A stretch of 64,000 nucleotides of DNA, from the NCBI RefSeq assembly GCF_002162315.1, contig NZ_CP021416.1, positions 930,001-994,000 on the forward strand, written 5' to 3'. The notes beneath the pieces were generated by a model that saw nothing but the letters and a program-made list of their open reading frames with translations, did not search any database and had not been told where the DNA came from. This stretch comes from Sulfurospirillum diekertiae (GTDB lineage: Bacteria > Campylobacterota > Campylobacteria > Campylobacterales > Sulfurospirillaceae). How positions within the stretch are numbered: position 1 is the first letter of the stretch; every line of letters starts with the position of its first letter. Both the position numbers and the translations under genes were made by a program. Shown one piece after another: positions 1 through 64,000 of this stretch.

Positions 1-2
1 CC

Positions 3-707
3 TTACCAACTAAAAATAAACAGGTCAAACGTAATGAAGCTATTAATCAAGAAGCCTTGAGTTATATACAAGAAAAACTCTTGCCTATAATTTCAGAGAT
101 TCTTTCTCCTTTATGTATATGCCGTATCGATGAAACAAATCCTTATAATATTCAAGTGAACTATCCAGCGGCATTTAAAGATAATTATCTACGGCCGCAG
201 GTTTTACTTGAAATTGGACCTTTGGCTTCGTGGTTACCCTATGGAGAGTTTGAAATCTCGCCCTATGCTGCTGAGCAATTTCCTCAAGTGTTTGAAAAAA
301 GAACAACACGGGTAAAGGCGATTGTTGCTAAGCGAACCTTTTGGGAAAAGGCAACGATTTTACATCAAGAAGCCAATCGTGATATAAGTAAACCTCTGCC
401 ACTTCGTTACTCAAGGCACTATTATGATTTAGCTATGATGGCACAATCTGTCATTAAGGATGAAGCCTTGCAAGATAGGAGACTTTTAGAGAATGTTGTA
501 GCGTTTAAAATGCAGTTTTATCCTTCACCTTGGGCAAAATTTGATGAAGCAAAACCAGGAACACTCAAACTAATTCCTCCTCAATATCGCTTAGAAGCTC
601 TCAAAAAAGATTATGAAGCTATGCAACATATGATTTTTGAGAAGCAGTGTTCATTTGATGAGCTTATGATGATTCTTCAAATACTTGAAGATAAAATTAA
701 TCACTAA
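3..707 (+). CDS. AbiEii/AbiGii-family nucleotidyltransferase toxin, 5'-truncated by window
   Basis: The frame is open to the left window edge, so the true start lies outside; the first internal start would be a TTG at 57. The visible part resembles the C-terminal half of AbiEii/AbiGii (DUF1814) nucleotidyltransferase-like toxins: a conserved block near 'TFWEKATILHQEANR', followed by an Arg/His/Tyr-rich 'SRHYYDLAMM' stretch, is characteristic of that family. The N-terminal catalytic GS/DxD region is not in view. In AbiE systems the cognate AbiEi antitoxin normally lies immediately upstream, here outside the window. Family assignment is from remembered motifs and is fairly secure; toxicity is inference. 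Confidence 0.7.
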   Translation, partial: LPTKNKQVKRNEAINQEALSYIQEKLLPIISEILSPLCICRIDETNPYNIQVNYPAAFKDNYLRPQVLLEIGPLASWLPYGEFEISPYAAEQFPQVFEKRTTRVKAIVAKRTFWEKATILHQEANRDISKPLPLRYSRHYYDLAMMAQSVIKDEALQDRRLLENVVAFKMQFYPSPWAKFDEAKPGTLKLIPPQYRLEALKKDYEAMQHMIFEKQCSFDELMMILQILEDKINH

Positions 708-720
708 ATTATGTTGCATC

Positions 721-1641
721 ATGCGAGGCTCCGTCTATTATCAAAGTGCAGAACTCACTAAAGCTATCTTCTGCGAAGGCGCAACTAAATTAGAGCGCAT
801 TGATCCAACACATCCTCATTTCCAAATGGTTTCTTCATATCAAACAATGGAGAGTTACCGAAATATTTGGAATAACTTCTTTAATTACCTCAAAGAACAC
901 TGGCACATGAAAGACATGGAAGAGATCAGCTCTGAACATATAGTGGCTTACATGGATTATAAACTTGAGTACTATCCTTCAAAACAGTACCTTGAGAAAA
1001 TCAGCGCAGCACTAGGCAAACTTGAAATTGCTCTTATATACTACACCAAAGCTAAATATGGACAAGGAAAAAACTATAATTTTTCTATTCGCCAATCCCG
1101 ACTTAATAGCGCTAGAAACTTTGATTTGGTAGCTGATAATTATCACAATCGTGCCTATGCTGATCCTCTCTTACTCATCAATGCCCTCCAAGAAAACCCT
1201 TGGCATTATATTGCAGCACGCATCGAATACGAAGGTGGTGCAAGAGTAGAGGGATGTGCACTGATTAAAAAAGAGCAGTTACTTGGCTACAAAGAAGATC
1301 CTATCACGAAAGAGCAAAAAGGAGTCATCTTAACCAAAGAGAAGGGTGGCAAAGTAGGTGAGATACTCATCACTGAAAATACCTATCAACGCTTAGAATC
1401 GTGTATTGCACTTTATGATGTGTTTAAACTCAAACGAAGTGAATACTATCAATCGATCAAAAAAGCGTGCCAAACACTGAATATCCAAAGTGAAGGAACC
1501 CATGGACTACGTTGGAATTTTGCTAAAAGGAGAATGTTTGAATACGCGCAGGCTGGATATTCGTACGAACAATCGCTCCAAGGTGTTAGCAGGGAGATGA
1601 AGCACAATAGAGCGTATATTACAAAACATTATCTAAGCTGA
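721..1641 (+). CDS. Tyrosine recombinase / phage-type integrase
   Basis: About 306 residues. The N-terminal half is a helical SAM-like, core-binding region ('TMESYRNIWNNFFNYLKEH'). The C-terminal half shows the tyrosine-recombinase catalytic set in order: Arg in 'GARVEG', a Lys-rich beta-hairpin ('TKEKGGKVGE'), 'HGLRW' (HxLR), and the terminal 'MKHNRAYITKHYL' carrying the His and the nucleophilic Tyr. I chose ATG 721; a TTG at 685 would overlap the preceding toxin gene by 23 nt and cannot be excluded. It probably mobilised the accessory arm it sits in, or a related element. A truncated tRNA remnant at about 36.4 kb would be a plausible attachment site, but the link is inference. Confidence 0.8.
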   Translation: MRGSVYYQSAELTKAIFCEGATKLERIDPTHPHFQMVSSYQTMESYRNIWNNFFNYLKEHWHMKDMEEISSEHIVAYMDYKLEYYPSKQYLEKISAALGKLEIALIYYTKAKYGQGKNYNFSIRQSRLNSARNFDLVADNYHNRAYADPLLLINALQENPWHYIAARIEYEGGARVEGCALIKKEQLLGYKEDPITKEQKGVILTKEKGGKVGEILITENTYQRLESCIALYDVFKLKRSEYYQSIKKACQTLNIQSEGTHGLRWNFAKRRMFEYAQAGYSYEQSLQGVSREMKHNRAYITKHYLS

Positions 1642-1808
1642 TTATTTTGTTTGATAAGTACACAAAATGAAGATATCTTTATAAATAAAAACCATTTGAA
1701 ATAAATTGTATTTATTCATACGTACTTGATCCACATCACCTACAAATGTCTCCTTAGTATGGTAATATCGCGCTTTGAAAAGCATCTTGTCTTTGTTAGG
1801 ACTTTCTT

Positions 1809-1932
1809 ATGAAACAAGTATTACTTCTTACCTCTTTATTCTCCATCAGGTATTAACTTATTTCCAAAGATGAGTGAAGATAAAAAAGCACCAGTTTTGA
1901 GCTTACCAGAACCAAAAGAAATGAAATATTAA
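1809..1932 (+). pseudogene. Possible frameshifted small exported protein
   Basis: An ATG at 1809 opens a signal-peptide-like sequence ('MKQVLLLTSLFSI') that stops after 15 codons. The next frame continues without interruption as 'SGINLFPKMSEDKKAPVLSLPEPKEMKY' and stops just before the RBS of the following gene. Joining the two frames near 1843-1850 would give a protein of about 40 residues with a leader. It could be a real frameshift, or the second part alone could be a 20-residue ORF from ATG 1870. Weak evidence; no family recognised. Confidence 0.25.
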
Positions 1933-1943
1933 AAGGACAACCC

Positions 1944-2210
1944 ATGACAAAAGATAAATTACTGTGTATTACACCCTTTGAGAATGAAGAAGAAATTATT
2001 ACCATACAAGAACTCTCTATTGAAAATAGACTTGATAGAGTCTCTATAAATGGCTCTGTAGATATCACAAAAGACAAACAAGGCTTAGAGTATGCCTTTG
2101 CCCTTAAACGTCAAATAGACACCATTGTAGAGAAGTTAAAGCGCGAGGATTTACCTGAGAAGATTACGATTGAAAATGTAGCTAAAGTGGTGAAAAATCC
2201 ATTTGAGTAA
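1944..2210 (+). CDS. Small hypothetical acidic protein
   Basis: 88 residues, preceded by the RBS 'AAAAGGACAACCC'. It is rich in charged residues and predicted soluble, mixed alpha/beta ('ITPFENEEEIITIQELSIENRLD', then 'EYAFALKRQIDTIVEKLKREDLP'). I recognise no domain. It is a single gene between the integrase and a bidirectional hairpin at 2238-2269. The good RBS and the absence of a competing ORF support it as real. It could be an accessory protein of the mobile element; function unknown. Confidence 0.55.
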   Translation: MTKDKLLCITPFENEEEIITIQELSIENRLDRVSINGSVDITKDKQGLEYAFALKRQIDTIVEKLKREDLPEKITIENVAKVVKNPFE

Positions 2211-2237
2211 AATACGTAGTCATCATAAACAATAAAA

Positions 2238-2269
2238 GGGCCTAACGAGAGAGGAATATCTTTAGGCCC
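2238..2269. terminator. Bidirectional hairpin between convergent genes
   Basis: Perfect 8-bp arms GGGCCTAA (2238-2245) and TTAGGCCC (2262-2269). The sequence after the hairpin is T-rich on the minus strand (CTTTTATTG). It lies downstream of both the 1944-2210 gene and the minus-strand cassette, so it can terminate either. Confidence 0.6.
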
Positions 2270-2374
2270 TGATTCTTCACATTTAACTATTAGATCTAGA
2301 GAAAGGGTAATAAGCAGTATAATTGCCTTAAGTAAACGATCAATAAACGTCGCCCTTTCTAGATTATATGTAAT

Positions 2375-2815
2375 CTAGTGCTCTTCTTCCTTTCTCATAT
2401 CATCCTTACGAGTATAAAGACTTTCTAAAAACTCATCATGATGAATTAAAGCTTTCCCTTTTTGATTTTCTAAACGCTCTACAATCAGTGCAACAAGTGC
2501 TTCATCTTCTAAATGGTTTTCAATGGTTTTAAGGCGTAAAAACTCAGTAATAGAAAGTATGGCAATGGTTGGCGTCTGCTCTTTGGTCATAAGTGCAAAT
2601 TTACCCTTAGAGACTTCTTCCATTAGCTTTTCTACTCTTTTTAAATCAGAGTTCTCTTCAATGGATAAATACTTGTTTCCTTGAAACTCATATTCATCAA
2701 ACGATGCCTTATTGGCTTCTTTTTTTTCTTGATACGTTTTACACACATAATATGTCCAAAATACCAGCCCAATGGCAATTACTATCTTAATCCATTCACT
2801 GATTTCTATTCCCAT
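2375..2815 (-). CDS. Membrane-anchored Phd/YefM-like cassette protein, copy A
   Basis: 146 residues from an ATG with RBS AAAAGGAG. One N-terminal transmembrane helix ('WIKIVIAIGLVFWTYYVC', about residues 8-25) is followed by a cytosolic domain. The segment 'PTIAILSITEFLRLKTIENH' resembles the conserved C-terminal half of Phd/YefM-type proteins ('v.vvs.eeye.L'), but the DNA-binding N-terminus is replaced by a membrane anchor. It is clearly homologous to the 145-residue protein at 38096-38533, sharing 'EFLRLK(T/A)IE(N/E)HLED'. It is the last gene of a minus-strand cassette repeated in the second accessory arm. Function unknown; the Phd resemblance is tentative. Confidence 0.6.
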   Translation of the reverse strand: MGIEISEWIKIVIAIGLVFWTYYVCKTYQEKKEANKASFDEYEFQGNKYLSIEENSDLKRVEKLMEEVSKGKFALMTKEQTPTIAILSITEFLRLKTIENHLEDEALVALIVERLENQKGKALIHHDEFLESLYTRKDDMRKEEEH

Positions 2816-2900
2816 AAAATGACTCCTTTTCGTTTACGATGATTGTTGATGCTAAACTCTGTGCACTCTCTTACGTTTCGTTAACGGTGGATTCTTCCAT

Positions 2901-3038
2901 CTATTTAGTATGATAACTACGACTAAAATGGGTGAATGCCTTATGTATTAATGCAGATACACCGCACTTGAGTATTCTGGCAGTACGTTGCATCTCTTGT
3001 CTCTCTTTGAGACTCATAATGATATGTATACGTTTCAT
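2901..3038 (-). CDS. Very small ribbon-helix-helix (CopG/MetJ-like) protein, copy A
   Basis: 45 residues, starting 'MKRIHIIMSLKERQEMQRTARILK' when read on the minus strand and ending with TAG at 2901. The start is preceded by AAGGATTG. The pattern of a short beta strand, then helices around 'SLKERQEM' and 'SALIHKAFTHF', is typical of CopG-type RHH DNA-binding proteins. It is collinear with the 61-residue protein at 37923-38108 (MKRLIVTLSLDEKRAV). That conservation of position and sequence argues it is a real gene despite its length. Probable role: autoregulator of the cassette. Confidence 0.5.
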   Translation of the reverse strand: MKRIHIIMSLKERQEMQRTARILKCGVSALIHKAFTHFSRSYHTK

Positions 3039-3041
3039 AGA

Positions 3042-3251
3042 TCAATCCTTCTTCTTTCCAAAGAGTGTATACGCCTCAAATGCAATCTTGGCAATCACCT
3101 CTTTAGGAAGATGTAACTCTTGGCTTAGCTCCTCTAAGAGTGTTTGTGCTTTTAACGAAAGCTTCGATTCATCCAAACAAAACTCATTGCTTGCTTTAAT
3201 CTTCTTCGTAAGCTTCTCTAACTTCTGATCCATAGGTTGCTTTTTAGCCAT
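3042..3251 (-). CDS. Small helical cassette protein, copy A
   Basis: 69 residues from ATG 3251 (RBS AAAAGG; an upstream ATG at 3269 is less well placed). Lysine-rich N-terminus, then an amphipathic helical region 'LSLKAQTLLEELSQELHLPK'. It aligns with the 58-residue product of 37750-37926 ('LSPKAKALLEELSVELKLPK'), so this is a conserved protein of the repeated cassette. No transmembrane segment. The start of the CopG-like gene follows 4 nt after its stop, consistent with co-transcription. No known family recognised. Confidence 0.6.
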   Translation of the reverse strand: MAKKQPMDQKLEKLTKKIKASNEFCLDESKLSLKAQTLLEELSQELHLPKEVIAKIAFEAYTLFGKKKD

Positions 3252-3411
3252 GTGTGAGCCTTTTAACATAAAGACGAACAGCTTGAAACAAAGAAGCTCT
3301 TTGTATATAAGCTTCCGAAAAAGGTATGAACGTTAAATGCTTACTTCTTAGACTTCGTATCTTTATAATGTGTTGTCCATTAGGACTATAGGTATATGAT
3401 TGTTGTTTCAT
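3244..3411 (-). CDS. Small basic cassette protein, copy A
   Basis: 55 residues from ATG 3411 with RBS TAGGAG; the longer frame upstream overlaps the preceding gene and lacks an RBS. Basic, with the C-terminal motif 'SLFQAVRLYVKR'. The same motif ('AFFKALRLYVQR') occurs at the equivalent place in copy B (37636-37766), where the frame is broken. It overlaps the next gene by 8 nt. Function unknown. Confidence 0.5.
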   Translation of the reverse strand: MKQQSYTYSPNGQHIIKIRSLRSKHLTFIPFSEAYIQRASLFQAVRLYVKRLTHG

Positions 3412-3419
3412 CTCATCTC

Positions 3420-3650
3420 CTAAAACCAACGATTCAGCCACTGCTGAAACCAAGGTGACTGACGAAAGTAGTCAAGGAGTCCAGCGAGGAGGGCAAAGAG
3501 AACCAATAACCCTAACAAAGCAAGTTCCGTGTTACTGATCCCTTTATGATAAAGAAGATAAGCCCCTAAGAGTAAAAAGAGTGAATAGCCATATTTCACT
3601 GTTTCACTTTTTCTTGGAGAAGGAAGTGTCATTCTAGTACTATGTGTCAT
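3420..3650 (-). CDS. Two-helix small membrane protein of the cassette, copy A
   Basis: 76 residues from an ATG with RBS AGGAG. Two hydrophobic segments ('YSLFLLLGAYLLYH' and 'LALLGLLVLFALLAGLLDYF') and an aromatic/charged C-terminus ('WFQQWLNRWF'). It corresponds to the 58-residue protein at 37450-37626 (shared 'SLLLGAYLLY' and terminal 'WL.R.F'). Probably an inner-membrane component; no characterised family recognised. Confidence 0.6.
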   Translation of the reverse strand: MTHSTRMTLPSPRKSETVKYGYSLFLLLGAYLLYHKGISNTELALLGLLVLFALLAGLLDYFRQSPWFQQWLNRWF

Positions 3651-3661
3651 GCCATACTCCT

Positions 3662-3844
3662 TTAACTTAACAATGCAAGATAGAGCATAATAAGAACACC
3701 AAGAACAATCAATCCTAATCCATACGTCTTTAATGCAACACTCACTCTAAAACTCTTGGCATCAAACATCACAGGAAGCTTTAGCATCAGAATCATCATT
3801 AAACAGGCAATCAGTACATAAGAGTAGTTTGTATGCTGATTCAT
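3662..3844 (-). CDS. 60-residue two-helix membrane protein of the cassette, copy A
   Basis: Starts 'MNQHTNYSYVLIACLMMILML' with two predicted transmembrane helices. Its partner in copy B (37258-37440) has exactly the same length and starts 'MNQTSHYSQALIALLAMILLL', so the pair is clearly homologous. The start overlaps the stop of the preceding gene by 4 nt (ATGA-type coupling), indicating translational coupling. Function unknown. Confidence 0.65.
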   Translation of the reverse strand: MNQHTNYSYVLIACLMMILMLKLPVMFDAKSFRVSVALKTYGLGLIVLGVLIMLYLALLS

Positions 3845-4119
3845 AGCTCATCCTTCATCTTTTTACAGACTTCCTCTGCAACATCTCGTGCAAAGAGTTT
3901 CTGCTCAACGCTCTTGATCTCTAAACACAGAGGTCTAATCCAAAGATACAGTGCTAGTGCAATGCATGCAATGACACAGCCCATAATGAGAAGGTCACTG
4001 GTAAAAAGATTCGAATCCCCCAGCGGGATTCGAACACCTTCCTCAGTTGGAGATACTGTTTGAGCAGTAGTGGTTGTATTATTTTCATGGTTGTGTTTGA
4101 GAAGAATATAAGATGACAT
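3841..4119 (-). CDS. Single-helix membrane protein of the cassette, copy A
   Basis: 92 residues; RBS AAGGAG upstream of the start. A Ser/Thr/Asn-rich N-terminal region of about 44 residues precedes one transmembrane helix ('LLIMGCVIACIALALYLWI') and a charged cytoplasmic tail ('KSVEQKLFARDVAEEVCKKM'). The tail resembles that of the 87-residue protein at 38590-38853 ('LLAKEIARKLYQEM'), and the gene position matches 36947-37261. Part of the N-terminal region is encoded by a locally palindromic stretch (4011-4037). Function unknown. Confidence 0.55.
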   Translation of the reverse strand: MSSYILLKHNHENNTTTTAQTVSPTEEGVRIPLGDSNLFTSDLLIMGCVIACIALALYLWIRPLCLEIKSVEQKLFARDVAEEVCKKMKDEL

Positions 4120-4136
4120 AGTGTTCTTCTCCTTAC

Positions 4137-4559
4137 TTAATCATGACTATTGATACAATAGGTTGGTTTACTTTCTGAAAACAGAGCCAACAGTCCTAAT
4201 ACAATAAGAGCACCAACAACCGCAAGTACTGAGAGAATGCCTATTTGAAACAAAGAACCCAGAAGTCCTATTGTCCAAGAGCTCTTTTTACAATTGTGAT
4301 AGATGATCCAACCTAGTCCTATCATTCCAAAGGTTATGAGTAAAATACCATTGAGAATATCTCCACCACTTTCTTGCGCACTTAGAAACCATCTAATCCC
4401 AAAGTAGAGTAATCCATCACATAAACCAATCAGAAGATAGTTACTCCAATCAAAGAACTTATAACGATAGGTTCTATAGACATACCCATCAAACTTTTCC
4501 ACTAAGAACCAAATTAACCCTAATCCTAATACCCCACCGATAAATGCTAAAACGCTCAT
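4137..4559 (-). CDS. Polytopic membrane protein heading the cassette, copy A
   Basis: 140 residues from an ATG with RBS GAGGAT. Four predicted transmembrane segments: about residues 3-19 ('LAFIGGVLGLGLIWFLV'), 39-57, 68-86 and 98-126 (Gly/Leu-rich). Its C-terminus is short and polar. It is the first gene of the minus-strand cassette and has no evident partner in copy B. No family recognised. Confidence 0.5.
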   Translation of the reverse strand: MSVLAFIGGVLGLGLIWFLVEKFDGYVYRTYRYKFFDWSNYLLIGLCDGLLYFGIRWFLSAQESGGDILNGILLITFGMIGLGWIIYHNCKKSSWTIGLLGSLFQIGILSVLAVVGALIVLGLLALFSESKPTYCINSHD

Positions 4560-4698
4560 GTTCGTATCCTCTTATTCTTTTTAGATACGAAAATTATAGA
4601 AAAAGAGAGAAGAAAAAGCAAATCAAAGAATATTTTAAAACATATCTATATATAATTAAATATATTTCAATAAATACATAAAAGAAGGAAAAAGTCAA

Positions 4699-4941
4699 GT
4701 GGAGAAAATCTATCAACGAGAGCGACTGAACACCCTTTTTAAACACGCAGGGATTAGTAAAAAAGAGTTTGCAACCCTATTAAATATAAATTATCAAAGT
4801 GTCAATGCGTGGGAATCAACTCAACCCGCTCCTTATTGGGCATGGTCATGGTTAGAGAATTATGCAAAGGCTAGGTTCTTTGATAAGATGATGGAATTAG
4901 GTCAAGCATTACATGGGAGTTATGATGAAAATGATGCATAG
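4699..4941 (+). CDS. XRE-like helix-turn-helix protein
   Basis: 80 residues from GTG 4699 with AAGGAAAAA upstream. 'HAGISKKEFATLLNINYQSVNAWES' fits an XRE/Cro helix-turn-helix; a Trp-rich region follows ('PAPYWAWSWLENY'). It overlaps the HigA-like gene downstream, suggesting a two-gene unit. It is divergent from the membrane cassette, with a shared 140-nt promoter region, so it could regulate it. The specific target is unknown. Confidence 0.6.
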   Translation: MEKIYQRERLNTLFKHAGISKKEFATLLNINYQSVNAWESTQPAPYWAWSWLENYAKARFFDKMMELGQALHGSYDENDA

Positions 4942-5200
4942 AGAACCTACTCATCCTGGTGTCTTTTTAGAAGAGGATTATTTTAAACCTCTTGGATTGA
5001 CGCATGAAGAGGCTGCAAAGCTTTTAGGGATAGATATCTCTATGTTAGAAGCTTTACTCCAAAAAGAGCTCAGAGTATCTCAAGAGTTGGCTATGCGTTT
5101 GGAAAGAGTCTTTAAGACAGAGTGGGAGTTCTGGGTGAATGCGCAAAGGGCCTATGATGTTTGGAGGCAGAATCAAATCAATACAAACACTAAAGTGTAA
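4925..5200 (+). CDS. HigA-family antitoxin-like regulator without an adjacent HigB
   Basis: 91 residues. The N-terminus 'HREPTHPGVFLEEDYFKPLGLTHEEAAKLLGI' is the hallmark of HigA/VapI-type XRE antitoxins ('HPGE.L.eelL..lglsq.elA..lg'), followed by the recognition helix and 'EFWVNAQRAYDVW' (family consensus 'e.WlnlQ..yDl'). Several ATGs lie close together; 4925 has the best spacing from GGGAG. No HigB/RelE toxin ORF lies on either side, so this is an orphan antitoxin or a stand-alone repressor paired with the preceding XRE gene. Confidence 0.7.
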   Translation: MKMMHREPTHPGVFLEEDYFKPLGLTHEEAAKLLGIDISMLEALLQKELRVSQELAMRLERVFKTEWEFWVNAQRAYDVWRQNQINTNTKV

Positions 5201-5221
5201 CAATTAACAACTTTGAGTGAT

Positions 5222-5479
5222 CTATACTTCTTTAAACAGCTCTTCAATACTGACATCAAATAATTTAGAGAGTCTAAACAGATGTGAGATATTAAAATGC
5301 TTTCCATGCGCATAGTTTTCCATATTGGCATAAAAACCAGGCGCTTTTTGCCCAATAGAGAGTGCAACTTCGAGTTGACTCATCTTTTTTTCTTTACGAA
5401 GACGCTTCACATTATTCGAAATGATTCTAAAAAACGCATCTTCCTCTTCTTCGGTAACAATATTCGGAATATTTAACAT
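5222..5479 (-). CDS. XRE-family transcriptional regulator
   Basis: 85 residues from ATG 5479, preceded by TATAGGGAT; a longer frame from TTG 5536 would add 19 residues, but that stretch contains a TATAAT promoter-like hexamer. 'LRKEKKMSQLEVALSIGQKAPGFYANMENY' is an XRE helix-turn-helix, followed by 'HLFRLSKLFDVSIEELF', the typical C-terminal helix of these repressors. It lies between the HigA-like gene and the lipoprotein cluster and may repress the divergent gene at 5656. Confidence 0.7.
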   Translation of the reverse strand: MLNIPNIVTEEEEDAFFRIISNNVKRLRKEKKMSQLEVALSIGQKAPGFYANMENYAHGKHFNISHLFRLSKLFDVSIEELFKEV

Positions 5480-5655
5480 TTTTATCCCTATAGATAATTT
5501 TTCTATAAGGTTAGTTTGATTATAGTTTTCCTTCAATCCTCTATAGAGATGCTTTCTATAGGAATATATTTAAAACCATACAGTTTGGTGAAAATATGAC
5601 GCCTAAAGTAGACAGTAAAAAGAGATTGATCATTTTAAGACACAAAAGGATGGCT

Positions 5656-6681
5656 ATGAAGTATTGGGGGCATGTTATTTCATTAAGTATGGCAGTTATA
5701 TTAAGTGGTTGTGCATCATCGTATTCTGATAGTGGCACCTTTATTCCAAGTCCTAAGGACGTTGGAAATATGTTATCTAAAAAAGAGACTCCGCAAGAGT
5801 TGATTGCTAAAAGTCAAGATAAGGAATTAACAAAAACCTTCGTAGAGGGTAAATTCACAAAAGTGACTAGTATTAATGCACTGCCTTATGGATTATCCTT
5901 AGAGTGTAAACGCTTGTATGAAACCGATAGTTTTATTTATCTGAGTAAATCACGTCAATTTTATAGAGATCTAGCCGCTAATTTTTTACAAGATGATGTT
6001 GCAAAAGCCTATATTGATACCATTCAAAAAAGAGGCAATGGATATAGTATTTATAACGGGGAGGGTAATCAAGCACTTCTAAAAGCTTATGTGGGTGGAG
6101 CCCTTAAAGAAAACACTAAAACTGAAATCTATATGTACGATTCTGACTTTGCCATTGTTGAGTATAACAAAGCTGGTGAGAAAGTCAGTGCCTTAATCAG
6201 GCAAGCACGCATTGAACCAAGTCAATTAGGTTCAGCAATGGGACATAATGATCCAGCCGTGACCATTCATCAAAATATTTTCGTACTCTTTGAGGGAGAA
6301 ATGAAAAAAGTTGCACTAAATTTAAACAATGCCACCTTGCAAAACAACCTCTATAAGAGTGTTGGATTAGATACACCTGTTAGCGCTTCATCCCAAGCAT
6401 CAACACCATCTTCCACTTCCAAAGCCGATAAGATTAAAGAGTTACATGAACTCTATAAATCAGGAGCGCTCAGCGAAGAGGAGTATAACAAAGAGAAAAC
6501 CAAAATACTCAACAATGATGCAAAACCAACTGCTTCAACATCAACCACTCCTTCAAACCCTTATGTTGGAACACCTATGGAAGCAATGCTCGTTCAAAAG
6601 TTCAATCAACAAAACGGTACCAATTTTAGCAGTATGAAAGAGATTCAAGAGTACGCCATTGCTAAAAAGCAACAACAGTAG
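5656..6681 (+). CDS. Lipoprotein with C-terminal SHOCT domain
   Basis: 341 residues from ATG 5656 (AAAGGA 5 nt upstream); longer starts at 5596 and 5650 would place extra residues ahead of the signal peptide. Lipobox 'ILSGCASS' predicts a lipid-anchored periplasmic protein. The middle region is of unknown family. The end holds a SHOCT domain ('KIKELHELYKSGALSEEEYNKEKTKIL'), a short oligomerisation module common in accessory and secreted proteins. It starts a four-gene plus-strand lipoprotein cluster (to 8554) within the first accessory arm. Confidence 0.6.
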   Translation: MKYWGHVISLSMAVILSGCASSYSDSGTFIPSPKDVGNMLSKKETPQELIAKSQDKELTKTFVEGKFTKVTSINALPYGLSLECKRLYETDSFIYLSKSRQFYRDLAANFLQDDVAKAYIDTIQKRGNGYSIYNGEGNQALLKAYVGGALKENTKTEIYMYDSDFAIVEYNKAGEKVSALIRQARIEPSQLGSAMGHNDPAVTIHQNIFVLFEGEMKKVALNLNNATLQNNLYKSVGLDTPVSASSQASTPSSTSKADKIKELHELYKSGALSEEEYNKEKTKILNNDAKPTASTSTTPSNPYVGTPMEAMLVQKFNQQNGTNFSSMKEIQEYAIAKKQQQ

Positions 6682-6691
6682 AAGGGATGAT

Positions 6692-7291
6692 ATGCCTATT
6701 TTAAAGAAAATTTCTATGGTTCTTTTGAGTATAAATTGTCTTTTTGTCTTCTCTGGTTGCGCCAGTAAGCCACAAATGAGTATTGATTACGGGAAGGATC
6801 GGATAGTAAGAAATGATACCATTGGTCGTGTTATCATTGTTCAAGGCAAAGAGACATGGCGTTCTCCAAGCGATGGTTATAATAAAGCTACAAGAAATAT
6901 ACATCTATTACAAAATTCAGCCAATGCGACTCTGGATTCTGGGTATAACTATTTTTCATTCACTTATCCTCAAGAGTTGAGTCCAGATGGTTCTTTTAGT
7001 ATGGTAAATACAGCGGAAGAATACATTCAAAATTGTGCTCCCAATGGTGCTTTTATTCTTACAATAGGCCATCGTAACTGTGGCTTAACAACGGATAACC
7101 AAATTGTAACGGCGGTTATTTTTGCATATAAAGAAGCCCCAAAAACATTTTTGGTTTATGATGCAAAAGAGGTTAAGGAATATTTAGTTAAAAACAATCA
7201 TTATAGAGAAGACGGATATCAAAAAGTAGAAGCATTGCCAGACTATTATATTCAGCAGATTCCACAACTATATAGCTTGCTTAGGTGGTAA
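6692..7291 (+). CDS. Lipoprotein paralogue 1
   Basis: 199 residues from ATG 6692, after AGAAGGGATG. Signal peptide with lipobox 'VFSGCAS'. The mature domain shares 'GK(E)TWRSPS(D/G)GYN' and 'TRNIH(L/I)LQN' with the lipoprotein at 7964-8554, so the two are tandem paralogues separated by a TraT-like gene. Two Cys residues ('IQNCAPNGAFIL', 'GHRNCGL') are conserved in both and may form a disulfide. No database family recognised. Confidence 0.6.
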   Translation: MPILKKISMVLLSINCLFVFSGCASKPQMSIDYGKDRIVRNDTIGRVIIVQGKETWRSPSDGYNKATRNIHLLQNSANATLDSGYNYFSFTYPQELSPDGSFSMVNTAEEYIQNCAPNGAFILTIGHRNCGLTTDNQIVTAVIFAYKEAPKTFLVYDAKEVKEYLVKNNHYREDGYQKVEALPDYYIQQIPQLYSLLRW

Positions 7292-7294
7292 CAA

Positions 7295-7930
7295 ATGTTG
7301 AGATTACGATTATTTTTTAGTATCTTATATGGTGTATTACTTTTACAAGGTTGTGCCACAAGTACACTGCAAACTCAAGCAAAGATGACACGCATCATCT
7401 CTCTAAACCCTGATCAGCTTAAAGATAAAAGTGTTTATCTACGAGTCACAGGAACACAAGCGAGTAAGATTGAATTAGAAGCACCTTTGAAAAAAGCCTT
7501 ACAAGATCGAGGTGTTAGGATTGTGGATAATGCCGATGAAGCGCGGTTCTATTTACATGTCAACACGCTCTTTGCAGATAACCTCAAAGAAGCAGCAAGA
7601 TTAGATGTGGCACTCTTTGGTGGTGTTGCAGCGGGTGCTATTGCTACTGTGAATAACAGTGGAGGTGATAGTCTTCTTATAGGAGTTGGTGTTGCCCTTG
7701 CTATGGGTGTTGCAGATCGTGCATTAGCGGATGAAACTTATAGGGCAGTGATTAGTGTGAATCTTAAAGAGAGAATCACGCAAGAGGAGAGTAAGGAACC
7801 ATGGAGTCATACTAAAGAAGATGAGACACGTCTTTTTATAGAGGCAGTACGAATGGGTCTGAATCTTGAAGATGCTAAACCTATCATGGAAGATAAAGCA
7901 GTCTATCAGATTGCAGAAATATTTAAATAA
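7295..7930 (+). CDS. TraT-like complement-resistance / surface-exclusion lipoprotein
   Basis: 211 residues, lipobox 'LLQGCATS'. Features match the TraT family: 'KSVYLRVTGT' near the N-terminus of the mature protein, 'DNADEARFYLHVNTLF' (family 'v..p..A.y.lq.nvl'), a Gly-rich hydrophobic stretch ('GGVAAGAIATVNNSGGDSLLIGVGVALAMGVADRAL'), and length close to that of F-plasmid TraT (about 240). TraT is an outer-membrane lipoprotein that blocks redundant conjugation. Its presence supports a conjugative-element origin for this arm, although no transfer genes are visible. Confidence 0.7.
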   Translation: MLRLRLFFSILYGVLLLQGCATSTLQTQAKMTRIISLNPDQLKDKSVYLRVTGTQASKIELEAPLKKALQDRGVRIVDNADEARFYLHVNTLFADNLKEAARLDVALFGGVAAGAIATVNNSGGDSLLIGVGVALAMGVADRALADETYRAVISVNLKERITQEESKEPWSHTKEDETRLFIEAVRMGLNLEDAKPIMEDKAVYQIAEIFK

Positions 7931-7963
7931 TCACAACAGATAAAATCAAATAAAGGATCTCAA

Positions 7964-8554
7964 ATGTTTTCTAAATCACTTTTCGTTTCAGGAAGTCTAA
8001 GTCTACTAGCAGTATTAACCCTCAGTGGATGCGGTGGTGCTCCCTATGCAGCAGGACTCAGTCAAGAATTACCCATGCCCAATGATGTTCCTGGTAAAAT
8101 CTTCTATGTAGAGGGAAAAGAAGCATGGCGTTCCCCATCTGGTGGATACAATGCAAAAACCAGAAATATCCATATTTTGCAAAATACAGCTGATCTAACT
8201 TTGAGTGAAGGGTATCGTTACTTCTCGTTTGAAAGACCCGTGGAACTTAGTAACTTTGATGGGAGTATGATCAATACTGCCAAAGAGTTTATTGATAAAT
8301 GTACACCTTCAGAAGGACAGATATTAGATATTGGTAATGCCAGGTGTGGTCTTAATGGAACCACTGTAAAAGCAAGTGTACTGTTTGTTGCATTTAAAGA
8401 AGCTCCTAAAACCATTCTCTCTTATGATGCTAAGGAAGTAAAAGCCTACTTACAAGAGAATAAGCTTTACCGTGAAGATAGTTATGAAGTCAATGAGGCT
8501 GAAGTCACAAAATTCTTATCAAAACAGACAAAAATACCACAAAAGAAACAGTGA
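7964..8554 (+). CDS. Lipoprotein paralogue 2
   Basis: 196 residues, RBS AAAGGATCTCAA. Lipobox 'TLSGCGG'. It is paralogous to the product of 6692-7291: shared 'GKEAWRSPSGGYN', 'TRNIHILQN', a Cys pair ('DKCTPSEGQIL', 'NARCGL') and 'FKEAPKT(I/F)L.YDAKEVK'. Last gene of the lipoprotein cluster. Function unknown; probably periplasmic-facing envelope protein. Confidence 0.6.
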   Translation: MFSKSLFVSGSLSLLAVLTLSGCGGAPYAAGLSQELPMPNDVPGKIFYVEGKEAWRSPSGGYNAKTRNIHILQNTADLTLSEGYRYFSFERPVELSNFDGSMINTAKEFIDKCTPSEGQILDIGNARCGLNGTTVKASVLFVAFKEAPKTILSYDAKEVKAYLQENKLYREDSYEVNEAEVTKFLSKQTKIPQKKQ

Positions 8555-8666
8555 TTTAAAAAGTATTAACTTCTCATTGAGGTATGGTTTAGGCTAAGAG
8601 CCTATACTTTCACTTGTAACACACATACCTCCTTTCTGTAAATAACCTACCAATTTTTTTAAGATC

Positions 8667-8700
8667 AACGCTCGGATTGCCCGGTTCGAGCGTTTTTTTT
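8667..8700 (+). terminator. Intrinsic terminator, duplicated at 38967
   Basis: Arms AACGCTCG and CGAGCGTT around a 12-nt loop, then eight T residues. The same hairpin and loop (one base different) occur at 38967-38999. Both lie upstream of a parA/RHH pair, so the terminator belongs to the duplicated block. Confidence 0.85.
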
Positions 8701-8733
8701 GTATAGCACAATCTCAAGCATTCATCTTTTGTC

Positions 8734-8829
8734 AGGTGAAGGGTTAAAATGGTAGATATCTTTTAAGCTATGTCCATTATTTAGGTTTCTAACAAAACTA
8801 TACATGCCAAAAGTGCACCTCGTTTGACA
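8734..8829. repeat. About 97-bp repeat element, copy R1 (diverged)
   Basis: Begins AGGTGAAG and ends AAGTGCACCTCGTTTGACA. It matches in length and ends, though not in the middle, two other copies at 34089-34185 and 36906-37003. R1 is the most diverged copy. The rest of the 8555-8996 gap holds only the terminator and AT-rich sequence. Confidence 0.45.
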
Positions 8830-8996
8830 TATACTCAACAAAACATAATAACAAGAAGATATTTATGAATAAATATCTCTTTTCAATCATTTATCAATGG
8901 TTAACCAATTTGGCTTATACTCTTAGTACTCATTTGATTAGATGTAATATATTGTAAAGGCTCTTTTTAGTAGAAAGAGCCTTAAGGCTATGGATT

Positions 8997-9764
8997 ATGA
9001 AAATTCTTTCTATTTTAGGTGCTGGTTGGTTAGGACTAGAACTTGCTCACACACTTAAAGACGACTATGCTATCAAACTCGCTGCTCGTAATGAAGAAGT
9101 ACAACAAATGCATATGGACTTAGGCTTTGAATCTTATGTCTTAACGGAAAATATGTATGATAACCTTGATGCATTACTTTCATGTGAGTATCTTTTTATC
9201 AACTATCCTCCATCAAAATTTAATGATTATCTTCATTTTATAAAGAGACTCTCTCAACACCCATTTTTTTCAACCATTGAGAAAATATTTTTTGTGAGTT
9301 CAACGTCTATTTATCCCAAAGCTCCTAGCGTTTATAATGAAAATAGTGAGATATCATCTTCATCAAATCCATTATATTATGAAGCAGAAAAGAGTCTTCA
9401 TGGAAAAGCACATGTTGTTTTTCGATGTGCAGGATTAATGGGAGTAGGTCGTCTTGCTGCTAAATACTATTCCAACAAACCTGTTACGGATGGAAAGAGC
9501 CGCGTGAATCATGTTCATCGAATTGATGTCATTCGAGCTGTTATATTTGCGATAGATCATAACCTTGGAGGAATTTTCAATCTATGCGCACCCTTGCATC
9601 CTACAAAAGAAGAACTTTATCGCTATCAGTGTGAGCAGTGTCAGTTGGTCCCTCCATTTTTTATAGACAGTGCAGAGTCTAAGCAACGCATTATTGAAGG
9701 TTGTAAGCTTGAAGACCTTGGATTTGAATACCTTCATAAAAATCCGATGGGGTTTATGGGTTAA
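8997..9764 (+). CDS. NAD(P)-dependent epimerase/dehydratase-like (SDR superfamily) protein
   Basis: 255 residues. N-terminal Rossmann motif 'ILGAGWLGLELA' (GxGxxG variant), and 'FVSSTSIYP' followed downstream by 'YYEAEKS' (Tyr-x3-like catalytic region), resembling the YeeZ/atypical extended SDR group. The substrate is unknown. It stands alone between repeat R1 and the partition genes, with no matching gene in copy B, so it is probably cargo inserted in this accessory arm. Confidence 0.65.
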   Translation: MKILSILGAGWLGLELAHTLKDDYAIKLAARNEEVQQMHMDLGFESYVLTENMYDNLDALLSCEYLFINYPPSKFNDYLHFIKRLSQHPFFSTIEKIFFVSSTSIYPKAPSVYNENSEISSSSNPLYYEAEKSLHGKAHVVFRCAGLMGVGRLAAKYYSNKPVTDGKSRVNHVHRIDVIRAVIFAIDHNLGGIFNLCAPLHPTKEELYRYQCEQCQLVPPFFIDSAESKQRIIEGCKLEDLGFEYLHKNPMGFMG

Positions 9765-9791
9765 TACCTTGTAAAAAATATACTATTTAAC

Positions 9792-9829
9792 TATAATATA
9801 ACCTTTAAATAGCGTTATTTAAAGGTTAT
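9792..9829 (+). promoter_or_regulatory. parA promoter and 32-bp palindromic operator, copy A
   Basis: TATAAT (9792-9797) is followed immediately by a palindrome with perfect 13-bp arms, ATAACCTTTAAAT ... ATTTAAAGGTTAT (9798-9829), and the parA ATG is at 9834. A palindrome between the -10 box and the start is the expected position for autorepression by the RHH partner. The equivalent site in copy B is 39099-39136. Confidence 0.7.
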
Positions 9830-9833
9830 ATAT

Positions 9834-10394
9834 ATGATTATTTCAGTTATTAATAAAAAAGGTGGCGTTGGTAAAACACCCATTGCATTTTCTTTGGCTA
9901 AAGACTTAGGTTATTATCTCCAATCCAATGACAACTCAGTCATTGAGTCCATTTATCCTGATATGGCGAAGATATCATCAAGTCCTGAGATCATTGATAA
10001 CTGTGTATATGATTTTGGAGGATTTGTTTCTGCTGGAGTACTTCCTATTTTAAAAGCAAGTTCGGTTGTTCTAATACCAACCTCTAATGATTATAATTCC
10101 ATTCTAAGAACCGTAGAAACTATTGAAGAGATACAGCTTTACAATAGCAATCTTTTAATCATTGTCACTAAAACAGAAAAAGAGAGTGATTTTCAAGCAG
10201 TGAAAGATGCTATCTCTACTCATTTTGAGAATTTAGAGTTTTTCGAATTGAGACTTTCAAAAGCATTCAAAAATACTATTGAAACAGGACTTAGTATCAC
10301 AGAGCTTTATAACGAGACACCACTTTCAAAATGTGCTTATAAAACTGTCTTTCAACAATACAAATCTATTCTTGATCTCTTCAAAGGAGAATAA
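9834..10394 (+). CDS. ParA-family (ParF-like) partition ATPase, copy A
   Basis: 186 residues, a small ParA. Deviant Walker A 'KKGGVGKTP' at residues 8-16; Walker A'/B-like region 'VYDFGGFVS'; 'LIPTSNDYNSILRTVE' is the usual ParA 'P...d..s...t' block. Length and the adjacent small RHH gene match type Ib (ParF/ParG) plasmid partition modules. It shares most of its residues with the product of 39139-39699. The ATPase is expected to polymerise on the nucleoid and move the replicon; here it presumably maintains, or is a relic of, a plasmid-like element. Confidence 0.8.
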   Translation: MIISVINKKGGVGKTPIAFSLAKDLGYYLQSNDNSVIESIYPDMAKISSSPEIIDNCVYDFGGFVSAGVLPILKASSVVLIPTSNDYNSILRTVETIEEIQLYNSNLLIIVTKTEKESDFQAVKDAISTHFENLEFFELRLSKAFKNTIETGLSITELYNETPLSKCAYKTVFQQYKSILDLFKGE

Positions 10395-10399
10395 GCATC

Positions 10400-10657
10400 A
10401 TGGCAGAGAAAAAATCAATTGATTCTATTTTAGGAAAAGCAAAATCATCTGTCACATCAACCTTTGCAGAGAGTGAACGTAAAAAAGGTGGACGTCCTAG
10501 AAAACCAGAAAGTGAACATGCTAAAGAGAATCGCTATGCTGTTTACTTTAGCCCTAGTGAGCTTGCTATTGTTGAGTCGGCTGCAAATAGCTATGGTATG
10601 ACCGTTGGAAAGTTTATCAAAATGGCGATAGTTAGAATGGCAAAGCTAGATAAATAA
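10400..10657 (+). CDS. ParG-like ribbon-helix-helix partition protein, copy A
   Basis: 85 residues, 5 nt after parA. Flexible Lys/Ser/Arg-rich N-terminal tail ('ERKKGGRPRKPESEHAKE'), then an RHH domain ('NRYAVYFSPSELAIVESAANSYGMTVGKFIKMAIVRMA'). This tail-plus-RHH design is that of ParG-type centromere-binding proteins, which also repress their own operon. Nearly identical to the product of 39704-39961. Probable binding sites are the palindromes at 9798 and 10661. Confidence 0.75.
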   Translation: MAEKKSIDSILGKAKSSVTSTFAESERKKGGRPRKPESEHAKENRYAVYFSPSELAIVESAANSYGMTVGKFIKMAIVRMAKLDK

Positions 10658-10660
10658 AAT

Positions 10661-10692
10661 ATAACAGTTTTGTAACGCTATAAAACTGTTAT
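10661..10692. repeat. Palindrome after the partition genes (candidate parS or terminator)
   Basis: Perfect 11-bp arms ATAACAGTTTT ... AAAACTGTTAT around GTAACGCTAT, starting 3 nt after the RHH stop. A degenerate version (AGTAACGCTATTATACTGTTATAAAA) follows the copy B gene at 39969. The shared core AACGCTAT also occurs in the copy B operator. Confidence 0.5.
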
Positions 10693-10820
10693 AAAATTAG
10701 TATTAATTATTTAATTCTTCAAATGGATTTACACATGGTTTTGTAAAAGCCTAAACAAAGGGAATTGTTTCAAAAATATATCTCTTTTTAGGCTTTGTTT
10801 GAATTTTACTTATAAGAAAT

Positions 10821-10855
10821 TATAAAACGAGAGATGGATTGGCTCTCGTTTTATA
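10821..10855. terminator. Terminator at the end of the nos operon
   Basis: 13-bp perfect arms TATAAAACGAGAG ... CTCTCGTTTTATA, 2 nt beyond the last nos-operon stop. The symmetric A/T ends make it usable in both directions. Confidence 0.75.
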
Positions 10856-10856
10856 A

Positions 10857-11327
10857 CTAGCGCAATTTATCATTTAGAAGATTAATCAGTCCATTAGAGA
10901 CTTGTGAAAAATCAAGAACCCTTCTTCCTTCGTATTTTTTAGCAAATTTTTCTGCTTTCTCTTTGCTTGCAAAAGCAGGTAAGTCATCTCCTGCAGGACT
11001 TGTCTTTTGACTTCCATAGACATAGAATGCTTCGCGTGCAGAAATTTTTTCTAATGTGTCATAATCGGTGACATTCATGCGCATATCGTCATTTTGTTTT
11101 ACTTGGTATTCTGGCCAACGTGAAGGTTCAAAATAAAATTCAAACATAGATTTTGGGCTTGAAAAATAGATAATATCACCACTTCTCACTTGAATCGTTG
11201 CTGCCCATTCGGGTGCTTGATAGACTTTTACTTTTCTAATAAGACAGGTTGCATCTTTCGAAATTTCCATTTTAGCTCCAAAAAGAGCGCCTACTGCTAA
11301 AGCAATAATCAATAGTTTTTTAATCAT
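10857..11327 (-). CDS. NosL-like accessory protein lacking the CxxCxM copper motif
   Basis: 156 residues with an N-terminal signal peptide ('LLIIALAVGALFGA'). The C-terminal part 'SPAGDDLPAFASKEKAEKFAKKYEGRRVLDF' matches the NosL pattern (small residues, then 'aF.s...A..fa...gG.v..f'). The copper-binding CxxCxM motif of true NosL is absent; only one Cys ('ATCLIRK') is present. NosL proteins supply Cu(I) for the CuZ site of NosZ. As the last gene of the nos operon, overlapping nosY by 8 nt, it presumably has an accessory role, but metal binding is doubtful. Confidence 0.65.
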   Translation of the reverse strand: MIKKLLIIALAVGALFGAKMEISKDATCLIRKVKVYQAPEWAATIQVRSGDIIYFSSPKSMFEFYFEPSRWPEYQVKQNDDMRMNVTDYDTLEKISAREAFYVYGSQKTSPAGDDLPAFASKEKAEKFAKKYEGRRVLDFSQVSNGLINLLNDKLR

Positions 11328-12165
11328 TTTTTTCTCCTAGACTAAATCTGTTTTTTTTAAATATATTAAATCCAAAGAATGCAAAACCTACGCCTAAAAG
11401 AATAGGGTATAGAATAGAAAATAGAATAAAAATAGAAAGGTGAATGTTATCCAAAATATAAAAGGCAACAGGTCCCATCACCGTTAGTTCTGGGTCAAAA
11501 AGGCTGATCGCCGCAACTCTAAAAATCTCCATTGGATTGATGAGTGAAATTGCAATGATAATTTCTTCACTCAAACGGTGTTGCATCATAAGGCTAATTA
11601 GAGCAATGTCGATAAATGCGAGTAGAACAATCCAGACAAAAAATGAAAGACCCAATGCGACTTCTGAAGATTTTACAACAGAAGATATCAAGAATGATAT
11701 ACCTAAGAAAGCGGCACTAAGGGCAAAAAGAAGACCCGAATAGAGTAGAAAAATACTCCAAGGTATCGCGGCCCCTTTGATTGTTCCAATCACTAATGCA
11801 AGAATCATCGCAAAGAAAACAGGTAAAAAGACGGTTGTAAATCTTCCAATAATCTTTCCCCAATAGTATTGCGATAAAGATATAGGAAATGAAAGCATAT
11901 ACTCTAATATATGATTGTCTCTATCTCCTGAAATGGAACGCACGGTGGTAATAAGAATAAAAATAGGGAGTATAACAATCGTGACTTGGATATACATCAA
12001 TAGCAGTCGACTAAGCCCACTAAATCCCATCACTTGCGATTCCGTAACACCTGCAATGAAAAAGAGGGCAATAAGACCTCCAAAAACCAATGTATAAACA
12101 ATAAACCAACGTGCTCTTACTGATTCTTTGACATCCAGAAAAGCAATTAACAACAAATTTTTCAT
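11320..12165 (-). CDS. nosY: NosY-type ABC transporter permease
   Basis: 281 residues with six predicted transmembrane segments. The region 'SGDRDNHILEYMLSFPISLSQYYWGKIIGR' is the conserved cytoplasmic loop of ABC-2 permeases of the NosY type. NosDFY together form the complex needed to assemble the CuZ centre of N2O reductase. The usual neighbour, nosF, is 4 kb upstream (16219-16857) because five genes lie between them. The gene follows the membrane-NosL fusion by 1 nt, so one transcript is likely. Confidence 0.8.
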   Translation of the reverse strand: MKNLLLIAFLDVKESVRARWFIVYTLVFGGLIALFFIAGVTESQVMGFSGLSRLLLMYIQVTIVILPIFILITTVRSISGDRDNHILEYMLSFPISLSQYYWGKIIGRFTTVFLPVFFAMILALVIGTIKGAAIPWSIFLLYSGLLFALSAAFLGISFLISSVVKSSEVALGLSFFVWIVLLAFIDIALISLMMQHRLSEEIIIAISLINPMEIFRVAAISLFDPELTVMGPVAFYILDNIHLSIFILFSILYPILLGVGFAFFGFNIFKKNRFSLGEKND

Positions 12166-12166
12166 A

Positions 12167-13633
12167 TCAATTTCCTAATAGTTTTTTTCGTATTTTAGGG
12201 TCGCTCATATTTTCGCCTCTGAGCATGCGAAGGCGCATTTCATTAAAGTCGATCATGCCTTCTTTTGGACTCTCATATGCCCCAAAGCCATAATGCATGG
12301 GTGTCTCATCATTGATCGCATAAGAGGCTTTAAACGCATCAATGTAATGGTTTGTGTCATTACTGTACACCCACATCGTAACACTTTGTGGTTCAATCTT
12401 TTGCTCTTTGAGCCATAAAATAGCACACCCAATATCATCAAAGAAGTGTGTCTTAGCATCCTGTGTGATCACTTGAGCCGTGTGTTTCTTCCCCACAAGG
12501 TACATATGACACTCAGGGCATTGAATCGTGTTGTCCTTAAATTCTAAGGCGACTTTGGCACTATTGGCTCTATCGGTTGGCAATTGATGCTTTACATGTA
12601 AAAACCAAAAGAGCCCTGCTAATGCTAGCAAAGGTAGTAAAATAAGCACAACCATCATCACTTTATTTTTCACAACCATACTCCATTTTTGACGTAATAG
12701 ATTAAAGGATAAGACGAAATTATTAAAAGGTAGATCATATTTAAATTCACCGAAGCTTTCATCAAAGAGAGTTGAGTCTTCTTGGTCAGTAGCGCTAAAA
12801 ATACCTCCACCCATGCCATAAAACGTTCCTGCAAATAAAAGCGTGTAAAGCACATACCCCACATAATAATAATCCCTCTGCAAAAGGCAAAACGGACAAC
12901 GATGAGTGGGAAGTTCATACACATACGGACTAAAAAAGACAATCAATGCAATGATCGAAAAAATTAAAAACATACCATTGGCAAAAATCATCAAAGGCAT
13001 ATGTTTTAACCAAAAAGCAAACACAATCAGTCCAAAGAAGCCATAGAAAAGCCAAACCCATAAGGAAGCATCGACCGCAAATAACAAAGAGATGTATGAA
13101 CTGCTTGAGGCAGAAAACAGGGTGCCACAACAGCTAACGATCTTACTGATATTCAGCCCTGCAAAAAACGCTATCTCCAACCCAATCTCTGCAAAGAGAG
13201 GAGCCGAGAAAAGAACAAACAGGATAAATTTGAGCTTGGTAAAAGGTAGTTTCTCATCATGAATATCAGCAGAGTGAAGCAATAGCCAAAAGCCAAAGAG
13301 ATACAGATTTAAAAGTTTAAACAACGTCAAATACAACCCAAAGTCCACTGAATTGACCACACCACTTGCACACATAGCACCAGTAATGATGGTGGAGAGC
13401 TTATCGCAGGTATAGATGAAAAAAGCAAACAGAGGCAGTTTGAGCATAAAAATGTATTTGATAATGGTCGAAACCAAAGCGCTCTGTTTGGAAAGCGTGT
13501 ATTGAAGGGGTGTGGTCGCTTGATTATCCCATTTGAAGGCAATACGAAAGCCAATCACCAAGGCAATCACCCCAAAGAAGAGAAAAATGGCATCCAAAAT
13601 AAGCAGTGCGATAATCTCAGGCGTTAAACTCAT
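12167..13633 (-). CDS. Polytopic membrane protein fused to a C-terminal NosL domain
   Basis: 488 residues. Roughly residues 5-360 hold about nine transmembrane helices. Among them is 'HRCPFCLLQRDYYYVGYVLYT', a CxxCxxxR arrangement like the DsbB/VKOR-type 'CxLCxxQR' motif. The last 110 residues form a periplasmic NosL domain with 'CPECHMYLVGKKHTAQVI' (CxxCxM) and 'FFDDIGCAILWLKEQ', closely similar to the stand-alone NosL at 15789. A copper-handling membrane protein, perhaps with thiol chemistry, is a reasonable inference. It is encoded with a LolD/FtsX ABC transporter inside the nos operon. I do not know a characterised homologue. Confidence 0.7.
   Translation of the reverse strand: MSLTPEIIALLILDAIFLFFGVIALVIGFRIAFKWDNQATTPLQYTLSKQSALVSTIIKYIFMLKLPLFAFFIYTCDKLSTIITGAMCASGVVNSVDFGLYLTLFKLLNLYLFGFWLLLHSADIHDEKLPFTKLKFILFVLFSAPLFAEIGLEIAFFAGLNISKIVSCCGTLFSASSSSYISLLFAVDASLWVWLFYGFFGLIVFAFWLKHMPLMIFANGMFLIFSIIALIVFFSPYVYELPTHRCPFCLLQRDYYYVGYVLYTLLFAGTFYGMGGGIFSATDQEDSTLFDESFGEFKYDLPFNNFVLSFNLLRQKWSMVVKNKVMMVVLILLPLLALAGLFWFLHVKHQLPTDRANSAKVALEFKDNTIQCPECHMYLVGKKHTAQVITQDAKTHFFDDIGCAILWLKEQKIEPQSVTMWVYSNDTNHYIDAFKASYAINDETPMHYGFGAYESPKEGMIDFNEMRLRMLRGENMSDPKIRKKLLGN
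12592..12601. repeat. TTACATGTAA palindrome, first of nine perfect copies in the window
   Basis: Exact TTACATGTAA occurs at 12592, 14214, 15668, 19565, 32393, 47167, 48864, 51701 and 56309. Near matches are at about 13.95, 28.68, 58.0 and 63.75 kb. All lie in coding sequence, often as Leu-His-Val-Lys codons, and none lies in the two accessory arms. Confidence 0.75.
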
Positions 13634-14298
13634 ACGATAATCTCGCCATTATGTATTTCAATGATCTTATCCACAAATCCCAGATCAAAGAAGAGTGGAT
13701 CATGGGTTGCAATAAGTAGGGTCACACCTTTTTCTTTAAGGATTGCAAGCTCATCAATGAGAGCACGTGAAAGTTTTTCATCCAGATTAGCGGTTGGCTC
13801 ATCGGCTAAGACGATTAACGGATCGTTGATCAAAGCACGGGCAATGGCGACACGTTGTTGCTCACCTCCTGAGAGGCGATTGACCCGCATCTTTGCTTTA
13901 TGCGCTATGCCACACTGCTCCATCACGGCTTTAGCTTTCATCTCCAATACATGTAAAGGAAGATTCTCAGGAATCAAAGGCGTCATAACATTCTCAAGAA
14001 CACTGAGATGGACTATGAGGTGATACTTTTGGAAGATAAATCCGATTTTCTGGCGACGAATGGCGGCACTAAAATGCTCAGGGAGTTTGGAAATCTCTTT
14101 ACCATCCACACGTACTTCGCCTTGACTGGGTTGCATCAGTCCTGCGATTAAAGAGAGCAGTGTGCTCTTACCACTACCACTGGGTCCCTTGAGTACCACA
14201 CACTCCCCACGCTTTACATGTAAAGATATATTGGCAAGGGCAGGAATGCTCTCATCGCCTTGAATAAAGCTTTTACTCACCGCTTCAAGCACGATCAT
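13630..14298 (-). CDS. LolD/MacB-type ABC transporter ATPase in the nos operon
   Basis: 222 residues. Walker A 'GPSGSGKSTLL' (about residues 38-48), Q-loop 'FIFQKYHL', signature 'RLSGGEQQRVAIARAL', Walker B 'LIVLADEPTANLD', H-loop 'LLIATHD'. These are hallmarks of the LolD/MacB (MetN-like) mechanotransmission ATPases, distinct from the NosF type. It overlaps the FtsX-type permease by 4 nt and the membrane-NosL fusion by 4 nt, giving a tightly coupled three-gene set. Probably releases or moves a lipoprotein or periplasmic factor, possibly lipidated NosL; this is inference. Confidence 0.8.
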   Translation of the reverse strand: MIVLEAVSKSFIQGDESIPALANISLHVKRGECVVLKGPSGSGKSTLLSLIAGLMQPSQGEVRVDGKEISKLPEHFSAAIRRQKIGFIFQKYHLIVHLSVLENVMTPLIPENLPLHVLEMKAKAVMEQCGIAHKAKMRVNRLSGGEQQRVAIARALINDPLIVLADEPTANLDEKLSRALIDELAILKEKGVTLLIATHDPLFFDLGFVDKIIEIHNGEIIV

Positions 14299-15482
14299 CG
14301 CATCACCTCCTCAGCATCTAAACTGGAAGCTCGCCATGCTGGAATCAGGGTTGCTGCAATGTAAATAGGCACAGAGAGTAAAAAGAGTAAAACGAACATC
14401 GAGCTATCTACACTAAAGGGAAGTACGAACGAAGGTTTGAGTTCGGAGTAACCCATAAAAACATTGCGTAACAGGGGTGCTTGCATGCCATAGACGTAAA
14501 AAAGAGAGAATGCAATGCCGACTAAAAAAGCACCCATAGCGAGTGTAAAGCTCTCGTAAAACTTCTCTTTCAAGATGTCGTCACTGCTCCAGCCAATCGC
14601 TTTTAAAATGCCGATTTCCTTTTTCTCTTCTGAACTCAAGCCACTGGTTTTATCGTAGATAATGATAAAAAAGGCAAAGGCACAGACACTAAAGAGGGAG
14701 AGGAAGAAACCACTTTTATAATCAAAAAGATTCTGGTAACTGACTCTAATGTCATCTTGGGTAATGGCACGCAGATCAGGGAAGCGTTCAGTGATTTTTT
14801 GCACAATGGTGGGGATCTCTTTGACATTGGCTACTTTAACCACAATGTCCGTGGCTTTGCTCTCATCCATACCGAAAATGGCGTACGCAAGCTTTTTAGG
14901 TACAAGGATAAGATCATTGGATTCTAAGGTGAGATCTGAGTTAAAAATACCTGCAATGGAAACCTTTTGCCATTTTCCCTCACTGGTGACAAAGTTAAAA
15001 AAGTCGGTGTAGTAATTCTCACTCAAGACTTTCTTTACCCCAGCTCCGATGATCATTGCATGTTCGCTCTCAAGCAGTTTGGGATCAAACTGCTGTGTGA
15101 GTTTCGAAAGTGTTTGGGAGTATTGCTCTTCATACGCATCAATGCCAACCACCGAGAAATTCACACCTGCGGGTTTAAAGTAGTAATATCCCCAAATGCG
15201 AGGCGTCATAGAGCTGATACCTTCGATATCCAAAAGGGCATCCACACGACTGATGGGTACATCACTCTGTTTCCCTGCAATAAAGCGTTGCAAGGTAATC
15301 TGCGGTAAGGTTTTAAGGGTTGTGTTTAGTTCCAGTTTAATGGCATCGGCGATCATCAACACCGAAGAGAGTAAGAAGATGAGCAGACTTAAGATCAAAA
15401 AGATGAAAAAGCTCTTACCTGCACGACGAAGGAGCGAGCGAATGGCGTAATCTAGCAATAAAAAATTGAGTTTAAAAGACAC
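14295..15482 (-). CDS. FtsX/MacB-type ABC permease in the nos operon
   Basis: 395 residues from GTG 15482 (GAGGA 6 nt upstream); a longer frame from 15527 runs inside the preceding gene. The topology is one N-terminal helix ('SFFIFLILSLLIFLLSSVLMI'), a large periplasmic MacB-PCD-like domain (about residues 45-250), then three C-terminal helices of the FtsX domain, ending 'PAWRASSLDAEEVMR', which is the typical family C-terminus. It pairs with the ATPase at 13630. MacB/LolCE-like transporters act on periplasmic substrates rather than moving them across the inner membrane. Confidence 0.8.
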   Translation of the reverse strand: MSFKLNFLLLDYAIRSLLRRAGKSFFIFLILSLLIFLLSSVLMIADAIKLELNTTLKTLPQITLQRFIAGKQSDVPISRVDALLDIEGISSMTPRIWGYYYFKPAGVNFSVVGIDAYEEQYSQTLSKLTQQFDPKLLESEHAMIIGAGVKKVLSENYYTDFFNFVTSEGKWQKVSIAGIFNSDLTLESNDLILVPKKLAYAIFGMDESKATDIVVKVANVKEIPTIVQKITERFPDLRAITQDDIRVSYQNLFDYKSGFFLSLFSVCAFAFFIIIYDKTSGLSSEEKKEIGILKAIGWSSDDILKEKFYESFTLAMGAFLVGIAFSLFYVYGMQAPLLRNVFMGYSELKPSFVLPFSVDSSMFVLLFLLSVPIYIAATLIPAWRASSLDAEEVMR

Positions 15483-15792
15483 GTTCAATCCTCGAAGGCT
15501 GAGCGTTAGGGGCATAGTGGTAGACAAACGTGGAGGGGAAATACTCTAACAGTTCAGGGGACTCATTAAAATAAGAGAAAACATCACTCAGACTTCGGTG
15601 ACGCACATAGTGCGCTTCACTGACTAAGGCAAGGTCTGGAAGTCCTACCAAAGCAACCAATTCTTTTTTACATGTAATCATGGAGGGGGTAAGTCCTTGT
15701 GCGGTGGAGAAGTATAATAGCTGTGCCATTATCGTGACGCAAAGCGTGATAAATAGTGTTAACATAAGATGACTATTGAGGTGCATCATCAT
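15472..15792 (-). CDS. Small single-helix protein between nosL and the ABC permease
   Basis: 106 residues. One N-terminal membrane anchor ('LMLTLFITLCVTIMAQLLYF'), then a predicted periplasmic domain ('CKKELVALVGLPDLALVSEAHYVRHRSLSDVF'). Its start overlaps the nosL stop (ATGA) and its end overlaps the start of the permease, so translation is coupled on both sides. No family recognised. The position suggests an accessory of the NosL/ABC set, perhaps an adaptor. Confidence 0.55.
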   Translation of the reverse strand: MMMHLNSHLMLTLFITLCVTIMAQLLYFSTAQGLTPSMITCKKELVALVGLPDLALVSEAHYVRHRSLSDVFSYFNESPELLEYFPSTFVYHYAPNAQPSRIERVF

Positions 15793-16232
15793 TTTCCTAT
15801 TTTAATCACTCTTTTGGAAACTTCTTCAAAGTCAATAATCTCTTGAGCTTCTTTAATGTCTTCTTTAACGACATGAGCACCAAAACCGTACGCCATTGGT
15901 GTTACATTTAAAACATCGTAAAATGCTTTTCGTGCATCTATCCATGCGCCTGTTTTGGCATCATTCACCCAGATAATAGCGTGTTCTTTCCACTCAATCT
16001 TATTTCCTTGAAACCATAAAATAGCACAGCCGATATCATCAAAGAGATAGTATTTGCCATTGCTGGGATTAATAACTTGGGCAGAGAACTTACGATCACT
16101 TAAAACCATTTTGCATCGTTCACACATATCGCGATCCCAATGAATTTTCTTGGGGCTCAAGTCTATTTTTGTGTCGCATCCAAGCATGAGAATCATCACG
16201 AGAAAAAGAATAAGTGCATTAAACTTTTTCAT
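15789..16232 (-). CDS. nosL: NosL copper-delivery lipoprotein
   Basis: 147 residues with lipobox 'ILMLGCDTK'. The mature N-terminus carries 'DMCERCKMVLSDRKFSAQVI', containing the CxxCxM Cu(I)-binding motif, then 'YYLFDDIGCAILWFQ', the second conserved NosL block. NosL supplies copper for maturation of the CuZ cluster of NosZ. It overlaps nosF by 14 nt. Of the three NosL-domain proteins in this operon, this one has the canonical organisation. Confidence 0.85.
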   Translation of the reverse strand: MKKFNALILFLVMILMLGCDTKIDLSPKKIHWDRDMCERCKMVLSDRKFSAQVINPSNGKYYLFDDIGCAILWFQGNKIEWKEHAIIWVNDAKTGAWIDARKAFYDVLNVTPMAYGFGAHVVKEDIKEAQEIIDFEEVSKRVIKIGK

Positions 16233-16857
16233 CGGTCAGTACCTTTCCTAAATCCATATAAATTTGTCGATTGACAAGTTCTTTCATCTCATCAAGGCGG
16301 TGCGTGACGAACAAGGAAATTTTAGAGCGTTTTTCATTTTTAAGAAGGCGATAGAAGTTATCTCGCGCTTTTGGATCAAGATTGGCGGTTGGTTCATCGT
16401 AAATGATAATATCACTTTGGCGTGCTAAGCTGATGGCTATCAGCATTTTTTGTTTCATTCCCCCACTGAGTTTGAAAAATGATTTGTTTAAATTGGGCTC
16501 GATATCGAGCTCCATCTCTTTTGCAAAATGGATGATAGCTTCCTTCTCAACATGGGTGCTTTTGCACGCATAACTCATCAGCTCATCAAGGTTTAATTTG
16601 ATTGGCGGAGGAAGTTGGGGCACAAAACTAATATTTTGCAATACATGAATTCTCTCTTTGATCGGATCCAGTCCATTAATCAGAACAGTGCCATTGTTGG
16701 GGTGGTAATAGCCTAATATGAGTCTAATTAACGTTGTCTTTCCTGCTCCATTAGGACCCATTAACGCAACACAATCATCATTGTGTAACGTTAATGTCAA
16801 ATCATCTAATGAGAGAACGTTTCCAAATTTCTTGCTAACATTGCGAATTTCTATCAT
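16219..16857 (-). CDS. nosF: NosF ABC transporter ATPase
   Basis: 212 residues. Walker A 'GPNGAGKTTLIRLIL', 'LSGGMKQKMLIAISLARQ' signature and 'IIIYDEPTANLDP' Walker B are of the ABC-2/CcmA type used by NosF. It acts with NosY and periplasmic NosD in CuZ assembly. It overlaps nosH by 4 nt. Its permease nosY is not adjacent but five genes downstream, an unusual arrangement discussed in the findings. Confidence 0.85.
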   Translation of the reverse strand: MIEIRNVSKKFGNVLSLDDLTLTLHNDDCVALMGPNGAGKTTLIRLILGYYHPNNGTVLINGLDPIKERIHVLQNISFVPQLPPPIKLNLDELMSYACKSTHVEKEAIIHFAKEMELDIEPNLNKSFFKLSGGMKQKMLIAISLARQSDIIIYDEPTANLDPKARDNFYRLLKNEKRSKISLFVTHRLDEMKELVNRQIYMDLGKVLTDEKV

Positions 16858-17762
16858 AAAAGACTCTTTAATCTAAAAGTATAATGCAATGCATCGGCAT
16901 GGCACACATCAATACAACGTCCACATAACGTACAGTCTCCACTGGCAACAATTTCTTTTTTAATGCCCAGTTCTTCGCGTTGTTGATCGTATTTTGCTTT
17001 TGTAATCTCTAAAACTTGATTTTCAAAGCAAACATCATGGCAAACCATGCAGTGGTCACAACTATCATTCCATTCTACTCTTGAGGCACTCACAACGCCA
17101 ACAAAGCCATAGGTTGTTCCAATAGGACAGACATATTTACACCATGCGCGTCTCGCGAAAAAAACTTCAATTAAAAAGACCGTAATAACCCAAACAAGAG
17201 CCACACTCCAGCCATAGGCTATAAAGCGACTCAAAATTCCCACAACATTAAAGAGTTCAAAGACTAAATACCCACTGGTAAAGGCAAGAGCTAAAAAAAT
17301 TCCCCAAAAAATATACTTGATACGATAATCAAAAATTCTCTCTTTAATGATTTTTTTTTGAACTAAGATACTATGTAACTTCTCACCAATTTCACTGAGC
17401 AAACCATAAGGGCATACCCACGAACAATACGTCCTTCCTCCGATGAGTAAATAGACAGTCAAAATACTCACCGTTCCAATAATCATATTGATTGGCATAT
17501 GATAGGTTGCCGCAAACATTTCTAATGTCGTAAAAACGTCAATCAGATGAAAGCCTAAAAAACGTGACCCATTCAGCGTTCCTTCAAGAATTTGAATGTC
17601 AATTTTAAAGGATAAAAAGAACAGAAGATGAATACTAATAATAACAATCCATCGTATAGCTCGGATACTGAGTGTTTTTTTACCATCTTTTGATTCATTA
17701 ATAAATGTCGAGAAAAACGATGTCTTTTCAATCGTTTTTCGCTCTTCGTATTTACTACTCAC
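16854..17762 (-). CDS. nosH: NosH, NapH-like polyferredoxin membrane protein
   Basis: 302 residues. Four to five transmembrane helices carry two periplasm/cytoplasm-proximal Cys motifs ('CSWVCPYGLL' and 'CKYVCPIGT'), followed by a C-terminal domain with two ferredoxin-type clusters ('CDHCMVCHDVC' and 'CTLCGRCIDVCHADAL'). This matches NapH/NosH of Wolinella-type nos clusters. With NosG it is proposed to form a menaquinol dehydrogenase feeding electrons through NosC cytochromes to NosZ. Confidence 0.85.
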   Translation of the reverse strand: MSSKYEERKTIEKTSFFSTFINESKDGKKTLSIRAIRWIVIISIHLLFFLSFKIDIQILEGTLNGSRFLGFHLIDVFTTLEMFAATYHMPINMIIGTVSILTVYLLIGGRTYCSWVCPYGLLSEIGEKLHSILVQKKIIKERIFDYRIKYIFWGIFLALAFTSGYLVFELFNVVGILSRFIAYGWSVALVWVITVFLIEVFFARRAWCKYVCPIGTTYGFVGVVSASRVEWNDSCDHCMVCHDVCFENQVLEITKAKYDQQREELGIKKEIVASGDCTLCGRCIDVCHADALHYTFRLKSLL

Positions 17763-17776
17763 GTGATGTCCTTTGG

Positions 17777-18262
17777 TTATTTCAGCGCTTCTGCTCTATT
17801 TTTAAAGTCGCCAATTTCTTGTGAAAGTTCTTTAAAATCTTCTTCATTTAGATTCATAATGGCGCTCATCATAATAGGATTATTCCGTTTGCCACTTTTG
17901 AATTCAAGTAATTTAGTATAAAGTTGCTCCGCGCTTTGCCCAAAAAGAGGAAGACCAACAATACCCTCCCCACCAGCGCCATGGCAAGAAGCACATTTCT
18001 TTTTATAATTATCGCTGACTTTAAATGAAACAGCATTACCAGCTTTATCTTTAAGCGCTTTGATTTTTTCTGCTTCTATATCTCTATCACTTTTTTCGCT
18101 AATCGCTTGAGTCTTTTGTTGAGATACTGTATTTTGAGTCTTTGATACATTCTCAATAATTTTAGCTGCCTGTCCGCCTTGGAATGCAGTACCTTGGCTT
18201 ATTGTATAACCCATAGCTCCAAAAATCACAAGAGTGATTACTCCTACAATAATATTTTTCAT
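17777..18262 (-). CDS. nosC2: NosC2, monoheme c-type cytochrome
   Basis: 161 residues. N-terminal signal anchor ('IIVGVITLVIFGAMGYTI'), a Gln/Ser/Lys-rich linker, and a C-terminal cytochrome c domain with 'CASCHGAGGEG' (about residues 96-106) and Met ligand candidates in 'NPIMMSAIM'. It corresponds to the second of the two small cytochromes in epsilonproteobacterial nos clusters, thought to carry electrons between NosGH and the cytochrome domain of NosZ. It overlaps nosC1 by 4 nt. Confidence 0.8.
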   Translation of the reverse strand: MKNIIVGVITLVIFGAMGYTISQGTAFQGGQAAKIIENVSKTQNTVSQQKTQAISEKSDRDIEAEKIKALKDKAGNAVSFKVSDNYKKKCASCHGAGGEGIVGLPLFGQSAEQLYTKLLEFKSGKRNNPIMMSAIMNLNEEDFKELSQEIGDFKNRAEALK

Positions 18263-18849
18263 TTTTGTCTCTCTTTTAATTTTTTAACTTCTTGATTAAA
18301 GGTATAAATTTCATCCGCTAATGCTTTGATCTCTTTATCATCCATTTGCTCAACTAATTCTTTCATTAAAACGTTCTTTTTTTCTCCCGTTTTATACTGA
18401 GAAATCGTTTTAAAAATATAGGCACTATCTTTACTGAGAAGCGATGGGCCAATGATGCCATTGGCATAATGGTTATGGCATGCAGAGCATTTAACAATAA
18501 AATTTTTACTGAGTTGATTAATAAGAAGGTTTATTTCGACATGTTCATAAGGACTTCGTACTTTAAGTGCTGCACCAAGGGGTGTGTAATTTTTTTCTTC
18601 TTCATCAGGTTGCTTATGTGCCTTTACCTCTTGATGATAATCGTAATAGAAGTTTTTGCTCTCATTGCTATCATCTTTTTTGACTTGAACTTTTTCTTCT
18701 TTGAAGTTATCGTTATCAAGAACTTCAATTTTTCCTGTTTGTTGTGATACATTTTTTTCAACTGCTTGAGTGCTTTTGTCTTCTTTTTTATCAGAGCAGG
18801 CAGTGAATACAAGTAAAATAAATAAACAAAGAATGGAATATTTTTTCAT
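18259..18849 (-). CDS. nosC1: NosC1, lipoprotein monoheme c-type cytochrome
   Basis: 196 residues. Lipobox 'VFTACSDK', a long charged linker, then a heme motif 'CSACHNHYANGIIGP' and 'NVLMKELVEQMDDKEIKAL', parallel to the C-terminal region of NosC2. Lipid anchoring would hold it at the periplasmic face of the inner membrane. The pair lies between nosG and nosH, as in Wolinella succinogenes. It overlaps nosG by 4 nt. Confidence 0.8.
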   Translation of the reverse strand: MKKYSILCLFILLVFTACSDKKEDKSTQAVEKNVSQQTGKIEVLDNDNFKEEKVQVKKDDSNESKNFYYDYHQEVKAHKQPDEEEKNYTPLGAALKVRSPYEHVEINLLINQLSKNFIVKCSACHNHYANGIIGPSLLSKDSAYIFKTISQYKTGEKKNVLMKELVEQMDDKEIKALADEIYTFNQEVKKLKERQK

Positions 18850-19580
18850 CTTTGATCCTTCTTGTAGAATGTTTCATAAGTCTCTCGTGGTTTAATGACA
18901 ATTGAAGGAGATGAGGCTGGGCAAAGCTCCTCACATACACCACATCCAACACAATTATGGTTGATTTGTGGTTTTTTAATGCCTTCTTCTGTGACAATCA
19001 TCTCAATAGCGCTCAAAGGGTTAGGAAATGGACACATATCTGCACAAATAGTGCAGTTTTTGCCTTCATAGGTTGAGAGTTTTTTGAGAACATCCTCTTC
19101 TAAATTACGAGTATGAGGATGGCTATAAATTCGTTCTATTTGATTTTTAGGTACGATTGTTCTTGTTATGGCTAAACATGTTTCTGGAAATGCAAAAACG
19201 GCTATTCCCATTTGAACATCTTCTGGTTTTTCCGCATGATGATCGAGTGCCCCTGTTGGACACGCTAAAACACATGGAAGCGCTCCACAGAGATAACAAC
19301 CTCTCTCTCGTGCTTCAATATAAGGCGTACCCATACCATATCCTCTTGTAAAATCTGATAATTTGATAGAATGATAGGGACAGACTTGTAAACATTGTCC
19401 GCACTTAATACAAAGCGATAAAAACCTGTCTTCTTCCACTGCTCCAGGAGGTCTTAAATGCGTTTCTCTCGCCTTAAGATACGGTGCTCCTGCAACTCCT
19501 GCACCAAGCACTAACCCTAAAATACCCAGTGTAGAATATTGGATAAATTCTCTTCTTTCTTGTTTTACATGTAATGCCAT
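18846..19580 (-). CDS. nosG: NosG, NapG-like periplasmic ferredoxin subunit
   Basis: 244 residues. N-terminal twin-arginine-like signal ('QERREFIQYSTLG'), then four Fe-S cluster binding motifs: 'CIKCGQCLQVCP', 'CYLCGALPCVLACP', 'CTICADMCPFP' and 'CVGCGVCEELCP'. This is the NapG architecture (4 x [4Fe-4S]), exported by Tat. It partners with the membrane polyferredoxin NosH for quinol oxidation. The codons for 'ALHVKQ' at the N-terminus contain one of the TTACATGTAA palindromes. Confidence 0.85.
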   Translation of the reverse strand: MALHVKQERREFIQYSTLGILGLVLGAGVAGAPYLKARETHLRPPGAVEEDRFLSLCIKCGQCLQVCPYHSIKLSDFTRGYGMGTPYIEARERGCYLCGALPCVLACPTGALDHHAEKPEDVQMGIAVFAFPETCLAITRTIVPKNQIERIYSHPHTRNLEEDVLKKLSTYEGKNCTICADMCPFPNPLSAIEMIVTEEGIKKPQINHNCVGCGVCEELCPASSPSIVIKPRETYETFYKKDQR

Positions 19581-19591
19581 CTTGTCTCCAA

Positions 19592-20890
19592 TTAATGTGT
19601 AAACTTAGGTGTTTTGTCTTCCAATAAGAAAATTGGTTCTGAAAAGGGAGCCAATTTTGACAAAAAATTTAATAATGTCATAACGGGTGAACCGTAAAAG
19701 AATTTGACAGAGGGATTGTATGCCCATAGCTTATCAGCATACTGATAAACACGATAAGGGTTATCCCCATAACCATCCATATTTGTATCAAAACCTTCAT
19801 AATTGTCCCAATAGTTTTTTGTAAATTCATTTTTAAAATTATCGCTACTGCGTGAGTCATTAACAACATCTTCAATGTTGCCTTTGACGACATTATTCTC
19901 AAAGATTCCATTTTCACATAGAGAATGAAAATGCAACGCTTCGGAGTTAAATAAAAATTGATTATTTCGAATCCAAAGGTGTGAATCTGGTTCAAAGGGA
20001 GAACGATCAATATACATGCCTTGTGCATTGTAGACAATCGTGTTGTTTTCAATTGTGAAGTTAGAAGAGTCCTTGAGCCCAATACCAATACCCGTAGCAC
20101 CAAGTGCATTGGTAATGACGTTTCCTGTTGCAATCGTATCATTAGAATACATGAAAAAAATACCGACAGAATTGTACTGGAAGACATTATTGTGAACAAA
20201 ATTTTTGCCTGCATACATAAAATGGAGTGAATATCTTCCATGCTCCGCTAAATTTTCCTCAATCGTATTGCCATGAGAATACCAAACGACCATATCACGG
20301 GATCGATAGAGATGGTTTTTCTGAATCATATTGTCGTTGCTATACCATAATCGTATTCCGTCGCCTCGAAGCCCAAGCTCATAATTTTTAGAAGTAATAT
20401 AATTGTTCTTAATGAGTGAATTATTGACAATTTCCATATTAATACCCAAAAGGGAGTCTAAGATTTTGCACTGACTTACTTCATTTTGAACCAGTGCCCC
20501 CGTTGTTGTATCCCCTGTCATATTAATGGCAGCATCCAGTACGTCAGAGCGTTCACCACTATTTTGAATGGTTAAATTTTTGAGAGTCACATAAGAGCTT
20601 TTGACTGTTATAACACTCCCTACACCCATTCCATCGATAATAACGCCTTCTTCGGCTCCAATAATGCTAATAGGCTTGGTGATAACAATATTCCCTTCAT
20701 AGATACCCGCTTTAAGCTTGATGATAGAGCCTTCTTTGGCATTATCAATGGCATCTTGAATAGAGCTTCTATGTGTTTCTTTCATAGGTCCTGTATAGGC
20801 TACAACTTCTTCCCTCGTTTCGTATATAAAATCACTCTTCGCGTAGAGTAATGAGAATGTTAAAATACTGAGAAAAAGAAGTTGTTTCAT
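19592..20890 (-). CDS. nosD: NosD, periplasmic right-handed beta-helix CuZ maturation protein
   Basis: 432 residues with Sec signal peptide ('LFLSILTFSLLYAKS'). An array of short parallel beta-helix repeats rich in Asn ('NNYITSKNYEL', 'NMIQKNHLYRS', 'NTIEENLAEHG', 'NFTIENNTIVYN') is diagnostic of NosD/carbohydrate-binding CASH domains. The Trp/Asn-rich 'TKNYWDNYEGFDTNMDGYGDNPY' motif near the C-terminus is conserved in NosD. It works with NosFY to build CuZ. It lies 5 nt after nosB. Confidence 0.9.
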   Translation of the reverse strand: MKQLLFLSILTFSLLYAKSDFIYETREEVVAYTGPMKETHRSSIQDAIDNAKEGSIIKLKAGIYEGNIVITKPISIIGAEEGVIIDGMGVGSVITVKSSYVTLKNLTIQNSGERSDVLDAAINMTGDTTTGALVQNEVSQCKILDSLLGINMEIVNNSLIKNNYITSKNYELGLRGDGIRLWYSNDNMIQKNHLYRSRDMVVWYSHGNTIEENLAEHGRYSLHFMYAGKNFVHNNVFQYNSVGIFFMYSNDTIATGNVITNALGATGIGIGLKDSSNFTIENNTIVYNAQGMYIDRSPFEPDSHLWIRNNQFLFNSEALHFHSLCENGIFENNVVKGNIEDVVNDSRSSDNFKNEFTKNYWDNYEGFDTNMDGYGDNPYRVYQYADKLWAYNPSVKFFYGSPVMTLLNFLSKLAPFSEPIFLLEDKTPKFTH

Positions 20891-20895
20891 AATAA

Positions 20896-21678
20896 TTATT
20901 TACCACTCTCTTTGTTTGCCTTGTTTCTTGACAAAAGGGCCAGTAACGAAAATATACCAATGAGGGCTAGACAATAGAACCCAATAGCTGGATAAGAATG
21001 CGTTGTAAATTGTGCAACTTTACCGTCGCCAAAAACAGTGGGCATAAAAGGTTTAATTTTAAAGGCACCCCAATCATGAAGATTATGTCCAAACCAATAG
21101 AGCCAATAGGAATAATCTGCTATAAATAACAGTGGTAAAGAAGTTGGAATAAGCATAAGATAATTACACAGTTTATGATTATAGGCAATAAAATAAACCA
21201 CAATTAGACTCAAAAATAATAATGCGTAGATACCAATTTCACGCTCAAGTATGCCACCCCTCCACATAGGGTCCATACCAATGTAGTGGTTGATCGTATT
21301 CATTTCATGCACTTCACCACTAAATCCATCAAAGTGAAAAAAGACAGGTATACCTTCAGGAAACGCTTCTTTTGGATAGTTTGGGGCTTCAAGAGAACAT
21401 GACCAAATAGGAAATGAAGCTACGCCGATTTCTGAAGAACTCCCAATCATTTTTTCCAAATTATTATGGGCTTCTTTGGGGGTAGAAGTACTTTTATACC
21501 TACCTTGATTGTAGATTCCCCAAACCATCTTTTGGAAAGATGAAATGTCTTCTTTTTTCCCACTATCAATTTTGTTCAGTACCCCATGAAAACTGATCAT
21601 GGGGAATGTAAATGATAGCGTCATAATCACCAATGCGATACCCGCAAATATTTTTGATTTTAGTAAACTTTGATTCAT
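20896..21678 (-). CDS. nosB: NosB, clade II nos membrane protein
   Basis: 260 residues. A signal-like first helix ('FAGIALVIMTLSFTFPMISF'), a periplasmic domain of about 120 residues, then four C-terminal transmembrane helices. The position directly after nosZ and before nosD, and this topology, match NosB, a protein found only in clade II (atypical) nos clusters. Its biochemical role is not established. A hairpin and an FNR-like palindrome lie between it and nosZ. Confidence 0.8.
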   Translation of the reverse strand: MNQSLLKSKIFAGIALVIMTLSFTFPMISFHGVLNKIDSGKKEDISSFQKMVWGIYNQGRYKSTSTPKEAHNNLEKMIGSSSEIGVASFPIWSCSLEAPNYPKEAFPEGIPVFFHFDGFSGEVHEMNTINHYIGMDPMWRGGILEREIGIYALLFLSLIVVYFIAYNHKLCNYLMLIPTSLPLLFIADYSYWLYWFGHNLHDWGAFKIKPFMPTVFGDGKVAQFTTHSYPAIGFYCLALIGIFSLLALLSRNKANKESGK

Positions 21679-21761
21679 CTTTTCTCCTTAATATCCTTAG
21701 CTAAAAACTAAAGCTAAATCTTTAGATAAAAATAGTGTATCTTGAATTCATGTTTTTAACA

Positions 21762-21775
21762 TTGACACATGTCAA
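21762..21775. promoter_or_regulatory. FNR/Crp-like palindrome upstream of nosB
   Basis: TTGACACATGTCAA, a perfect dyad with TTGAC/GTCAA half-sites separated by 4 nt, the spacing of FNR/NnrR-type sites (TTGAT-N4-ATCAA). It lies in the 137-bp gap between nosZ and nosB and could drive or modulate a second transcript for the accessory genes. Confidence 0.45.
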
Positions 21776-21800
21776 CCCACAAAGATGTAATCTTTGTGGG
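21776..21800 (-). terminator. Hairpin downstream of nosZ (attenuator or RNA-stabilising)
   Basis: Perfect 11-bp arms CCCACAAAGAT ... ATCTTTGTGGG with a 3-nt loop, 16 nt past the nosZ stop. No T-run follows on the minus strand, so partial termination or 3'-end protection of the nosZ mRNA is more likely than full termination. Confidence 0.6.
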
Positions 21801-21815
21801 TTGTAGATACAAAAC

Positions 21816-24419
21816 CTAGAATAAATTAGCGTTACTGTCAATCCATTTTAGATATTCAATAATACTTTTTATTTCAGGATCTTTCATATTTTGGTTTGGC
21901 ATCCTTAAGTTAAAGTAGTCAATCATCGCTTTGACATAAGGGTCTTCAAACTTGTCTTTTGGGCTCTTGATAAAATCAGCCACCCATTTCTCGCCATTTT
22001 CATGGCGGCCTAATACACCGGTAAGATCAGGACCTGAACTTACTTTTCCAATAACGTGACAACCAGAACAGCCACCTTCATTGAATGCAACTTCGCCTTT
22101 TGCAGCTTCAGGGGATTGTTTTGTTGCAACAAACTTAACCAGTAAGTCTTTCGCACGAATTCCAACGTCCGCTGTTTTTACCATGTATTGCCAGATCATA
22201 TTTTCAAATAAGACTGCTTTTTCAAAATCGCCTTCTTTGATAGCAGCATCTGAGAGTTTTTTCTGCTCAGGAATTTTGCCGTATTGATCAAGCGCATCAG
22301 TTACAAGGTTTTTGACAACATCATGTTTTTCATAATGGTTATCTTTGAGAAATTTCACAACACTCTGGATAACATCATCCGTTGCTTTATTGACTGCAAC
22401 TGTTTTGTCGTATTCAGCTTTGAGTTGTTCTTTACTCATGGTTGCCATTTTGAGTTTTTGTGCACTTTCATACTTTTTATTAGGGTCTTTAACCATTAAA
22501 TAACCCATCATTTCTAGGTGAAGTGCAGAACAGAATTCTGTACAGTAATAAGGGAATACGCCTTCTAAATCAGCTTTGAACTTCACAGTTGCGACTTTAC
22601 CTGGCTCTACTGATGCGTGAACATTATAGTTATCCACTGTAAAACCATGCGTTTCATCTTCTGCTCGTTCAAGGTTTGTCATATAGATTGTGACGTTATC
22701 ACCTTTATTGACCGTAATATGTTCTGGGTTGATATGAGAACGTACAAGTGTCGCATAGACCTTAACATCATTACCTTTGCGTTCTATCCTCTCTTGTCCA
22801 GCGAGTGTTTTTCCCTCACTGATTTGCTCTGTTCTAGAGTTCGTACCCATTTCGTAACGTACTTTTGGATTGAGCTTATCCGCACGAATACCTACGGCAT
22901 CATGTGGCTCTCCAAGAGGAATAGGCATATCGACAAGAAGGTCCATTTTATTGCCATGAATATCAATTAACTGATGATTCTGAGGATGGAGTGGTCCTAC
23001 ATTATTAAAGCGATCAATGGATAATTTATTGAGTGCAATAATATACTCACCTTGAGGGTCAGCTGTATTACTTTCCATACCCGCTAAGTGTCCAATATTG
23101 TAGTGAACATTGACACGATCTAGCACTTTTAATGTTTTAAAATTCCATTTTACAACTTGGCTATCGACATACAATGAGGTATAAATCTCCCCATCAACAG
23201 GTGAATATTGGTTGTGCAATGGTCCTAGGCCCAACTCTACTTGCCCATGTAAAGCTTTTTTCATATCAAGAATAGGAATACCATAAGGGTCGGTACCCGC
23301 ATAATCTTTATTTTTGATCAATGCTTGAATCTTTGAGAAGCTATAGACTGAGGCATGTGTATCGAGCTTGCCACATACAACAATATATTCACCTGTTGGA
23401 TCCACATCAACACCATGTGGAGATTTAGGTTCAGGAATCAAGAAAAGAGCGTCATTTTTGACAGCAATATCCATTGGGACGACTCTATGTCCATTGATAA
23501 CTTTAACGTTTTTTGGATCTTTTGCAACTTCTGCAAGTTTTTTCCAATTGTATACATGAAGGTAATCTGTATCATTTCGGCTCATACCTGCTTCATTAGG
23601 TGGCATGCCTACTTCAATTCCGCCTGTATACATTTCTGAGTTAAATGAATTGGTAAAGCCCCAACCATGGCTTACTTTTTTACCAGCATCACTTAAATCT
23701 TGCATATATGGAGGAAGCTCGATAGTATAGGAATCTTTCTCTTGAATTCTTCCTATTTTAGGATCAAATTTCCACATGGTTACACCACCACGATAACTCT
23801 CTTTATAGTCTTCTATCGGGTGATAATTATTGTCAAATGGCGCTGCATATTGCGCTGCTTCTATGATCCATTCTGAGTCTTGAGTAAAGAATGACCCGCC
23901 ATGTTCAGATTTAAAGACCGGGTTAACAACAATTTGTTTTGTCTCAAAGTCACTCAAATCAATAACCGCAATTCTTGGATTTGCTTTATCATTGATGATA
24001 AGCCATTTTCCATCGACTTTGGCGTCTGTTTCAGAAAGAGAAGGGTGGTGTGTATCACCCCAAGTCATATCTTTACCTCTGATTTTACCTTGATCAAGAA
24101 CTTTCTTGCTTTCTTCATCAAAACCATATCCTTGCCAAGGTTCTGGTGTAAATACAGCAATATATTTTAGTATCCTCATGGAAGGAACACCATAAACTAA
24201 TACCTGTCCAGATTGCCCACCTGAACTAAAAATGAGGTATTTATCATGTACACCCGTTGGATTATAAGTCTTTGCGGCACGAACAACATCCGCTTCGCTC
24301 AGACCTCTATCTTTCATAACTTTATCTAAAGTACCATCTCCACCAGCAGCAATGGAGACTGTTGTTAGTAGGGTACTCGAGAGTACAAGCGATGAAAGAA
24401 GTTTGAAACCTCTTTCCAT
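21816..24419 (-). CDS. nosZ: Clade II (atypical) nitrous oxide reductase with C-terminal cytochrome c domain
   Basis: 867 residues, RBS AAAGGAGG. The Sec-type signal peptide ('LLSSLVLSSTLLTTVSIAAG'), rather than a Tat signal, marks clade II. The seven-bladed propeller domain contains the His ligands of CuZ (for example 'DTHHPSLSET', 'SEHGGSFF', 'SPHGVDVDPTGEY', 'GLGPLHNQY'). The cupredoxin domain carries the CuA motif 'CTEFCSALHLEM' near residue 625. A fused cytochrome c domain has 'CSGCHVIGKVSSGP' near residue 781. It reduces N2O to N2 in the periplasm. First gene of the nos operon; the next (nosB) is 137 nt away. Confidence 0.97.
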   Translation of the reverse strand: MERGFKLLSSLVLSSTLLTTVSIAAGGDGTLDKVMKDRGLSEADVVRAAKTYNPTGVHDKYLIFSSGGQSGQVLVYGVPSMRILKYIAVFTPEPWQGYGFDEESKKVLDQGKIRGKDMTWGDTHHPSLSETDAKVDGKWLIINDKANPRIAVIDLSDFETKQIVVNPVFKSEHGGSFFTQDSEWIIEAAQYAAPFDNNYHPIEDYKESYRGGVTMWKFDPKIGRIQEKDSYTIELPPYMQDLSDAGKKVSHGWGFTNSFNSEMYTGGIEVGMPPNEAGMSRNDTDYLHVYNWKKLAEVAKDPKNVKVINGHRVVPMDIAVKNDALFLIPEPKSPHGVDVDPTGEYIVVCGKLDTHASVYSFSKIQALIKNKDYAGTDPYGIPILDMKKALHGQVELGLGPLHNQYSPVDGEIYTSLYVDSQVVKWNFKTLKVLDRVNVHYNIGHLAGMESNTADPQGEYIIALNKLSIDRFNNVGPLHPQNHQLIDIHGNKMDLLVDMPIPLGEPHDAVGIRADKLNPKVRYEMGTNSRTEQISEGKTLAGQERIERKGNDVKVYATLVRSHINPEHITVNKGDNVTIYMTNLERAEDETHGFTVDNYNVHASVEPGKVATVKFKADLEGVFPYYCTEFCSALHLEMMGYLMVKDPNKKYESAQKLKMATMSKEQLKAEYDKTVAVNKATDDVIQSVVKFLKDNHYEKHDVVKNLVTDALDQYGKIPEQKKLSDAAIKEGDFEKAVLFENMIWQYMVKTADVGIRAKDLLVKFVATKQSPEAAKGEVAFNEGGCSGCHVIGKVSSGPDLTGVLGRHENGEKWVADFIKSPKDKFEDPYVKAMIDYFNLRMPNQNMKDPEIKSIIEYLKWIDSNANLF

Positions 24420-24501
24420 ATTTCCTCCTTTAAAAATATAAGATGATGTTAAATAGATGTTCTAAAGAGCGATGTGGCCAGTATCTTCTTTATTCTTTTT
24501 A

Positions 24502-24519
24502 TTTAACATTAATTTAACA
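24502..24519. promoter_or_regulatory. Tandem TTTAACA repeats upstream of nosZ
   Basis: Two direct TTTAACA hexamer-like repeats begin 11 bp apart (24502 and 24513), one helical turn, as expected for an OmpR-type regulator. They are about 85-115 bp upstream of the nosZ start. The adjacent two-component genes make binding by their regulator plausible but unproven. Confidence 0.35.
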
Positions 24520-24613
24520 CTTTAAGTTGACTATGGAATTCTATAATAGAGTTAGTTTCTTTTCAGTCGCTAGAATTTTATGTGTTAAAAATATGGCATA
24601 ACAGGCATATTTT

Positions 24614-26260
24614 TTATAGGTTATTGGAGTAAAAAGGCAGTAAAATACTAAATTGTGCACCATCATTGGTGTTTTTAGCGTTTATTATTCCATGAAATTG
24701 ATTTTCTATAATTAATTTTGACATATAAAGACCAATTCCAGTAGATAACTTATTTTTATTACTATGAAAAGGTTTGAAAATATCATCAATTAAAGGAGTT
24801 TGAATGCCTCCCGCATTATCTGTAATGGTTAGGATAACAAATTTGTCTGAATTCTCGAGTGAAATTTGAATAAAAGGATGTTTGATTTCGGAAATTTTAA
24901 TAACATCAATGGTGTTTTGTATAATCGATAAGATAACTTGAGAAAGGCTATTGGAATTGCCAAAAATATTCATTGTTGAGTCAATTTGCTGAATAAGTTT
25001 AATTTGATAAAGTTTTAATGAAGATTCAAGAAGTACAAGAGTCTGTTTAATGGAGATGATAGGATTAAAAATAGTGTTATCAACGTGTTTATAAAAATTT
25101 TCAAAATTTGTAATGGTTTCTGACATAAATTGAATAATTTCTTCATTTTTAGCAGTTTCTTCCATCAACTCAGGGTCAGTGATTTTTTTTCTGATGTACA
25201 TACAATTAAAACTGAGTTGAGCAAGTGGTTGTCTCCACTGATGCGCTATAATAGCAATCATCTCACCGAGTGCTGCAAATTTAGCCTGTTGCATCATAAT
25301 TTTATCTTTGAGAATTTCTTTAGAAATATCTTGCATACTGATGATGAGCATACTCTTTTCTTCACCACTAATACCAAATGAAATTCTAATAGGGAAGACA
25401 TGCCCTGTTTTATTGACGGCTTTAATTTCTCGTACTTCTTCTTTATTTTCAATCTCGAGGATTTTTTTAAAATTTAAAACACCTTCTTGGTCGACAGGAA
25501 GAGATTCTTTTGAAATTATTTTTTGAAAAAATTGTTCACCAATGATTTCTTGTTTGGTATAACCAAAGATTTTTTCTGCCATATGATTATAGGTTTGCAC
25601 ATTGAGCCTTGAATCCAGTGTGACAATAGCATTTGTATTAGACTCAATAATAGTATTAGCATAATCATGCTGTCTAATAAGCTCTTTCGTCACTTCAATG
25701 ATTTTTTTCGAGGCAGGTCTAAAAATAAAGATTGCTTCAAAAAAAAGTGTTACAAGCGTAAAAATAAAAATAAAAAATTCGACATTTTTTAATTTTATGG
25801 TATTTGACTCCGTTGTAGCAACATAGATTGCGGTTGCTAAGTCTAAATTTTCCAACAGCTTTTGAGAGTTTTGTAAGATATATGTTAAGCTTCTTCCATC
25901 ACGATTTTCTTCAAAACGCTTTGCATGATATAAATAAGTTCTGATATTTTTATCTAATAAAAACGGTTCTTCAAAATAGATTTTTTTTAATTCATTTGAC
26001 ATAGGAAAAGAAAGGAGTAAATTATGAGAGTCTTCCATAAGTGCAATATTTGTTCGTAAATTTTCTGTTTTATAATAAATGGCGTATAAAGCAATTTGTT
26101 GAGAAAGCATACCTTGTTTACTACTAAGATTAATCGTTTTTCCATCGTTTGATTGACTACTAATAAGATGATTCAGATTATAATAAGCCAAAATGGAGAG
26201 TAACGCTATAAGTGAGAGTGCAGTAATATATCGTTTCGTAAAGCTGATAGTTTCGACCAT
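24614..26260 (-). CDS. PAS-containing sensor histidine kinase next to nosZ
   Basis: 548 residues. TM1 at about 13-32; a periplasmic helical domain starting 'SKQGMLSQQIALYAIYY', similar to the PilJ/NIT-type sensor of NarX-like proteins; TM2 at about 160-180. A PAS/PAC domain follows ('IIESNTNAIVTLDSRLNVQTYNHMAEKIFGYTKQE'). The HisKA-like region has 'AIIAHQWRQPLAQL' (His near 340), and the HATPase has 'DNAGGI' and 'STGIGLYMSK'. The response-regulator gene is divergent. The periplasmic domain type suggests sensing of nitrate, nitrite or another small N-oxide; the location suggests nos control. Both are inference. Confidence 0.8.
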   Translation of the reverse strand: MVETISFTKRYITALSLIALLSILAYYNLNHLISSQSNDGKTINLSSKQGMLSQQIALYAIYYKTENLRTNIALMEDSHNLLLSFPMSNELKKIYFEEPFLLDKNIRTYLYHAKRFEENRDGRSLTYILQNSQKLLENLDLATAIYVATTESNTIKLKNVEFFIFIFTLVTLFFEAIFIFRPASKKIIEVTKELIRQHDYANTIIESNTNAIVTLDSRLNVQTYNHMAEKIFGYTKQEIIGEQFFQKIISKESLPVDQEGVLNFKKILEIENKEEVREIKAVNKTGHVFPIRISFGISGEEKSMLIISMQDISKEILKDKIMMQQAKFAALGEMIAIIAHQWRQPLAQLSFNCMYIRKKITDPELMEETAKNEEIIQFMSETITNFENFYKHVDNTIFNPIISIKQTLVLLESSLKLYQIKLIQQIDSTMNIFGNSNSLSQVILSIIQNTIDVIKISEIKHPFIQISLENSDKFVILTITDNAGGIQTPLIDDIFKPFHSNKNKLSTGIGLYMSKLIIENQFHGIINAKNTNDGAQFSILLPFYSNNL

Positions 26261-26373
26261 TGAAAATTTCCTTATGAGACCAATATGACGAGGTACGCTT
26301 GGGAATTATAGCTTTCTTTTAGATAAAAAAGTGTTACAATTGCCAGAAGCAAGATTAAAAATGGAGGGGATTT

Positions 26374-27063
26374 TTGTTAGATAAATATGAATTTGTTTTA
26401 AAAAATAGTTCGTTATTACTTGCTGAAGATGAAAAAAATCTTAGGGATAGTTTTGCAAAAGTTTTATTATTGTATGTTGACAAAGTCTATATAGCGTCTG
26501 ATGGAGAAGAAGCCTTAGCACTTTACAATCAGCATCATCCTGATATTGTTATTACGGATGTTAAAATGCCTAAATTAAATGGACTTGAGTTAATCAAGCT
26601 CATTAGGAAAGACAATCATACTATACCTATTATTGTTACAAGTGCCTATACCGATAAAGATTTTTTATTAGAATCTATCAAACTTTTATTGGTCGATTAT
26701 GTTGTTAAGCCGATTAAAGAAGGAGATTTAACAAGACTCTTAGAAAGCAGTGCAAGTATTTTACTTGAAAAATCAAAAACTATTGTCAAAATTAACGATA
26801 CAAATTTTTATGACTATACGAATAAAACTTTTTTACAAGACAACATCTCCATTACATTAACACAAAAGGAAGTAGAATTTATTGAAATCTTATTGGCACA
26901 TAAAGGCAATTTAGTGACACGGCAAATCCTCGAAGATAAGCTTTATATTTATGAAGAAGCCCCTCCTTCTGCGCTTAAAAACCTTGTTTTTAAATTACGC
27001 AAAAAAATAACCAATGATGTCATTAAAACAATCGGTAATCTAGGGTATGCGATTAAAGATTAA
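26374..27063 (+). CDS. OmpR-family response regulator
   Basis: 229 residues from TTG 26374, with a strong GGAGGGGA Shine-Dalgarno that supports this start. Receiver domain with 'AEDE' acidic pocket, phospho-acceptor Asp62 in 'VITDVKMPK', and Lys in 'YVVKPI'. C-terminal winged helix with 'LTQKEVEFIEILLAHKGNLVTRQILEDKLY' and 'LKNLVFKLRKKI', as in OmpR/PhoB proteins. It forms a divergent pair with the kinase at 24614. Likely targets include the nosZ promoter and the cytochrome gene directly downstream; not shown. Confidence 0.85.
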   Translation: MLDKYEFVLKNSSLLLAEDEKNLRDSFAKVLLLYVDKVYIASDGEEALALYNQHHPDIVITDVKMPKLNGLELIKLIRKDNHTIPIIVTSAYTDKDFLLESIKLLLVDYVVKPIKEGDLTRLLESSASILLEKSKTIVKINDTNFYDYTNKTFLQDNISITLTQKEVEFIEILLAHKGNLVTRQILEDKLYIYEEAPPSALKNLVFKLRKKITNDVIKTIGNLGYAIKD

Positions 27064-27169
27064 AAGATTGTTTTTTCATTAAGCGACTAAAAAGAAACTC
27101 GCACTGTTATAAAATGTCACTCTATTATTAGATATACATTAAAATATTAAGCAATGGAGGGACTTAAGA

Positions 27170-27466
27170 ATGAAAAAGGTAGCGTGTATGCTCATATCCG
27201 TAGCTGCAGTATCTCTGATGGCTGCAGATGGAGAAGCTATATACAAAAGTAAATGCTTTTCATGTCATGGTGACAAGGCTTCAAAAGCTGCATTAAACAA
27301 ATCGCAAATTATTGCGGGGTGGGATGTCTCAAAAATTGTAGGTTCAGTCAATGGCTATAAAAATGGCGAAGGCGGTCCTATGAAAAATGTTATGAAACCT
27401 ATCGCGACAGCATTAAGTGATGATGATTTGAAAGCAGTTGCAACAGCAATAGCTTCTTATAAATAG
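27170..27466 (+). CDS. Small periplasmic class I cytochrome c
   Basis: 98 residues. Sec signal peptide ('CMLISVAAVSLMAADGE'), heme motif 'CFSCHGDKASK', Met ligand candidate in 'GGPMKNVMKPIA', and C-terminal helix 'DDDLKAVATAIASYK'. It resembles cytochrome c553-type soluble carriers of Campylobacterota. It precedes the petABC genes and is followed by its own hairpin, so it probably shuttles electrons from the bc complex to terminal reductases such as NosZ. Confidence 0.85.
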   Translation: MKKVACMLISVAAVSLMAADGEAIYKSKCFSCHGDKASKAALNKSQIIAGWDVSKIVGSVNGYKNGEGGPMKNVMKPIATALSDDDLKAVATAIASYK

Positions 27467-27476
27467 TGATATTAAT

Positions 27477-27512
27477 AAGGATTATAGCGATAGAAATATC
27501 GCAACAATCCTT
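27477..27512 (+). terminator. Hairpin after the cytochrome c gene
   Basis: Arms AAGGATT (27477-27483) and AATCCTT (27506-27512), with an inner stem GCGAT/ATCGC. No strong T-run. Probably a weak terminator or processing stem between the cytochrome gene and petA. Confidence 0.45.
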
Positions 27513-27575
27513 CTGCGTGTTACATGAACTTGTATATAACTCTCAATTTTGAATACTACACGAAAGGAACAAAGA

Positions 27576-28082
27576 ATGGCTGTTGAGCAAAGCAGAAGAG
27601 ACTTTATAGGCATGGCATTCGGCGGTTTTGCAGCAGCAGGTGGCATCATAGCCCTTGGTGCTATGAAAAAGACTTGGGATCCACTTCCAAGCGTACAATC
27701 TGCTGGATTCATCACCGTTGATCTCTCTCCGATGAAAGAGGGCGAAGTCCAAACGATCCAATGGAGGGGCAAACCGATTTTCATTTTGAAAAAAAGTGCG
27801 GATATGCCCAAAAATGAGAAACGTGACATCACGACAGGTGGCAGTACCTATGCCGTGATGATAGGACTTTGTACCCACTTAGGATGTATCCCAACATGGA
27901 TGCCGGCAACGAAACAATTTAAGTGCGCCTGTCATGGTGGAGAGTTTGATGCAAGTGGTATCAATACGTTTGGACCACCGCCAAGACCAATGGACATTCC
28001 TCCTTTTAAAATAGACGGAGCAAAACTTGTTCTTGGTGAAGAAGGACCAGAGTATAAAAAACTTGTTCCTAAGAAAGCGTAA
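27576..28082 (+). CDS. petA: Rieske iron-sulfur subunit of the cytochrome bc complex
   Basis: 168 residues from ATG 27576 (GAAAGGAAC upstream; an upstream ATG at 27549 lacks an RBS). Twin-arginine signal/anchor 'SRRDFIGMAFGGFAAAGG'. Rieske cluster motifs 'CTHLGCIP' and 'CACHGGEFD' supply two Cys and two His ligands plus the disulfide Cys. It is the first subunit of the quinol:cytochrome c oxidoreductase; petB starts 11 nt downstream. Confidence 0.93.
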   Translation: MAVEQSRRDFIGMAFGGFAAAGGIIALGAMKKTWDPLPSVQSAGFITVDLSPMKEGEVQTIQWRGKPIFILKKSADMPKNEKRDITTGGSTYAVMIGLCTHLGCIPTWMPATKQFKCACHGGEFDASGINTFGPPPRPMDIPPFKIDGAKLVLGEEGPEYKKLVPKKA

Positions 28083-28093
28083 AGGAGACAAAC

Positions 28094-29359
28094 GTGGCAG
28101 AAATTAGAAAAGCGACAGGCTTTATCGATTGGCTCGATCAGCGATTAGCAGTGAATAAGTTCATCAAAGTCATGATGACAGAGTATTGGATTCCTAAAAA
28201 CATCAACTTCCTTTGGGCAATGGGTGTTGTGTTGATGGTTCTTTTTATGGTTCTGATTGTTTCGGGAATCTTCCTTTTAATGTACTACAAACCCGACATT
28301 AAACTCGCATTTGATAGTGTTAACTATACGATTATGCAAGAGGTAGAGTACGGCTGGTTATGGCGTCATATGCACGGTGTTGCAGCGTCTGCTATTTTCC
28401 TTGTCATTTACATTCACATGTTTACGGGTATCTATTACGGTTCGTATAAAAAAGGCCGTGAGGTTATTTGGCTTACGGGTATGGCACTTTTTGGTATGTT
28501 CTCAGCTGAAGCGTTCAGTGGATACATGCTTCCATGGGGACAAATGAGCTACTGGGCAGCCCAAGTTATTACCAACCTTTTTGGCGGTATTCCTGTCATT
28601 GGTGATGCTTTGGTTATTTGGATCAGAGGGGACTTCTTAGTTGCAGATGCAACCTTAACACGTTTTTTCATGTTACATGTACTCCTCCTTCCATTGGTTA
28701 TTCTTTTACTTATTGCCGTTCACTTCTACTCTTTAAGAATGCCTCACGTCAATAACCAAGATTCTGAAGAGTTCGATTTTGATGTTGAATCTAAAAAATA
28801 CCTTGATGGTAAAAAAGTTGAATCTAAAGTGGTACCTTTCTGGCCAGTGTTCCTCTCCAAAGATTTCTTTGTTGTAGGGGTTGCCCTTACCATTTTCTTC
28901 TATCTTGTCTGTTTCCATTTTGACTTTGCCATGGATCCTATTAACTTTGAGCCAGCTAACAATATGAAAACACCTCCGCACATCTACCCTGAGTGGTACT
29001 TCTTGTGGAGTTATGAAGTGCTTCGTGGTTTCTTCTTTGATATTGCAGGTGTTCCTGCGATGAAAATTGGTTTAGCAGCGTTTGGTTTTGCGAACGTAAT
29101 CTTTATGCTTCTTCCATTCCTTGATAGAAATCCTATGCATACTGCACCAGCGCATAAACGTCCTGCGTTTTTCATCTGGTTCTGGTTACTCTTGATTGAC
29201 ATGATCGTTCTTACCGTTTATGGCAAACTACCACCAACAGGAAACAATGCATGGGTTGGCTTTGGTGCAACTATTGTCTTTCTTGCCTTGTTTATTCTGC
29301 TTCCAATTATCACGAAAATGGAAGCGAACTGTAAATGTAATAATGGAGGTTGCAAATGA
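28094..29359 (+). CDS. petB: Cytochrome b subunit of the bc complex
   Basis: 421 residues from GTG 28094, RBS AAAGGAGA. Heme-ligand helices: 'WRHMHGVAASAIFLVIYIHMF' and 'HVLLLPLVILLLIAVHFYSLR'. The quinone-site loop 'HIYPEWYFLW' (the PEWY motif of Qo) is intact. Full-length, fused N- and C-terminal cytochrome b as in bc1. A Cys-rich tail ('CKCNNGGCK') ends the protein, which is unusual for cytochrome b. Encoded between petA and petC. Confidence 0.95.
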   Translation: MAEIRKATGFIDWLDQRLAVNKFIKVMMTEYWIPKNINFLWAMGVVLMVLFMVLIVSGIFLLMYYKPDIKLAFDSVNYTIMQEVEYGWLWRHMHGVAASAIFLVIYIHMFTGIYYGSYKKGREVIWLTGMALFGMFSAEAFSGYMLPWGQMSYWAAQVITNLFGGIPVIGDALVIWIRGDFLVADATLTRFFMLHVLLLPLVILLLIAVHFYSLRMPHVNNQDSEEFDFDVESKKYLDGKKVESKVVPFWPVFLSKDFFVVGVALTIFFYLVCFHFDFAMDPINFEPANNMKTPPHIYPEWYFLWSYEVLRGFFFDIAGVPAMKIGLAAFGFANVIFMLLPFLDRNPMHTAPAHKRPAFFIWFWLLLIDMIVLTVYGKLPPTGNNAWVGFGATIVFLALFILLPIITKMEANCKCNNGGCK

Positions 29360-30225
29360 GAGAGTTAAAAATATTAGCCGTTGTAATCTTCTTTACAGCC
29401 GTTGTGTATTGGGGCGTAGAACCTTTTGCTCATTCCCAAATGCACCCTCATGTTGCTCCTGCAGATTTTGCGTTTAAAGATCTCGGTGCCTCTGATAAAA
29501 AAGGTGATGCCACCAAAGGTGCTGAAACCTTTTTAAGTGCTGGATGTACGGGGTGTCATGGTATTGCTTCTCAAGGAATGCCAGCTCCCATGGATAATGC
29601 AAGTGCTTCTGCAACGTTTGGTGTTGTTCCTCCAGATCTTAGCACAGCAGGTGCTTTATACGATAAAAACTTCCTTGTGGCACTGATTAAAAACCCAACG
29701 AAGGCACTTAACGTTGAACATAAGTTTAATGAGACACGTCCTCATCCAATGATCCAATTCTTTGGTTTGGGTGGAGACTTAGATCAAGAAGTCGCAGATA
29801 TTGTTGCGTATCTTCAAAGTATTGCGCCTGTCGCTCCAATGGATGATAAAAAAGTCTTTGCTGATGCATGCCAACGATGCCATGATATGAAGTATGACAA
29901 AATCATGAGTACTACGGATAAAGATGCTTTAAAAGCGTATATGGGAACCATTCCTCCTGATCTTTCAATGATGATTCGCTCTAAAGGTGCTGAGTATCTT
30001 ACAACATTCATTAACAACCCACAAAAACAACTAGCAGGTACGTCTATGCCTCGCGTTGGGTTGAGTGAAAAAGCTCAAAACCAAGTGATCACGTATATGG
30101 AAAAAGTGGGCGACAGCAAAAAAGCTGAAAGAGACGATCTTGGGTATAAACTCATTGGTTATATGGCGCTCTTTACACTACTCGCTTATCTTTGGAAAGT
30201 CAAAATCTGGAGAGAAGTTCACTAG
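29356..30225 (+). CDS. petC: Diheme cytochrome c subunit of the bc complex
   Basis: 289 residues from ATG 29356 (GGAGG 6 nt upstream), overlapping the petB stop. N-terminal signal anchor, then two cytochrome c domains with 'CTGCHGIASQ' and 'CQRCHDMKYD', and a C-terminal membrane helix ('YKLIGYMALFTLLAYLW'). This diheme form replaces cytochrome c1 in Campylobacterota. It passes electrons from the Rieske centre to soluble cytochromes. Confidence 0.92.
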   Translation: MRELKILAVVIFFTAVVYWGVEPFAHSQMHPHVAPADFAFKDLGASDKKGDATKGAETFLSAGCTGCHGIASQGMPAPMDNASASATFGVVPPDLSTAGALYDKNFLVALIKNPTKALNVEHKFNETRPHPMIQFFGLGGDLDQEVADIVAYLQSIAPVAPMDDKKVFADACQRCHDMKYDKIMSTTDKDALKAYMGTIPPDLSMMIRSKGAEYLTTFINNPQKQLAGTSMPRVGLSEKAQNQVITYMEKVGDSKKAERDDLGYKLIGYMALFTLLAYLWKVKIWREVH

Positions 30226-30241
30226 AACTTTTAGTACATCT

Positions 30242-30280
30242 AACGCCACCTTTCCGGGTATCTATTAAGGTGGCGTTTTT
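30242..30280 (+). terminator. Intrinsic terminator of petABC
   Basis: Arms AACGCCACCTT and AAGGTGGCGTT (11 bp perfect) around a 14-nt loop, followed by a T-rich tract. It lies 17 nt after the petC stop. Confidence 0.88.
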
Positions 30281-30301
30281 ACTTGTTTAAGGAATGCTTT
30301 C

Positions 30302-30754
30302 ATGTCTACTAAAGCTAGTCCATACTTTTTAAATCTTAAAAGCGTATTCTGCGATAATATGAATCAATATGCCTTTATAAAACACTATACCACGAATGAA
30401 GTGCTTTATCAACAAGGTGATGTGCCCTTTAACCTTTATATCTTTATTTCTGGACAGTTGAAAATATTGAACAAAACACAACAAATGATGCACTGTTCTG
30501 TTGGTGAATTTATAGGGGCACATGCTAATTTTGCCAATATTTGTTATCCTGAAACTGTCAAATTTCTTTCAGCTGGGCAAATTTTAGTCATTCAATTTGA
30601 TTATTTTAAAGAAAGAATAGTGCACTATCCAATACTTTTTGGAAAGATTATTGAAGGATTACTTCAAAAACAAAAAATTATAACCAATATCTCTGATCAA
30701 CAATTTTCACATGTCTTAATTAATTCATACCCTGCTAAGAGTGGTCATCTTTGA
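30302..30754 (+). CDS. Crp/Fnr-like cyclic-nucleotide-binding-fold protein lacking the HTH
   Basis: 150 residues. The cNMP-binding jelly-roll is recognisable ('EVLYQQGDVPFNLYIFISGQLKIL', 'GEFIGAHANFANICYPETVKFLSAGQILVIQF'), and it continues into the start of the dimerisation helix. It ends where a Crp/Fnr protein would begin its DNA-binding domain; no HTH is encoded in any frame that I can see downstream. It may be a truncated regulator or a stand-alone sensor. Single gene after the petABC terminator. Confidence 0.55.
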   Translation: MSTKASPYFLNLKSVFCDNMNQYAFIKHYTTNEVLYQQGDVPFNLYIFISGQLKILNKTQQMMHCSVGEFIGAHANFANICYPETVKFLSAGQILVIQFDYFKERIVHYPILFGKIIEGLLQKQKIITNISDQQFSHVLINSYPAKSGHL

Positions 30755-30913
30755 TGCTCTTATCCCTTCGTGAAAATTCTTCGTATAAGTGATTTTATGA
30801 TCAAAAGTAGCGCAGAAAGAGATATGTATTTTTGAAGATTATAAGGTGATTTGTAAACTTGATATTACAAAATATATGAAGGTAATATGAAACCTTACTA
30901 AAGGGAGTGAATA

Positions 30914-31123
30914 ATGGCTAGTTGCATACAACCCTCCAAGCCAAGGAAGAAAAGAGCAAGTGTTTTTGATGTCTATAAAGACCAAATCATTGAAATGTTA
31001 AGTTATAAAAGTAGTGTGCCTTTTATTGCAAAAGAAATTAATAGAGAAGGTAAAGTGAATGTGAGTTCTGCTGGACTCATGGCTTATATTAAGCGAGAAA
31101 ATTTGATGCCAACTGGAATATAA
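30914..31123 (+). CDS. Small HTH-like protein
   Basis: 69 residues, RBS AAAGGGAG. Basic N-terminus ('KPRKKRASVFDVYKDQIIEML'), then 'SVPFIAKEINREGKVNVSSAGLMAYIKRENL', a helix-turn-helix-like pattern seen in small plasmid DNA-binding proteins. No defined family. It is isolated from its neighbours and may regulate the adjacent sensory genes. Confidence 0.5.
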   Translation: MASCIQPSKPRKKRASVFDVYKDQIIEMLSYKSSVPFIAKEINREGKVNVSSAGLMAYIKRENLMPTGI

Positions 31124-31215
31124 AAAAAGATATATGGTTAAGTGATAGTCTTGTTTTATGATCCATTTATGCCTATATAGTCTAACTTAAAAACATTATT
31201 ACAAAGAGGAAAGCT

Positions 31216-32421
31216 ATGTATAATTTTCAATTGTTATTGCATAATTATGCTTTTAATGAGAATGACGTACGTATTCTAAAAGAGCTTTCTCCTTTAGCTC
31301 GTACTAACGTTGATGATTTTTTGATCCTCTTTTATAAACGTATTTTTACATTTGAGCATGCTTCTCATTTCTTATCGAATGACACCATTATCCAACGTCA
31401 TCGTAGAAAAATTAGAGCATGGTTTTTGAGGTTGTTTAATGGCATTTACGATGAAGCTTACTTTGAGATGCTCCATCGAATCAGTCAAACACATGTACGT
31501 ATTGCCTTACCAAACCATTATGTCAATGCAGCGTTGCATGTTGTACGCTCTTTTTTACGAGAAATGCTCATTTCGCATCAGCGTATTGATGCCTTAAAAA
31601 GTGTGGACAAATTGATTGATATGCATATTGATGCACTGAGTGGAATTTATAATGCTACCGAACAAACAGATATTCTCAAAACGATTAAAACTATCCATCA
31701 ATCCCTTCATAAAGAGGGCAAAGGGGTTATTCCCTATGTTCAGCCAATTTTTAATACCCGTACTTTACAGTTAGATAAGTATGAATGTTTGATGCGAATT
31801 AAAGATGTGAACGAAATCATCTTGCCGTTTAAATTTATTGAAATAGCTCAGAAAACAGGTCTTTATTGCGACCTTAGTCGATTGATGATGAGTAAAGTAT
31901 TGGACTTTTTTTCAGAGCGGGAAGAAGCATTTAATATTAACCTCAGTTTTGAAGATGTTAATGAATATATGACGAAAGATTTTTTAGAAAAGCGATTAAG
32001 TACATTTACTAGACCAAGCCGCATTACCTTTGAAATTTTAGAATCTCAATCCTTTGATAATACAAAAGCACTTGAAGAATTTATTGTGATGGTGAGATCG
32101 TATGGGTGTCAGATCGCAATTGATGATTTTGGAACAGGATTTTCCAATTTCGATCATATTTTATCTTTATCTCCCAATAGTTTAAAAATAGATGGTTCAT
32201 TGATTAAAGATATTGACCATAATACGATGCACTATGATATTGTTGAAAACATTCACCACTTAGCGCATAAATTGGGCATTGCGACAGTCGCTGAATATGT
32301 CCATTCCAAAGCTGTTTTACAGAAAGTTCAAGCCATTGGTATAGATTACGCGCAAGGGTTTTATTTGGGGATACCACAAGAAATAGGAACCATTACATGT
32401 AAAACTTCTAATAGTAATTGA
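31216..32421 (+). CDS. Globin-coupled sensor with EAL phosphodiesterase domain
   Basis: 401 residues. Residues about 5-155 form a protoglobin-like sensor domain; 'HVRIALPNHYVNAALHVV' contains the pattern around the proximal heme His in globin-coupled sensors. Residues about 170-395 form an EAL domain with variant 'ECLMRI' (Glu retained), 'NINLSFEDV' (Asn), 'FEILES' (Glu), 'IAIDDFGTGFSN' (the Asp pair) and 'LKIDGSLIKD' (Lys/Asp), so the phosphodiesterase site looks intact. It probably couples O2 or NO binding to cyclic-di-GMP breakdown. Confidence 0.85.
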   Translation: MYNFQLLLHNYAFNENDVRILKELSPLARTNVDDFLILFYKRIFTFEHASHFLSNDTIIQRHRRKIRAWFLRLFNGIYDEAYFEMLHRISQTHVRIALPNHYVNAALHVVRSFLREMLISHQRIDALKSVDKLIDMHIDALSGIYNATEQTDILKTIKTIHQSLHKEGKGVIPYVQPIFNTRTLQLDKYECLMRIKDVNEIILPFKFIEIAQKTGLYCDLSRLMMSKVLDFFSEREEAFNINLSFEDVNEYMTKDFLEKRLSTFTRPSRITFEILESQSFDNTKALEEFIVMVRSYGCQIAIDDFGTGFSNFDHILSLSPNSLKIDGSLIKDIDHNTMHYDIVENIHHLAHKLGIATVAEYVHSKAVLQKVQAIGIDYAQGFYLGIPQEIGTITCKTSNSN

Positions 32422-32444
32422 AAATTGATATGAAAGGTTATTGA

Positions 32445-34046
32445 ATGTTAAAAACACTAAAATCAAAAACACTTTTTACATTGTTTATCTCCATTGGAGG
32501 AACATTTATTCTTTTGTTTTTTTTTATATCAAATGATTATGAAAAGCTTGCAAAAAGCCAGTTTAAGGCATCTTCAACGATGCTATCATCTTCTATCTTC
32601 CAAACAATTAAAGGAAGTATGAGCTCTGGAGATCCACAATTGATCGCTAGCACAATTCAAGAGGCTTCCACTATAGCTGGTGTGACGTAGCTTAAAGTCT
32701 ATAAGAGTCCATCGGTTAAAGAGCTTTTTGCAAGCCCAAAGGATGAGCCGATTCCTCCAAAATTAGAGCCTCTTTTGGAACAACAAACAGAGATTTTTGA
32801 AGAATTTAACGAGAAAAATCAAGAGTATATTCGTATTGCACTGCCTTTAAAAGCGGAAATATCTTGTTTACGTTGCCATGTAAATGTCAAAGAAGGTGAT
32901 GTATTGGGTGTGAGTGAGTTGATTATCTCAACACAAACATCCAAGGAAAATATTACCTATGCCAAAATGCGTATAGTTTTTTTTATGGCTTTAGCCGTAG
33001 CGCTTATTTTAGTAATCTTTTTACTATTTTTTAAAAAAGAGATTTTTGGTGTTATTGAAAAGCTTCGCATAATGGTTTATAACGTAGCCAAAGGTGATCG
33101 TGATTTGACAAGGCGCCTTGAAATAAAGCAGTATGATGAACTTGGCACGGTCTCCTCTCTTATTAATGAGTTCTTATCCAAAATCCAAGAGACACTACAT
33201 GCTGTTAAAAAAAGCTCTTCTTTGAATTTAGAATCTGCAGAAGAACTCACCCAAATTGCTACATCACTTGTTGGAAAGATTGCCTCACAAATAGAAGCAA
33301 TTGCGCATGTACATAGCTCTATTATGGCAATACGTACGGAAACCAGTGAGTCTTATGCTCTCTCGAAAACCAGCTCTTTGACCCTCCAAGAGGCGAGGGT
33401 GTCTTTAAATAAGTTATTTTTAGAGCTTGAGACCTCTGTTGGAAACATTCAAAAGGATAGTCAACATGAAAGAGAACTAGCCCTCAAAACCTCAAACCTT
33501 ACCGCACATGCGAAACAGATCAAAATTGTTTTAGAAGCGATTGAAGATATTGCATCGCAAACAAATCTCTTATCTTTAAATGCCGCCATCGAAGCGGCTC
33601 GTGCAGGAGAGCATGGACATGGCTTTGCTGTGGTTGCGGATGAAGTGCGAAAGTTGGCTGAAAAAACTCAGACAAGCCTTGAAGAGATTAGCTCTGTGGT
33701 GCATGCAATAACTTCAGGAATTTTAGAGATTAGTAGTGAAATTCAAAAAAGTTCTGAAAATGCAATTACGATTTCATCCAATTCCCAAGCGTTGATTACT
33801 GAAGCTCGCAAGTCCGATGAAAAGCTCTCTTTTGCAGTTCAGAATGCAGAAAAAACTATGCATAAGAGTAGCCAAGCGATGCATCATATAGAAAGTTTGG
33901 TAGAAATAGCCCATACAATGGTAGATGTTGCTGAAGAGACCAAAGAAACTTCACTGATGTTTCAGTCTATTTCTCGTGAACAAGCTCAAAAAAGTGACCA
34001 TCTAAAAATGACGCTCCAATCTTTTCGTACACAAAATGGTCACTAA
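32445..34046 (+). pseudogene. c-heme methyl-accepting chemotaxis protein interrupted by an in-frame amber codon
   Basis: The reading frame runs from ATG 32445 to 34046 with a single TAG at 32688-32690; both sides are in the same frame and together give about 533 residues. Features: TM1 ('LFTLFISIGGTFILLFFFI'); a periplasmic domain with a CxxCH heme c motif ('SCLRCHVNV', about residues 141-145), like Tll0287/DUF3365-type sensors; TM2; HAMP; and a signalling domain with '[39 protein letters not shown]'. A CAG-to-TAG change would explain the stop. If real, the receptor is inactive, or restart at TTG 32775 yields a truncated form. Confidence 0.85.
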
Positions 34047-34088
34047 TATTATTGATTATATAATTTGCCCAATAGGTTTCAAGTATCA

Positions 34089-34185
34089 GATGAAGTGCAG
34101 AATCATGGAAAGATTTTTAAGTTGGAGATCGTATTTTAGTCTTGAATTGAATTGAATAGTGTCTAAAACTGCACTTCATTTGACA
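34089..34185. repeat. About 97-bp repeat element, copy R2
   Basis: Starts AGATGAAGTGCAG and ends CTAAAACTGCACTTCATTTGACA. The ends contain an inverted GAAGTGCAG / CTGCACTTC. Copy R3 (36906-37003) has the same ends and length. R2 and R3 flank the toxin-antitoxin pair and the tRNA remnant. Confidence 0.6.
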
Positions 34186-34299
34186 GTCAAAGTGTGATGA
34201 TAAGATAAAAATTACTATGGATTAACCTTTTATATACATTAAATCAACACAATTTACATTTTATTGTAAATTAAATATTTTTTATGTTAATATAAGATT

Positions 34300-35262
34300 A
34301 TGAAAACAAAAGAACAACTATTCAACTATATTAGAAACCATACACAATGGCATATTGAAGACAAAGAATTGCATATAGCAATACCTCTGTATATTAAGTC
34401 AGCCTATGAACTTTACAATACAAGTATTGATGGTTTTGGTGTTCTCTTCGCAAAAGTCAAAGAGAACAGTTTTGATGTACGAATGCATTATAATGCGGTA
34501 AAAAAACTAGAAACACTGTGTCCGTGCCGTGTGGTTTTAGTATTTGAAAAACTCAAGCCAACGGTACAAAAAAGCCTTATGTCAAAACAAGTACCTTTTA
34601 TTGTTGTAGATAGTCAAATTTTTATGCCATTTGCATTTACGCAAGTTCAGACACCTTCTGTTTCACCCGCAAAGCAGTATCAAAAACTATCCCCCAATGC
34701 AGATCTTATTTTGATTGGCTATTTAGATGAACAGATTCAAAATGGCATGATGATCAAAGAGGTCGCTTGTTTGATTCAAACAGAGCTTAGAGCCACATCC
34801 ATTGGATTAGATATCCTAGCGTCTTTGGGTTATCTTCATATTGAAAAAGAAGGTGTGAGTAAGAAGGTGTATTTTATATCACGCGCTGAAGTGTATGAAA
34901 AACTTGAAAAAGAAGCGGTATCTCCATTGAAGTATGTGGTATACAGCAAAGTGCTACCACATTTAGAAATTTTCTTTAGTGGATACTCTGCACTAGCACA
35001 TTATTCATCTTTGATGGACGACTCTTTGAAGACGATTGCAGTTGCTCCTTTACCTAATAAGTCTACTCAATTAGACGAGATAGCGTGTGATAGGGATGAT
35101 GCACAGTATATGATAGAAGTTTGGGATAGAAATCCAGCAATTTTTTCCAAAAATCAAGCGATACACCCGTTATATTTACTAAGATATTTTAGACACAATG
35201 AAGATGAACGCACCCAAGAAGCACTCAAAAATATCAAAGCCATATACAAAGGAAATTTATGA
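34300..35262 (+). CDS. Winged-helix antitoxin-like protein of a nucleotidyltransferase TA pair
   Basis: 320 residues. The N-terminal part is unassigned. The middle 'NGMMIKEVACLIQTELRATSIGLDILASLGYLHIE' reads as a winged helix, similar to those in AbiEi-like and related antitoxins paired with nucleotidyltransferase toxins. It overlaps the downstream nucleotidyltransferase gene by 4 nt (ATGA), typical of TA operons. Its promoter lies in the AT-rich 34190-34299 region. Family naming is tentative. Confidence 0.55.
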   Translation: MKTKEQLFNYIRNHTQWHIEDKELHIAIPLYIKSAYELYNTSIDGFGVLFAKVKENSFDVRMHYNAVKKLETLCPCRVVLVFEKLKPTVQKSLMSKQVPFIVVDSQIFMPFAFTQVQTPSVSPAKQYQKLSPNADLILIGYLDEQIQNGMMIKEVACLIQTELRATSIGLDILASLGYLHIEKEGVSKKVYFISRAEVYEKLEKEAVSPLKYVVYSKVLPHLEIFFSGYSALAHYSSLMDDSLKTIAVAPLPNKSTQLDEIACDRDDAQYMIEVWDRNPAIFSKNQAIHPLYLLRYFRHNEDERTQEALKNIKAIYKGNL

Positions 35263-36017
35263 AGCAAACCGATTATGCAGGCTTAAGTCATTTAAGAGAT
35301 TATCTCCAAGACTTTGAAGATGATTATGTTGTCATTGGAGGATTCGCTACTTTAATGCTTTTAGATCGTGAGCTCGAAGGGCATGGTAAAGCAACATTTG
35401 ACATTGATTTAGTACTCCTGACCTCTAAAAATATTCATATCACGCAAAAGATCAAAGAATACATCAAAGAAGGTTTATACGAAATTCAAAAAGGTGCGCG
35501 AGACCAGTACATCTATTATCGTTTTATCAAGCCAAAAATTGAAGGATTTGCAAAGGAGATAGAGCTTTTTGCCTCTAATGAAAATGATTTAGAATTGGAT
35601 GCAGATCAAAGAATAATTCCAATAGACCCAGAAGAAGGGCTGTATTCGCTTTCTGCCATCATGCTTGATCCTGAATATTTTGAGATGATAAAACAAAATG
35701 TTGAGAAAAGTACAATTGCTCCATGCACCAATACACAAGCAACGATTATGCTTAAGATGTCTGCATTTAGAGATTTAAAAGAGAGAGAAGATGATAAGTA
35801 TAAAAAACATCGTCGTGATATCTTTAAACTTTCTCTATTGCTAACAGGTGAAGAAAAGATTTCACTGACAGGGAAGATGAAAGAAGATTTTAATGCGTTT
35901 ATCGAACATGTAGAAACAAAAATCGATGCAAAAGCATTCAAATCTATCACAGATCCATTAATGATCGATAAAGTAGAGCTCTTAACAACACTGAAAAAAG
36001 TATATACAAACGACTAA
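35259..36017 (+). CDS. Nucleotidyltransferase-superfamily toxin-like protein
   Basis: 252 residues. 'DYVVIGGFATLMLLD' followed by 'KATFDIDLVLLT' is the nucleotidyltransferase signature (GG...T.DiD) seen in AbiEii/DUF1814-type and related toxins. The middle 'QATIMLKMSAFRDLKEREDDKYKKHRRDIFKL' (K.FR..KdrDdLYKKHxxDI) resembles the conserved helical block of these proteins. Co-operonic with the winged-helix gene upstream. Likely type IV TA or abortive-infection module. Confidence 0.65.
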   Translation: MKQTDYAGLSHLRDYLQDFEDDYVVIGGFATLMLLDRELEGHGKATFDIDLVLLTSKNIHITQKIKEYIKEGLYEIQKGARDQYIYYRFIKPKIEGFAKEIELFASNENDLELDADQRIIPIDPEEGLYSLSAIMLDPEYFEMIKQNVEKSTIAPCTNTQATIMLKMSAFRDLKEREDDKYKKHRRDIFKLSLLLTGEEKISLTGKMKEDFNAFIEHVETKIDAKAFKSITDPLMIDKVELLTTLKKVYTND

Positions 36018-36028
36018 AAAGGCATTAA

Positions 36029-36214
36029 ATGAAACTCACCGATCATGTAAATCTTATATGCACACTTATCGAAGAAGCATTTGATAAACAATTGTTAAGT
36101 CTTGGCATTGGAGTGAATAAAGAACTAAAGCTAGATGAAATTTCTAAAGACTTACATGTTGTCAGACGAAGTAAAAAAATAGGCATATATTTTTTAAACT
36201 TCGTCCATCATTGA
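36029..36214 (+). CDS. Short ORF, probably a truncated gene start
   Basis: 61 residues, 11 nt after the toxin gene with AAAAGGC upstream. 'NLICTLIEEAFDKQLLSLGIGVNKELKLDEISKDL' looks like the first helices of a larger protein, and the frame then ends shortly before the tRNA remnant. It is probably a fragment cut by the recombination event that placed the tRNA piece. No family recognised. Confidence 0.35.
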   Translation: MKLTDHVNLICTLIEEAFDKQLLSLGIGVNKELKLDEISKDLHVVRRSKKIGIYFLNFVHH

Positions 36215-36352
36215 GAGAATGAACAAAATTAAATATCGCACAAGTTATTAATAATGGAAGCAAGATGGTCACCTAAAGTGTCACCAAAAATAAGCAAATT
36301 AGTGGGTATTGGCGTTATTTGTCAGTGCTAAAATCCCCATAAATACGATATT

Positions 36353-36415
36353 GTCAATTTTCGAGCTTTCCTCATAAGCCGGAGGTCGAGGGTTCGAGTC
36401 CCTCTCTTGACACCA
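36353..36415 (+). pseudogene. Truncated tRNA(CAT anticodon) 3' half, probable integration site
   Basis: Contains anticodon loop CTCATAA (36371-36377), a perfect T-arm GAGGG-TTCGAGT-CCCTC (36388-36404), acceptor strand TCTTGAC, discriminator A and encoded CCA (36413-36415). A 5' GTCAA at 36353 could pair with the acceptor, but the D-arm is missing and the anticodon stem has two mismatches. It is therefore a 3' tRNA(Met/Ile2) remnant as left by tyrosine-integrase insertion, not a working tRNA. Confidence 0.7.
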
Positions 36416-36526
36416 CTCCTAAAACTTCGAAAAATCCCTTAAAATAGAGCTTTATAGTATTTTATTTAACATCATTAATAGCGGTTTTCTTTTGCTCTAT
36501 ACTGTCATAATGACAAGTTTTTGACA

Positions 36527-36565
36527 AGATTTAGGCACAAAGTTAGACACATTGTGCCTAAATCT
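36527..36565. terminator. Strong inverted repeat after the tRNA remnant
   Basis: Perfect 14-bp arms AGATTTAGGCACAA (36527-36540) and TTGTGCCTAAATCT (36552-36565) with an 11-nt spacer. It could be a bidirectional terminator or a recombination-associated site. The surrounding 36216-36946 gap holds otherwise only the tRNA remnant, a doubtful small minus-strand ORF and repeat R3. Confidence 0.5.
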
Positions 36566-36587
36566 TTAAACTCTTATTACACTTCAT

Positions 36588-36707
36588 TTATTTGTGTATA
36601 TCTTTTTTCTTTCCACTTGTCTCATCCATAATTGCAATATAAAATGCAATAGTCTTTACAAGGGCAATTTTAGCGATAAGAAACAAGCCAAAAATCAAAA
36701 AACTCAC
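36588..36707 (-). CDS. Doubtful small membrane ORF
   Basis: 39 codons from GTG 36707: a hydrophobic helix ('FLIFGLFLIAKIALVKTIAFYIAIM') and a charged tail. It ends 23 nt from the strong inverted repeat at 36527-36565, which would serve as its terminator. The RBS is poor. Size and composition resemble the other small cassette proteins, but I have no homologue for it. Confidence 0.25.
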   Translation of the reverse strand: MSFLIFGLFLIAKIALVKTIAFYIAIMDETSGKKKDIHK

Positions 36708-36905
36708 CTTGAGTAATACCCAAATAGCGATAAGAGGTTTTTCTATGAAAAATCAATGTACTATATATAAACATAATAGTATAGGTTACTACGCAATTAG
36801 GGCAGAAAATGACATCGGGCTTTTTAAGTGGTATGTTTTTAAAATACATTCCTATTTCTACACTTAGTTTAATGAAGCTTTGACTGACAAAAAAGCCTTG
36901 CTCTT

Positions 36906-37003
36906 AGGTGAAGTGCAGAATTATGTAGAGGTATTTAAATTGAAGCTTGCATTCTAACTTTCAATTCAATTGTAAGGTGACTAAAACTGCACTTCGTTTG
37001 ACA
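36906..37003. repeat. About 97-bp repeat element, copy R3
   Basis: Starts AGGTGAAGTGCAG and ends CTAAAACTGCACTTCGTTTGACA. The inverted GAAGTGCAG/CTGCACTTC near the two ends is conserved with R2. It immediately precedes the second small-membrane-protein cassette and overlaps the 5' end of its first ORF. Confidence 0.6.
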
Positions 37004-37261
37004 AATGGTGCTTCTTTGCAGCAAAGCACCCTAAAAGATGAATCGAATCATGCTCATTCATCCTTCTTTAATCCCTCCACCTGGATGAGCAGTGATTTTA
37101 TGAGCTTACTTTTACTGCTTTTTCTTTTTGATATTGCATTCCGGTTGTTAGAAAAGGCTTTAGATGCTATTCGTCTAAGATTAAAAGCGAAGCGTCATCT
37201 TATAAACGATGAAGCAGTATTAAAAGAGCAAGCAGAAGAGGTAAGAAAGGATCACCAATGA
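36947..37261 (+). CDS. Single-helix membrane protein of the cassette, copy B
   Basis: Up to 104 residues; the first 19 codons lie inside repeat R3, so the true start is probably later (non-ATG start, or ATG 37085). One transmembrane helix ('FMSLLLLLFLFDIAFRLL') follows a Ser/His/Asn-rich region, then a charged tail ('KRHLINDEAVLKEQAEEVRKDHQ'). Same position and design as 3841-4119. It overlaps the next gene by 4 nt, exactly as in copy A. Confidence 0.5.
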   Translation: MHSNFQFNCKVTKTALRLTNGASLQQSTLKDESNHAHSSFFNPSTWMSSDFMSLLLLLFLFDIAFRLLEKALDAIRLRLKAKRHLINDEAVLKEQAEEVRKDHQ

Positions 37262-37440
37262 ATCAAACAAGTCACTATTCGCAGGCACTCATTGCGCTAC
37301 TTGCCATGATACTGCTGTTAATGATTCCTCTGTACTTCTCCAACAAGAGCTTTACGCTTTCCATGCTCGTTAGAGTCTTTGGGTATGGCTTGGTCATGTT
37401 GATCTTTTTTGTGATGCTCTATGAAGCATTGATGCACTAA
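37258..37440 (+). CDS. 60-residue two-helix membrane protein of the cassette, copy B
   Basis: Same length as the copy A protein at 3662-3844 and alignable throughout: 'MNQTSHYSQALIALLAMILLL' against 'MNQHTNYSYVLIACLMMILML', and C-terminal 'GLVMLIFFVMLYEALM' against 'GLIVLGVLIMLYLALL'. Two transmembrane helices. Such conservation between two diverged copies shows it is a genuine, selected gene. Confidence 0.7.
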   Translation: MNQTSHYSQALIALLAMILLLMIPLYFSNKSFTLSMLVRVFGYGLVMLIFFVMLYEALMH

Positions 37441-37449
37441 GGAGAAAAG

Positions 37450-37626
37450 ATGAAGTATTCATATCCTTTATCATTACTCCTAGGAGCTTATCTGCTGTAT
37501 CAGCCAGATAGTCAGAAAGAGCGTCTGCTCTTTCTTGTATTCCTGCTCCTCCTCAGTGCTGTTGGCTTTATGGTGGCGTATTGCGATGCGCCTGCTTTTA
37601 AGGCATGGCTTGATCGTGTTTTTTAA
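37450..37626 (+). CDS. Two-helix small membrane protein of the cassette, copy B
   Basis: 58 residues from ATG 37450 with RBS AAGGAGAAA. Starts 'MKYSYPLSLLLGAYLLYQ', second helix 'LFLVFLLLLSAVGFMVAYC', C-terminus 'FKAWLDRVF'. It matches 3420-3650 of copy A, without that protein's 17-residue N-terminal extension. Spacing to its neighbours is 9 nt on each side. Confidence 0.6.
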   Translation: MKYSYPLSLLLGAYLLYQPDSQKERLLFLVFLLLLSAVGFMVAYCDAPAFKAWLDRVF

Positions 37627-37635
37627 GGATAGCAG

Positions 37636-37766
37636 ATGGATATTGTAGTCATACACACTAAGAGTCTTCGCATTATGCGACAGGAGTATCGTTTACCACT
37701 GCGAATGCTTTTTTTAAAGCATTACGTCTGTATGTTCAAAGGAATCGAGATGAAAGAGACAGATAA
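37636..37766 (+). pseudogene. Small basic cassette gene with T-tract frameshift, copy B
   Basis: From ATG 37636 (RBS AAGGATAGC) the frame encodes 'MDIVVIHTKSLRIMRQEYRLPL', similar to the middle of the 3244-3411 protein. After a T7 tract (about 37705-37712), homology continues in the +1 frame as 'FFKALRLYVQRNRDERDR' to a TAA at 37764, matching 'LFQAVRLYVKR' of copy A. One extra T would restore a protein of about 43 residues. Without it, the frame runs on into the next gene. Confidence 0.5.
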
Positions 37767-37926
37767 ACACACGTTTTTTAAAAAGAATTCAAAATTAGAT
37801 GAAAGCACCTTAAGTCCTAAAGCCAAAGCGCTTTTAGAGGAGCTCTCCGTTGAGCTTAAACTCCCCAAAGAGGTGGTTGCAGAACTTGCTCGTACTATGT
37901 ACCGTCTTTACAAGGATAAAGTATGA
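37750..37926 (+). CDS. Small helical cassette protein, copy B
   Basis: 58 residues from ATG 37750 (AAAGGAATCGAG upstream). 'LSPKAKALLEELSVELKLPKEVVAELARTMYRLYKDK' aligns with the copy A protein 3042-3251 along its whole C-terminal part. The longer frame that begins at 37636 is the artefact of the upstream frameshift. Stop overlaps the CopG-like start by 4 nt. Confidence 0.6.
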   Translation: MKETDKHTFFKKNSKLDESTLSPKAKALLEELSVELKLPKEVVAELARTMYRLYKDKV

Positions 37927-38108
37927 AAAGACTCATAGTGACACTCAGCCTTGATGAAAAACGAGCAGTTACCCATCAAGCAAAAACCTTGGGTCTTAGC
38001 AGAAGCACCTTGATGCTAAAAGCCCTAACGCATTATCTCAAAAATCATGCTAGAACAAGAGCATTGCGTAAACAATCTATAAAAAGGAGAAAATCATGGA
38101 AATCGTAA
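37923..38108 (+). CDS. Ribbon-helix-helix (CopG-like) protein, copy B
   Basis: 61 residues: 'MKRLIVTLSLDEKRAVTHQAKTLGLSRSTLMLKALTHYLKNH' is a clean RHH pattern (strand, then two helices), with an Arg/Lys-rich tail. Partner of the 45-residue copy A gene at 2901-3038. Coupled by overlap to both neighbours. Probably represses the cassette promoter. Confidence 0.6.
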   Translation: MKRLIVTLSLDEKRAVTHQAKTLGLSRSTLMLKALTHYLKNHARTRALRKQSIKRRKSWKS

Positions 38109-38533
38109 CATGGGAATCACTGTTCAAACTCACCTTAGCCACAGCTCTGGCTATTTGGGTCTATAGACTCAGTCAAGATACCAAAAGTGCCACAGAAAAA
38201 AGCTTTGAGGTGATGGAAGTGTGTGGGCAGAACTATCTTTGTGTGCATAAGGAAGAGAAGCAGTTAAGCACACGACTTCTTAGCTTACTGAATAAGGTCG
38301 AAGCAGGATCCTTGGGTGTGATGTTAAAAGAAAAGGAACCCATAATTGTTCTCTTTCCGGTAGAGGAGTTTTTAAGACTTAAGGCGATTGAAGAGCATTT
38401 AGAGGATAGGGAGATTGCAAGAATTATTGAGGAGCGTATTAAGAACAGAGATAAAGGAGATCCTCATCCTATGGTGGACTTTGAGAAGTTTAGGGAGAGG
38501 ATCTATGGTGATGCAACAATCAAAGATATCTGA
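38096..38533 (+). CDS. Membrane-anchored Phd/YefM-like cassette protein, copy B
   Basis: 145 residues. N-terminal helix ('LFKLTLATALAIWVYRL'), then a cytosolic domain with 'PIIVLFPVEEFLRLKAIEEH' and 'EIARIIEERI', matching copy A (2375-2815) and resembling the C-terminal half of Phd/YefM antitoxins. No RelE/Doc-type toxin gene is adjacent. It overlaps the CopG-like gene by 13 nt. Confidence 0.6.
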   Translation: MEIVTWESLFKLTLATALAIWVYRLSQDTKSATEKSFEVMEVCGQNYLCVHKEEKQLSTRLLSLLNKVEAGSLGVMLKEKEPIIVLFPVEEFLRLKAIEEHLEDREIARIIEERIKNRDKGDPHPMVDFEKFRERIYGDATIKDI

Positions 38534-38589
38534 GGAAATATTTCTTTCCTTAGGTGTTATTTTAAAGATTCAATGAAAAAGGAGATGGT

Positions 38590-38853
38590 ATGTTTGAAAT
38601 ACTCCCTTGCTTACCTATGGTTATTTCCATTATGGTGGCTTTTACACTCTATCTGTTTTTACTTAACCCTATCAATAGACGCTATGAAGCAGCGCTGAAT
38701 CATCTGCTGGCAAAAGAGATTGCCAGGAAGCTTTATCAAGAGATGCATCCAGGTTTTAGTTATACAACGTATCATGAAGATGATGATAAACGCAAAGCTA
38801 TTTTAAACAGTGCGGTTGAAGAGTTTAGGAAGTTGATGACAAAAGATGTTTGA
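38590..38853 (+). CDS. Single-helix membrane protein closing copy B
   Basis: 87 residues, RBS AAAAGGAGATGGT. One N-terminal helix ('MVISIMVAFTLYLFLLNPI') and a charged helical tail ('LLAKEIARKLYQEMHPG', 'SAVEEFRKLMTKDV'). The tail resembles the tail of the 92-residue protein in copy A (3841-4119), so the two may be rearranged relatives. Followed by the conserved terminator at 38967. Confidence 0.5.
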   Translation: MFEILPCLPMVISIMVAFTLYLFLLNPINRRYEAALNHLLAKEIARKLYQEMHPGFSYTTYHEDDDKRKAILNSAVEEFRKLMTKDV

Positions 38854-38966
38854 AATTTACTGTTGATTAACAAAGAGTTTGATAACCATTTAATCTATTT
38901 GTCTATACTTTCATTACCAAGACAAAAACTTCCTTTTTGTGAATAATCTAACACTTTTTTATAACC

Positions 38967-38999
38967 AACGCTCGAATTGCCCGGTTCGAGCGTTTTTTT
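38967..38999 (+). terminator. Intrinsic terminator, duplicate of 8667
   Basis: AACGCTCG ... CGAGCGTT with the loop AATTGCCCGGTT, then seven T residues. It is identical in stem to 8667-8700 and separates the membrane cassette from parA copy B. Confidence 0.85.
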
Positions 39000-39098
39000 A
39001 CTTTGAAAATCTCAATGAATACTTTATTTTACTCAGACTCTCACTCAATAGATATGGTATATAACCCAAAAATAGTTGATAAATAAATCATATTTAAC

Positions 39099-39136
39099 TA
39101 TAATATAACAGTTAAATAACGCTATTAAAAGGTTAT
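39099..39136 (+). promoter_or_regulatory. parA promoter and imperfect palindromic operator, copy B
   Basis: TATAAT (39099-39104) abuts ATAACAGTTAAATAACGC ... TATTAAAAGGTTAT (to 39136), and the parA ATG is at 39139. It has the same layout as copy A, but the palindrome carries several mismatches, so RHH binding specificity may have diverged. Confidence 0.65.
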
Positions 39137-39138
39137 AT

Positions 39139-39699
39139 ATGATTATTTCTGTTATCAATAAAAAAGGTGGTGTCGGTAAAACACCTATCTCATTTTCCCT
39201 AGCGAAAGATCTTGGTTATTACTTACAGTCTAATGATAATTCAGTGATTGAATCCATTTATCCTGATATGGCAAAAATATCATCAAGTCCAGAGATCATT
39301 GATAACTGCGTATATGATTTTGGAGGATTTGTTTCATCAGGTGTCCTTCCTATTCTAAAAGCAAGCTCCGCTATTTTAATTCCAACATCCAATGATTATA
39401 ACTCAATCCTTCGTACTGTAGAAACCATTGAAGAGATTCAACCTTTAAATGAGAATCTTTTTATTCTTGTTACAAAGACAGAAAAAGAGAGTGATTTTGA
39501 GACAGTAAAAAATGCGATTAGTCAGCATTTTGATAATTTGGAGTTTTTTGAACTTCGACTTTCTAAAGCCTTTAAAAATACTATTGAAACAGGTCTTAGC
39601 TTAACAGAGCTTTATAACGAGACACCTCTTTCCAAATGTGCTTATAAAACAGTTTACCAACAATACAAATCTATTCTTGATCTCTTTAAAGGAGAATAG
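39139..39699 (+). CDS. ParA-family (ParF-like) partition ATPase, copy B
   Basis: 186 residues, the same length as copy A and identical over most of its sequence, including 'NKKGGVGKTP', 'DNCVYDFGGFVS' and 'SKAFKNTIETGLS'. Differences cluster around residues 100-135. Many synonymous differences at DNA level indicate an old duplication, or acquisition of two related elements rather than a recent copy event. Confidence 0.8.
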   Translation: MIISVINKKGGVGKTPISFSLAKDLGYYLQSNDNSVIESIYPDMAKISSSPEIIDNCVYDFGGFVSSGVLPILKASSAILIPTSNDYNSILRTVETIEEIQPLNENLFILVTKTEKESDFETVKNAISQHFDNLEFFELRLSKAFKNTIETGLSLTELYNETPLSKCAYKTVYQQYKSILDLFKGE

Positions 39700-39703
39700 C
39701 ATT

Positions 39704-39961
39704 ATGGCAGAGAAAAAATCGATTGATTCAATTTTAGGAAAAGCAAAATCATCTGTCACATCAACTTTTGCAGAAAGTGAGCGTAAAAAAGGTGGACGAC
39801 CTAAAAAGCCTGAGAGTGAACATGCCAAAGAAAATCGCTTCGCTACTTACTTTAGCCCAAGTGAACTAGCACTTGTAGAATCGGCTGCTAATAGCTATGG
39901 TATGACCGTTGGCAAGTTTATTAAAATGGCAGCACTTAGAATGGCAAAGATAGAAAAATAG
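39704..39961 (+). CDS. ParG-like ribbon-helix-helix partition protein, copy B
   Basis: 85 residues from ATG 39704, 4 nt after parA (an earlier ATG at 39638 lies inside parA and is not used). Same tail-plus-RHH design as copy A, with about nine substitutions. A degenerate copy of the downstream palindrome follows at 39969-39990. Confidence 0.75.
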   Translation: MAEKKSIDSILGKAKSSVTSTFAESERKKGGRPKKPESEHAKENRFATYFSPSELALVESAANSYGMTVGKFIKMAALRMAKIEK

Positions 39962-40102
39962 TATTTTAGTAACGCTATTATACTGTTATAAAATTTTTAT
40001 ATATACTATAAATATTTTATAACTTTGAAGCAGTTTTCTAACAATTAAGTGACTAGCCCTGAATGTGTTATAATATAGCTAATCAATTTAAAGGAGGCAG
40101 GT

Positions 40103-40393
40103 ATGAGTCGTGAAGATATTCTATCTTTTCTACAAACACATAAAGATGAACTTTATCAGAAATATTCTGTCACTAGAATTGGTTTGTTTGGTAGTTATGC
40201 AAAAGGCACAGCAACCAATGAGAGCGATGTGGATGTCATTGTTCAGCTTGATAAACCAAATCTTTTAACCCTCTCAGCGATTCGCCAAGAATTGCAAGAG
40301 AGCTTTAAAACACCTGTAGATGTCATTCGCCTTAGAGAGACAATGAACCCTTTTCTGAAACAGCAAATTACACAAGAAGCAATTTATGTCTAA
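40103..40393 (+). CDS. mntA: MntA-type nucleotidyltransferase antitoxin
   Basis: 96 residues, RBS AAAGGAGG. The minimal nucleotidyltransferase motif 'GLFGSYAKGTATNESDVDVIV' (GS-x10-DxD) is intact. In MNT/HEPN modules this protein neutralises the HEPN RNase, in characterised cases by AMPylating it. It overlaps the HEPN gene by 8 nt. Confidence 0.88.
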   Translation: MSREDILSFLQTHKDELYQKYSVTRIGLFGSYAKGTATNESDVDVIVQLDKPNLLTLSAIRQELQESFKTPVDVIRLRETMNPFLKQQITQEAIYV

Positions 40394-40757
40394 TATCTTA
40401 GTGTTAGAGACATTAAAACAAATTGCAAATGCAGCAGAGAGAATCTTACTACGCTTCTCGAAAGTTCCAAGTTTGGATTATTTTCTAAAAAATGATGAAG
40501 GACTTGAAAAACTAGATGCGTTTTGTATGCAGCTTATTGCCATTGGTGAGAGTTTAAAACATATTGATAAACTCACCAACAATTCACTTCTTAAAAATTA
40601 TCCTGAGATTGATTGGAAGGCCGTCAAAGGGATGAGAGATATTATTACGCATCACTATTTTGATTTAGATGCAGAAGCAGTTTATGATGTTTGCCAAAAT
40701 GATATCAAACCTCTTTTGGATGCCATTAATCGTATCCTCGAAGATGTAGAAAAATAG
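40386..40757 (+). CDS. hepT: HepT-type HEPN ribonuclease toxin (DUF86)
   Basis: 123 residues. The HEPN active-site motif Rx4H is present in 'MRDIITHHYFDLD', followed by the Tyr/Asp positions typical of DUF86. 'MQLIAIGESLKHI' is the conserved helix of the family. Together with mntA it forms a type VII MNT/HEPN toxin-antitoxin pair. It lies next to partition copy B and probably stabilises the element. Confidence 0.88.
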   Translation: MSNILVLETLKQIANAAERILLRFSKVPSLDYFLKNDEGLEKLDAFCMQLIAIGESLKHIDKLTNNSLLKNYPEIDWKAVKGMRDIITHHYFDLDAEAVYDVCQNDIKPLLDAINRILEDVEK

Positions 40758-40798
40758 ATTTATTTCAAGGCCAGCAGAAAATTATCTACTGACCACTT

Positions 40799-40960
40799 TT
40801 ATCTGAACTGTGCTGAAGATGACATCAAATACCTCTCCGTTGTAGAGTTGAAAACTTTGTTCTCCCTCACAAGTTCTATTTTATCTTTTAAAAGTGCATC
40901 AATACCTTGCCCAGAACCTGGATTTTCAATACGCGAAAATGTATATCCATAAATTTTTTG
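40799..40960 (-). pseudogene. Possible decayed 3' gene fragment
   Basis: On the minus strand a frame ends at 40799 with 'YTFSRIENPGSGQGIDALL' and 'KIELVRENKVFNSTTERYL'. Upstream of about 40960 the coherent sequence continues only in another frame ('LGKTIVLKFAKEFSKN'). It reads like the tail of a degraded gene, but no family is recognised. The rest of the 40758-41129 gap shows only AT-rich sequence and the terminator at 41104. Confidence 0.3.
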
Positions 40961-41103
40961 AGAACTCTTTTGCAAATTTTAGCACAATAGTCTTCCCAAG
41001 CGTCGATGATGCTACATAAGAAAGTTATATACTATTTAATAAGAAAATTAGACGCATAAGTGTCTCGCCTATATTAAATAAAAAGGTTTACTAAAGAGTG
41101 GAG

Positions 41104-41125
41104 AAGACCCTCCAATGAGGGTCTT
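41104..41125 (-). terminator. Terminator of the arrCAB-like operon
   Basis: Arms AAGACCCTC and GAGGGTCTT with the 4-nt loop CAAT, just after the end of the ferredoxin-subunit gene at 41130. The minus-strand sequence beyond it is CTCCACTCTTT, moderately T-rich. Confidence 0.7.
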
Positions 41126-41129
41126 TGAT

Positions 41130-41828
41130 TTAATTGTAGCTTCTGATGTAAAAGACTTTAGGTTTTGTGCCTTTTTCAGGGAGCAATACCGTTGGTTTAT
41201 TTGCTTTCAATGTTGTTGCAATTTGACTTTTCTCATCATTGAGATCGCCAAATATACGTGCATCTGCTGGACAGGCTACGACACATGCAGGCGCAAGTCC
41301 TTGCGCGACTCTGTGGTTACAGAAGGTACACTTTTCAACCGCACCTTTACGCCTTACTGCTTCATAGCCACCAGCACCTCGTGCCGCATTAAAGTTAGGG
41401 AAGGGTGCTTTTGATTTATCGCTAAGCTCTTTTTTCGAGAACGTTCCACCTTTGACGATACTACTATCATCGGTTACATAATCCAAGAAAGCGTGCTCTT
41501 TATTGAAGAAGATAACACCATAAGGATCAGCCAACATACAGCTTTTACATCCGATGCAAAGGCTTGGATCATGCACCACAAATCCCTCTTCTGTTTTATG
41601 CATCGCCTGCGTTGGACAGACTCGCACACAGGGAGCATCTTCACAGTGGTTACAAAGAGTTGGCGTATGGGTATAAGTAACTTTTGGGAATACACCATAC
41701 GTTTCGATTTTATGACTTGCCCAGTCAATACCATCTGGCGTATTGTTTTCACTTTTACATGCAAGATCACATGCACCGCATCCCACGCAACGATGTAGGT
41801 CAATAATCATTCCATATTTTTTTGCCAT
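41130..41828 (-). CDS. Four-cluster ferredoxin subunit (ArrB/PsrB-like)
   Basis: 232 residues, RBS GAAGGATAAAC. Cys motifs for [4Fe-4S] clusters: 'CVGCGACDLACKSENN', 'CNHCEDAPCVRVCP', 'CIGCKSCMLADPYG' and 'CTFCNHRVAQGLAPACVVACP'. In the third motif the usual CxxCxxxCP has 'LADP' in place of 'xxCP', so one cluster is missing a Cys. The N-terminus 'GMIIDLHRCVGCGAC' and 'CKSENNTPDGIDW' strongly resemble ArrB. It transfers electrons between the catalytic subunit and the membrane NrfD-type subunit. Confidence 0.8.
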   Translation of the reverse strand: MAKKYGMIIDLHRCVGCGACDLACKSENNTPDGIDWASHKIETYGVFPKVTYTHTPTLCNHCEDAPCVRVCPTQAMHKTEEGFVVHDPSLCIGCKSCMLADPYGVIFFNKEHAFLDYVTDDSSIVKGGTFSKKELSDKSKAPFPNFNAARGAGGYEAVRRKGAVEKCTFCNHRVAQGLAPACVVACPADARIFGDLNDEKSQIATTLKANKPTVLLPEKGTKPKVFYIRSYN

Positions 41829-41842
41829 TGTTTATCCTTCAC

Positions 41843-44401
41843 CTATATCTTTTCGATTTTTACACGAGTATGTCCACCATGTCGTGGGTTTGAGCCACTA
41901 AGGCGCTCCCAGTCATAACAATATAAATCGTTGTTATTACCACCACGAGGTTTTGATCCAAAGATTTCTGACCCTACGCGACCATATGCCCAGTGACCTT
42001 GTCCGTAACATTTAGCGACAGTTCCAGGACGGATACCTTCCCAGAGTTTGATCTCACTTTCAATGGTTCCAAACATGGAGATAACACGAACTTTATCGCC
42101 GTTTTTAAGTCCTAATTTTTTACCATCAAGCGGATTGAGTTTTGTGACATCTTTTTCATTTTCATCACCTGGATCAACACTTTTTGTACTGTAATACCAA
42201 GGAGTATTTTGACTTCTTCCTTCACGATTAAGGCGTGAACGGTGGTCGATAAAAATGAATGGATACGTTGTTTCATCCCCATAGCGTACCGCTGGTTCAT
42301 AGTGTGGTACAAAGAATTGCTCACCTTTAACCGTATAATTTGCAGCTTCAATGGCTTCATCAAGCGTCATTTTATGCTTATCAGCATGGTTTTGCATTCC
42401 CGCTTTAAGCGTTTCACTGAAAAACTCAAATTTATGGGTTGCTGTATGGAAATGACCGATTTTTTCGCCAATTTTGTAGCGTTTTGTTTTCCAAATGCCT
42501 TTTTCAAGTAACTCAGCCCAGCTATTTATCGTATCACCTTTGCTATTACTGCTACCATCCCAACAAGGTTTAGTGAAGAATTTTGTTGCAAAAAAATCAA
42601 ATTCCTCAGCGGTTTCAGGTGTTTTGCCAGTTTCTGGGTCTTTGAAATTCTCTTGATAATATTTCAGAGGTAAATCAAAACCTTTTTTTGCGAGTGCTTG
42701 AGCGAGCATAAATGGCACTTCTGTTTCATCTGTTTTGGCCTCCCCGTAAGGCTTGATAAGCGGTTGATGAACAGAGAGGTAGGCTGTCAAGTTTTGTTTA
42801 TTTTTAGCAAATCCATAACGCTCAAGCATGTGCATCTTTGCTGGTAATACGATGTCTGCAAACATTGTCATCTCTGCAATATTGGTTGTAATATGGGCAA
42901 AGAATGGTAATTTTGACATTGCTTCTTCCCATTGTTTTGTTCCCATAGAAGAGAAGACCCAGTTGTTCCAATAACCAATTGCCATTTTGATGTCATACGG
43001 ATCTTGATCAAGCATGGCTTGTGCAACCCTTGAGGTACACACAAATCCACCCGATTTCATGTGCTCAAGTGCAGGAAACCCTTTGGTTCCTCGCTGATCG
43101 ATTTTTGGTTTTTTCAAACTGTCAGCAAAACGAGGATCAATGTAAGGCTTCACATCAGGTGTTTTAGCAGTTGGTGCTGAACCTTGTTGCAAGATACCGC
43201 CAACGGAATCAACGGAGCCTACAAGTCCATTAAGAGCATGGCATGCAAAGGAAGAGATGCCTCCTCTTATTTGCATAGAAGCGCCTGGACTTGTCCATGA
43301 AATGGCTCTATTGCCAGCTTCCGCAAATTCACGAGCTACTTCACGAATCTCTTTGGCGCTAATACCCGTAATTGGCTCCGCCCACTCAGGAGTACGATCT
43401 TTCAGCTCTAAATTCCACCATGCAACAACACCATTGGTATGAATTTCATTAAAGACTACAGGAATCTTTTTATCTTCGACAATAATTTCTGTTGGAACTT
43501 CTTGTCCTACAACAAAATAGTTGACTTTATCGGCAAAATCACCTACAAAATCTCTGTTCCATTTGCCCTCAGAAAGAATAACATGTGCAATGGCAATAGC
43601 GAGTGCTCCATCGGTTCCTGGAATAATAGGTAACCAACGATGTGATTTAGCTCCCGTAGCGGATAGACGAGGATCAATCGTCGTGATTTTAGCTCTATCT
43701 TTAACATTTCCAAATTGGTTGATAAACCACGGTGTTTGACGATTTGATGCAACCATATCTGAACTCCAACCCAAAATATAACGAGTGTTTTGAAGATCAA
43801 AGTCAGCATACGCCGGATAGCCCTCAGATTGTTCGCGTCCAAACTCTTCGGCATCAGCACATAAAGCACTGTGTGAAATGTTATTTGGGCTACCAATGAG
43901 TTTTGGAAATGTTCCATACATGATTTCATTCATACCAGTGTAACGACCACGGGTTAAAAGGAATTTGTGTGTTTCGCCTGCATTAATAAGTTCCATAATT
44001 TTATCGGCGATGGTATTGATCGCTTCATCCCATGAAATAGGTACAAATTTAGGATCAATACCTCTTCCTTTTTTAGGATTGGTTCGTTTTAGTGGTGTTT
44101 TAACACGATCAGGATCGTACACTTGTTGCAATGCTAAATGTGGACGTGGACAAATGCGTCCACCACTTGGTGAGTTGGGATTGCCTCTGACTTTAATGAC
44201 TTTGCCATCAACCACAAGTCCTTGAATGCTACACCAACTTGTACATCCTTGACAGGTTGAAGCTACCCATTTGCCTGCTTCACCCTCGTAACCCAGTTCA
44301 CCTGTTTTTGCTTCGACTTCTTCTGGAAAAATAGATATGGTTGAAGCTACCGCTGCTGTTCCAGCTGTTGTTTTGAGAAAATCTCTTCTGTTAATACTCA
44401 T
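41843..44401 (-). CDS. Molybdopterin oxidoreductase catalytic subunit, ArrA/PsrA clade (probable respiratory arsenate reductase)
   Basis: 852 residues from ATG 44401, 6 nt after AAGGAG; a longer frame from 44437 lies upstream of the RBS. Tat signal 'NRRDFLKTTAG'. [4Fe-4S] motif 'CQGCTSWC' plus 'GRICPRPH' (Cx2Cx3Cx26C). 'LKRTNPKKGRGIDPKFVPISWDEAI', 'LTRGRYTG', 'PNNISHSALCADAEEFG' and 'VDPGDEN' closely resemble ArrA sequences, including the RGRY element. Polysulfide/thiosulfate reductases (PsrA/PhsA) are the main alternative. Gene order C-A-B, a PhnD-like sensor system and nearby aio/ars genes favour arsenate. No TorD-like chaperone gene is present. Confidence 0.7.
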   Translation of the reverse strand: MSINRRDFLKTTAGTAAVASTISIFPEEVEAKTGELGYEGEAGKWVASTCQGCTSWCSIQGLVVDGKVIKVRGNPNSPSGGRICPRPHLALQQVYDPDRVKTPLKRTNPKKGRGIDPKFVPISWDEAINTIADKIMELINAGETHKFLLTRGRYTGMNEIMYGTFPKLIGSPNNISHSALCADAEEFGREQSEGYPAYADFDLQNTRYILGWSSDMVASNRQTPWFINQFGNVKDRAKITTIDPRLSATGAKSHRWLPIIPGTDGALAIAIAHVILSEGKWNRDFVGDFADKVNYFVVGQEVPTEIIVEDKKIPVVFNEIHTNGVVAWWNLELKDRTPEWAEPITGISAKEIREVAREFAEAGNRAISWTSPGASMQIRGGISSFACHALNGLVGSVDSVGGILQQGSAPTAKTPDVKPYIDPRFADSLKKPKIDQRGTKGFPALEHMKSGGFVCTSRVAQAMLDQDPYDIKMAIGYWNNWVFSSMGTKQWEEAMSKLPFFAHITTNIAEMTMFADIVLPAKMHMLERYGFAKNKQNLTAYLSVHQPLIKPYGEAKTDETEVPFMLAQALAKKGFDLPLKYYQENFKDPETGKTPETAEEFDFFATKFFTKPCWDGSSNSKGDTINSWAELLEKGIWKTKRYKIGEKIGHFHTATHKFEFFSETLKAGMQNHADKHKMTLDEAIEAANYTVKGEQFFVPHYEPAVRYGDETTYPFIFIDHRSRLNREGRSQNTPWYYSTKSVDPGDENEKDVTKLNPLDGKKLGLKNGDKVRVISMFGTIESEIKLWEGIRPGTVAKCYGQGHWAYGRVGSEIFGSKPRGGNNNDLYCYDWERLSGSNPRHGGHTRVKIEKI

Positions 44402-44411
44402 CATTGACTCC

Positions 44412-45251
44412 TTATACTGCTTGACCGAGATAGACAACTAAGTTTTTGAGGAAAAAGCTTCCCGCAACTATGATTGCGAATGTTGGAATCGCTACTGCTT
44501 TGAGGGATAGTTTGTTTAGAATAACCAATGTAAAAATGGCTAAAGGTGCGATTAACCCCATTAAGATGCTTAGTGCCCAAAACTCCATGCTAAAGTTACT
44601 GATGAGAACATCATAGGCATGTTTTGAAGATGCGGTTGTTAACGCTAAGTTGTAAACCCATGCAAAAACAGCGGCTAACTCAAGGGTTAAAACCATGTTG
44701 ATGATGAGGGGGAGTTTAAAGCGTGCCACAAGGTTTTCTAAGCTTCTCAGATTGAAAAGTACCATGAGCGATGCACCTGAAAGAATAGACGAAACAAAGA
44801 AAATCACAGGAATAGCGTTGTTCCAAGGTTCTTTTGCGATGCCAGAGAGCAAAAATCCATGATACAAACCAACGAGACCTGCAAGAACTGCACCAGCGTA
44901 AACGATTTTTGAGCTAAGTGATGAAACACCACTTGTCAATACTTTAAAGGCGATAAATAGCGCAACTGCTACAAACGCACTTTGTAAAAAGATACCGATT
45001 GACATAAATGAGGTTGGATTAACCGCATAGATCGTTTTAATAACGTTCAATGGACGTCCAAGTTCTGTAAGTAGTAGCAGTAATCCTGCTATCACCAAAA
45101 GCGGTGCAACAACAAATGATTTTTTGACGAAACCATCGTAAACTTTTGCATCCACATAGTAAAGTATAACCCCCACGAGGAAGGCACCTACACCTAAACC
45201 ACCTAAAAACAGATCGAGCGAGACCCGTATATCCCACAACAAATGCATCAT
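44412..45251 (-). CDS. NrfD/PsrC-family quinol-interacting membrane subunit (ArrC-like)
   Basis: 279 residues with eight predicted transmembrane helices; starts 'MHLLWDIRVSLDLFLGGLGVGAFL', the typical NrfD N-terminus. It anchors the catalytic and ferredoxin subunits and exchanges electrons with menaquinol. First gene of the three-gene operon, 10 nt ahead of the catalytic subunit. The sigma-54 promoter at 45301-45317 lies 50-66 nt upstream. Start may be either of two consecutive ATGs (45251 or 45248). Confidence 0.82.
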   Translation of the reverse strand: MMHLLWDIRVSLDLFLGGLGVGAFLVGVILYYVDAKVYDGFVKKSFVVAPLLVIAGLLLLLTELGRPLNVIKTIYAVNPTSFMSIGIFLQSAFVAVALFIAFKVLTSGVSSLSSKIVYAGAVLAGLVGLYHGFLLSGIAKEPWNNAIPVIFFVSSILSGASLMVLFNLRSLENLVARFKLPLIINMVLTLELAAVFAWVYNLALTTASSKHAYDVLISNFSMEFWALSILMGLIAPLAIFTLVILNKLSLKAVAIPTFAIIVAGSFFLKNLVVYLGQAV

Positions 45252-45300
45252 GGACTCCTTTAAAGTTTTTTGAACTTTTCTTCAAGTACAATGTGCTAAC

Positions 45301-45317
45301 TGCAATTAATGTGCCAA
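45301..45317 (-). promoter_or_regulatory. Sigma-54 promoter of the arrCAB-like operon
   Basis: Minus strand reads TTGGCAC-ATTAA-TTGCA: a full match to the -24/-12 consensus TGGCAC-N5-TTGCA. The -12 element ends at 45301, so transcription should start near 45290, giving a leader of about 40 nt before the ATG at 45251. An NtrC-type activator is encoded 2.3 kb away on the other strand (47604-48986). Confidence 0.88.
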
Positions 45318-45370
45318 CTTTTAAAATCCCTAGAATAGGGACTTCAAGAGAAAAAAGGAGCTTTAAAGAG

Positions 45371-46243
45371 ATGAAAAACGATCAAGTTTTGACCAGTGCC
45401 TTTCAAAAATTTACCATGCTTTTTTTACTACTATTGTTGCCTTTTTCACTCTATGCCAAAGAAAAAATTGTTTTAGGGTTAACAGGAACTGTCTTAAAAG
45501 ATGATCTTAAAAATTTTATGGATTGGGAAAAATATTTGGAGAGTAAAAATAGTGATTTTGATATACAAATACGTTTTACCAAAACGTATGCGGAGATGAA
45601 TACACTCATCAAAGAGAATAAAGTCGACGTTGCTTATATTTGTAACTCCAGTTATACAAAACTCGACAAAGATGGCACAGGTAAAATTTTAGCAATCCCC
45701 ATTTTTGATGGAAGTGATCAGTATTACTCTTATATAATCGCCAAAAAAAGTAGCCGATTTACGTCCTTATCAGACTTCAAAGATGCTATTTTTGCCTTTA
45801 CCGATCCTGAGAGTAATTCAGGAGCAACAGCTCCAAGCTACTATATGATAAACCATAACATGGATCCTAAAACATTTTTCAAATCTTACATCTATACGTA
45901 TGAGCATGGCGAGTCGATTAAAGCTGTGATTGATGGTTTTGTGGATGGTGCAAGTGTAGATAGTATAGTTTATACCCGTTTTACACAAAAGTGTCCAGAG
46001 CAGATTGAGCAACTTAAAATTATTCAGGTCTTAGGACCTTATACCAATTCTCCTATTGTAGCGAGAAGTTCATTGCCTAAAAAGCAGTTTGATATGTTAC
46101 AACATGCCTTTGCAACAATGCATTTAGACCCTTATGGAAAAAGCATTTTGGAAAAACTTTCCTTAGATCGCTTTGATCTCCCCTCTGGTCAAGATTTTTC
46201 CAACGTGGCCAAAATGCTTGAAGTCATTGAACAGAGACAATGA
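45371..46243 (+). CDS. PhnD-like periplasmic oxyanion-binding sensor protein
   Basis: 290 residues from ATG 45371 (AAAAAGGAGC upstream); an ATG-less extension to 45293 would overlap the sigma-54 promoter. Signal peptide 'LFLLLLLPFSLYAKE'. 'VLGLTGTVLKDDLKNFMDWEKYLE', 'VAYICNSSYT' and 'FTDPESNSGATAPSYYM' are features of PhnD/phosphonate-type binding proteins, the fold of AioX and ArrX-like sensors. Its gene overlaps the kinase by 4 nt, so it most likely presents an oxyanion (arsenate, arsenite or a sulfur oxyanion) to that kinase rather than feeding a transporter. Confidence 0.8.
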   Translation: MKNDQVLTSAFQKFTMLFLLLLLPFSLYAKEKIVLGLTGTVLKDDLKNFMDWEKYLESKNSDFDIQIRFTKTYAEMNTLIKENKVDVAYICNSSYTKLDKDGTGKILAIPIFDGSDQYYSYIIAKKSSRFTSLSDFKDAIFAFTDPESNSGATAPSYYMINHNMDPKTFFKSYIYTYEHGESIKAVIDGFVDGASVDSIVYTRFTQKCPEQIEQLKIIQVLGPYTNSPIVARSSLPKKQFDMLQHAFATMHLDPYGKSILEKLSLDRFDLPSGQDFSNVAKMLEVIEQRQ

Positions 46244-47607
46244 AAAAACTCATTGACTATCTTTTAGCACTCTCTGTTCAAGTTAAACTTGCCACACTCA
46301 TTTTTTGGGTTGTTTTTGCCATCTCTTCGGTTTCTATTGTTATTAATATCGACATTCATAAAAACCATACCAATCAGATCATTGATGAGCTTATTAAGAC
46401 CAACATTAACTCTAACAAAGCCTTTGTCAGCGAGTTTATCCTTACCCATAATCAATGGGAGCTTTACAAATTTCTCAAAACATTGAGTTCCAGCAGTATG
46501 ATTGAAAGCTCAGGATTTATTGACACTCATAATGTCATTGTGGCGCATACCGATACGGAACATTATCGTCTTGGTGATACGTTTAAAGAGTTTGACACTT
46601 ACAATGTTGTTCCTTTTGAACAAGATGGGGTGACTTTTGGCTCTTTTGTGCTTAAGGTCAAAAATCAAACGCTTTTTAGCATGTTACAAGATACCTTTTT
46701 AGCACAGTTTGTACTTCTTCTTATGGTGGCACTTCTTTCATTAGTGATTGCCAATATTTTTATGGGAAGGCTTTTAGGACGACTTCATCTACTCTCCAAT
46801 AATGCACAAGCAATTATCGAAAAGCGTTGGGATGACATTACGATTTATCAAGGCAAAGAGAACGATGAAATCACACGTATTATTGAAAAAACAACGCAAT
46901 TAATGCATGAGCTGCGAGACTCTATCGAAAAAGAGGAGAAGAACGCTCGCATTTCGCACTCACTTATTATCTTGGGAGAAATTGGTTCCTCTTTTGCGCA
47001 TGAAGTTAAAAATCTACTACAGCCTTTAAAGTTGTTGCTTTCTCCTGCCCAACTGCCCGACAAAGAAGATATGCCCATCATTCATGGAGCATTAGCGCGC
47101 ATCGATCATCAGGTTGTGGATTTTTTAGCCCTTGCCAAACCCGCTGACTTCAAGTACGAAAAACCTTTACATGTAAAGCCATTGGTTGAAGAGTCTATCG
47201 CATTATTGCGTTCTTCTTTGAATAAAAAACATTTAACGATTCAGAACATCGTTGAAGAGGATTTATACGTTAAAATGGGAGCGAATGCGATTGAAATTAT
47301 TTTGATAAATTTACTCAATAACGCCATCGATGCAGCGTTTCAACTGAGTAGTATTGAGATTACATGGAAGAGGGCAGAGCAAGCAGGATTTTCCATCTTG
47401 TGTGTGAAAAACAGTGGTGAAACCATGGATGAAAAAACCAAAGCCAATCTGTTTAAACCCTTTTTTACCACAAAAAAAGAGGGTTCTGGCTTGGGGCTTT
47501 TTAGCATCTATAAAATTGTCTATCTCTCCAATGGTTATATCGAGTTTGAAAGTCAGAACAATCAGACAACATTTTGTTTATATTTCCCATGCGAAGAGGT
47601 TTTATGA
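46240..47607 (+). CDS. Membrane sensor histidine kinase of the oxyanion-responsive system
   Basis: 455 residues. TM1 about 13-35, periplasmic domain of about 110 residues, TM2 'FVLLLMVALLSLVIANIF', HAMP-like linker. HisKA motif 'SSFAHEVKNLLQPLKLL' and HATPase motifs 'NLLNNAIDAA' and 'GSGLGLFSIYKIV' are intact. Organisation (binding protein-kinase-NtrC regulator) parallels AioXSR. Overlaps both neighbours. Confidence 0.85.
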   Translation: MKKLIDYLLALSVQVKLATLIFWVVFAISSVSIVINIDIHKNHTNQIIDELIKTNINSNKAFVSEFILTHNQWELYKFLKTLSSSSMIESSGFIDTHNVIVAHTDTEHYRLGDTFKEFDTYNVVPFEQDGVTFGSFVLKVKNQTLFSMLQDTFLAQFVLLLMVALLSLVIANIFMGRLLGRLHLLSNNAQAIIEKRWDDITIYQGKENDEITRIIEKTTQLMHELRDSIEKEEKNARISHSLIILGEIGSSFAHEVKNLLQPLKLLLSPAQLPDKEDMPIIHGALARIDHQVVDFLALAKPADFKYEKPLHVKPLVEESIALLRSSLNKKHLTIQNIVEEDLYVKMGANAIEIILINLLNNAIDAAFQLSSIEITWKRAEQAGFSILCVKNSGETMDEKTKANLFKPFFTTKKEGSGLGLFSIYKIVYLSNGYIEFESQNNQTTFCLYFPCEEVL

Positions 47608-48986
47608 AAATTGCCATTATTGATGACCAACAAGAGATTCGCTACTCAGTTGCTAAAATTTTACAGCGCAATCAGCATATACCGTTACAGTTTAATGGTG
47701 AAGAGTTTGAACTCTCTTTAATCATCGAAGAGCAAGGGGTTGAGCTTTTAATCGTCGATGTCATGCTTGGCGAAAATCTTACAGGCATTGATTTGATCAA
47801 GCAGTTTAAAAAAGTAGGACTTAACCTTCCCATTATCTTGATGACGGCGTATACGACACCTACGAATATGATCGAAGCGTCCAAAATTGGCATTAAAGAC
47901 ATTTTGCAAAAGCCCTTTGATGAAGCGCAACTTTTAGAGTTGGTGGGAAAATACATGCACACTTCAAGCAAAGAGAAGAGTGCTAAAAAACCGATCAAGC
48001 AAGGTGAAGAGGCGTTTGTAGGTTCTTATGAGACGATGAAAGAGATCTATAAAAAAATTGGCATCGCCGCCAATAATGATCTTGCTGTGCTCATTTACGG
48101 CGAAACAGGAACGGGAAAAGAGCTGATCGCCAATCTCATTCATACCAACTCTACGCATGGGGAGCACCCTTTTGTTGCGGTTAACTGTGCGTCTATTCCT
48201 AAAGAGCTTTTTGAAAGTCAGCTTTTCGGGCATGAAAAGGGCTCGTTTACCAGTGCCGATAAACAGCACATCGGGTATGCTGAGCAAACAGGTGAAGGAA
48301 CGCTCTTTTTAGACGAGATTGGAGAGCTTGATATTGAGCTTCAAAGCAAACTATTGCGTTTTTTAGAGACAAAAAAGTTCAGGCGTGTAGGAGGCTCTAA
48401 AGAGCTTAATTTTGAAGGACGCATTATCAGTGCGACCAATGCCAATCTTAAAGCACAAAGTCAGCAAAAAAGTTTTCGTGAAGACCTTTACTTTCGCCTC
48501 TCTATGCTTACGATTACGATGCCAACACTGAAAGAGCGGATTCAAGATATTCCTATCTTGTGCGAACATTTTATCGCTAAAGCCAATCGTGATCTTAAAA
48601 TGACCATAACGTCAATTTCCGAAGAGGCGTTGGTTAAACTTGCACGCCATCATTGGCGAGGCAATATTAGGGAGCTGCGCAATACGATTTACAGCGCGTG
48701 CTTAAACGCTAGCGATGCGATGATCAAAGCGGATGACATTAAAGAGTTTGAAGACGCATCGCCGTGTGAAAAGCAGACACTAGAGCAATTTTGTCGCGAT
48801 TTTTTAGAAAAAGAAGGTGTTGAAAAAGCGCATGAACTGGAGCAAATGATGCAAAGATCTCTTTTACATGTAAGCTTTTCGCTTTGCCCCAACATCACAC
48901 AGCTTTCTACCATACTCGATATTTCTCGCAATACACTCAAGAAACAGCTGAAGGAATTTAATCTTTACCAAGATGATAGTGATTAA
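47604..48986 (+). CDS. NtrC-family sigma-54-dependent response regulator
   Basis: 460 residues from ATG 47604, overlapping the kinase stop (ATGA). Receiver: 'IIDD', phospho-acceptor Asp52 in 'LLIVDVML', Lys in 'LQKPFD'. AAA+ domain: Walker A 'GETGTGKEL', 'FGHEKGSFTSADKQ' in place of GAFTGA, Walker B 'GTLFLDEIGEL', 'ATNANLK' and 'FREDLYFRL'. C-terminal Fis-type HTH ('NITQLSTILDISRNTLKKQLKEF'). Expected to activate the sigma-54 promoter at 45301. The sigma-54-contacting loop is GSFTSA rather than the GAFTGA consensus; Phe and Thr are kept. Confidence 0.9.
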   Translation: MKIAIIDDQQEIRYSVAKILQRNQHIPLQFNGEEFELSLIIEEQGVELLIVDVMLGENLTGIDLIKQFKKVGLNLPIILMTAYTTPTNMIEASKIGIKDILQKPFDEAQLLELVGKYMHTSSKEKSAKKPIKQGEEAFVGSYETMKEIYKKIGIAANNDLAVLIYGETGTGKELIANLIHTNSTHGEHPFVAVNCASIPKELFESQLFGHEKGSFTSADKQHIGYAEQTGEGTLFLDEIGELDIELQSKLLRFLETKKFRRVGGSKELNFEGRIISATNANLKAQSQQKSFREDLYFRLSMLTITMPTLKERIQDIPILCEHFIAKANRDLKMTITSISEEALVKLARHHWRGNIRELRNTIYSACLNASDAMIKADDIKEFEDASPCEKQTLEQFCRDFLEKEGVEKAHELEQMMQRSLLHVSFSLCPNITQLSTILDISRNTLKKQLKEFNLYQDDSD

Positions 48987-49043
48987 CATCGCATTAACAT
49001 AGTCGCCTTATACTTTCACAAATGACATAAAAGGGGAAAGGAT

Positions 49044-49730
49044 ATGATCACAGCACATCATCTCAAAAAAGTCTATCAGACAGGCGAGATACGTCAAGAA
49101 GTTATCAAAGATTTGTCTTTAGAGATTAGCGAGGGAGAATTTATCTCTTTAGTTGGGCCTAGTGGAAGTGGAAAAAGCACTGTACTAAACATGCTTGGCT
49201 GTCTTGATACCCCAACCAATGGCGAGATTGTTATCAACAATACTTCCACCACGACCATGAATCGAACGCAAAGGGCTAACTTTAGAGGTGAAAACATTGG
49301 TTTTATTTTCCAAAGTTTCAATCTTATTCCAGTTTTGAGTGTGTATGAAAATGTTGAGTATCCTCTGATTATGATCCAAAACCTTCCCGAAGAGGAGCGA
49401 AAATCACGGGTACTTACGTTACTTGAGGAGGTTGGGATGTTGGATCATAAAGATAAAACCCCTGATAAAATCTCAGGCGGTCAGATGCAACGTGTTGCCA
49501 TAGCAAGAGCACTCGTGACCAATCCTAAAATTGTCTTTGCAGATGAACCTACAGCGAATCTTGATACCAAAACAGCGCATATGATTATTGAGCTGATGAA
49601 AAAAATTCAAAGAGAGCATCAAACGACGTTTGTGTTTGCAACACATGATGAAAAAATAGTCTCCAATGTGGACAGACTTATCACCCTTGTCGATGGTGAA
49701 ATTGTAGCAGATCAAAGGATGAACAAATGA
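49044..49730 (+). CDS. LolD/MacB-type ABC transporter ATPase
   Basis: 228 residues, RBS AAAGGGGAAAGG. Walker A 'GPSGSGKSTVLNML', Q-loop 'IFQSFNLIPVLSVYENVEYPL', signature 'KISGGQMQRVAIARAL', Walker B 'IVFADEPTANLD', H-loop 'VFATHD': a standard LolD/MacB ATPase. Start of a four-gene plus-strand operon (to 52798). The permease start overlaps its stop by 4 nt. Confidence 0.85.
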   Translation: MITAHHLKKVYQTGEIRQEVIKDLSLEISEGEFISLVGPSGSGKSTVLNMLGCLDTPTNGEIVINNTSTTTMNRTQRANFRGENIGFIFQSFNLIPVLSVYENVEYPLIMIQNLPEEERKSRVLTLLEEVGMLDHKDKTPDKISGGQMQRVAIARALVTNPKIVFADEPTANLDTKTAHMIIELMKKIQREHQTTFVFATHDEKIVSNVDRLITLVDGEIVADQRMNK

Positions 49731-50965
49731 ACAATATCCTTAAAATATCCTATCGAAATCTCAAACGAAACTATCGAAGAACGCTTCTAACGGCTTCCCT
49801 TATTACGATAGGGGTCATTTTTGTGCTGATCTACACGGCGATGTCAGGGAGCTTTAAAAGTTATACGGTTGGGCAGATTACTGATTCTTTAATGGGGCAT
49901 ATTCAGATACACAAAAAAGGGTATGTGGCTTCTGTCGACAATCTTCCTTTGGATAAAAATCTTAATGCAAAAATGTTAGAGTTTATCGAATCGAAGCTAG
50001 AGTCCAATCCTTTTATAGAGAGTTACAGCTATCGCATCAAGTTTGGTGCAATGTTTTCTAACTTTACCAGTACGACCAACATCAGACTTAACGCGATTAA
50101 TCCTAAAGATGAATTTCCAACGTTGCCACTCCTTGAAAGTCGAATTTCTGATATGAATGGTACTTTTAAATCAGGCGAAATCATTGTTCCTGAACTGCTT
50201 ATCAAAGGGATGGATGTCAAAATAGGCGATACCATCGTCTTGGTTGCCAATAACAAAAATGGCTCCGTCAATGGCATTAACCTTAAAGTTGCAGGTATCG
50301 TGGGGCAAGTCATGGGACCTGGAGGACGTGATGGGTACATTCACATCGAAGATGCCAAAAAGGCACTGCGAATGAACAATGAACTTGAGATCAGTGAAAT
50401 CGTCCTTCGCCTAAGAGACGTAGAAAAACTGAGAGTTGCAGAAAAATCACTTCAGCCACTCTTGGAAAAACTCAATAAAGAGGGAAAGCCTGTTTTGGAA
50501 ATTCATACATGGCAGCAACTCTCTCCTTTTTACAACATCATTAAGATGATTGATGTTATGAATATTTCGATTCAAATCATCCTTATCTCTATTGTCCTTA
50601 TCTCCATCCTCAATGTGATGATCATGAGTGTGTTTGAGCGTGTCCGAGAAATAGGAACCATTGCGGCTATGGGCACACCGCCTTTGACCATCGTCAAACT
50701 TTTTTTATGTGAAGGCTTGATGCTAGGCGTGTTTGGGGCGGTTGTGGGAAGCATCTTGTCTTTGGGGATTGTTTATCTTCTCAATATTGTCAAAATTACC
50801 TATAGCATCGGGCAACAAAGTGGTCTTATTTTAACACCGAGCTTAGGAATAAATGAGATACTTAGTGTAAGTATCATCGTTATTTTTATCTCACTCGTTG
50901 CGTCCATATCTCCCGCCATCAAAGCTTCAAGACTTGATCCTGTTGAAGCTTTACGTACCTATTAG
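49727..50965 (+). CDS. FtsX/MacB-type ABC permease
   Basis: 412 residues. N-terminal helix ('LLTASLITIGVIFVLIYTAM'), large periplasmic MacB-PCD domain (about residues 40-270), three C-terminal helices with 'FERVREIGTIAAMGTPPLTIVKLFLCEGLMLG', and terminal 'ISPAIKASRLDPVEALRTY', the FtsX-family ending. Pairs with the ATPase at 49044. Substrate probably a periplasmic or lipidated factor; the LolA-like gene next to it supports lipoprotein handling. Confidence 0.85.
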   Translation: MNNILKISYRNLKRNYRRTLLTASLITIGVIFVLIYTAMSGSFKSYTVGQITDSLMGHIQIHKKGYVASVDNLPLDKNLNAKMLEFIESKLESNPFIESYSYRIKFGAMFSNFTSTTNIRLNAINPKDEFPTLPLLESRISDMNGTFKSGEIIVPELLIKGMDVKIGDTIVLVANNKNGSVNGINLKVAGIVGQVMGPGGRDGYIHIEDAKKALRMNNELEISEIVLRLRDVEKLRVAEKSLQPLLEKLNKEGKPVLEIHTWQQLSPFYNIIKMIDVMNISIQIILISIVLISILNVMIMSVFERVREIGTIAAMGTPPLTIVKLFLCEGLMLGVFGAVVGSILSLGIVYLLNIVKITYSIGQQSGLILTPSLGINEILSVSIIVIFISLVASISPAIKASRLDPVEALRTY

Positions 50966-50974
50966 GAGCACACC

Positions 50975-51691
50975 ATGAAGAAGATCATACTTTTTTTACT
51001 CACAACGCTAGCACTCTTTGGTGCGGAGAGCATTTTAGAACAAGTGGATAAAAAGCTCAGTCCAAGTTCTGCGGATAGCTATAAAAAACTCATTAACATC
51101 GAGCCTGATGGGAGCAAAAAAGAGTTTTTGCTTTATCAGATCAAAAAAGGTAAAGATAAAATTGTCTCGTTGTTCTTACAGCCTGACAGTGAAAAAGGCA
51201 GGAGTACACTGAGATTGGATGAAAATATGTGGCTTTATTTGCCCGATGTGGGCAAGCCCATTCGCATTACGTCTATGCAAAGTGTTGTGGGCGGTGTGTT
51301 TAATAACAGTGATATTATGCAACTCGATTTCTCGGCTGAATATGACATCAAAAGCCAAACAGATGAGGGTGCTACGATTGTTTTAGATTTGAAAGCTAAA
51401 AATGAGACGGTTGCATACGATAAATTGTTGATGGAAGTGGATAAAAAAACAGTGACACCGACAAAAATCGCCTGTTATACTTCTACGGGGATGCTCATAA
51501 AAACGCTCTACTACAAAGATATGAAAGACTTTGGTGGTGGCATCGTAAGACCTGCGGTGATTGAGACGGATTCGCCACTGTATAAAGGCTACAAGTCCAT
51601 CATGGTGTATGGAAAAATAACAGCGCGTGAGTTTGCCGATGAGATGTTTACCATCGAAAACATTGGCAAAGTTCAAGAGTTTCGAAAATAG
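50975..51691 (+). CDS. LolA-like outer-membrane lipoprotein-sorting protein
   Basis: 238 residues, signal peptide 'IILFLLTTLALFGAE'. 'EFLLYQIKKGKDKIVSLFLQPDSEKGRSTLRLDENMWLYLPDVGKPIRI' is the conserved block of the LolA-like/DUF4292-type family that accompanies MacB-like transporters. The predicted half-barrel fold would accept lipid or lipoprotein substrates. It is coupled to the next gene with no spacer. Confidence 0.75.
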   Translation: MKKIILFLLTTLALFGAESILEQVDKKLSPSSADSYKKLINIEPDGSKKEFLLYQIKKGKDKIVSLFLQPDSEKGRSTLRLDENMWLYLPDVGKPIRITSMQSVVGGVFNNSDIMQLDFSAEYDIKSQTDEGATIVLDLKAKNETVAYDKLLMEVDKKTVTPTKIACYTSTGMLIKTLYYKDMKDFGGGIVRPAVIETDSPLYKGYKSIMVYGKITAREFADEMFTIENIGKVQEFRK

Positions 51692-52798
51692 ATGAAATCT
51701 TTACATGTAATTCTTTTTGCAGCAGTTTTGGGAAATGCAGGAGATTACGATTTTGACCTTGATGCCATCGAGGTCAAACCCTATACATTGAGTGGTTACC
51801 TTAAAGGTGAAAATAAACTGCAAGGCTTAAATGAAGACTCACCTCTGTTTCATACCAAAAACAAAGAGAGCATGAAGAGCTATGGCAGTGAAGGTGATTT
51901 AAAATTTGCTTACTTTCAAGATGCCATTAAACTTGACTCTGAAGTGATGGTGAATTACAACGATGTCGATAGAGAGTACAGTGATGCTTACACTATTGCA
52001 CAACTCTTCGTGCAGTACAAGTTTGATCAAAATAATCTTATTGAGGTCGGTAAAAAAGCGCCTAAATGGGGCAAAGGCTACTTCGTCAATCCCATCGCTT
52101 TTTTTGATCGAAAGAAAGACCCAAATGACCCTGATGCTTCGCGTGAAGGGTATGTGATGGCGAATTATCGGTATAACAAAAGCTACGATGGGGATGTGAG
52201 AAATGTCTCGTTGGATCTCATTGTGATGCAAAACAATGACCATATAAACAGTGATTTTAGCCAAAAAGATGAAAATAATGTAGGGGTTAAAGCCTATTTT
52301 CTAGCGTATGATACGGATATTGATCTTATCTATTATCATCGAAGTGAGCAGAGCGATAAAATAGGGCTGGATTTTTCTAAAAATATTCAAACGAACATTG
52401 AAGTACATGGAGAGTTTGCTAAAACACTGGGCGCGGATGATTATGCGTATTTGGTGGGGTTAAAGTATTTAACGGCATTTGAGCTCAGTATTACCAGCGA
52501 GTATTTTTACCAAAAAAATCAGAGCAGCAAGTCCGAGCCTTTTTTTGATCATCAGTATTTTATGAATAAGTTTTCACAAAAAGAGCCCTTTAATTGGCTG
52601 TATGGGTCTCTTTACTATAAAAATATCTACAACCTCGAAGATAAGTCGATGCAAAACTCTTTTGGCGCAACGTACAGCTTTAAAAACAATATGCTTTTAG
52701 ATATTTCATACAATATGAACGATGGTCAAATAGGCTCCGAATACGGCTCTAAACTGGTTCAAGATACGTTATGGACAAAGCTGTATTGGTATTTTTAA
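51692..52798 (+). CDS. Predicted outer-membrane beta-barrel protein
   Basis: 368 residues, starting at the base after the preceding stop. Short signal peptide ('LHVILFAAVLGNAG'). The rest has alternating polar/hydrophobic strands with aromatic ends ('YTIAQLFVQYKF', 'VSLDLIVMQNN', 'ELSITSEYFYQKN') and ends '...LVQDTLWTKLYWYF', a C-terminal Phe as in barrel substrates of BAM. It resembles DUF1302/alginate-export-type porins loosely. Probably the outer-membrane partner of the ABC/LolA-like set. Codon 4-6 region carries a TTACATGTAA palindrome. Confidence 0.6.
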   Translation: MKSLHVILFAAVLGNAGDYDFDLDAIEVKPYTLSGYLKGENKLQGLNEDSPLFHTKNKESMKSYGSEGDLKFAYFQDAIKLDSEVMVNYNDVDREYSDAYTIAQLFVQYKFDQNNLIEVGKKAPKWGKGYFVNPIAFFDRKKDPNDPDASREGYVMANYRYNKSYDGDVRNVSLDLIVMQNNDHINSDFSQKDENNVGVKAYFLAYDTDIDLIYYHRSEQSDKIGLDFSKNIQTNIEVHGEFAKTLGADDYAYLVGLKYLTAFELSITSEYFYQKNQSSKSEPFFDHQYFMNKFSQKEPFNWLYGSLYYKNIYNLEDKSMQNSFGATYSFKNNMLLDISYNMNDGQIGSEYGSKLVQDTLWTKLYWYF

Positions 52799-52811
52799 AT
52801 TACGGAGTAGC

Positions 52812-52953
52812 TTAAGCGCGTTCCAAGAAAGTCATATCTTTGATAAGTCCCTCACTTCGCCCAACTTTAACGATGTTTGCCGCCGTTCCTTTGTAGAAAG
52901 GAATTTTGGTATCGGGATCGACATAGTCTGTGCAGAGGTCGTTGATGATAGAG
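52812..52953 (-). pseudogene. Remnant of the aioA 3' end
   Basis: Minus strand encodes the last 46-47 residues of AioA ('SIINDLCTDYVDPDTKIPF', 'GRSEGLIKDMTFLERA', stop) with about seven base differences from the intact gene end at 59610-59751. The match stops abruptly at about 52953. It is 14 nt after the beta-barrel gene. The rest of the 52799-53324 gap is very AT-rich and contains the modE upstream region. Confidence 0.9.
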
Positions 52954-53158
52954 TAATTACTACTTCCATTAACTCCAAATCATTTTTTTACATAACAGAT
53001 AAATGCTACGCACAATATAAGTAGTCATTTTATTTAATTATTTTTTAAATATGCTAATTATACATATTGTTTAAAGAAATGTTTGATTTAATATATTTAA
53101 AACTTATAATTTAATTTATATTTTATTGGAAAAATACTTGAATAATATATATGTATTA

Positions 53159-53221
53159 TTTGCATATTAAACCCATAAATACGTTATTCTGATACAAATA
53201 TTATTAATTATAATATGCAAA
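53159..53221. promoter_or_regulatory. Inverted repeat upstream of modE
   Basis: Perfect 11-bp arms TTTGCATATTA (53159-53169) and TAATATGCAAA (53211-53221) separated by 41 nt, about 105 nt upstream of the ModE-like start. Arms of this length around a 4-5 helical-turn spacer could serve looping or two-site repressor binding. A ModE operator is a possibility; it does not match the E. coli consensus. Confidence 0.35.
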
Positions 53222-53324
53222 AATTACATGTTTAAAAATTAAGCATAAGAGCGTTATATGTCTTAAGGTTATATTGCTATACTTCCAAATAATCGTTGTA
53301 TAAATATATTACATAAGGAAATAT

Positions 53325-54107
53325 ATGAGTAAAGATTTATCAAGTGGACTAATATGTTTTGATAAACCAGTCCTATTGGAAAAACGTATTCATTTACTTC
53401 AAGCTATCAAAGAGAGTGGTTCAATTACAACAGCAGCTAAACAAGTTGGTATTAGTTATAAGACAGCATGGGGAGCCATTGATACGATGAATAACCTCTC
53501 CACTATGCCTTTAGTTGTAAGAGTTACTGGTGGAAATGGTGGAGGAGGAACCTCATTAACTCCTTATGGAGAAGAAATTGTCAAGAACTATGATGTACTG
53601 AAACATGAGTATGAACGTTTTTTAAAAACACTCTCTTCTATGGCTGAATTTAATATGGATCACATTAAAAACTTACAAAGGATAGCTATGCAAATTAGTG
53701 CACGTAATCAGTTTATGGGAAAAATTGGTGACATTAAACAAGCAAAAGTCAATGCCGAAGTAAGCATGGTCTTAAAAAGTGGGGTTATTCTTGTTTCAAC
53801 TATTACAAACAGCGCTGTTGAAGAAATGGGGTTACATATTGGGGATGAAGTCATTGGGATTATCAAAGCATCCTCTGTTCTTATATCCAATGACACTCAT
53901 ATCGCAACCAGTGCTCGCAACAAAATTCTAGGCAAAATAAGTGGCATTATTCTTGGTGAAGTGAATGCCCAAGTCAGTATTGACATAGGTGAAAATGAAA
54001 TGATTGTGGCAACCATTACATCTGAATCTGCAAAAAGTTTAGGTTTAGAAATCGGTTCATCTGTGTGTGCCATTATTAAATCAAGCAGTATTCTAATCGG
54101 AAAATAA
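53325..54107 (+). CDS. modE: ModE-like molybdate-responsive regulator
   Basis: 260 residues, RBS AAGGAAATAT. N-terminal LysR-type winged helix ('KRIHLLQAIKESGSITTAAKQVGISYKTAWGAIDTMNNLS', then the GGxGGGG wing 'TGGNGGGGTSLTPYGEEIV'). Two C-terminal TOBE/Mop domains ('SARNQFMGKIGDIKQAKVNAEVSM', 'SARNKILGKISGIILGEVNAQV') bind molybdate. Full-length ModE architecture. It regulates mod genes and often molybdoenzyme genes. First gene of the mod island. Confidence 0.9.
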   Translation: MSKDLSSGLICFDKPVLLEKRIHLLQAIKESGSITTAAKQVGISYKTAWGAIDTMNNLSTMPLVVRVTGGNGGGGTSLTPYGEEIVKNYDVLKHEYERFLKTLSSMAEFNMDHIKNLQRIAMQISARNQFMGKIGDIKQAKVNAEVSMVLKSGVILVSTITNSAVEEMGLHIGDEVIGIIKASSVLISNDTHIATSARNKILGKISGIILGEVNAQVSIDIGENEMIVATITSESAKSLGLEIGSSVCAIIKSSSILIGK

Positions 54108-54128
54108 CATTTGATACAAGGAGCATTT

Positions 54129-54884
54129 ATGTTAAAGAAAATACTAGGAATGGCGTGTCTTTCCCTATCATTATGGGCAGGAGAAGTTCAAATAACCGCG
54201 GCAGCAGATTTGGTCTATGCGTTTAAAGAGATGCAAGTTGAATTTGAAAAAGCTTATCCTGGGGAAAAAGCACATATCGCTTTTGGTTCAACGGGGAAAG
54301 CATATACACAAATTGTCAATGGTGCCCCTTATGACATGTATTTTGCAGCAGATATGGGATATGTCCAAAAGCTAAAAGATGCTGGACTCATTAGTCATGA
54401 ACCTAAACCATATGCCTATGGACGTATTGGACTTTGGGCTCCTAAAACAAATAATATGGATGTTAAAAGAGGTTTGGAGCTTTTATTGGATCCAAAAGTA
54501 AAAAAGATTGCTATTGCTGATCCCTCTCATGCACCTTATGGTGTAGCCGCAGTCAATGCGCTGAAAAGTCAAAATTATTATGACAAAATTCAAGATCGTT
54601 TAGTTTTGGGTGAAAATGTCTCACAAGCTGCTCAGTTTATTCAAACAGGAGCGGCAGAAGTTGGCATTATCCCTTTATCATTGGGTATTTCTGATACGTT
54701 AAAAGCACAAGGTGATTTTTTCCTTTTACCATCAGAGTGGCACAACGAAATCATACAAGGCTATGCACTTCTTAAAAATGGTGAGAACAATCCTACAGCA
54801 CAAAAATTTGAAGCTTTTGTAGGAACACCACAGGCACGTGCAATCTTTAAAAGATATGGCTTTGTCCTTCCAGGTGAACTATGA
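54129..54884 (+). CDS. modA: Molybdate-binding periplasmic protein
   Basis: 251 residues from ATG 54129 (ACAAGGAGC upstream); a longer frame from 54111 is out of position for the RBS. Signal peptide 'ILGMACLSLSLWAGE'. ModA features: 'ITAAADLVYAFKEM', 'AFGSTGKAYTQIVNGAPYDMYFAAD', 'IADPSHAPYGVAAVNAL' and 'GENVSQAAQFIQTGAAEVGIIPLSL'. Captures molybdate/tungstate for ModBC. Confidence 0.92.
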   Translation: MLKKILGMACLSLSLWAGEVQITAAADLVYAFKEMQVEFEKAYPGEKAHIAFGSTGKAYTQIVNGAPYDMYFAADMGYVQKLKDAGLISHEPKPYAYGRIGLWAPKTNNMDVKRGLELLLDPKVKKIAIADPSHAPYGVAAVNALKSQNYYDKIQDRLVLGENVSQAAQFIQTGAAEVGIIPLSLGISDTLKAQGDFFLLPSEWHNEIIQGYALLKNGENNPTAQKFEAFVGTPQARAIFKRYGFVLPGEL

Positions 54885-55276
54885 ATCGTTTGCGTGCACG
54901 AATCAGTCATATCCAAACCTATGAAGGGATATCACGCATTCTTTTAAACTATCATGAACAAATGCTCACAGCAATTATCTTAGAACTTCCCTCTTTTGCA
55001 AAAGAGGGAAGTGAAGTGTATATCTGTTTTAAGGAGACAGAAGTAGGTGTTGCTAAAGGTTCATGCGACAATATCAGTTTCTCAAATATCTTTGAGTGCC
55101 ACATTGAAGCATTAAACAAAGGAGTGATACTCTCTACCATTAGAGCAACACATCATTCTCATACATTAGGCTCAATTATTACAACCGCAGCTATAGAACG
55201 TTTGAATTTACAGGTGAATGATTCAATAAACTTTTTCGTTAAAGCAACTGAATTATCGCTTGAGGAGATGGTATGA
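54881..55276 (+). CDS. TOBE/Mop-domain protein between modA and modB
   Basis: 131 residues, overlapping modA by 4 nt and modB by 4 nt. Two TOBE-like halves ('ISHIQTYEGISRILLNYHEQMLTAIILE', 'FECHIEALNKGVILSTIRATHHSHTLGSIITTAAIERLNLQVNDSINFFVKATELSLEEM'). It has no HTH, so it is a molybdate-binding (molbindin-like) protein or intracellular buffer rather than a regulator. Such a gene within modABC occurs in Campylobacterota. Confidence 0.7.
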   Translation: MNRLRARISHIQTYEGISRILLNYHEQMLTAIILELPSFAKEGSEVYICFKETEVGVAKGSCDNISFSNIFECHIEALNKGVILSTIRATHHSHTLGSIITTAAIERLNLQVNDSINFFVKATELSLEEMV

Positions 55277-55968
55277 ATGAAATCTTGAGTCCTGCATTTT
55301 GGGAACCTTTTGGGCTAACCCTAGAATTGGCATTGATTACAACGATTTTTTTATATCTTGTAGGTATTCCACTTGCTTATTATTTAGCTTTTTCTAAAAT
55401 ACGTTTCAAAGCCATACTGGAAGCTGTCATTGCGATGCCTTTGGTTTTACCTCCTTCGGTGCTCGGTTTTTATTTCCTTCTTATGTTTAGCCAAAATGGC
55501 TTCTTAGGCGCTATTTGGAAAGAGCTTTTTGGGCATCAATTAGCATTTCATTTTGATGGATTGGTTGTAGGTTCTATTATTTTTAGTCTTCCTTTTATGG
55601 TTCATCCACTCTTAAGTGGGTTCAAATCAGTGGATCGTTTTAGTATTGAAGCAGCCCATACAATGGGTAAAAGCCAAATACAAACACTTTTTAGGGTTAT
55701 TTTACCTGCAATGAAATCTTCTCTTGCCACAGGTGGCGTCATTTCCTTTGCACATACAGTGGGTGAATTTGGTGTGGTATTGATGATCGGAGGCAATATT
55801 AATGGACAAACGAAAGTAGCTTCCATTGCTATTTACAATGAAGTGGAAGCACTGAATTATACGATGGCACATAGTTACTCACTTATCTTATTTGCCTTTT
55901 CTTTTGCTATTTTATGGCTAGTTTATACCAAATTGAACAATGAAGTAAAAGCGAGTTTTCATGCTTAA
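55273..55968 (+). CDS. modB: Molybdate ABC transporter permease
   Basis: 231 residues, five to six transmembrane helices. 'VIAMPLVLPPSVLGFYFLLMF' and the EAA loop 'EAAHTMGKSQIQTLFRVILPAMKSSLATGGVISFAHTVGEFG' are diagnostic of ModB/CysT-type permeases. Overlaps modC by 8 nt. Confidence 0.92.
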   Translation: MNEILSPAFWEPFGLTLELALITTIFLYLVGIPLAYYLAFSKIRFKAILEAVIAMPLVLPPSVLGFYFLLMFSQNGFLGAIWKELFGHQLAFHFDGLVVGSIIFSLPFMVHPLLSGFKSVDRFSIEAAHTMGKSQIQTLFRVILPAMKSSLATGGVISFAHTVGEFGVVLMIGGNINGQTKVASIAIYNEVEALNYTMAHSYSLILFAFSFAILWLVYTKLNNEVKASFHA

Positions 55969-56830
55969 AGTAGATCTTTCTAAAAAGCTTCAAGGAGCAA
56001 CGGGAGTCATTGATTTTGAGGTGGAGTGTCACTTTGAAAAAGGAGTGTTTTGGACTATTTTTGGAGAATCAGGTATTGGTAAAACAACATTTCTTCGAAT
56101 GATAGCGGGACTTGAAACACCCGACAGAGGAACCATTGTGATGGATGATGAAGTGTGGTTTGATAGCACTAAAGGGATTAACCTTACCCCTCAAAAACGC
56201 CGTGTGGGATTTGTCTTTCAAAACTATGCCTTGTTTGAACATATGAATGTATTGGAGAACCTTCTGTTTTCCCAACCACACAAAGATGTTAAAAAAGCGG
56301 AAGAAATCTTACATGTAATGGGATTAGAAGCACTTAAAACTCGTTTACCTTCAACCCTTTCAGGAGGACAACGACAACGTGTCGCATTGGCAAGATCTAT
56401 TGCTCAAGAGCCTAAAGTATTACTCTTAGATGAACCTCTCTCCTCACTGGATGCATTGACGCGTTCACGTCTGCAAGATGAACTTAAAAATACACACGAT
56501 ATTTTTAAATTGACTACGCTGATGGTTTCCCATGACCGTAGTGAAGTCTTCAAACTTTCCAATCAAGTTTTATGGATTAAAGAGGGAAAGATTTTTAGTC
56601 AAGGTTCGCCTAGAAAAGTATTTCTTTCTCAACACAGTACCAGTAAATTTGCCTTTGAGGGAGAGGTTTTAGATTGTGAAAAGCGTGATAGCATTTATGT
56701 TGCAACCATCGGCATTGGTAACACAATCGTCGAAGTTGTTTTAGATGAAAGTGAGGCTATTAACTTAAACATTGGAACAAGTGTGAGTGTAAGCACAAAA
56801 GCATTTGCACCTATTGTAAAAATCATGTAA
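55961..56830 (+). CDS. modC: Molybdate ABC transporter ATPase
   Basis: 289 residues. Walker A 'FGESGIGKTTFLRMIAGLE' (Glu-Ser in place of the more usual Pro-Ser), 'RVGFVFQNYALFEHMNV', signature 'TLSGGQRQRVALARSIA', Walker B 'VLLLDEPLSSLD', H-loop 'LMVSHDRSE'. A short C-terminal domain (about residues 225-289) takes the place of a full TOBE repeat. Its stop is shared with the start of the TauE/SafE gene. Confidence 0.92.
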   Translation: MLKVDLSKKLQGATGVIDFEVECHFEKGVFWTIFGESGIGKTTFLRMIAGLETPDRGTIVMDDEVWFDSTKGINLTPQKRRVGFVFQNYALFEHMNVLENLLFSQPHKDVKKAEEILHVMGLEALKTRLPSTLSGGQRQRVALARSIAQEPKVLLLDEPLSSLDALTRSRLQDELKNTHDIFKLTTLMVSHDRSEVFKLSNQVLWIKEGKIFSQGSPRKVFLSQHSTSKFAFEGEVLDCEKRDSIYVATIGIGNTIVEVVLDESEAINLNIGTSVSVSTKAFAPIVKIM

Positions 56831-57651
56831 TGAAAAAAGAATCCTTGCACACACACGTACCTTTTAAATCTTTCTTAGGCGGGTTATCTGTTTCAACCTT
56901 GGGAGGTTTAATAGGTCTTGGTGGTGCAGAATTTCGGTTACCTCTTTTAGTGGGGTACTTTGGATTTAGTACCTTGTTAGCCATTATGATTAATAAGCTC
57001 ACTTCCCTTGCAACGGTTCTTTTCTCATTAATATTTCGCGTTTATTATACAGGAGCTATCGATCTTTACGCCAATATGAGCACCGTCATTGTTCTATTAA
57101 TAGGTTCAATGATAGGAGCATGGCTTGGCGCACATTATGCCTGTTTACTTCACGAACGCTTTTTAAATAAGCTCATTGCTTTTATTTTAGTCATTTTATC
57201 CCTTAGTATGATAAGCTCGCATCTGTATGTTATTGAACTCTATCCGACAGCTGTATTGACAGGAGTAAGCTTACAATGTATTGGATTTATAGCTGGGATT
57301 TTTATTGGAGTTATAGCAGCTATTTTAGGTGTTGCAGGAGGTGAGTTTTTAATTCCTACCCTGATGTTACTGTATGGGTTTGATATGAAAATTGCAGGTA
57401 CTTTATCGCTTTGTATCTCTTTGCCCACTATGATAGTTGCATTTATTCGTTATTCTCGTAATCAGGTTTTTTCTCAGTTGAAAGAGCACAAGAAATTTAT
57501 TCTATTTATGGTCATAGGTTCTTTTGTAGGCTCACTCATAGGCGCATACGTTCTTCAGTTTATTCACTCCCAATGGCTTGTATGGATTTTGGGCATTATT
57601 TTAATGCTATCTGCAATTAAAGTATTCTCTCACAGTAAAAAATCATCCTAA
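56830..57651 (+). CDS. TauE/SafE-family (DUF81) permease
   Basis: 273 residues, eight predicted transmembrane helices in two related halves ('GGLIGLGGAEFRLPLLVGYFGF' and 'AAILGVAGGEFLIPTLMLLYGF', both with the GxGGxEFxxPxL pattern). The family exports or imports small anions such as sulfite, sulfoacetate or sulfonates. Starts at the last base of modC, so it is part of the mod operon and may move an oxyanion; the substrate is unknown. Confidence 0.8.
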   Translation: MKKESLHTHVPFKSFLGGLSVSTLGGLIGLGGAEFRLPLLVGYFGFSTLLAIMINKLTSLATVLFSLIFRVYYTGAIDLYANMSTVIVLLIGSMIGAWLGAHYACLLHERFLNKLIAFILVILSLSMISSHLYVIELYPTAVLTGVSLQCIGFIAGIFIGVIAAILGVAGGEFLIPTLMLLYGFDMKIAGTLSLCISLPTMIVAFIRYSRNQVFSQLKEHKKFILFMVIGSFVGSLIGAYVLQFIHSQWLVWILGIILMLSAIKVFSHSKKSS

Positions 57652-57692
57652 AAGAGTTATAATTTTCTATTCCTTATTGTGATAGGTTTTAA

Positions 57693-58085
57693 ATGATGTA
57701 CTCACTTATAGCAATTTTTACAGGTGCTGGTTTTGGAGCACTACTTCGTTGGTTTTTAGGCATGAAACTCAATAGTTTCTATCCTTCACTTCCATTAGGA
57801 ACATTAGGGGCTAATTTATTAGGTGGCTACATGATAGGATTAGCCATTGCTTTTTTTAGTAACAATACATCACTTTCTCCTGAATGGAGACTTTTAATCA
57901 TTACAGGCTTTTTAGGAGGCTTAACAACGTTTAGCACCTTTAGTGCAGAGATGGTTGTGCTTATCCAGGAACAAAAACTCACAACACTTTTTATAGGCTT
58001 AGCTTTACATGTAGGCGGTTCACTTATCATGACGCTTTTAGGCTTGGCAACATTTTCATTACTCACACACAAAGGAATTGCATGA
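57693..58085 (+). CDS. crcB: CrcB/Fluc fluoride channel
   Basis: 130 residues, four transmembrane helices. Conserved '[13 protein letters not shown]', '[18 protein letters not shown]' and '[18 protein letters not shown]' (the GxxGGxTTFSTF motif) define the Fluc family, which exports fluoride as a dimer. Overlaps the downstream DUF190 gene by 4 nt, a common pairing. Confidence 0.93.
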
Positions 58086-58394
58086 AAGGGTATCAACTTG
58101 TCTTTTCCACCCTCCAAAATCGACAACACCACAGTGGGGAGAATTTGATTGAATGGTTTGAAAAAAGTGCCCAATCTTTGGGCATTCAAGGAATTACGGT
58201 TGTGAATGCTAGTAAAGGAATTGGACGAGATGGTAAATGGCACTCTGCCTCTTTTTTTTGAGTTAGCAGAACAACCCATTGAGTTGATTATAAATGTTAC
58301 AGAAGCTCAGTGCGAAGCACTCTTTACATTTTTAAAAGAGCAAAACCAGCAGATTTTTTACACCAAATGTGCGATTGAATATGGTGTAATCTAA
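58082..58394 (+). pseudogene. DUF190 gene frameshifted at a T8 tract
   Basis: From ATG 58082 the frame reads '[35 protein letters not shown]' ... 'GKWHSASFF' and stops right after eight T (58252-58259). The next frame continues 'FFELAEQPIELIINVTEAQCEALFTFLKEQNQQIFYTKCAIEYGVI' to 58394. Removing one T gives a normal DUF190 protein of about 103 residues. DUF190 is a PII-like family usually next to crcB. Homopolymer length suggests slippage or a sequencing error. Confidence 0.85.
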
Positions 58395-59566
58395 TGGAAG
58401 ATATTAATAAAAATATTGTAGCCTTAGGTGTAAATAGCTTCTTCACTGATTTTGCAACAGAAATGATTCTCCCTCTCTTACCGCTTTTTTTAGAACGATT
58501 CTTACATGCCACAAAATCTGATATTGGAATGATTGAAGGGTTCGCGGAACTTGGGGTAGCGATGCTCATTGCTTTTTCAGGATTTTTGTCCGACAAATTG
58601 GGGCATCGAAAAATGCTAACGATTATAGGCTATGGGTTTTCAAATCTAATTAAGCCTTTGGCATATTTTGCAAGTAGTGCACTGATGGTTGGTATGGTAC
58701 GGGTGGGAGATCGTTTTGGTAAAGGTGTAAGAACTGCACCAAGAGATGCCTTGATTTCTGCATTTACTCCATCACACAGAAGTGGTTTTGTGTTTGGTTT
58801 TCATAAAATGATGGACAGTGCAGGAGCCATTGCTGGTTCTTTAACTGCATTTTTATGTTTACAATTTTATGGAGAAAGTGAAACCACATTTCGATTTGTT
58901 TTTGCGCTGAGTTTTGTTCCTGGCGTCTTAGCCGTATTGATACTAATCGTATTTGTTTCAGACGTTAGAGCTGAACCTATTCCTTTTCGCTCTTTTAGAC
59001 CTTTTGCACTATCTAAAGAATTTTATATGCTTGTTGCCTTCCAAGTGGCATTTAGTTTAGTTGCAATGAATTATTCGTTTATGGTTTTAAAGTCTGGTGA
59101 CAATGGACTTGCTTTAATGATGATCCCCTTAGCTTATACACTTTACAATGCAACGCAATCATTTTTTGCTATTCCTATTGGGAAAATAGCTGATCGTGTG
59201 GGAAAACCTTTGATGCTAAGTCTTATATACACTATCTTTGGTTTATCTGCGTGGATAATGACATGGCAGACTCCAATGAGTGCTTGGATAGCTTTTGGAT
59301 CCTATGGTGTGTTTGCCGCTGGGTTTAATGCTTTGGCAAAAGCGATTATCTCCGATACAACGCCAAAAGCACTCAAGGCTTCAGCGTATGGTATCTATTA
59401 TGGTTGTGTAGGTATTGCAACATTTATTTCTTTGGCAATGGCAGGTTATATTTGGGATCATTACGATGCCCAAGTTCTCTTCCAAGGTGTTGCGATAGGG
59501 GCAATTTCATTGGCAGTAATTTTATTTTTTTTTAGAAAAATTCTTACAATAAAAATTGAAAAATAA
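58394..59566 (+). CDS. Major facilitator superfamily transporter
   Basis: 390 residues with about 11-12 transmembrane helices. 'GFLSDKLGHRKMLTIIGYG' is the MFS loop 2-3 motif, and 'RVGDRFGKGVRTAPRDALISA' is a strongly conserved motif of one MFS subgroup often found near metal or oxyanion genes. Substrate unknown; in this context arsenical or molybdate-related export is possible but unsupported. Last gene of the mod island, convergent with aioA. Confidence 0.75.
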   Translation: MEDINKNIVALGVNSFFTDFATEMILPLLPLFLERFLHATKSDIGMIEGFAELGVAMLIAFSGFLSDKLGHRKMLTIIGYGFSNLIKPLAYFASSALMVGMVRVGDRFGKGVRTAPRDALISAFTPSHRSGFVFGFHKMMDSAGAIAGSLTAFLCLQFYGESETTFRFVFALSFVPGVLAVLILIVFVSDVRAEPIPFRSFRPFALSKEFYMLVAFQVAFSLVAMNYSFMVLKSGDNGLALMMIPLAYTLYNATQSFFAIPIGKIADRVGKPLMLSLIYTIFGLSAWIMTWQTPMSAWIAFGSYGVFAAGFNALAKAIISDTTPKALKASAYGIYYGCVGIATFISLAMAGYIWDHYDAQVLFQGVAIGAISLAVILFFFRKILTIKIEK

Positions 59567-59583
59567 TACATAAGCCTAGTAAA

Positions 59584-59603
59584 GAGGTAGCGTAAGCTAC
59601 CTC
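59584..59603. terminator. Bidirectional terminator between the MFS gene and aioA
   Basis: Perfect 8-bp arms GAGGTAGC and GCTACCTC with a GTAA loop, between the converging stops at 59566 and 59610. TATTTTT follows on the plus strand. Confidence 0.75.
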
Positions 59604-59609
59604 CTATTT

Positions 59610-62081
59610 TTACGCACGTTCCAAGAAGGTCATATCTTTGATAAGCCCTTCGCTTCGGCCAACTTTAACGATGTTTGCCGCCGTTCCTTTGTAGAAAGGA
59701 ATTTTGGTATCAGGATCGACATAGTCTGTACAGAGGTCGTTGATGATAGAGTTTTGGAAACCAAAAGCACCAAAAACTTCGCCTTTACGCACCGCATCCG
59801 TCACAATCGCGATCGCTCGTGTGGAGCCATAATCGTTATTCAGCTGAACAATATCGCCACTAGTAACGCCAAGCTCTTTAGCATCATTGGGGTGAATTTC
59901 AAGTGGAGCCATCGGCCATCGTTTTGCGGTAAATTCAAGGCGACCTGTGTGGTAGTTTGACTGCCATACTTCATTGATACGTCCTGAATTGACCCAGTAT
60001 TTGTAGCGTTTGACCTGTTTTGCGACCTGTTTTGGCATGGCGGGTTGTGGTGTTGGTAAGAACGTCGCACGACCCGATTTCGTACCAAACTTACCATCAG
60101 CGTAATTGAGACGCGTGCCAATAAGCTTGCCATTTTCGACTTTAACGATAGGAAGTTGAACGCCGTTATTGCCCGCATCACGTAAGAGTTTATAGGTAGC
60201 AAGCGTTCCTGTTGGTCCGCCTTGACTTGCCATTTTAGAGCCTTGACCTGCGAAACCATCTTTAAATGAATCTTCTTCATTTTTCCACTCAAAGCCTTCA
60301 AAGCGTTTTGCCATGGTTTTATTGCCAGCTTTAAGATACTCAGCTTTAAGCGCATTGGCAATATCTGCTGCGATTAAACAGTCTGGCTTGGCACTGCCAG
60401 GGGCATCCATAACTTTTTCAGACAGACGCATTCTTCGCTCACCACTCATAGACGTGAGGTTCATCTCCATCGTTGTAGCCGATGGTAATACAATGTGCGC
60501 TCGCTCACTCGATTGCGTTGGGTAGATGTCTATATCGACCACGAAGAGACCGCCTGATTTACACGCGTTGTAGATAATATCGGAGAGCTCATCAAGGTTG
60601 TTTCCATGATAACCGTTAATCGCATCTTTGACAATTTGACTTCTCTTTGTCACCGCATTTCGGAGGCGTTGTGTCGCAATAGACTGCCCAAACGGATTGG
60701 TTCCCCAAATAGAATAGACAAGGTATTTACCCTCAATGATGTCAGTGTCTATGACCGCAAGATTTTGACGGCTTGGGCCAGTATACTCAGGTCTTGTGTA
60801 GCCTTCTTGGTGACCACCTGCGCGACACACACCTGTTCCAACACGACCCACGCTTTGGGTTAAAAGGGCTAGGTTGACGATAGACGCAACACCTTCGTAG
60901 TTTTTAATTCCCCAAATAATGCCTTTTTCATAGTAAATTGCATTGCGAGGACGGTGACCGCTTGGCTTTGGTTTAGCGATCCATTCCGCCGCTTTTTTGA
61001 TGTCAGCGACACTAATGTTTGTGATAGAAGAGGCATACTCTAGGGAAACTTTATTGACTTTATACATCGCATCAAAGTTTTCCGTATGGTTTTTGATGAA
61101 TTCTTTAGCTTCCCAGCCTTGCTCTATGATGTACGTTACAAGTGCGTTCATGAGCGTAATATCTTGACCAGGTTTGATTTGAAGATGAAGTACATTCTCT
61201 TTACCTGCAATCGCAATAGCGTTGGTAATGGAAGCTTGGCGTCTTGGATCAATGAAGATAATTTTGCCATTAGATGCGCTCTCGCCTTTGTCATACTCTT
61301 TTTTCTTGTTCGCTAAGCTACTGCCATCGAGATTGGCTTGCATATGAATGTTGAACAGGTTGGTTTGACACTCATAAGGATTACACCCAATGACCACCAT
61401 CGTATCGGAGATGCTCGTGTCATAATAACTGCTATTAAGCTCACCAACGCCCATTTCACGGCTTGAATGCACTTCAGAGTTATACGCAGGGCGATTGTGA
61501 ATCGAAGCCGATGCGGTGCCAATAGCCGTGTGAAAGAGCTTGCCTGTACCCCATGTGTTTTCAAAGCCACCGCCACCGCCACCGTGGTCAAAGGTTTTAT
61601 GCGAAATTTCATCTGCGCCATCGTTATCGATGATTTTTTTGTACACTTTTGCGATGATGGTTGTTGCTTCTTCCTATGAGGTTTCCATGAGCATGCCACC
61701 ACGAAAAATTTGAGGCTCTTTGAGTCTGTCTTTGGTCGGGCTTGCCGCATTGAAGGTTGAAACACCCATCATACCACCACGAACAGAGTTTTGACCAATG
61801 TTGACCATACACTCTTTATCAGGAATAACCATCAGGTTGTATTTTTTGCCATCTCTATCTTGCACGGTGTTGTACATCCGTTCACTACACCAGTCGCCAT
61901 AGGTAGGCTGTTGCTGCGAAAGATCGAGGCTCAGAGCGTTTTCTTTGTACGTTCCCTCCGTGCCAAGAGGCCATTTGTAAGATTTGTAGCCACAACCGAC
62001 AATACAAAACTCACAGGTAACATTTTTAACTTCAGCATTTTTATGAGGAATGGGTAGTCTATCGTTTAAAGTTAGTGCCAT
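59610..62081 (-). pseudogene. aioA: Arsenite oxidase large subunit interrupted by an in-frame amber codon
   Basis: The frame runs from ATG 62081 (RBS TTAAGGAG) to 59610, about 823 codons, with a single TAG at 61674-61676 (codon 136). AioA signatures: [3Fe-4S] motif 'CEFCIVGCGYKSYKW' (Cys23/26/30), 'DRDGKKYNLMVIPDKECMVNIGQNSVRGG', 'FDHGGGGGGFENTWGTGKL', 'HNRPAYNSEVHSSREMGVGEL' and 'GCNPYECQTNLF'. The stop falls at 'METS*EEA', where the family has Trp (S/T-W-D/E-EA), so TGG-to-TAG is the likely change. With aioB it would form periplasmic arsenite oxidase; as written it cannot be made without suppression. Confidence 0.92.
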
Positions 62082-62091
62082 GTTTTTCTCC

Positions 62092-62577
62092 TTAACCTAC
62101 GTTGTTGTTGATGCGGCCAAAAATAAGACCATCGACGCCAATGGCAAAGATGTCATCGCCATTGATCTCTAAAAGCACACGTGGCAGTCCGCCTGTCGCA
62201 TGACCGATGACCATTTGTCCATCTTTTTTTGCGTCATACTTTGTAAAGTGACAAGGGCACTCAAACATTGCTTTCTCTTGATTGTAAACGGTTGGACAGC
62301 CTTTATGTGTGCAGATAATGCTGTACGCTTTGACTTCATTATTAACATAGACAGCTTTACACAAAGCGTTTCCATCAGGATAAGAAAAATCAAGCTCACC
62401 TTCTTTTTTGAGTTGCGCCAAGGAGCCAACTCTATTTTTTGTGTAACCTCCATACACAGACATTGTAGGGTGTGCATCACCTGCAATGAGTGCGGGGGCA
62501 GCCACTACTGCGCTAAGTCCCAAAGCAGAGAATTTTAAAAATCCTCTTCTGCTTTTTTTCTCTTCTATACTCACCAT
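62092..62577 (-). CDS. aioB: Arsenite oxidase Rieske small subunit
   Basis: 161 residues, RBS AAGGAGAAAC. Tat signal 'KKSRRGFLKFSALGLSAVVAAPALIAG'. Rieske ligands 'CTHKGCPTVYN' and 'CPCHFTKYDAKKDGQMVIGHAT', then 'LPRVLLEINGDDIFAIGVDGLIFGR', the AioB C-terminal signature. The Tat signal also co-exports AioA, which lacks one. The disulfide Cys pair seen in some AioB proteins is present. It is 10 nt upstream of aioA. Confidence 0.93.
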   Translation of the reverse strand: MVSIEEKKSRRGFLKFSALGLSAVVAAPALIAGDAHPTMSVYGGYTKNRVGSLAQLKKEGELDFSYPDGNALCKAVYVNNEVKAYSIICTHKGCPTVYNQEKAMFECPCHFTKYDAKKDGQMVIGHATGGLPRVLLEINGDDIFAIGVDGLIFGRINNNVG

Positions 62578-62781
62578 GTGTTTCTCCTTAGTGTGTTGTC
62601 CTTTTTAGGCTATAGCGATTTTTATAAAGAAAATCTAAAAAGCAAAACTTAAACTATAAATATTTGTTATAATCAAACTTATTTAAAGCTTTAAAATAGA
62701 AGAGGCATGTGTTACGATACTGGTAGTTCGTTTTTATATTTAGATAAATAAAAATAATATAAATTTTTTCGTCAATTTGTG

Positions 62782-62799
62782 TGTAACATTTTAGTTACA
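62782..62799. promoter_or_regulatory. Inverted repeat in the aioB-arsC divergent region
   Basis: TGTAAC-ATTTTA-GTTACA, a 6-bp dyad about 87 nt upstream of arsC and 205 nt upstream of aioB. The 308-nt intergenic region shows nothing else but AT-rich promoter-like sequence. Candidate operator for arsenic-responsive control. Confidence 0.35.
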
Positions 62800-62885
62800 T
62801 TTTTACACATTAAAAAGGCTTGTAACCATTTTGTAAATTTTATTGTGTACGCTTTGAGCACTTGCAAAAAAAATAAACAGGAGAA

Positions 62886-63371
62886 ATGATGATCAAGGTT
62901 TTATTTGTATGTATTCACAATAGTGCACGTAGTCAAATAGCAGAAGAGCTGCTCAAAAAATACGGTGGAGAGAACTTTGGTGTCCAAAGTGCAGGCTTGG
63001 AACCTGGTATTTTAAATCCTTTAGCGGTTGAAGTACTTAAAGAAGAAGGTATTGATATAACAGGTAAACAAACGCAATCAGTGTTTGATATTTTTAAAGA
63101 AGGAAAATTGTTTAACTATGTTGTTACAGTATGTGATGAAGGGAATAGCCAGAGATGTCCAATTTTCCCAGGTCAAACAAGTCGTATTCATTGGAGTTTT
63201 AAAGACCCTAGTAGTTTTACAGGAACGTATGAAGAAAATTTAGCGCAAACTAGAGCAGTGAAAGAGGAGATTAAAGAAGCGGTTTTAGCGTTTATTGAGA
63301 TGATTGACATAAAAACTAAACGCATACAACAAAGATGCGTTTTTAATTTAGAAACTATTCAATTATTTTAA
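62886..63371 (+). CDS. arsC: Thioredoxin-type arsenate reductase with C-terminal extension
   Basis: 161 residues. The P-loop 'VCIHNSARSQIAEELL' (Cx5R) and the second/third Cys ('VVTVCDEGNSQRCPIFPG') match the low-molecular-weight phosphatase-like ArsC of S. aureus pI258 type. Family members end at about 130-140 residues near 'AFIEMI'. Here about 20 extra residues ('KTKRIQQRCVFNLETIQLF') are translated across a terminator hairpin (63318-63344), so the original stop may have been lost. It reduces cytosolic arsenate for export by ArsB. Confidence 0.88.
   Translation: MMIKVLFVCIHNSARSQIAEELLKKYGGENFGVQSAGLEPGILNPLAVEVLKEEGIDITGKQTQSVFDIFKEGKLFNYVVTVCDEGNSQRCPIFPGQTSRIHWSFKDPSSFTGTYEENLAQTRAVKEEIKEAVLAFIEMIDIKTKRIQQRCVFNLETIQLF
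63318..63344 (+). terminator. Terminator hairpin inside the annotated arsC 3' end
   Basis: AAACGCAT ... ATGCGTTT followed by TTTAATTT: an intrinsic terminator within the last 50 nt of the arsC reading frame. This suggests the ancestral gene ended before it. Confidence 0.65.
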
Positions 63372-63387
63372 ATCAATATATCTTGAT
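63372..63387. promoter_or_regulatory. ArsR operator
   Basis: ATCAA-TATATC-TTGAT, a full dyad with 6-nt spacer, the consensus form of ArsR/SmtB-type operators. It is about 72 nt upstream of arsR and would control the arsRB transcript. Confidence 0.7.
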
Positions 63388-63458
63388 ATAAAAGAGATAT
63401 TGTGTTACACTCTTTGTAATGATTTATAATATATCGTAATAATAATGAAGGTGACATC

Positions 63459-63773
63459 ATGGATGTTTTTTTAAAGACCGTTGGAGCGCTCAACGATGAG
63501 ACACGCGTTCAAATTTTAGCGTTTATTGCACATAAGGGCGAGGTATGCGTATGCGACATCGAAAGTTCGTTTAATATGATTCAATCACGCATCTCAAGAC
63601 ACTTGAAAATTCTCAAAGATGCAGGGTTTTTAAAGGTAGATAGGCGAGGGAAATGGGCGTATTACGCTATTCGCTCACCTCTGGATCGTTTTCGTTTGGC
63701 ATGTTTAGAGGAGATAAGCTACCTTGAATTAAACCTGCCTCAAAATAGTTCTACATGTAAAGGTGTATCATGA
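63459..63773 (+). CDS. arsR: ArsR-family metalloregulator
   Basis: 104 residues, RBS GAAGGTGACATC. Winged helix '[59 protein letters not shown]'. 'EVCVCDI' supplies the As(III)-binding Cys pair of classical ArsR (ELCVCDL), placed at the start of the recognition unit. A further Cys lies near the C-terminus. It overlaps arsB by 4 nt, and a near-TTACATGTAA sequence lies in its last codons. Confidence 0.93.
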
Positions 63774-64000
63774 TTTTAGCGTCTCTTATTTTTTTAATCA
63801 CATTGGTGTTTGTCATTTGGCAACCAAGAGGATTGCAAATTGGCACAACTGCTGTCATCGGAGCACTTTGTGCACTTCTTGTAGGTGTCGTTAGTTTTTC
63901 AGACGTGCTGATCGTTACAGGCATTGTTTGGGATGCAACGTTAGCATTTATTGGGATTATTATTCTCTCCATGGTACTTGATGAGATCGGCTTTTTTGAG
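63770..64000 (+). CDS. arsB: ArsB arsenite efflux pump, truncated by window end
   Basis: 77 residues visible from ATG 63770 (ATGA overlap with arsR). '[33 protein letters not shown]' and '[27 protein letters not shown]' match the N-terminal helices of ArsB ('...[25 protein letters not shown]'). It expels As(III) produced by ArsC. Confidence 0.92.

Follow-up and report, generated by a model that had tools for sequence, protein, structure and literature searches.

A predicted sigma-54 promoter before the arrCAB operon of Sulfurospirillum diekertiae, compared with AioXSR-type arsenic-sensing circuits

XSR sensing modules have been described for the aio, arx and arr gene clusters, and for the first two an RpoN promoter as well (Badilla 2018, PMC5908839). 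For AioR a circuit of this type has been described and for ArxR one has been predicted; the epsilonproteobacterial ArrR was assigned, like these two regulators, to the AtoC family (PMC5908839). The locus studied here resembles the AioXSR/aioBA system of Rhizobium NT-26 and its relatives in having a PhnD-like protein, a kinase, an AtoC/NtrC-family regulator and an RpoN promoter (here a predicted one) before a molybdoenzyme (PMC5908839). It differs in that the Rhizobium NT-26 module senses arsenite and controls oxidation, whereas our locus has an enzyme of the ArrA family, an NrfD-type subunit, a Campylobacterota host, the regulator loop GSFTSA and a putative binding site unlike the one there. 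With ArxXSR/arxB'ABC of Alkalilimnicola ehrlichii it shares the XSR genes, a regulator of the AtoC family and a predicted RpoN promoter, there tggcaaggctattgct (PMC5908839), but ArxA of that organism is an anaerobic arsenite oxidase; the regulatory role of arxXSR had not been demonstrated as of 2019, according to the available part of a paper of that year (PMC6549141). The third system is ArrXSR/arrAB of Chrysiogenes arsenatis, presumably the source of the closest solved relative of our sensor, an ArrX. The ArrX of this system binds arsenate with a Kd of about 1 uM, but its ArrR is CitB-like and lacks the AAA+ domain, and no RpoN promoter was detected there (PMC5908839).

The main text of Badilla 2018 (PMC5908839) contains neither the word sigma nor the word Sulfurospirillum, and neither rpoN nor sigma54 is mentioned in the available text of a review from 2019 on how respiration is regulated in Campylobacterota (PMC6682613). 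A search of the open-licence literature returned neither a report of sigma-54 control of arr nor a Sulfurospirillum arr start site that had been mapped. The control logic as such is already known for arsenite oxidation and was to be expected for the Sulfurospirillum group; the arr locus described below would add to this known type of circuit, an addition that is well supported by comparison between genomes.

The window, that is the whole stretch of DNA that was analysed, comprises 64,000 nucleotides (positions 930001-994000) of a single-contig genome of 2,876,536 bases (2.88 Mb). On its minus strand, TGGCACATTAATTGCA (45301-45316) matches TGGCAC-N5-TTGCW exactly and is the only such match in the window; with the leading T added it becomes the 17-mer TTGGCACATTAATTGCA (45317..45301), or TTGGCAC-N5-TTGCA. 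Within it the GG of the -24 element (45315-45314) and the GC of the -12 element (45303-45302) lie 10 bp apart, forming the GG-N10-GC core of a sigma-54 promoter. The last base of the site is separated by 49 bp from the ATG of arrC (45251), and transcription of arrCAB is predicted to start at about 45290. The exact consensus on the minus strand upstream of the operon, at a spacing of about 50 bp from its first gene, had been proposed in the first-pass annotation and is thus confirmed. When the window is described by a first-order Markov model, 0.078 exact matches are expected per 64 kb; for the intergenic region, 119 bp long, the expectation is about 1e-4. Genome-wide, the pattern was found four times and its reversed control not at all, the three remaining matches being located inside coding sequences and the arrC site being the only one outside. 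A chance origin of the site was rejected on the basis of this expectation and of its being the sole non-coding exact copy. When one mismatch was allowed, four sites were found in the window against 2.25 expected, and 148 places in the genome against 67 for the reversed control, so that the weaker matches of the window are regarded as noise and single weak matches mean little.

The operon begins with arrC (44412..45251, minus strand), which codes for a 279-residue membrane subunit of the NrfD/PsrC type (PF03916 NrfD, 79 bits, above cut-off). It is followed on the same strand by arrA (41843..44437), the molybdopterin catalytic subunit with a Tat signal (TAT_signal) from about residue 15, whose first listed start is a TTG at 44437, and by arrB (41130..41828), a 4Fe-4S subunit of 232 residues with Fer4 domains that scores 301 bits with NF041715 (ArrB; cut-off 450). 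The arrA product was by far best matched, among 23 families, by the ArrA model NF041714 (E=0, 1066 bits, residues 14-864 on positions 2-848 of 848), the next being PhsA with 247 bits. Among solved structures the best relative was 6cz7, which we take to be the ArrA of Shewanella ANA-3, with E=1.9e-281 and 940 bits, compared with 171 bits for the thiosulfate/polysulfide-type 2vpw. As the score of 1066 bits lies under the curated ArrA cut-off of 1600, we call the protein ArrA family by sequence and not a certified arsenate reductase. By this classification the arrCAB product is an arsenate respiratory reductase and not a polysulfide reductase: the first half of the earlier label "ArrA/PsrA-like" holds, and a polysulfide/thiosulfate reductase (PsrA/PhsA) was rejected on the two pairs of scores above.

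Divergently from the operon, on the plus strand, three genes code for a periplasmic oxyanion-binding sensor of the AioX/ArrX family (arrX, 45371..46243, 290 residues from its ATG), a membrane histidine kinase (arrS, 46240..47607, 455 residues, AtoS/ZraS-like, with HATPase_c and the H-box HEVKN) and a response regulator of the NtrC/AtoC family (arrR, 47604..48986, 460 residues from its ATG, in a longer ORF that starts at 47574). Gene calls and domain searches thus bear out the PhnD-like protein, kinase and NtrC-type regulator noticed at first pass. The best solved relative of ArrX is the ArrX structure 6x6b (E=2.6e-41), presumably that of C. arsenatis, followed by AioX. The seven AioX pocket residues considered (Tyr88, Cys106, Tyr131, Ser161, Ser163, His192 and Asp210; PMC5908839) are all present in ArrX of the window and in 13/13 relatives. 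Because an ArrX/AioX-type sensor keeps the complete pocket, an arsenic oxyanion would be expected as the signal rather than thiosulfate or polysulfide, and arrX-arrS-arrR is, as judged from its sequence, an arsenic-oxyanion sensing module of the AioXSR type. ArrR carries a receiver domain (PF00072, 65 bits) and a sigma-54 interaction AAA+ domain (PF00158, 215 bits) with the Walker motif GETGTGKE. Its L1 loop reads GSFTSA, identically in the 12/12 family members read (window included), and departs from the canonical GAFTGA at two positions while keeping the Phe and Thr of the motif. The three other clear enhancer-binding proteins of the genome, FlgR among them, read GAFTDA, which indicates that the fifth position of the motif is not strictly Gly in this lineage.

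An arrA gene is present in 13 of the 44 genomes of the family, our own included. The X-S-R / C-A-B arrangement is unchanged in the relatives wherever the contig reaches; arrX, arrS and arrR all adjoin arr in 11/12 of them, the twelfth (G041) having a contig that ends inside arrX, and in G029 the arr locus is divided between two contigs. Comparison of the 13 family intergenic regions (window included) showed that the GG at -24 is invariant, that GG-N10-GC is kept in 11 and that the full 16-base consensus occurs in 4. The site is therefore "perfect", as it had been called, in this genome, but the exact consensus is not what evolution keeps. The core stands out also in mean pairwise identity, which is 1.00 and 0.92 for the -24 and -12 dinucleotides versus 0.51 for the spacer. 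The two deviating members differ at -12 and both have rpoN: the fragmented genome G041 has GG-N11-GC in a run of T, and G043 has GG-N10-GT. When G361, a genome of another family, is added, GG-N10-GC is found in 12/14 intergenic regions of XSR-bearing arr loci in rpoN-containing genomes. Variants of the form TGGAAC in relatives are still plausible promoters, since the sigma-54 consensus of Campylobacter jejuni is GGaa-N6-tTGCTt (PMC3847290).

Three further elements of the arrX-arrC region may belong to the control of the locus. The dyad GRTCAA-N3-TTGAYC (45380..45394), centred at about -97 from the predicted start and located inside the first codons of arrX, has 10 of its 15 columns invariant in 13 genomes, though the start of arrX is poorly conserved, and the more distant G361 has GGTAAA-N3-TTTACC at this place. 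We regard it as the best candidate for an upstream activating site of ArrR, inferred from its conservation, part of which could be coding as the dyad itself is. It occurs exactly at two places in the 2.88-Mb genome, one being the arr locus; the second copy (2516420) was rejected as an ArrR target and taken as chance, since it lies close to where a small ORF ends and inspection by eye recognised no arsenic gene around it. A second dyad, TCCCTA-N3-TAGGGA (45327..45341, centred at about -44), lies between arrX and the -24 element, just upstream of the latter, with the counterpart TCCCTAAATTTAGGGA in G361; it may be an operator or a hairpin in the arrX leader. The third element is AAGTACAAT (45284..45292, plus strand), a candidate sigma-70 -10 element for the divergent arrXSR genes inside the arrC leader, where 8 of the 10 columns of the block 45281-45290 are invariant. 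It fits the Campylobacterota -10 sequence gnTAnaAT, which has no -35 (consensus from PMC3847290). A scan for sigma-70 promoters of the E. coli type did not list AAGTACAAT and was uninformative for arrX; in the arrC sense it gave no site in the intergenic region, and a promoter of that type for arrC was rejected.

The genome contains two rpoN genes, 44% identical to each other (G000:C1:1491283 and 1255901; loci L045 and L046), one of them near a nifX-like gene, and two copies were also found in 10/10 other genomes of the genus tested. Four clear enhancer-binding proteins are encoded, one of them beside an Fe-only nitrogenase. The statement that sigma-54 is known chiefly for flagellar genes is fair for C. 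jejuni, as far as the available text of PMC3847290 goes, but does not describe the genome of the window with its two rpoN genes and four such activators. The respiratory use of sigma-54, regarded as noteworthy in the first-pass annotation, would move this factor in Campylobacterota from flagella towards respiration by way of a concrete predicted promoter. Its noteworthiness was nevertheless somewhat overstated, because the AioR and ArxR circuits are of the same kind and Badilla 2018 had placed the epsilonproteobacterial ArrR with them (PMC5908839); with the circuit type known and thus foreshadowed, the novelty is moderate.

A phylum-wide scan found ArrA in 13 of 397 genomes, three of them from other families (G361, G204 and G222). 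rpoN is present in 14 of the 16 genomes tested, including 13/13 other XSR-type arr genomes from the same family or G361 (counting G041, whose contig ends inside arrX); the two without it are G222, which is Arcobacter cryaerophilus LMG 9065, and its congener G051. In G361 the XSR genes, a regulator with the GSFTSA loop, the promoter TTGGAACGCTTTTTGCC and both dyads are found. In G204 arrCAB is present but XSR is not, its place being taken by genes for a chemoreceptor and for a binding protein of the PstS type, and no GG-N10-GC precedes arrC there. Arcobacter cryaerophilus carries both XSR and arrCAB, and a search of its genome gave no rpoN match; RpoN loss in Arcobacter is reported in the available part of PMC9321776. 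No GG-N10-GC was found before its arrC, and its ArrR (L053 4631-5989) has an unrelated stretch in place of the GSFTSA loop, with Walker A and B intact. This regulator appears to be an enhancer-binding protein retired from sigma-54, and in having lost the sigma-54 loop it is similar to the NtrC proteins of Caulobacter and Rhodobacter that lack GAFTGA (PMC10274813), whereas ArrR of the window keeps a GAFTGA-like loop. A sigma-54-less lineage that has the same sensor and operon and lacks both the promoter core and the regulator contact loop represents a natural experiment, one confined to a single lineage, as ArrA occurs in 1/104 genomes of the Arcobacter family, that of G222.

The association was then compared across ArrA loci from many phyla. 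Of 329 ArrA relatives found in named genomes, the best 80 were carried forward, and the test was made on the 71 whose upstream sequence reaches 1200 bp or more. The nine left out have too short an upstream region and include L110, with a one-mismatch site and no readable regulator. Sense sites with at most one mismatch were found at 14 of the 29 loci with an ArrR relative and at none of the 42 without (Fisher P=3.2e-7, the loci sharing ancestry), a regulator being counted here by an uncurated tblastn match of more than 200 aa, with some matches lacking GAFTGA by pattern. The antisense control gave 3/29 and 1/42, and the reversed pattern 0 and 0 in the sense and 1 and 0 in the antisense orientation. 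No upstream site within one mismatch was found at the other 15 of the 29 regulator-linked loci. Both Sulfurospirillum-type loci of the set (L055 and L056) are without one, their sites differing by two or more bases. ArrX without an ArrR-like regulator was seen in 15 of the 80 loci, in line with the CitB-like ArrR described elsewhere by Badilla (PMC5908839). The comparison points to a wider rule, according to which sigma-54 sites are frequent at arr operons linked to an AAA+ regulator of the ArrR type and missing from the others; such a rule would help to predict when arsenate reducers in sediments switch on arsenic mobilisation. In two bins of Denitrovibrio (L097 and L100), ArrX-like and ArrR-like proteins are encoded and sigma-54 sites lie 32-42 bp before arrA, which contrasts with the listing of arrXSR as absent from Deferribacteres in the available text of PMC5908839.

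According to the reading we prefer, with a probability of about 0.88, the site is the promoter of arrCAB, read by sigma-54 polymerase and driven through ArrX, ArrS and ArrR. In the periplasm, the ligand of ArrX would be an arsenic oxyanion, arsenate being the likeliest, and the signal would pass via the kinase ArrS to ArrR, presumably by phosphorylation. Once phosphorylated, ArrR would bind about 97 bp upstream, at the GRTCAA-N3-TTGAYC dyad, and the L1 loop GSFTSA of its AAA+ ring would remodel the closed complex of sigma-54, presumably containing one of the two RpoN proteins, at the -24/-12 elements, so that arrCAB is transcribed. The arrXSR genes would be transcribed divergently, probably from the candidate sigma-70 promoter overlapping the arrC leader. 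The circuit proposed at first pass, from periplasmic sensor through kinase and NtrC-type activator to a sigma-54 promoter and a respiratory operon, is thus supported by the comparative evidence. One could also imagine that a sigma-70 promoter drives arrCAB and that ArrR activates it without sigma-54, in which case the -24/-12 match would be a relic or a coincidence. The two departures of the loop from GAFTGA would suit this idea, NtrC of Caulobacter and of Rhodobacter capsulatus, which lacks the motif, does act at sigma-70 promoters (PMC10274813), and the Arcobacter ArrR probably works in this way. However, the Phe and Thr of the motif are kept in all 12 family members read, the -24/-12 cores are conserved and the spacer is not, core and loop are both missing from the lineage that lacks rpoN, and the sigma-70-type scan of the intergenic region gave no arrC-sense site; we therefore consider such a promoter improbable. 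It is still harder to credit that another enhancer-binding protein, FlgR or the NifA-like one, drives the promoter and places arr in the flagellar or nitrogen regulon. The genome does have three further clear proteins of this class, but arrR adjoins arr in all relatives whose contigs reach that far, and a dyad at about -97 present at only two places in the genome is typical of a dedicated local regulator.

The identity of the substrate leaves somewhat more room for doubt, as the promoter may be real and the operon may serve another oxyanion, not arsenate or not arsenate only. ArrA of the window is 50.6% identical to 6cz7 across the aligned chain and keeps Cys193, presumably the molybdenum ligand, with its flanking motifs, as well as the conserved Arg165, His189 and Tyr210. 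It differs, however, in having Glu in place of Lys198, a residue five positions after Cys193 that we take to be substrate-binding, and Pro in place of the Trp at 208. Of the 79 readable named ArrA sequences from the best 80 of 329, 69 have Lys at position 198, 9 have Asn and 1 has Glu, and 78 have Trp at position 208; the single sequence with both Glu and Pro (L055, genome G032) itself belongs to the window clade. The six genomes of this clade (G000, G019, G017, G021, G032 and G033) read CADAEEFGREQ.EGYP.Y instead of the usual CAEAEKFGRYYTEG.W.Y. At the DNA level, the window matches G028, G018 and G012 with 78-94% identity across arrXSR, arrC and the first part of arrA, as far as about 43,900; the value falls to 62-78% over the remainder of arrA and rises again to 81-87% in arrB. 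As the drop is confined to this part, arrA of the window clade looks replaced from about residue 180 to the C-terminus (41843-43900), apparently by exchange of a segment; it is this part that carries Glu198 and lacks Trp208. The changed loop, the apparent replacement and the ArrA and ArrB scores below the curated cut-offs all favour a different substrate; against it stand the same ArrX pocket in window, relatives and AioX and the four conserved catalytic-chain residues named above, and on balance we consider it unlikely that arsenate is not the substrate or not the only one. A related suggestion, put forward tentatively, is that in at least six Sulfurospirillum-type genomes the regulatory half was kept as an arsenic-sensing sigma-54 circuit and the catalytic half was exchanged, an arsenate-induced promoter now perhaps controlling an enzyme that differs in substrate preference, direction or affinity.

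Some minor observations were made in the neighbourhood of these loci. The locus with the Fe-only nitrogenase (L041 5540-11174) contains anfD and anfK, whose scores both exceed the curated cut-off; an enhancer-binding protein of the NifA-like kind is encoded near them. The arrX-arrC gap of Arcobacter (L053 8650-8800) contains, by eye, an apparently broken Tat-signal reading frame. Beside arrCAB of G204, the PstS-type binding protein is encoded together with a methyl-accepting chemotaxis protein (L052 6068-8454), and a similar arrangement was seen by eye in L051 (12961-15445); the G204 pair might possibly be a chemoreceptor for arsenate or phosphate. Finally, arrR of the window is followed at 49044-52798 by genes for a LolD-like ATPase, a permease, a LolA-like protein and a fourth protein without Pfam match, and the same four genes adjoin arrR in three relatives (L026, L028 and, in a broken form, L030) and in part in a fourth (L031).
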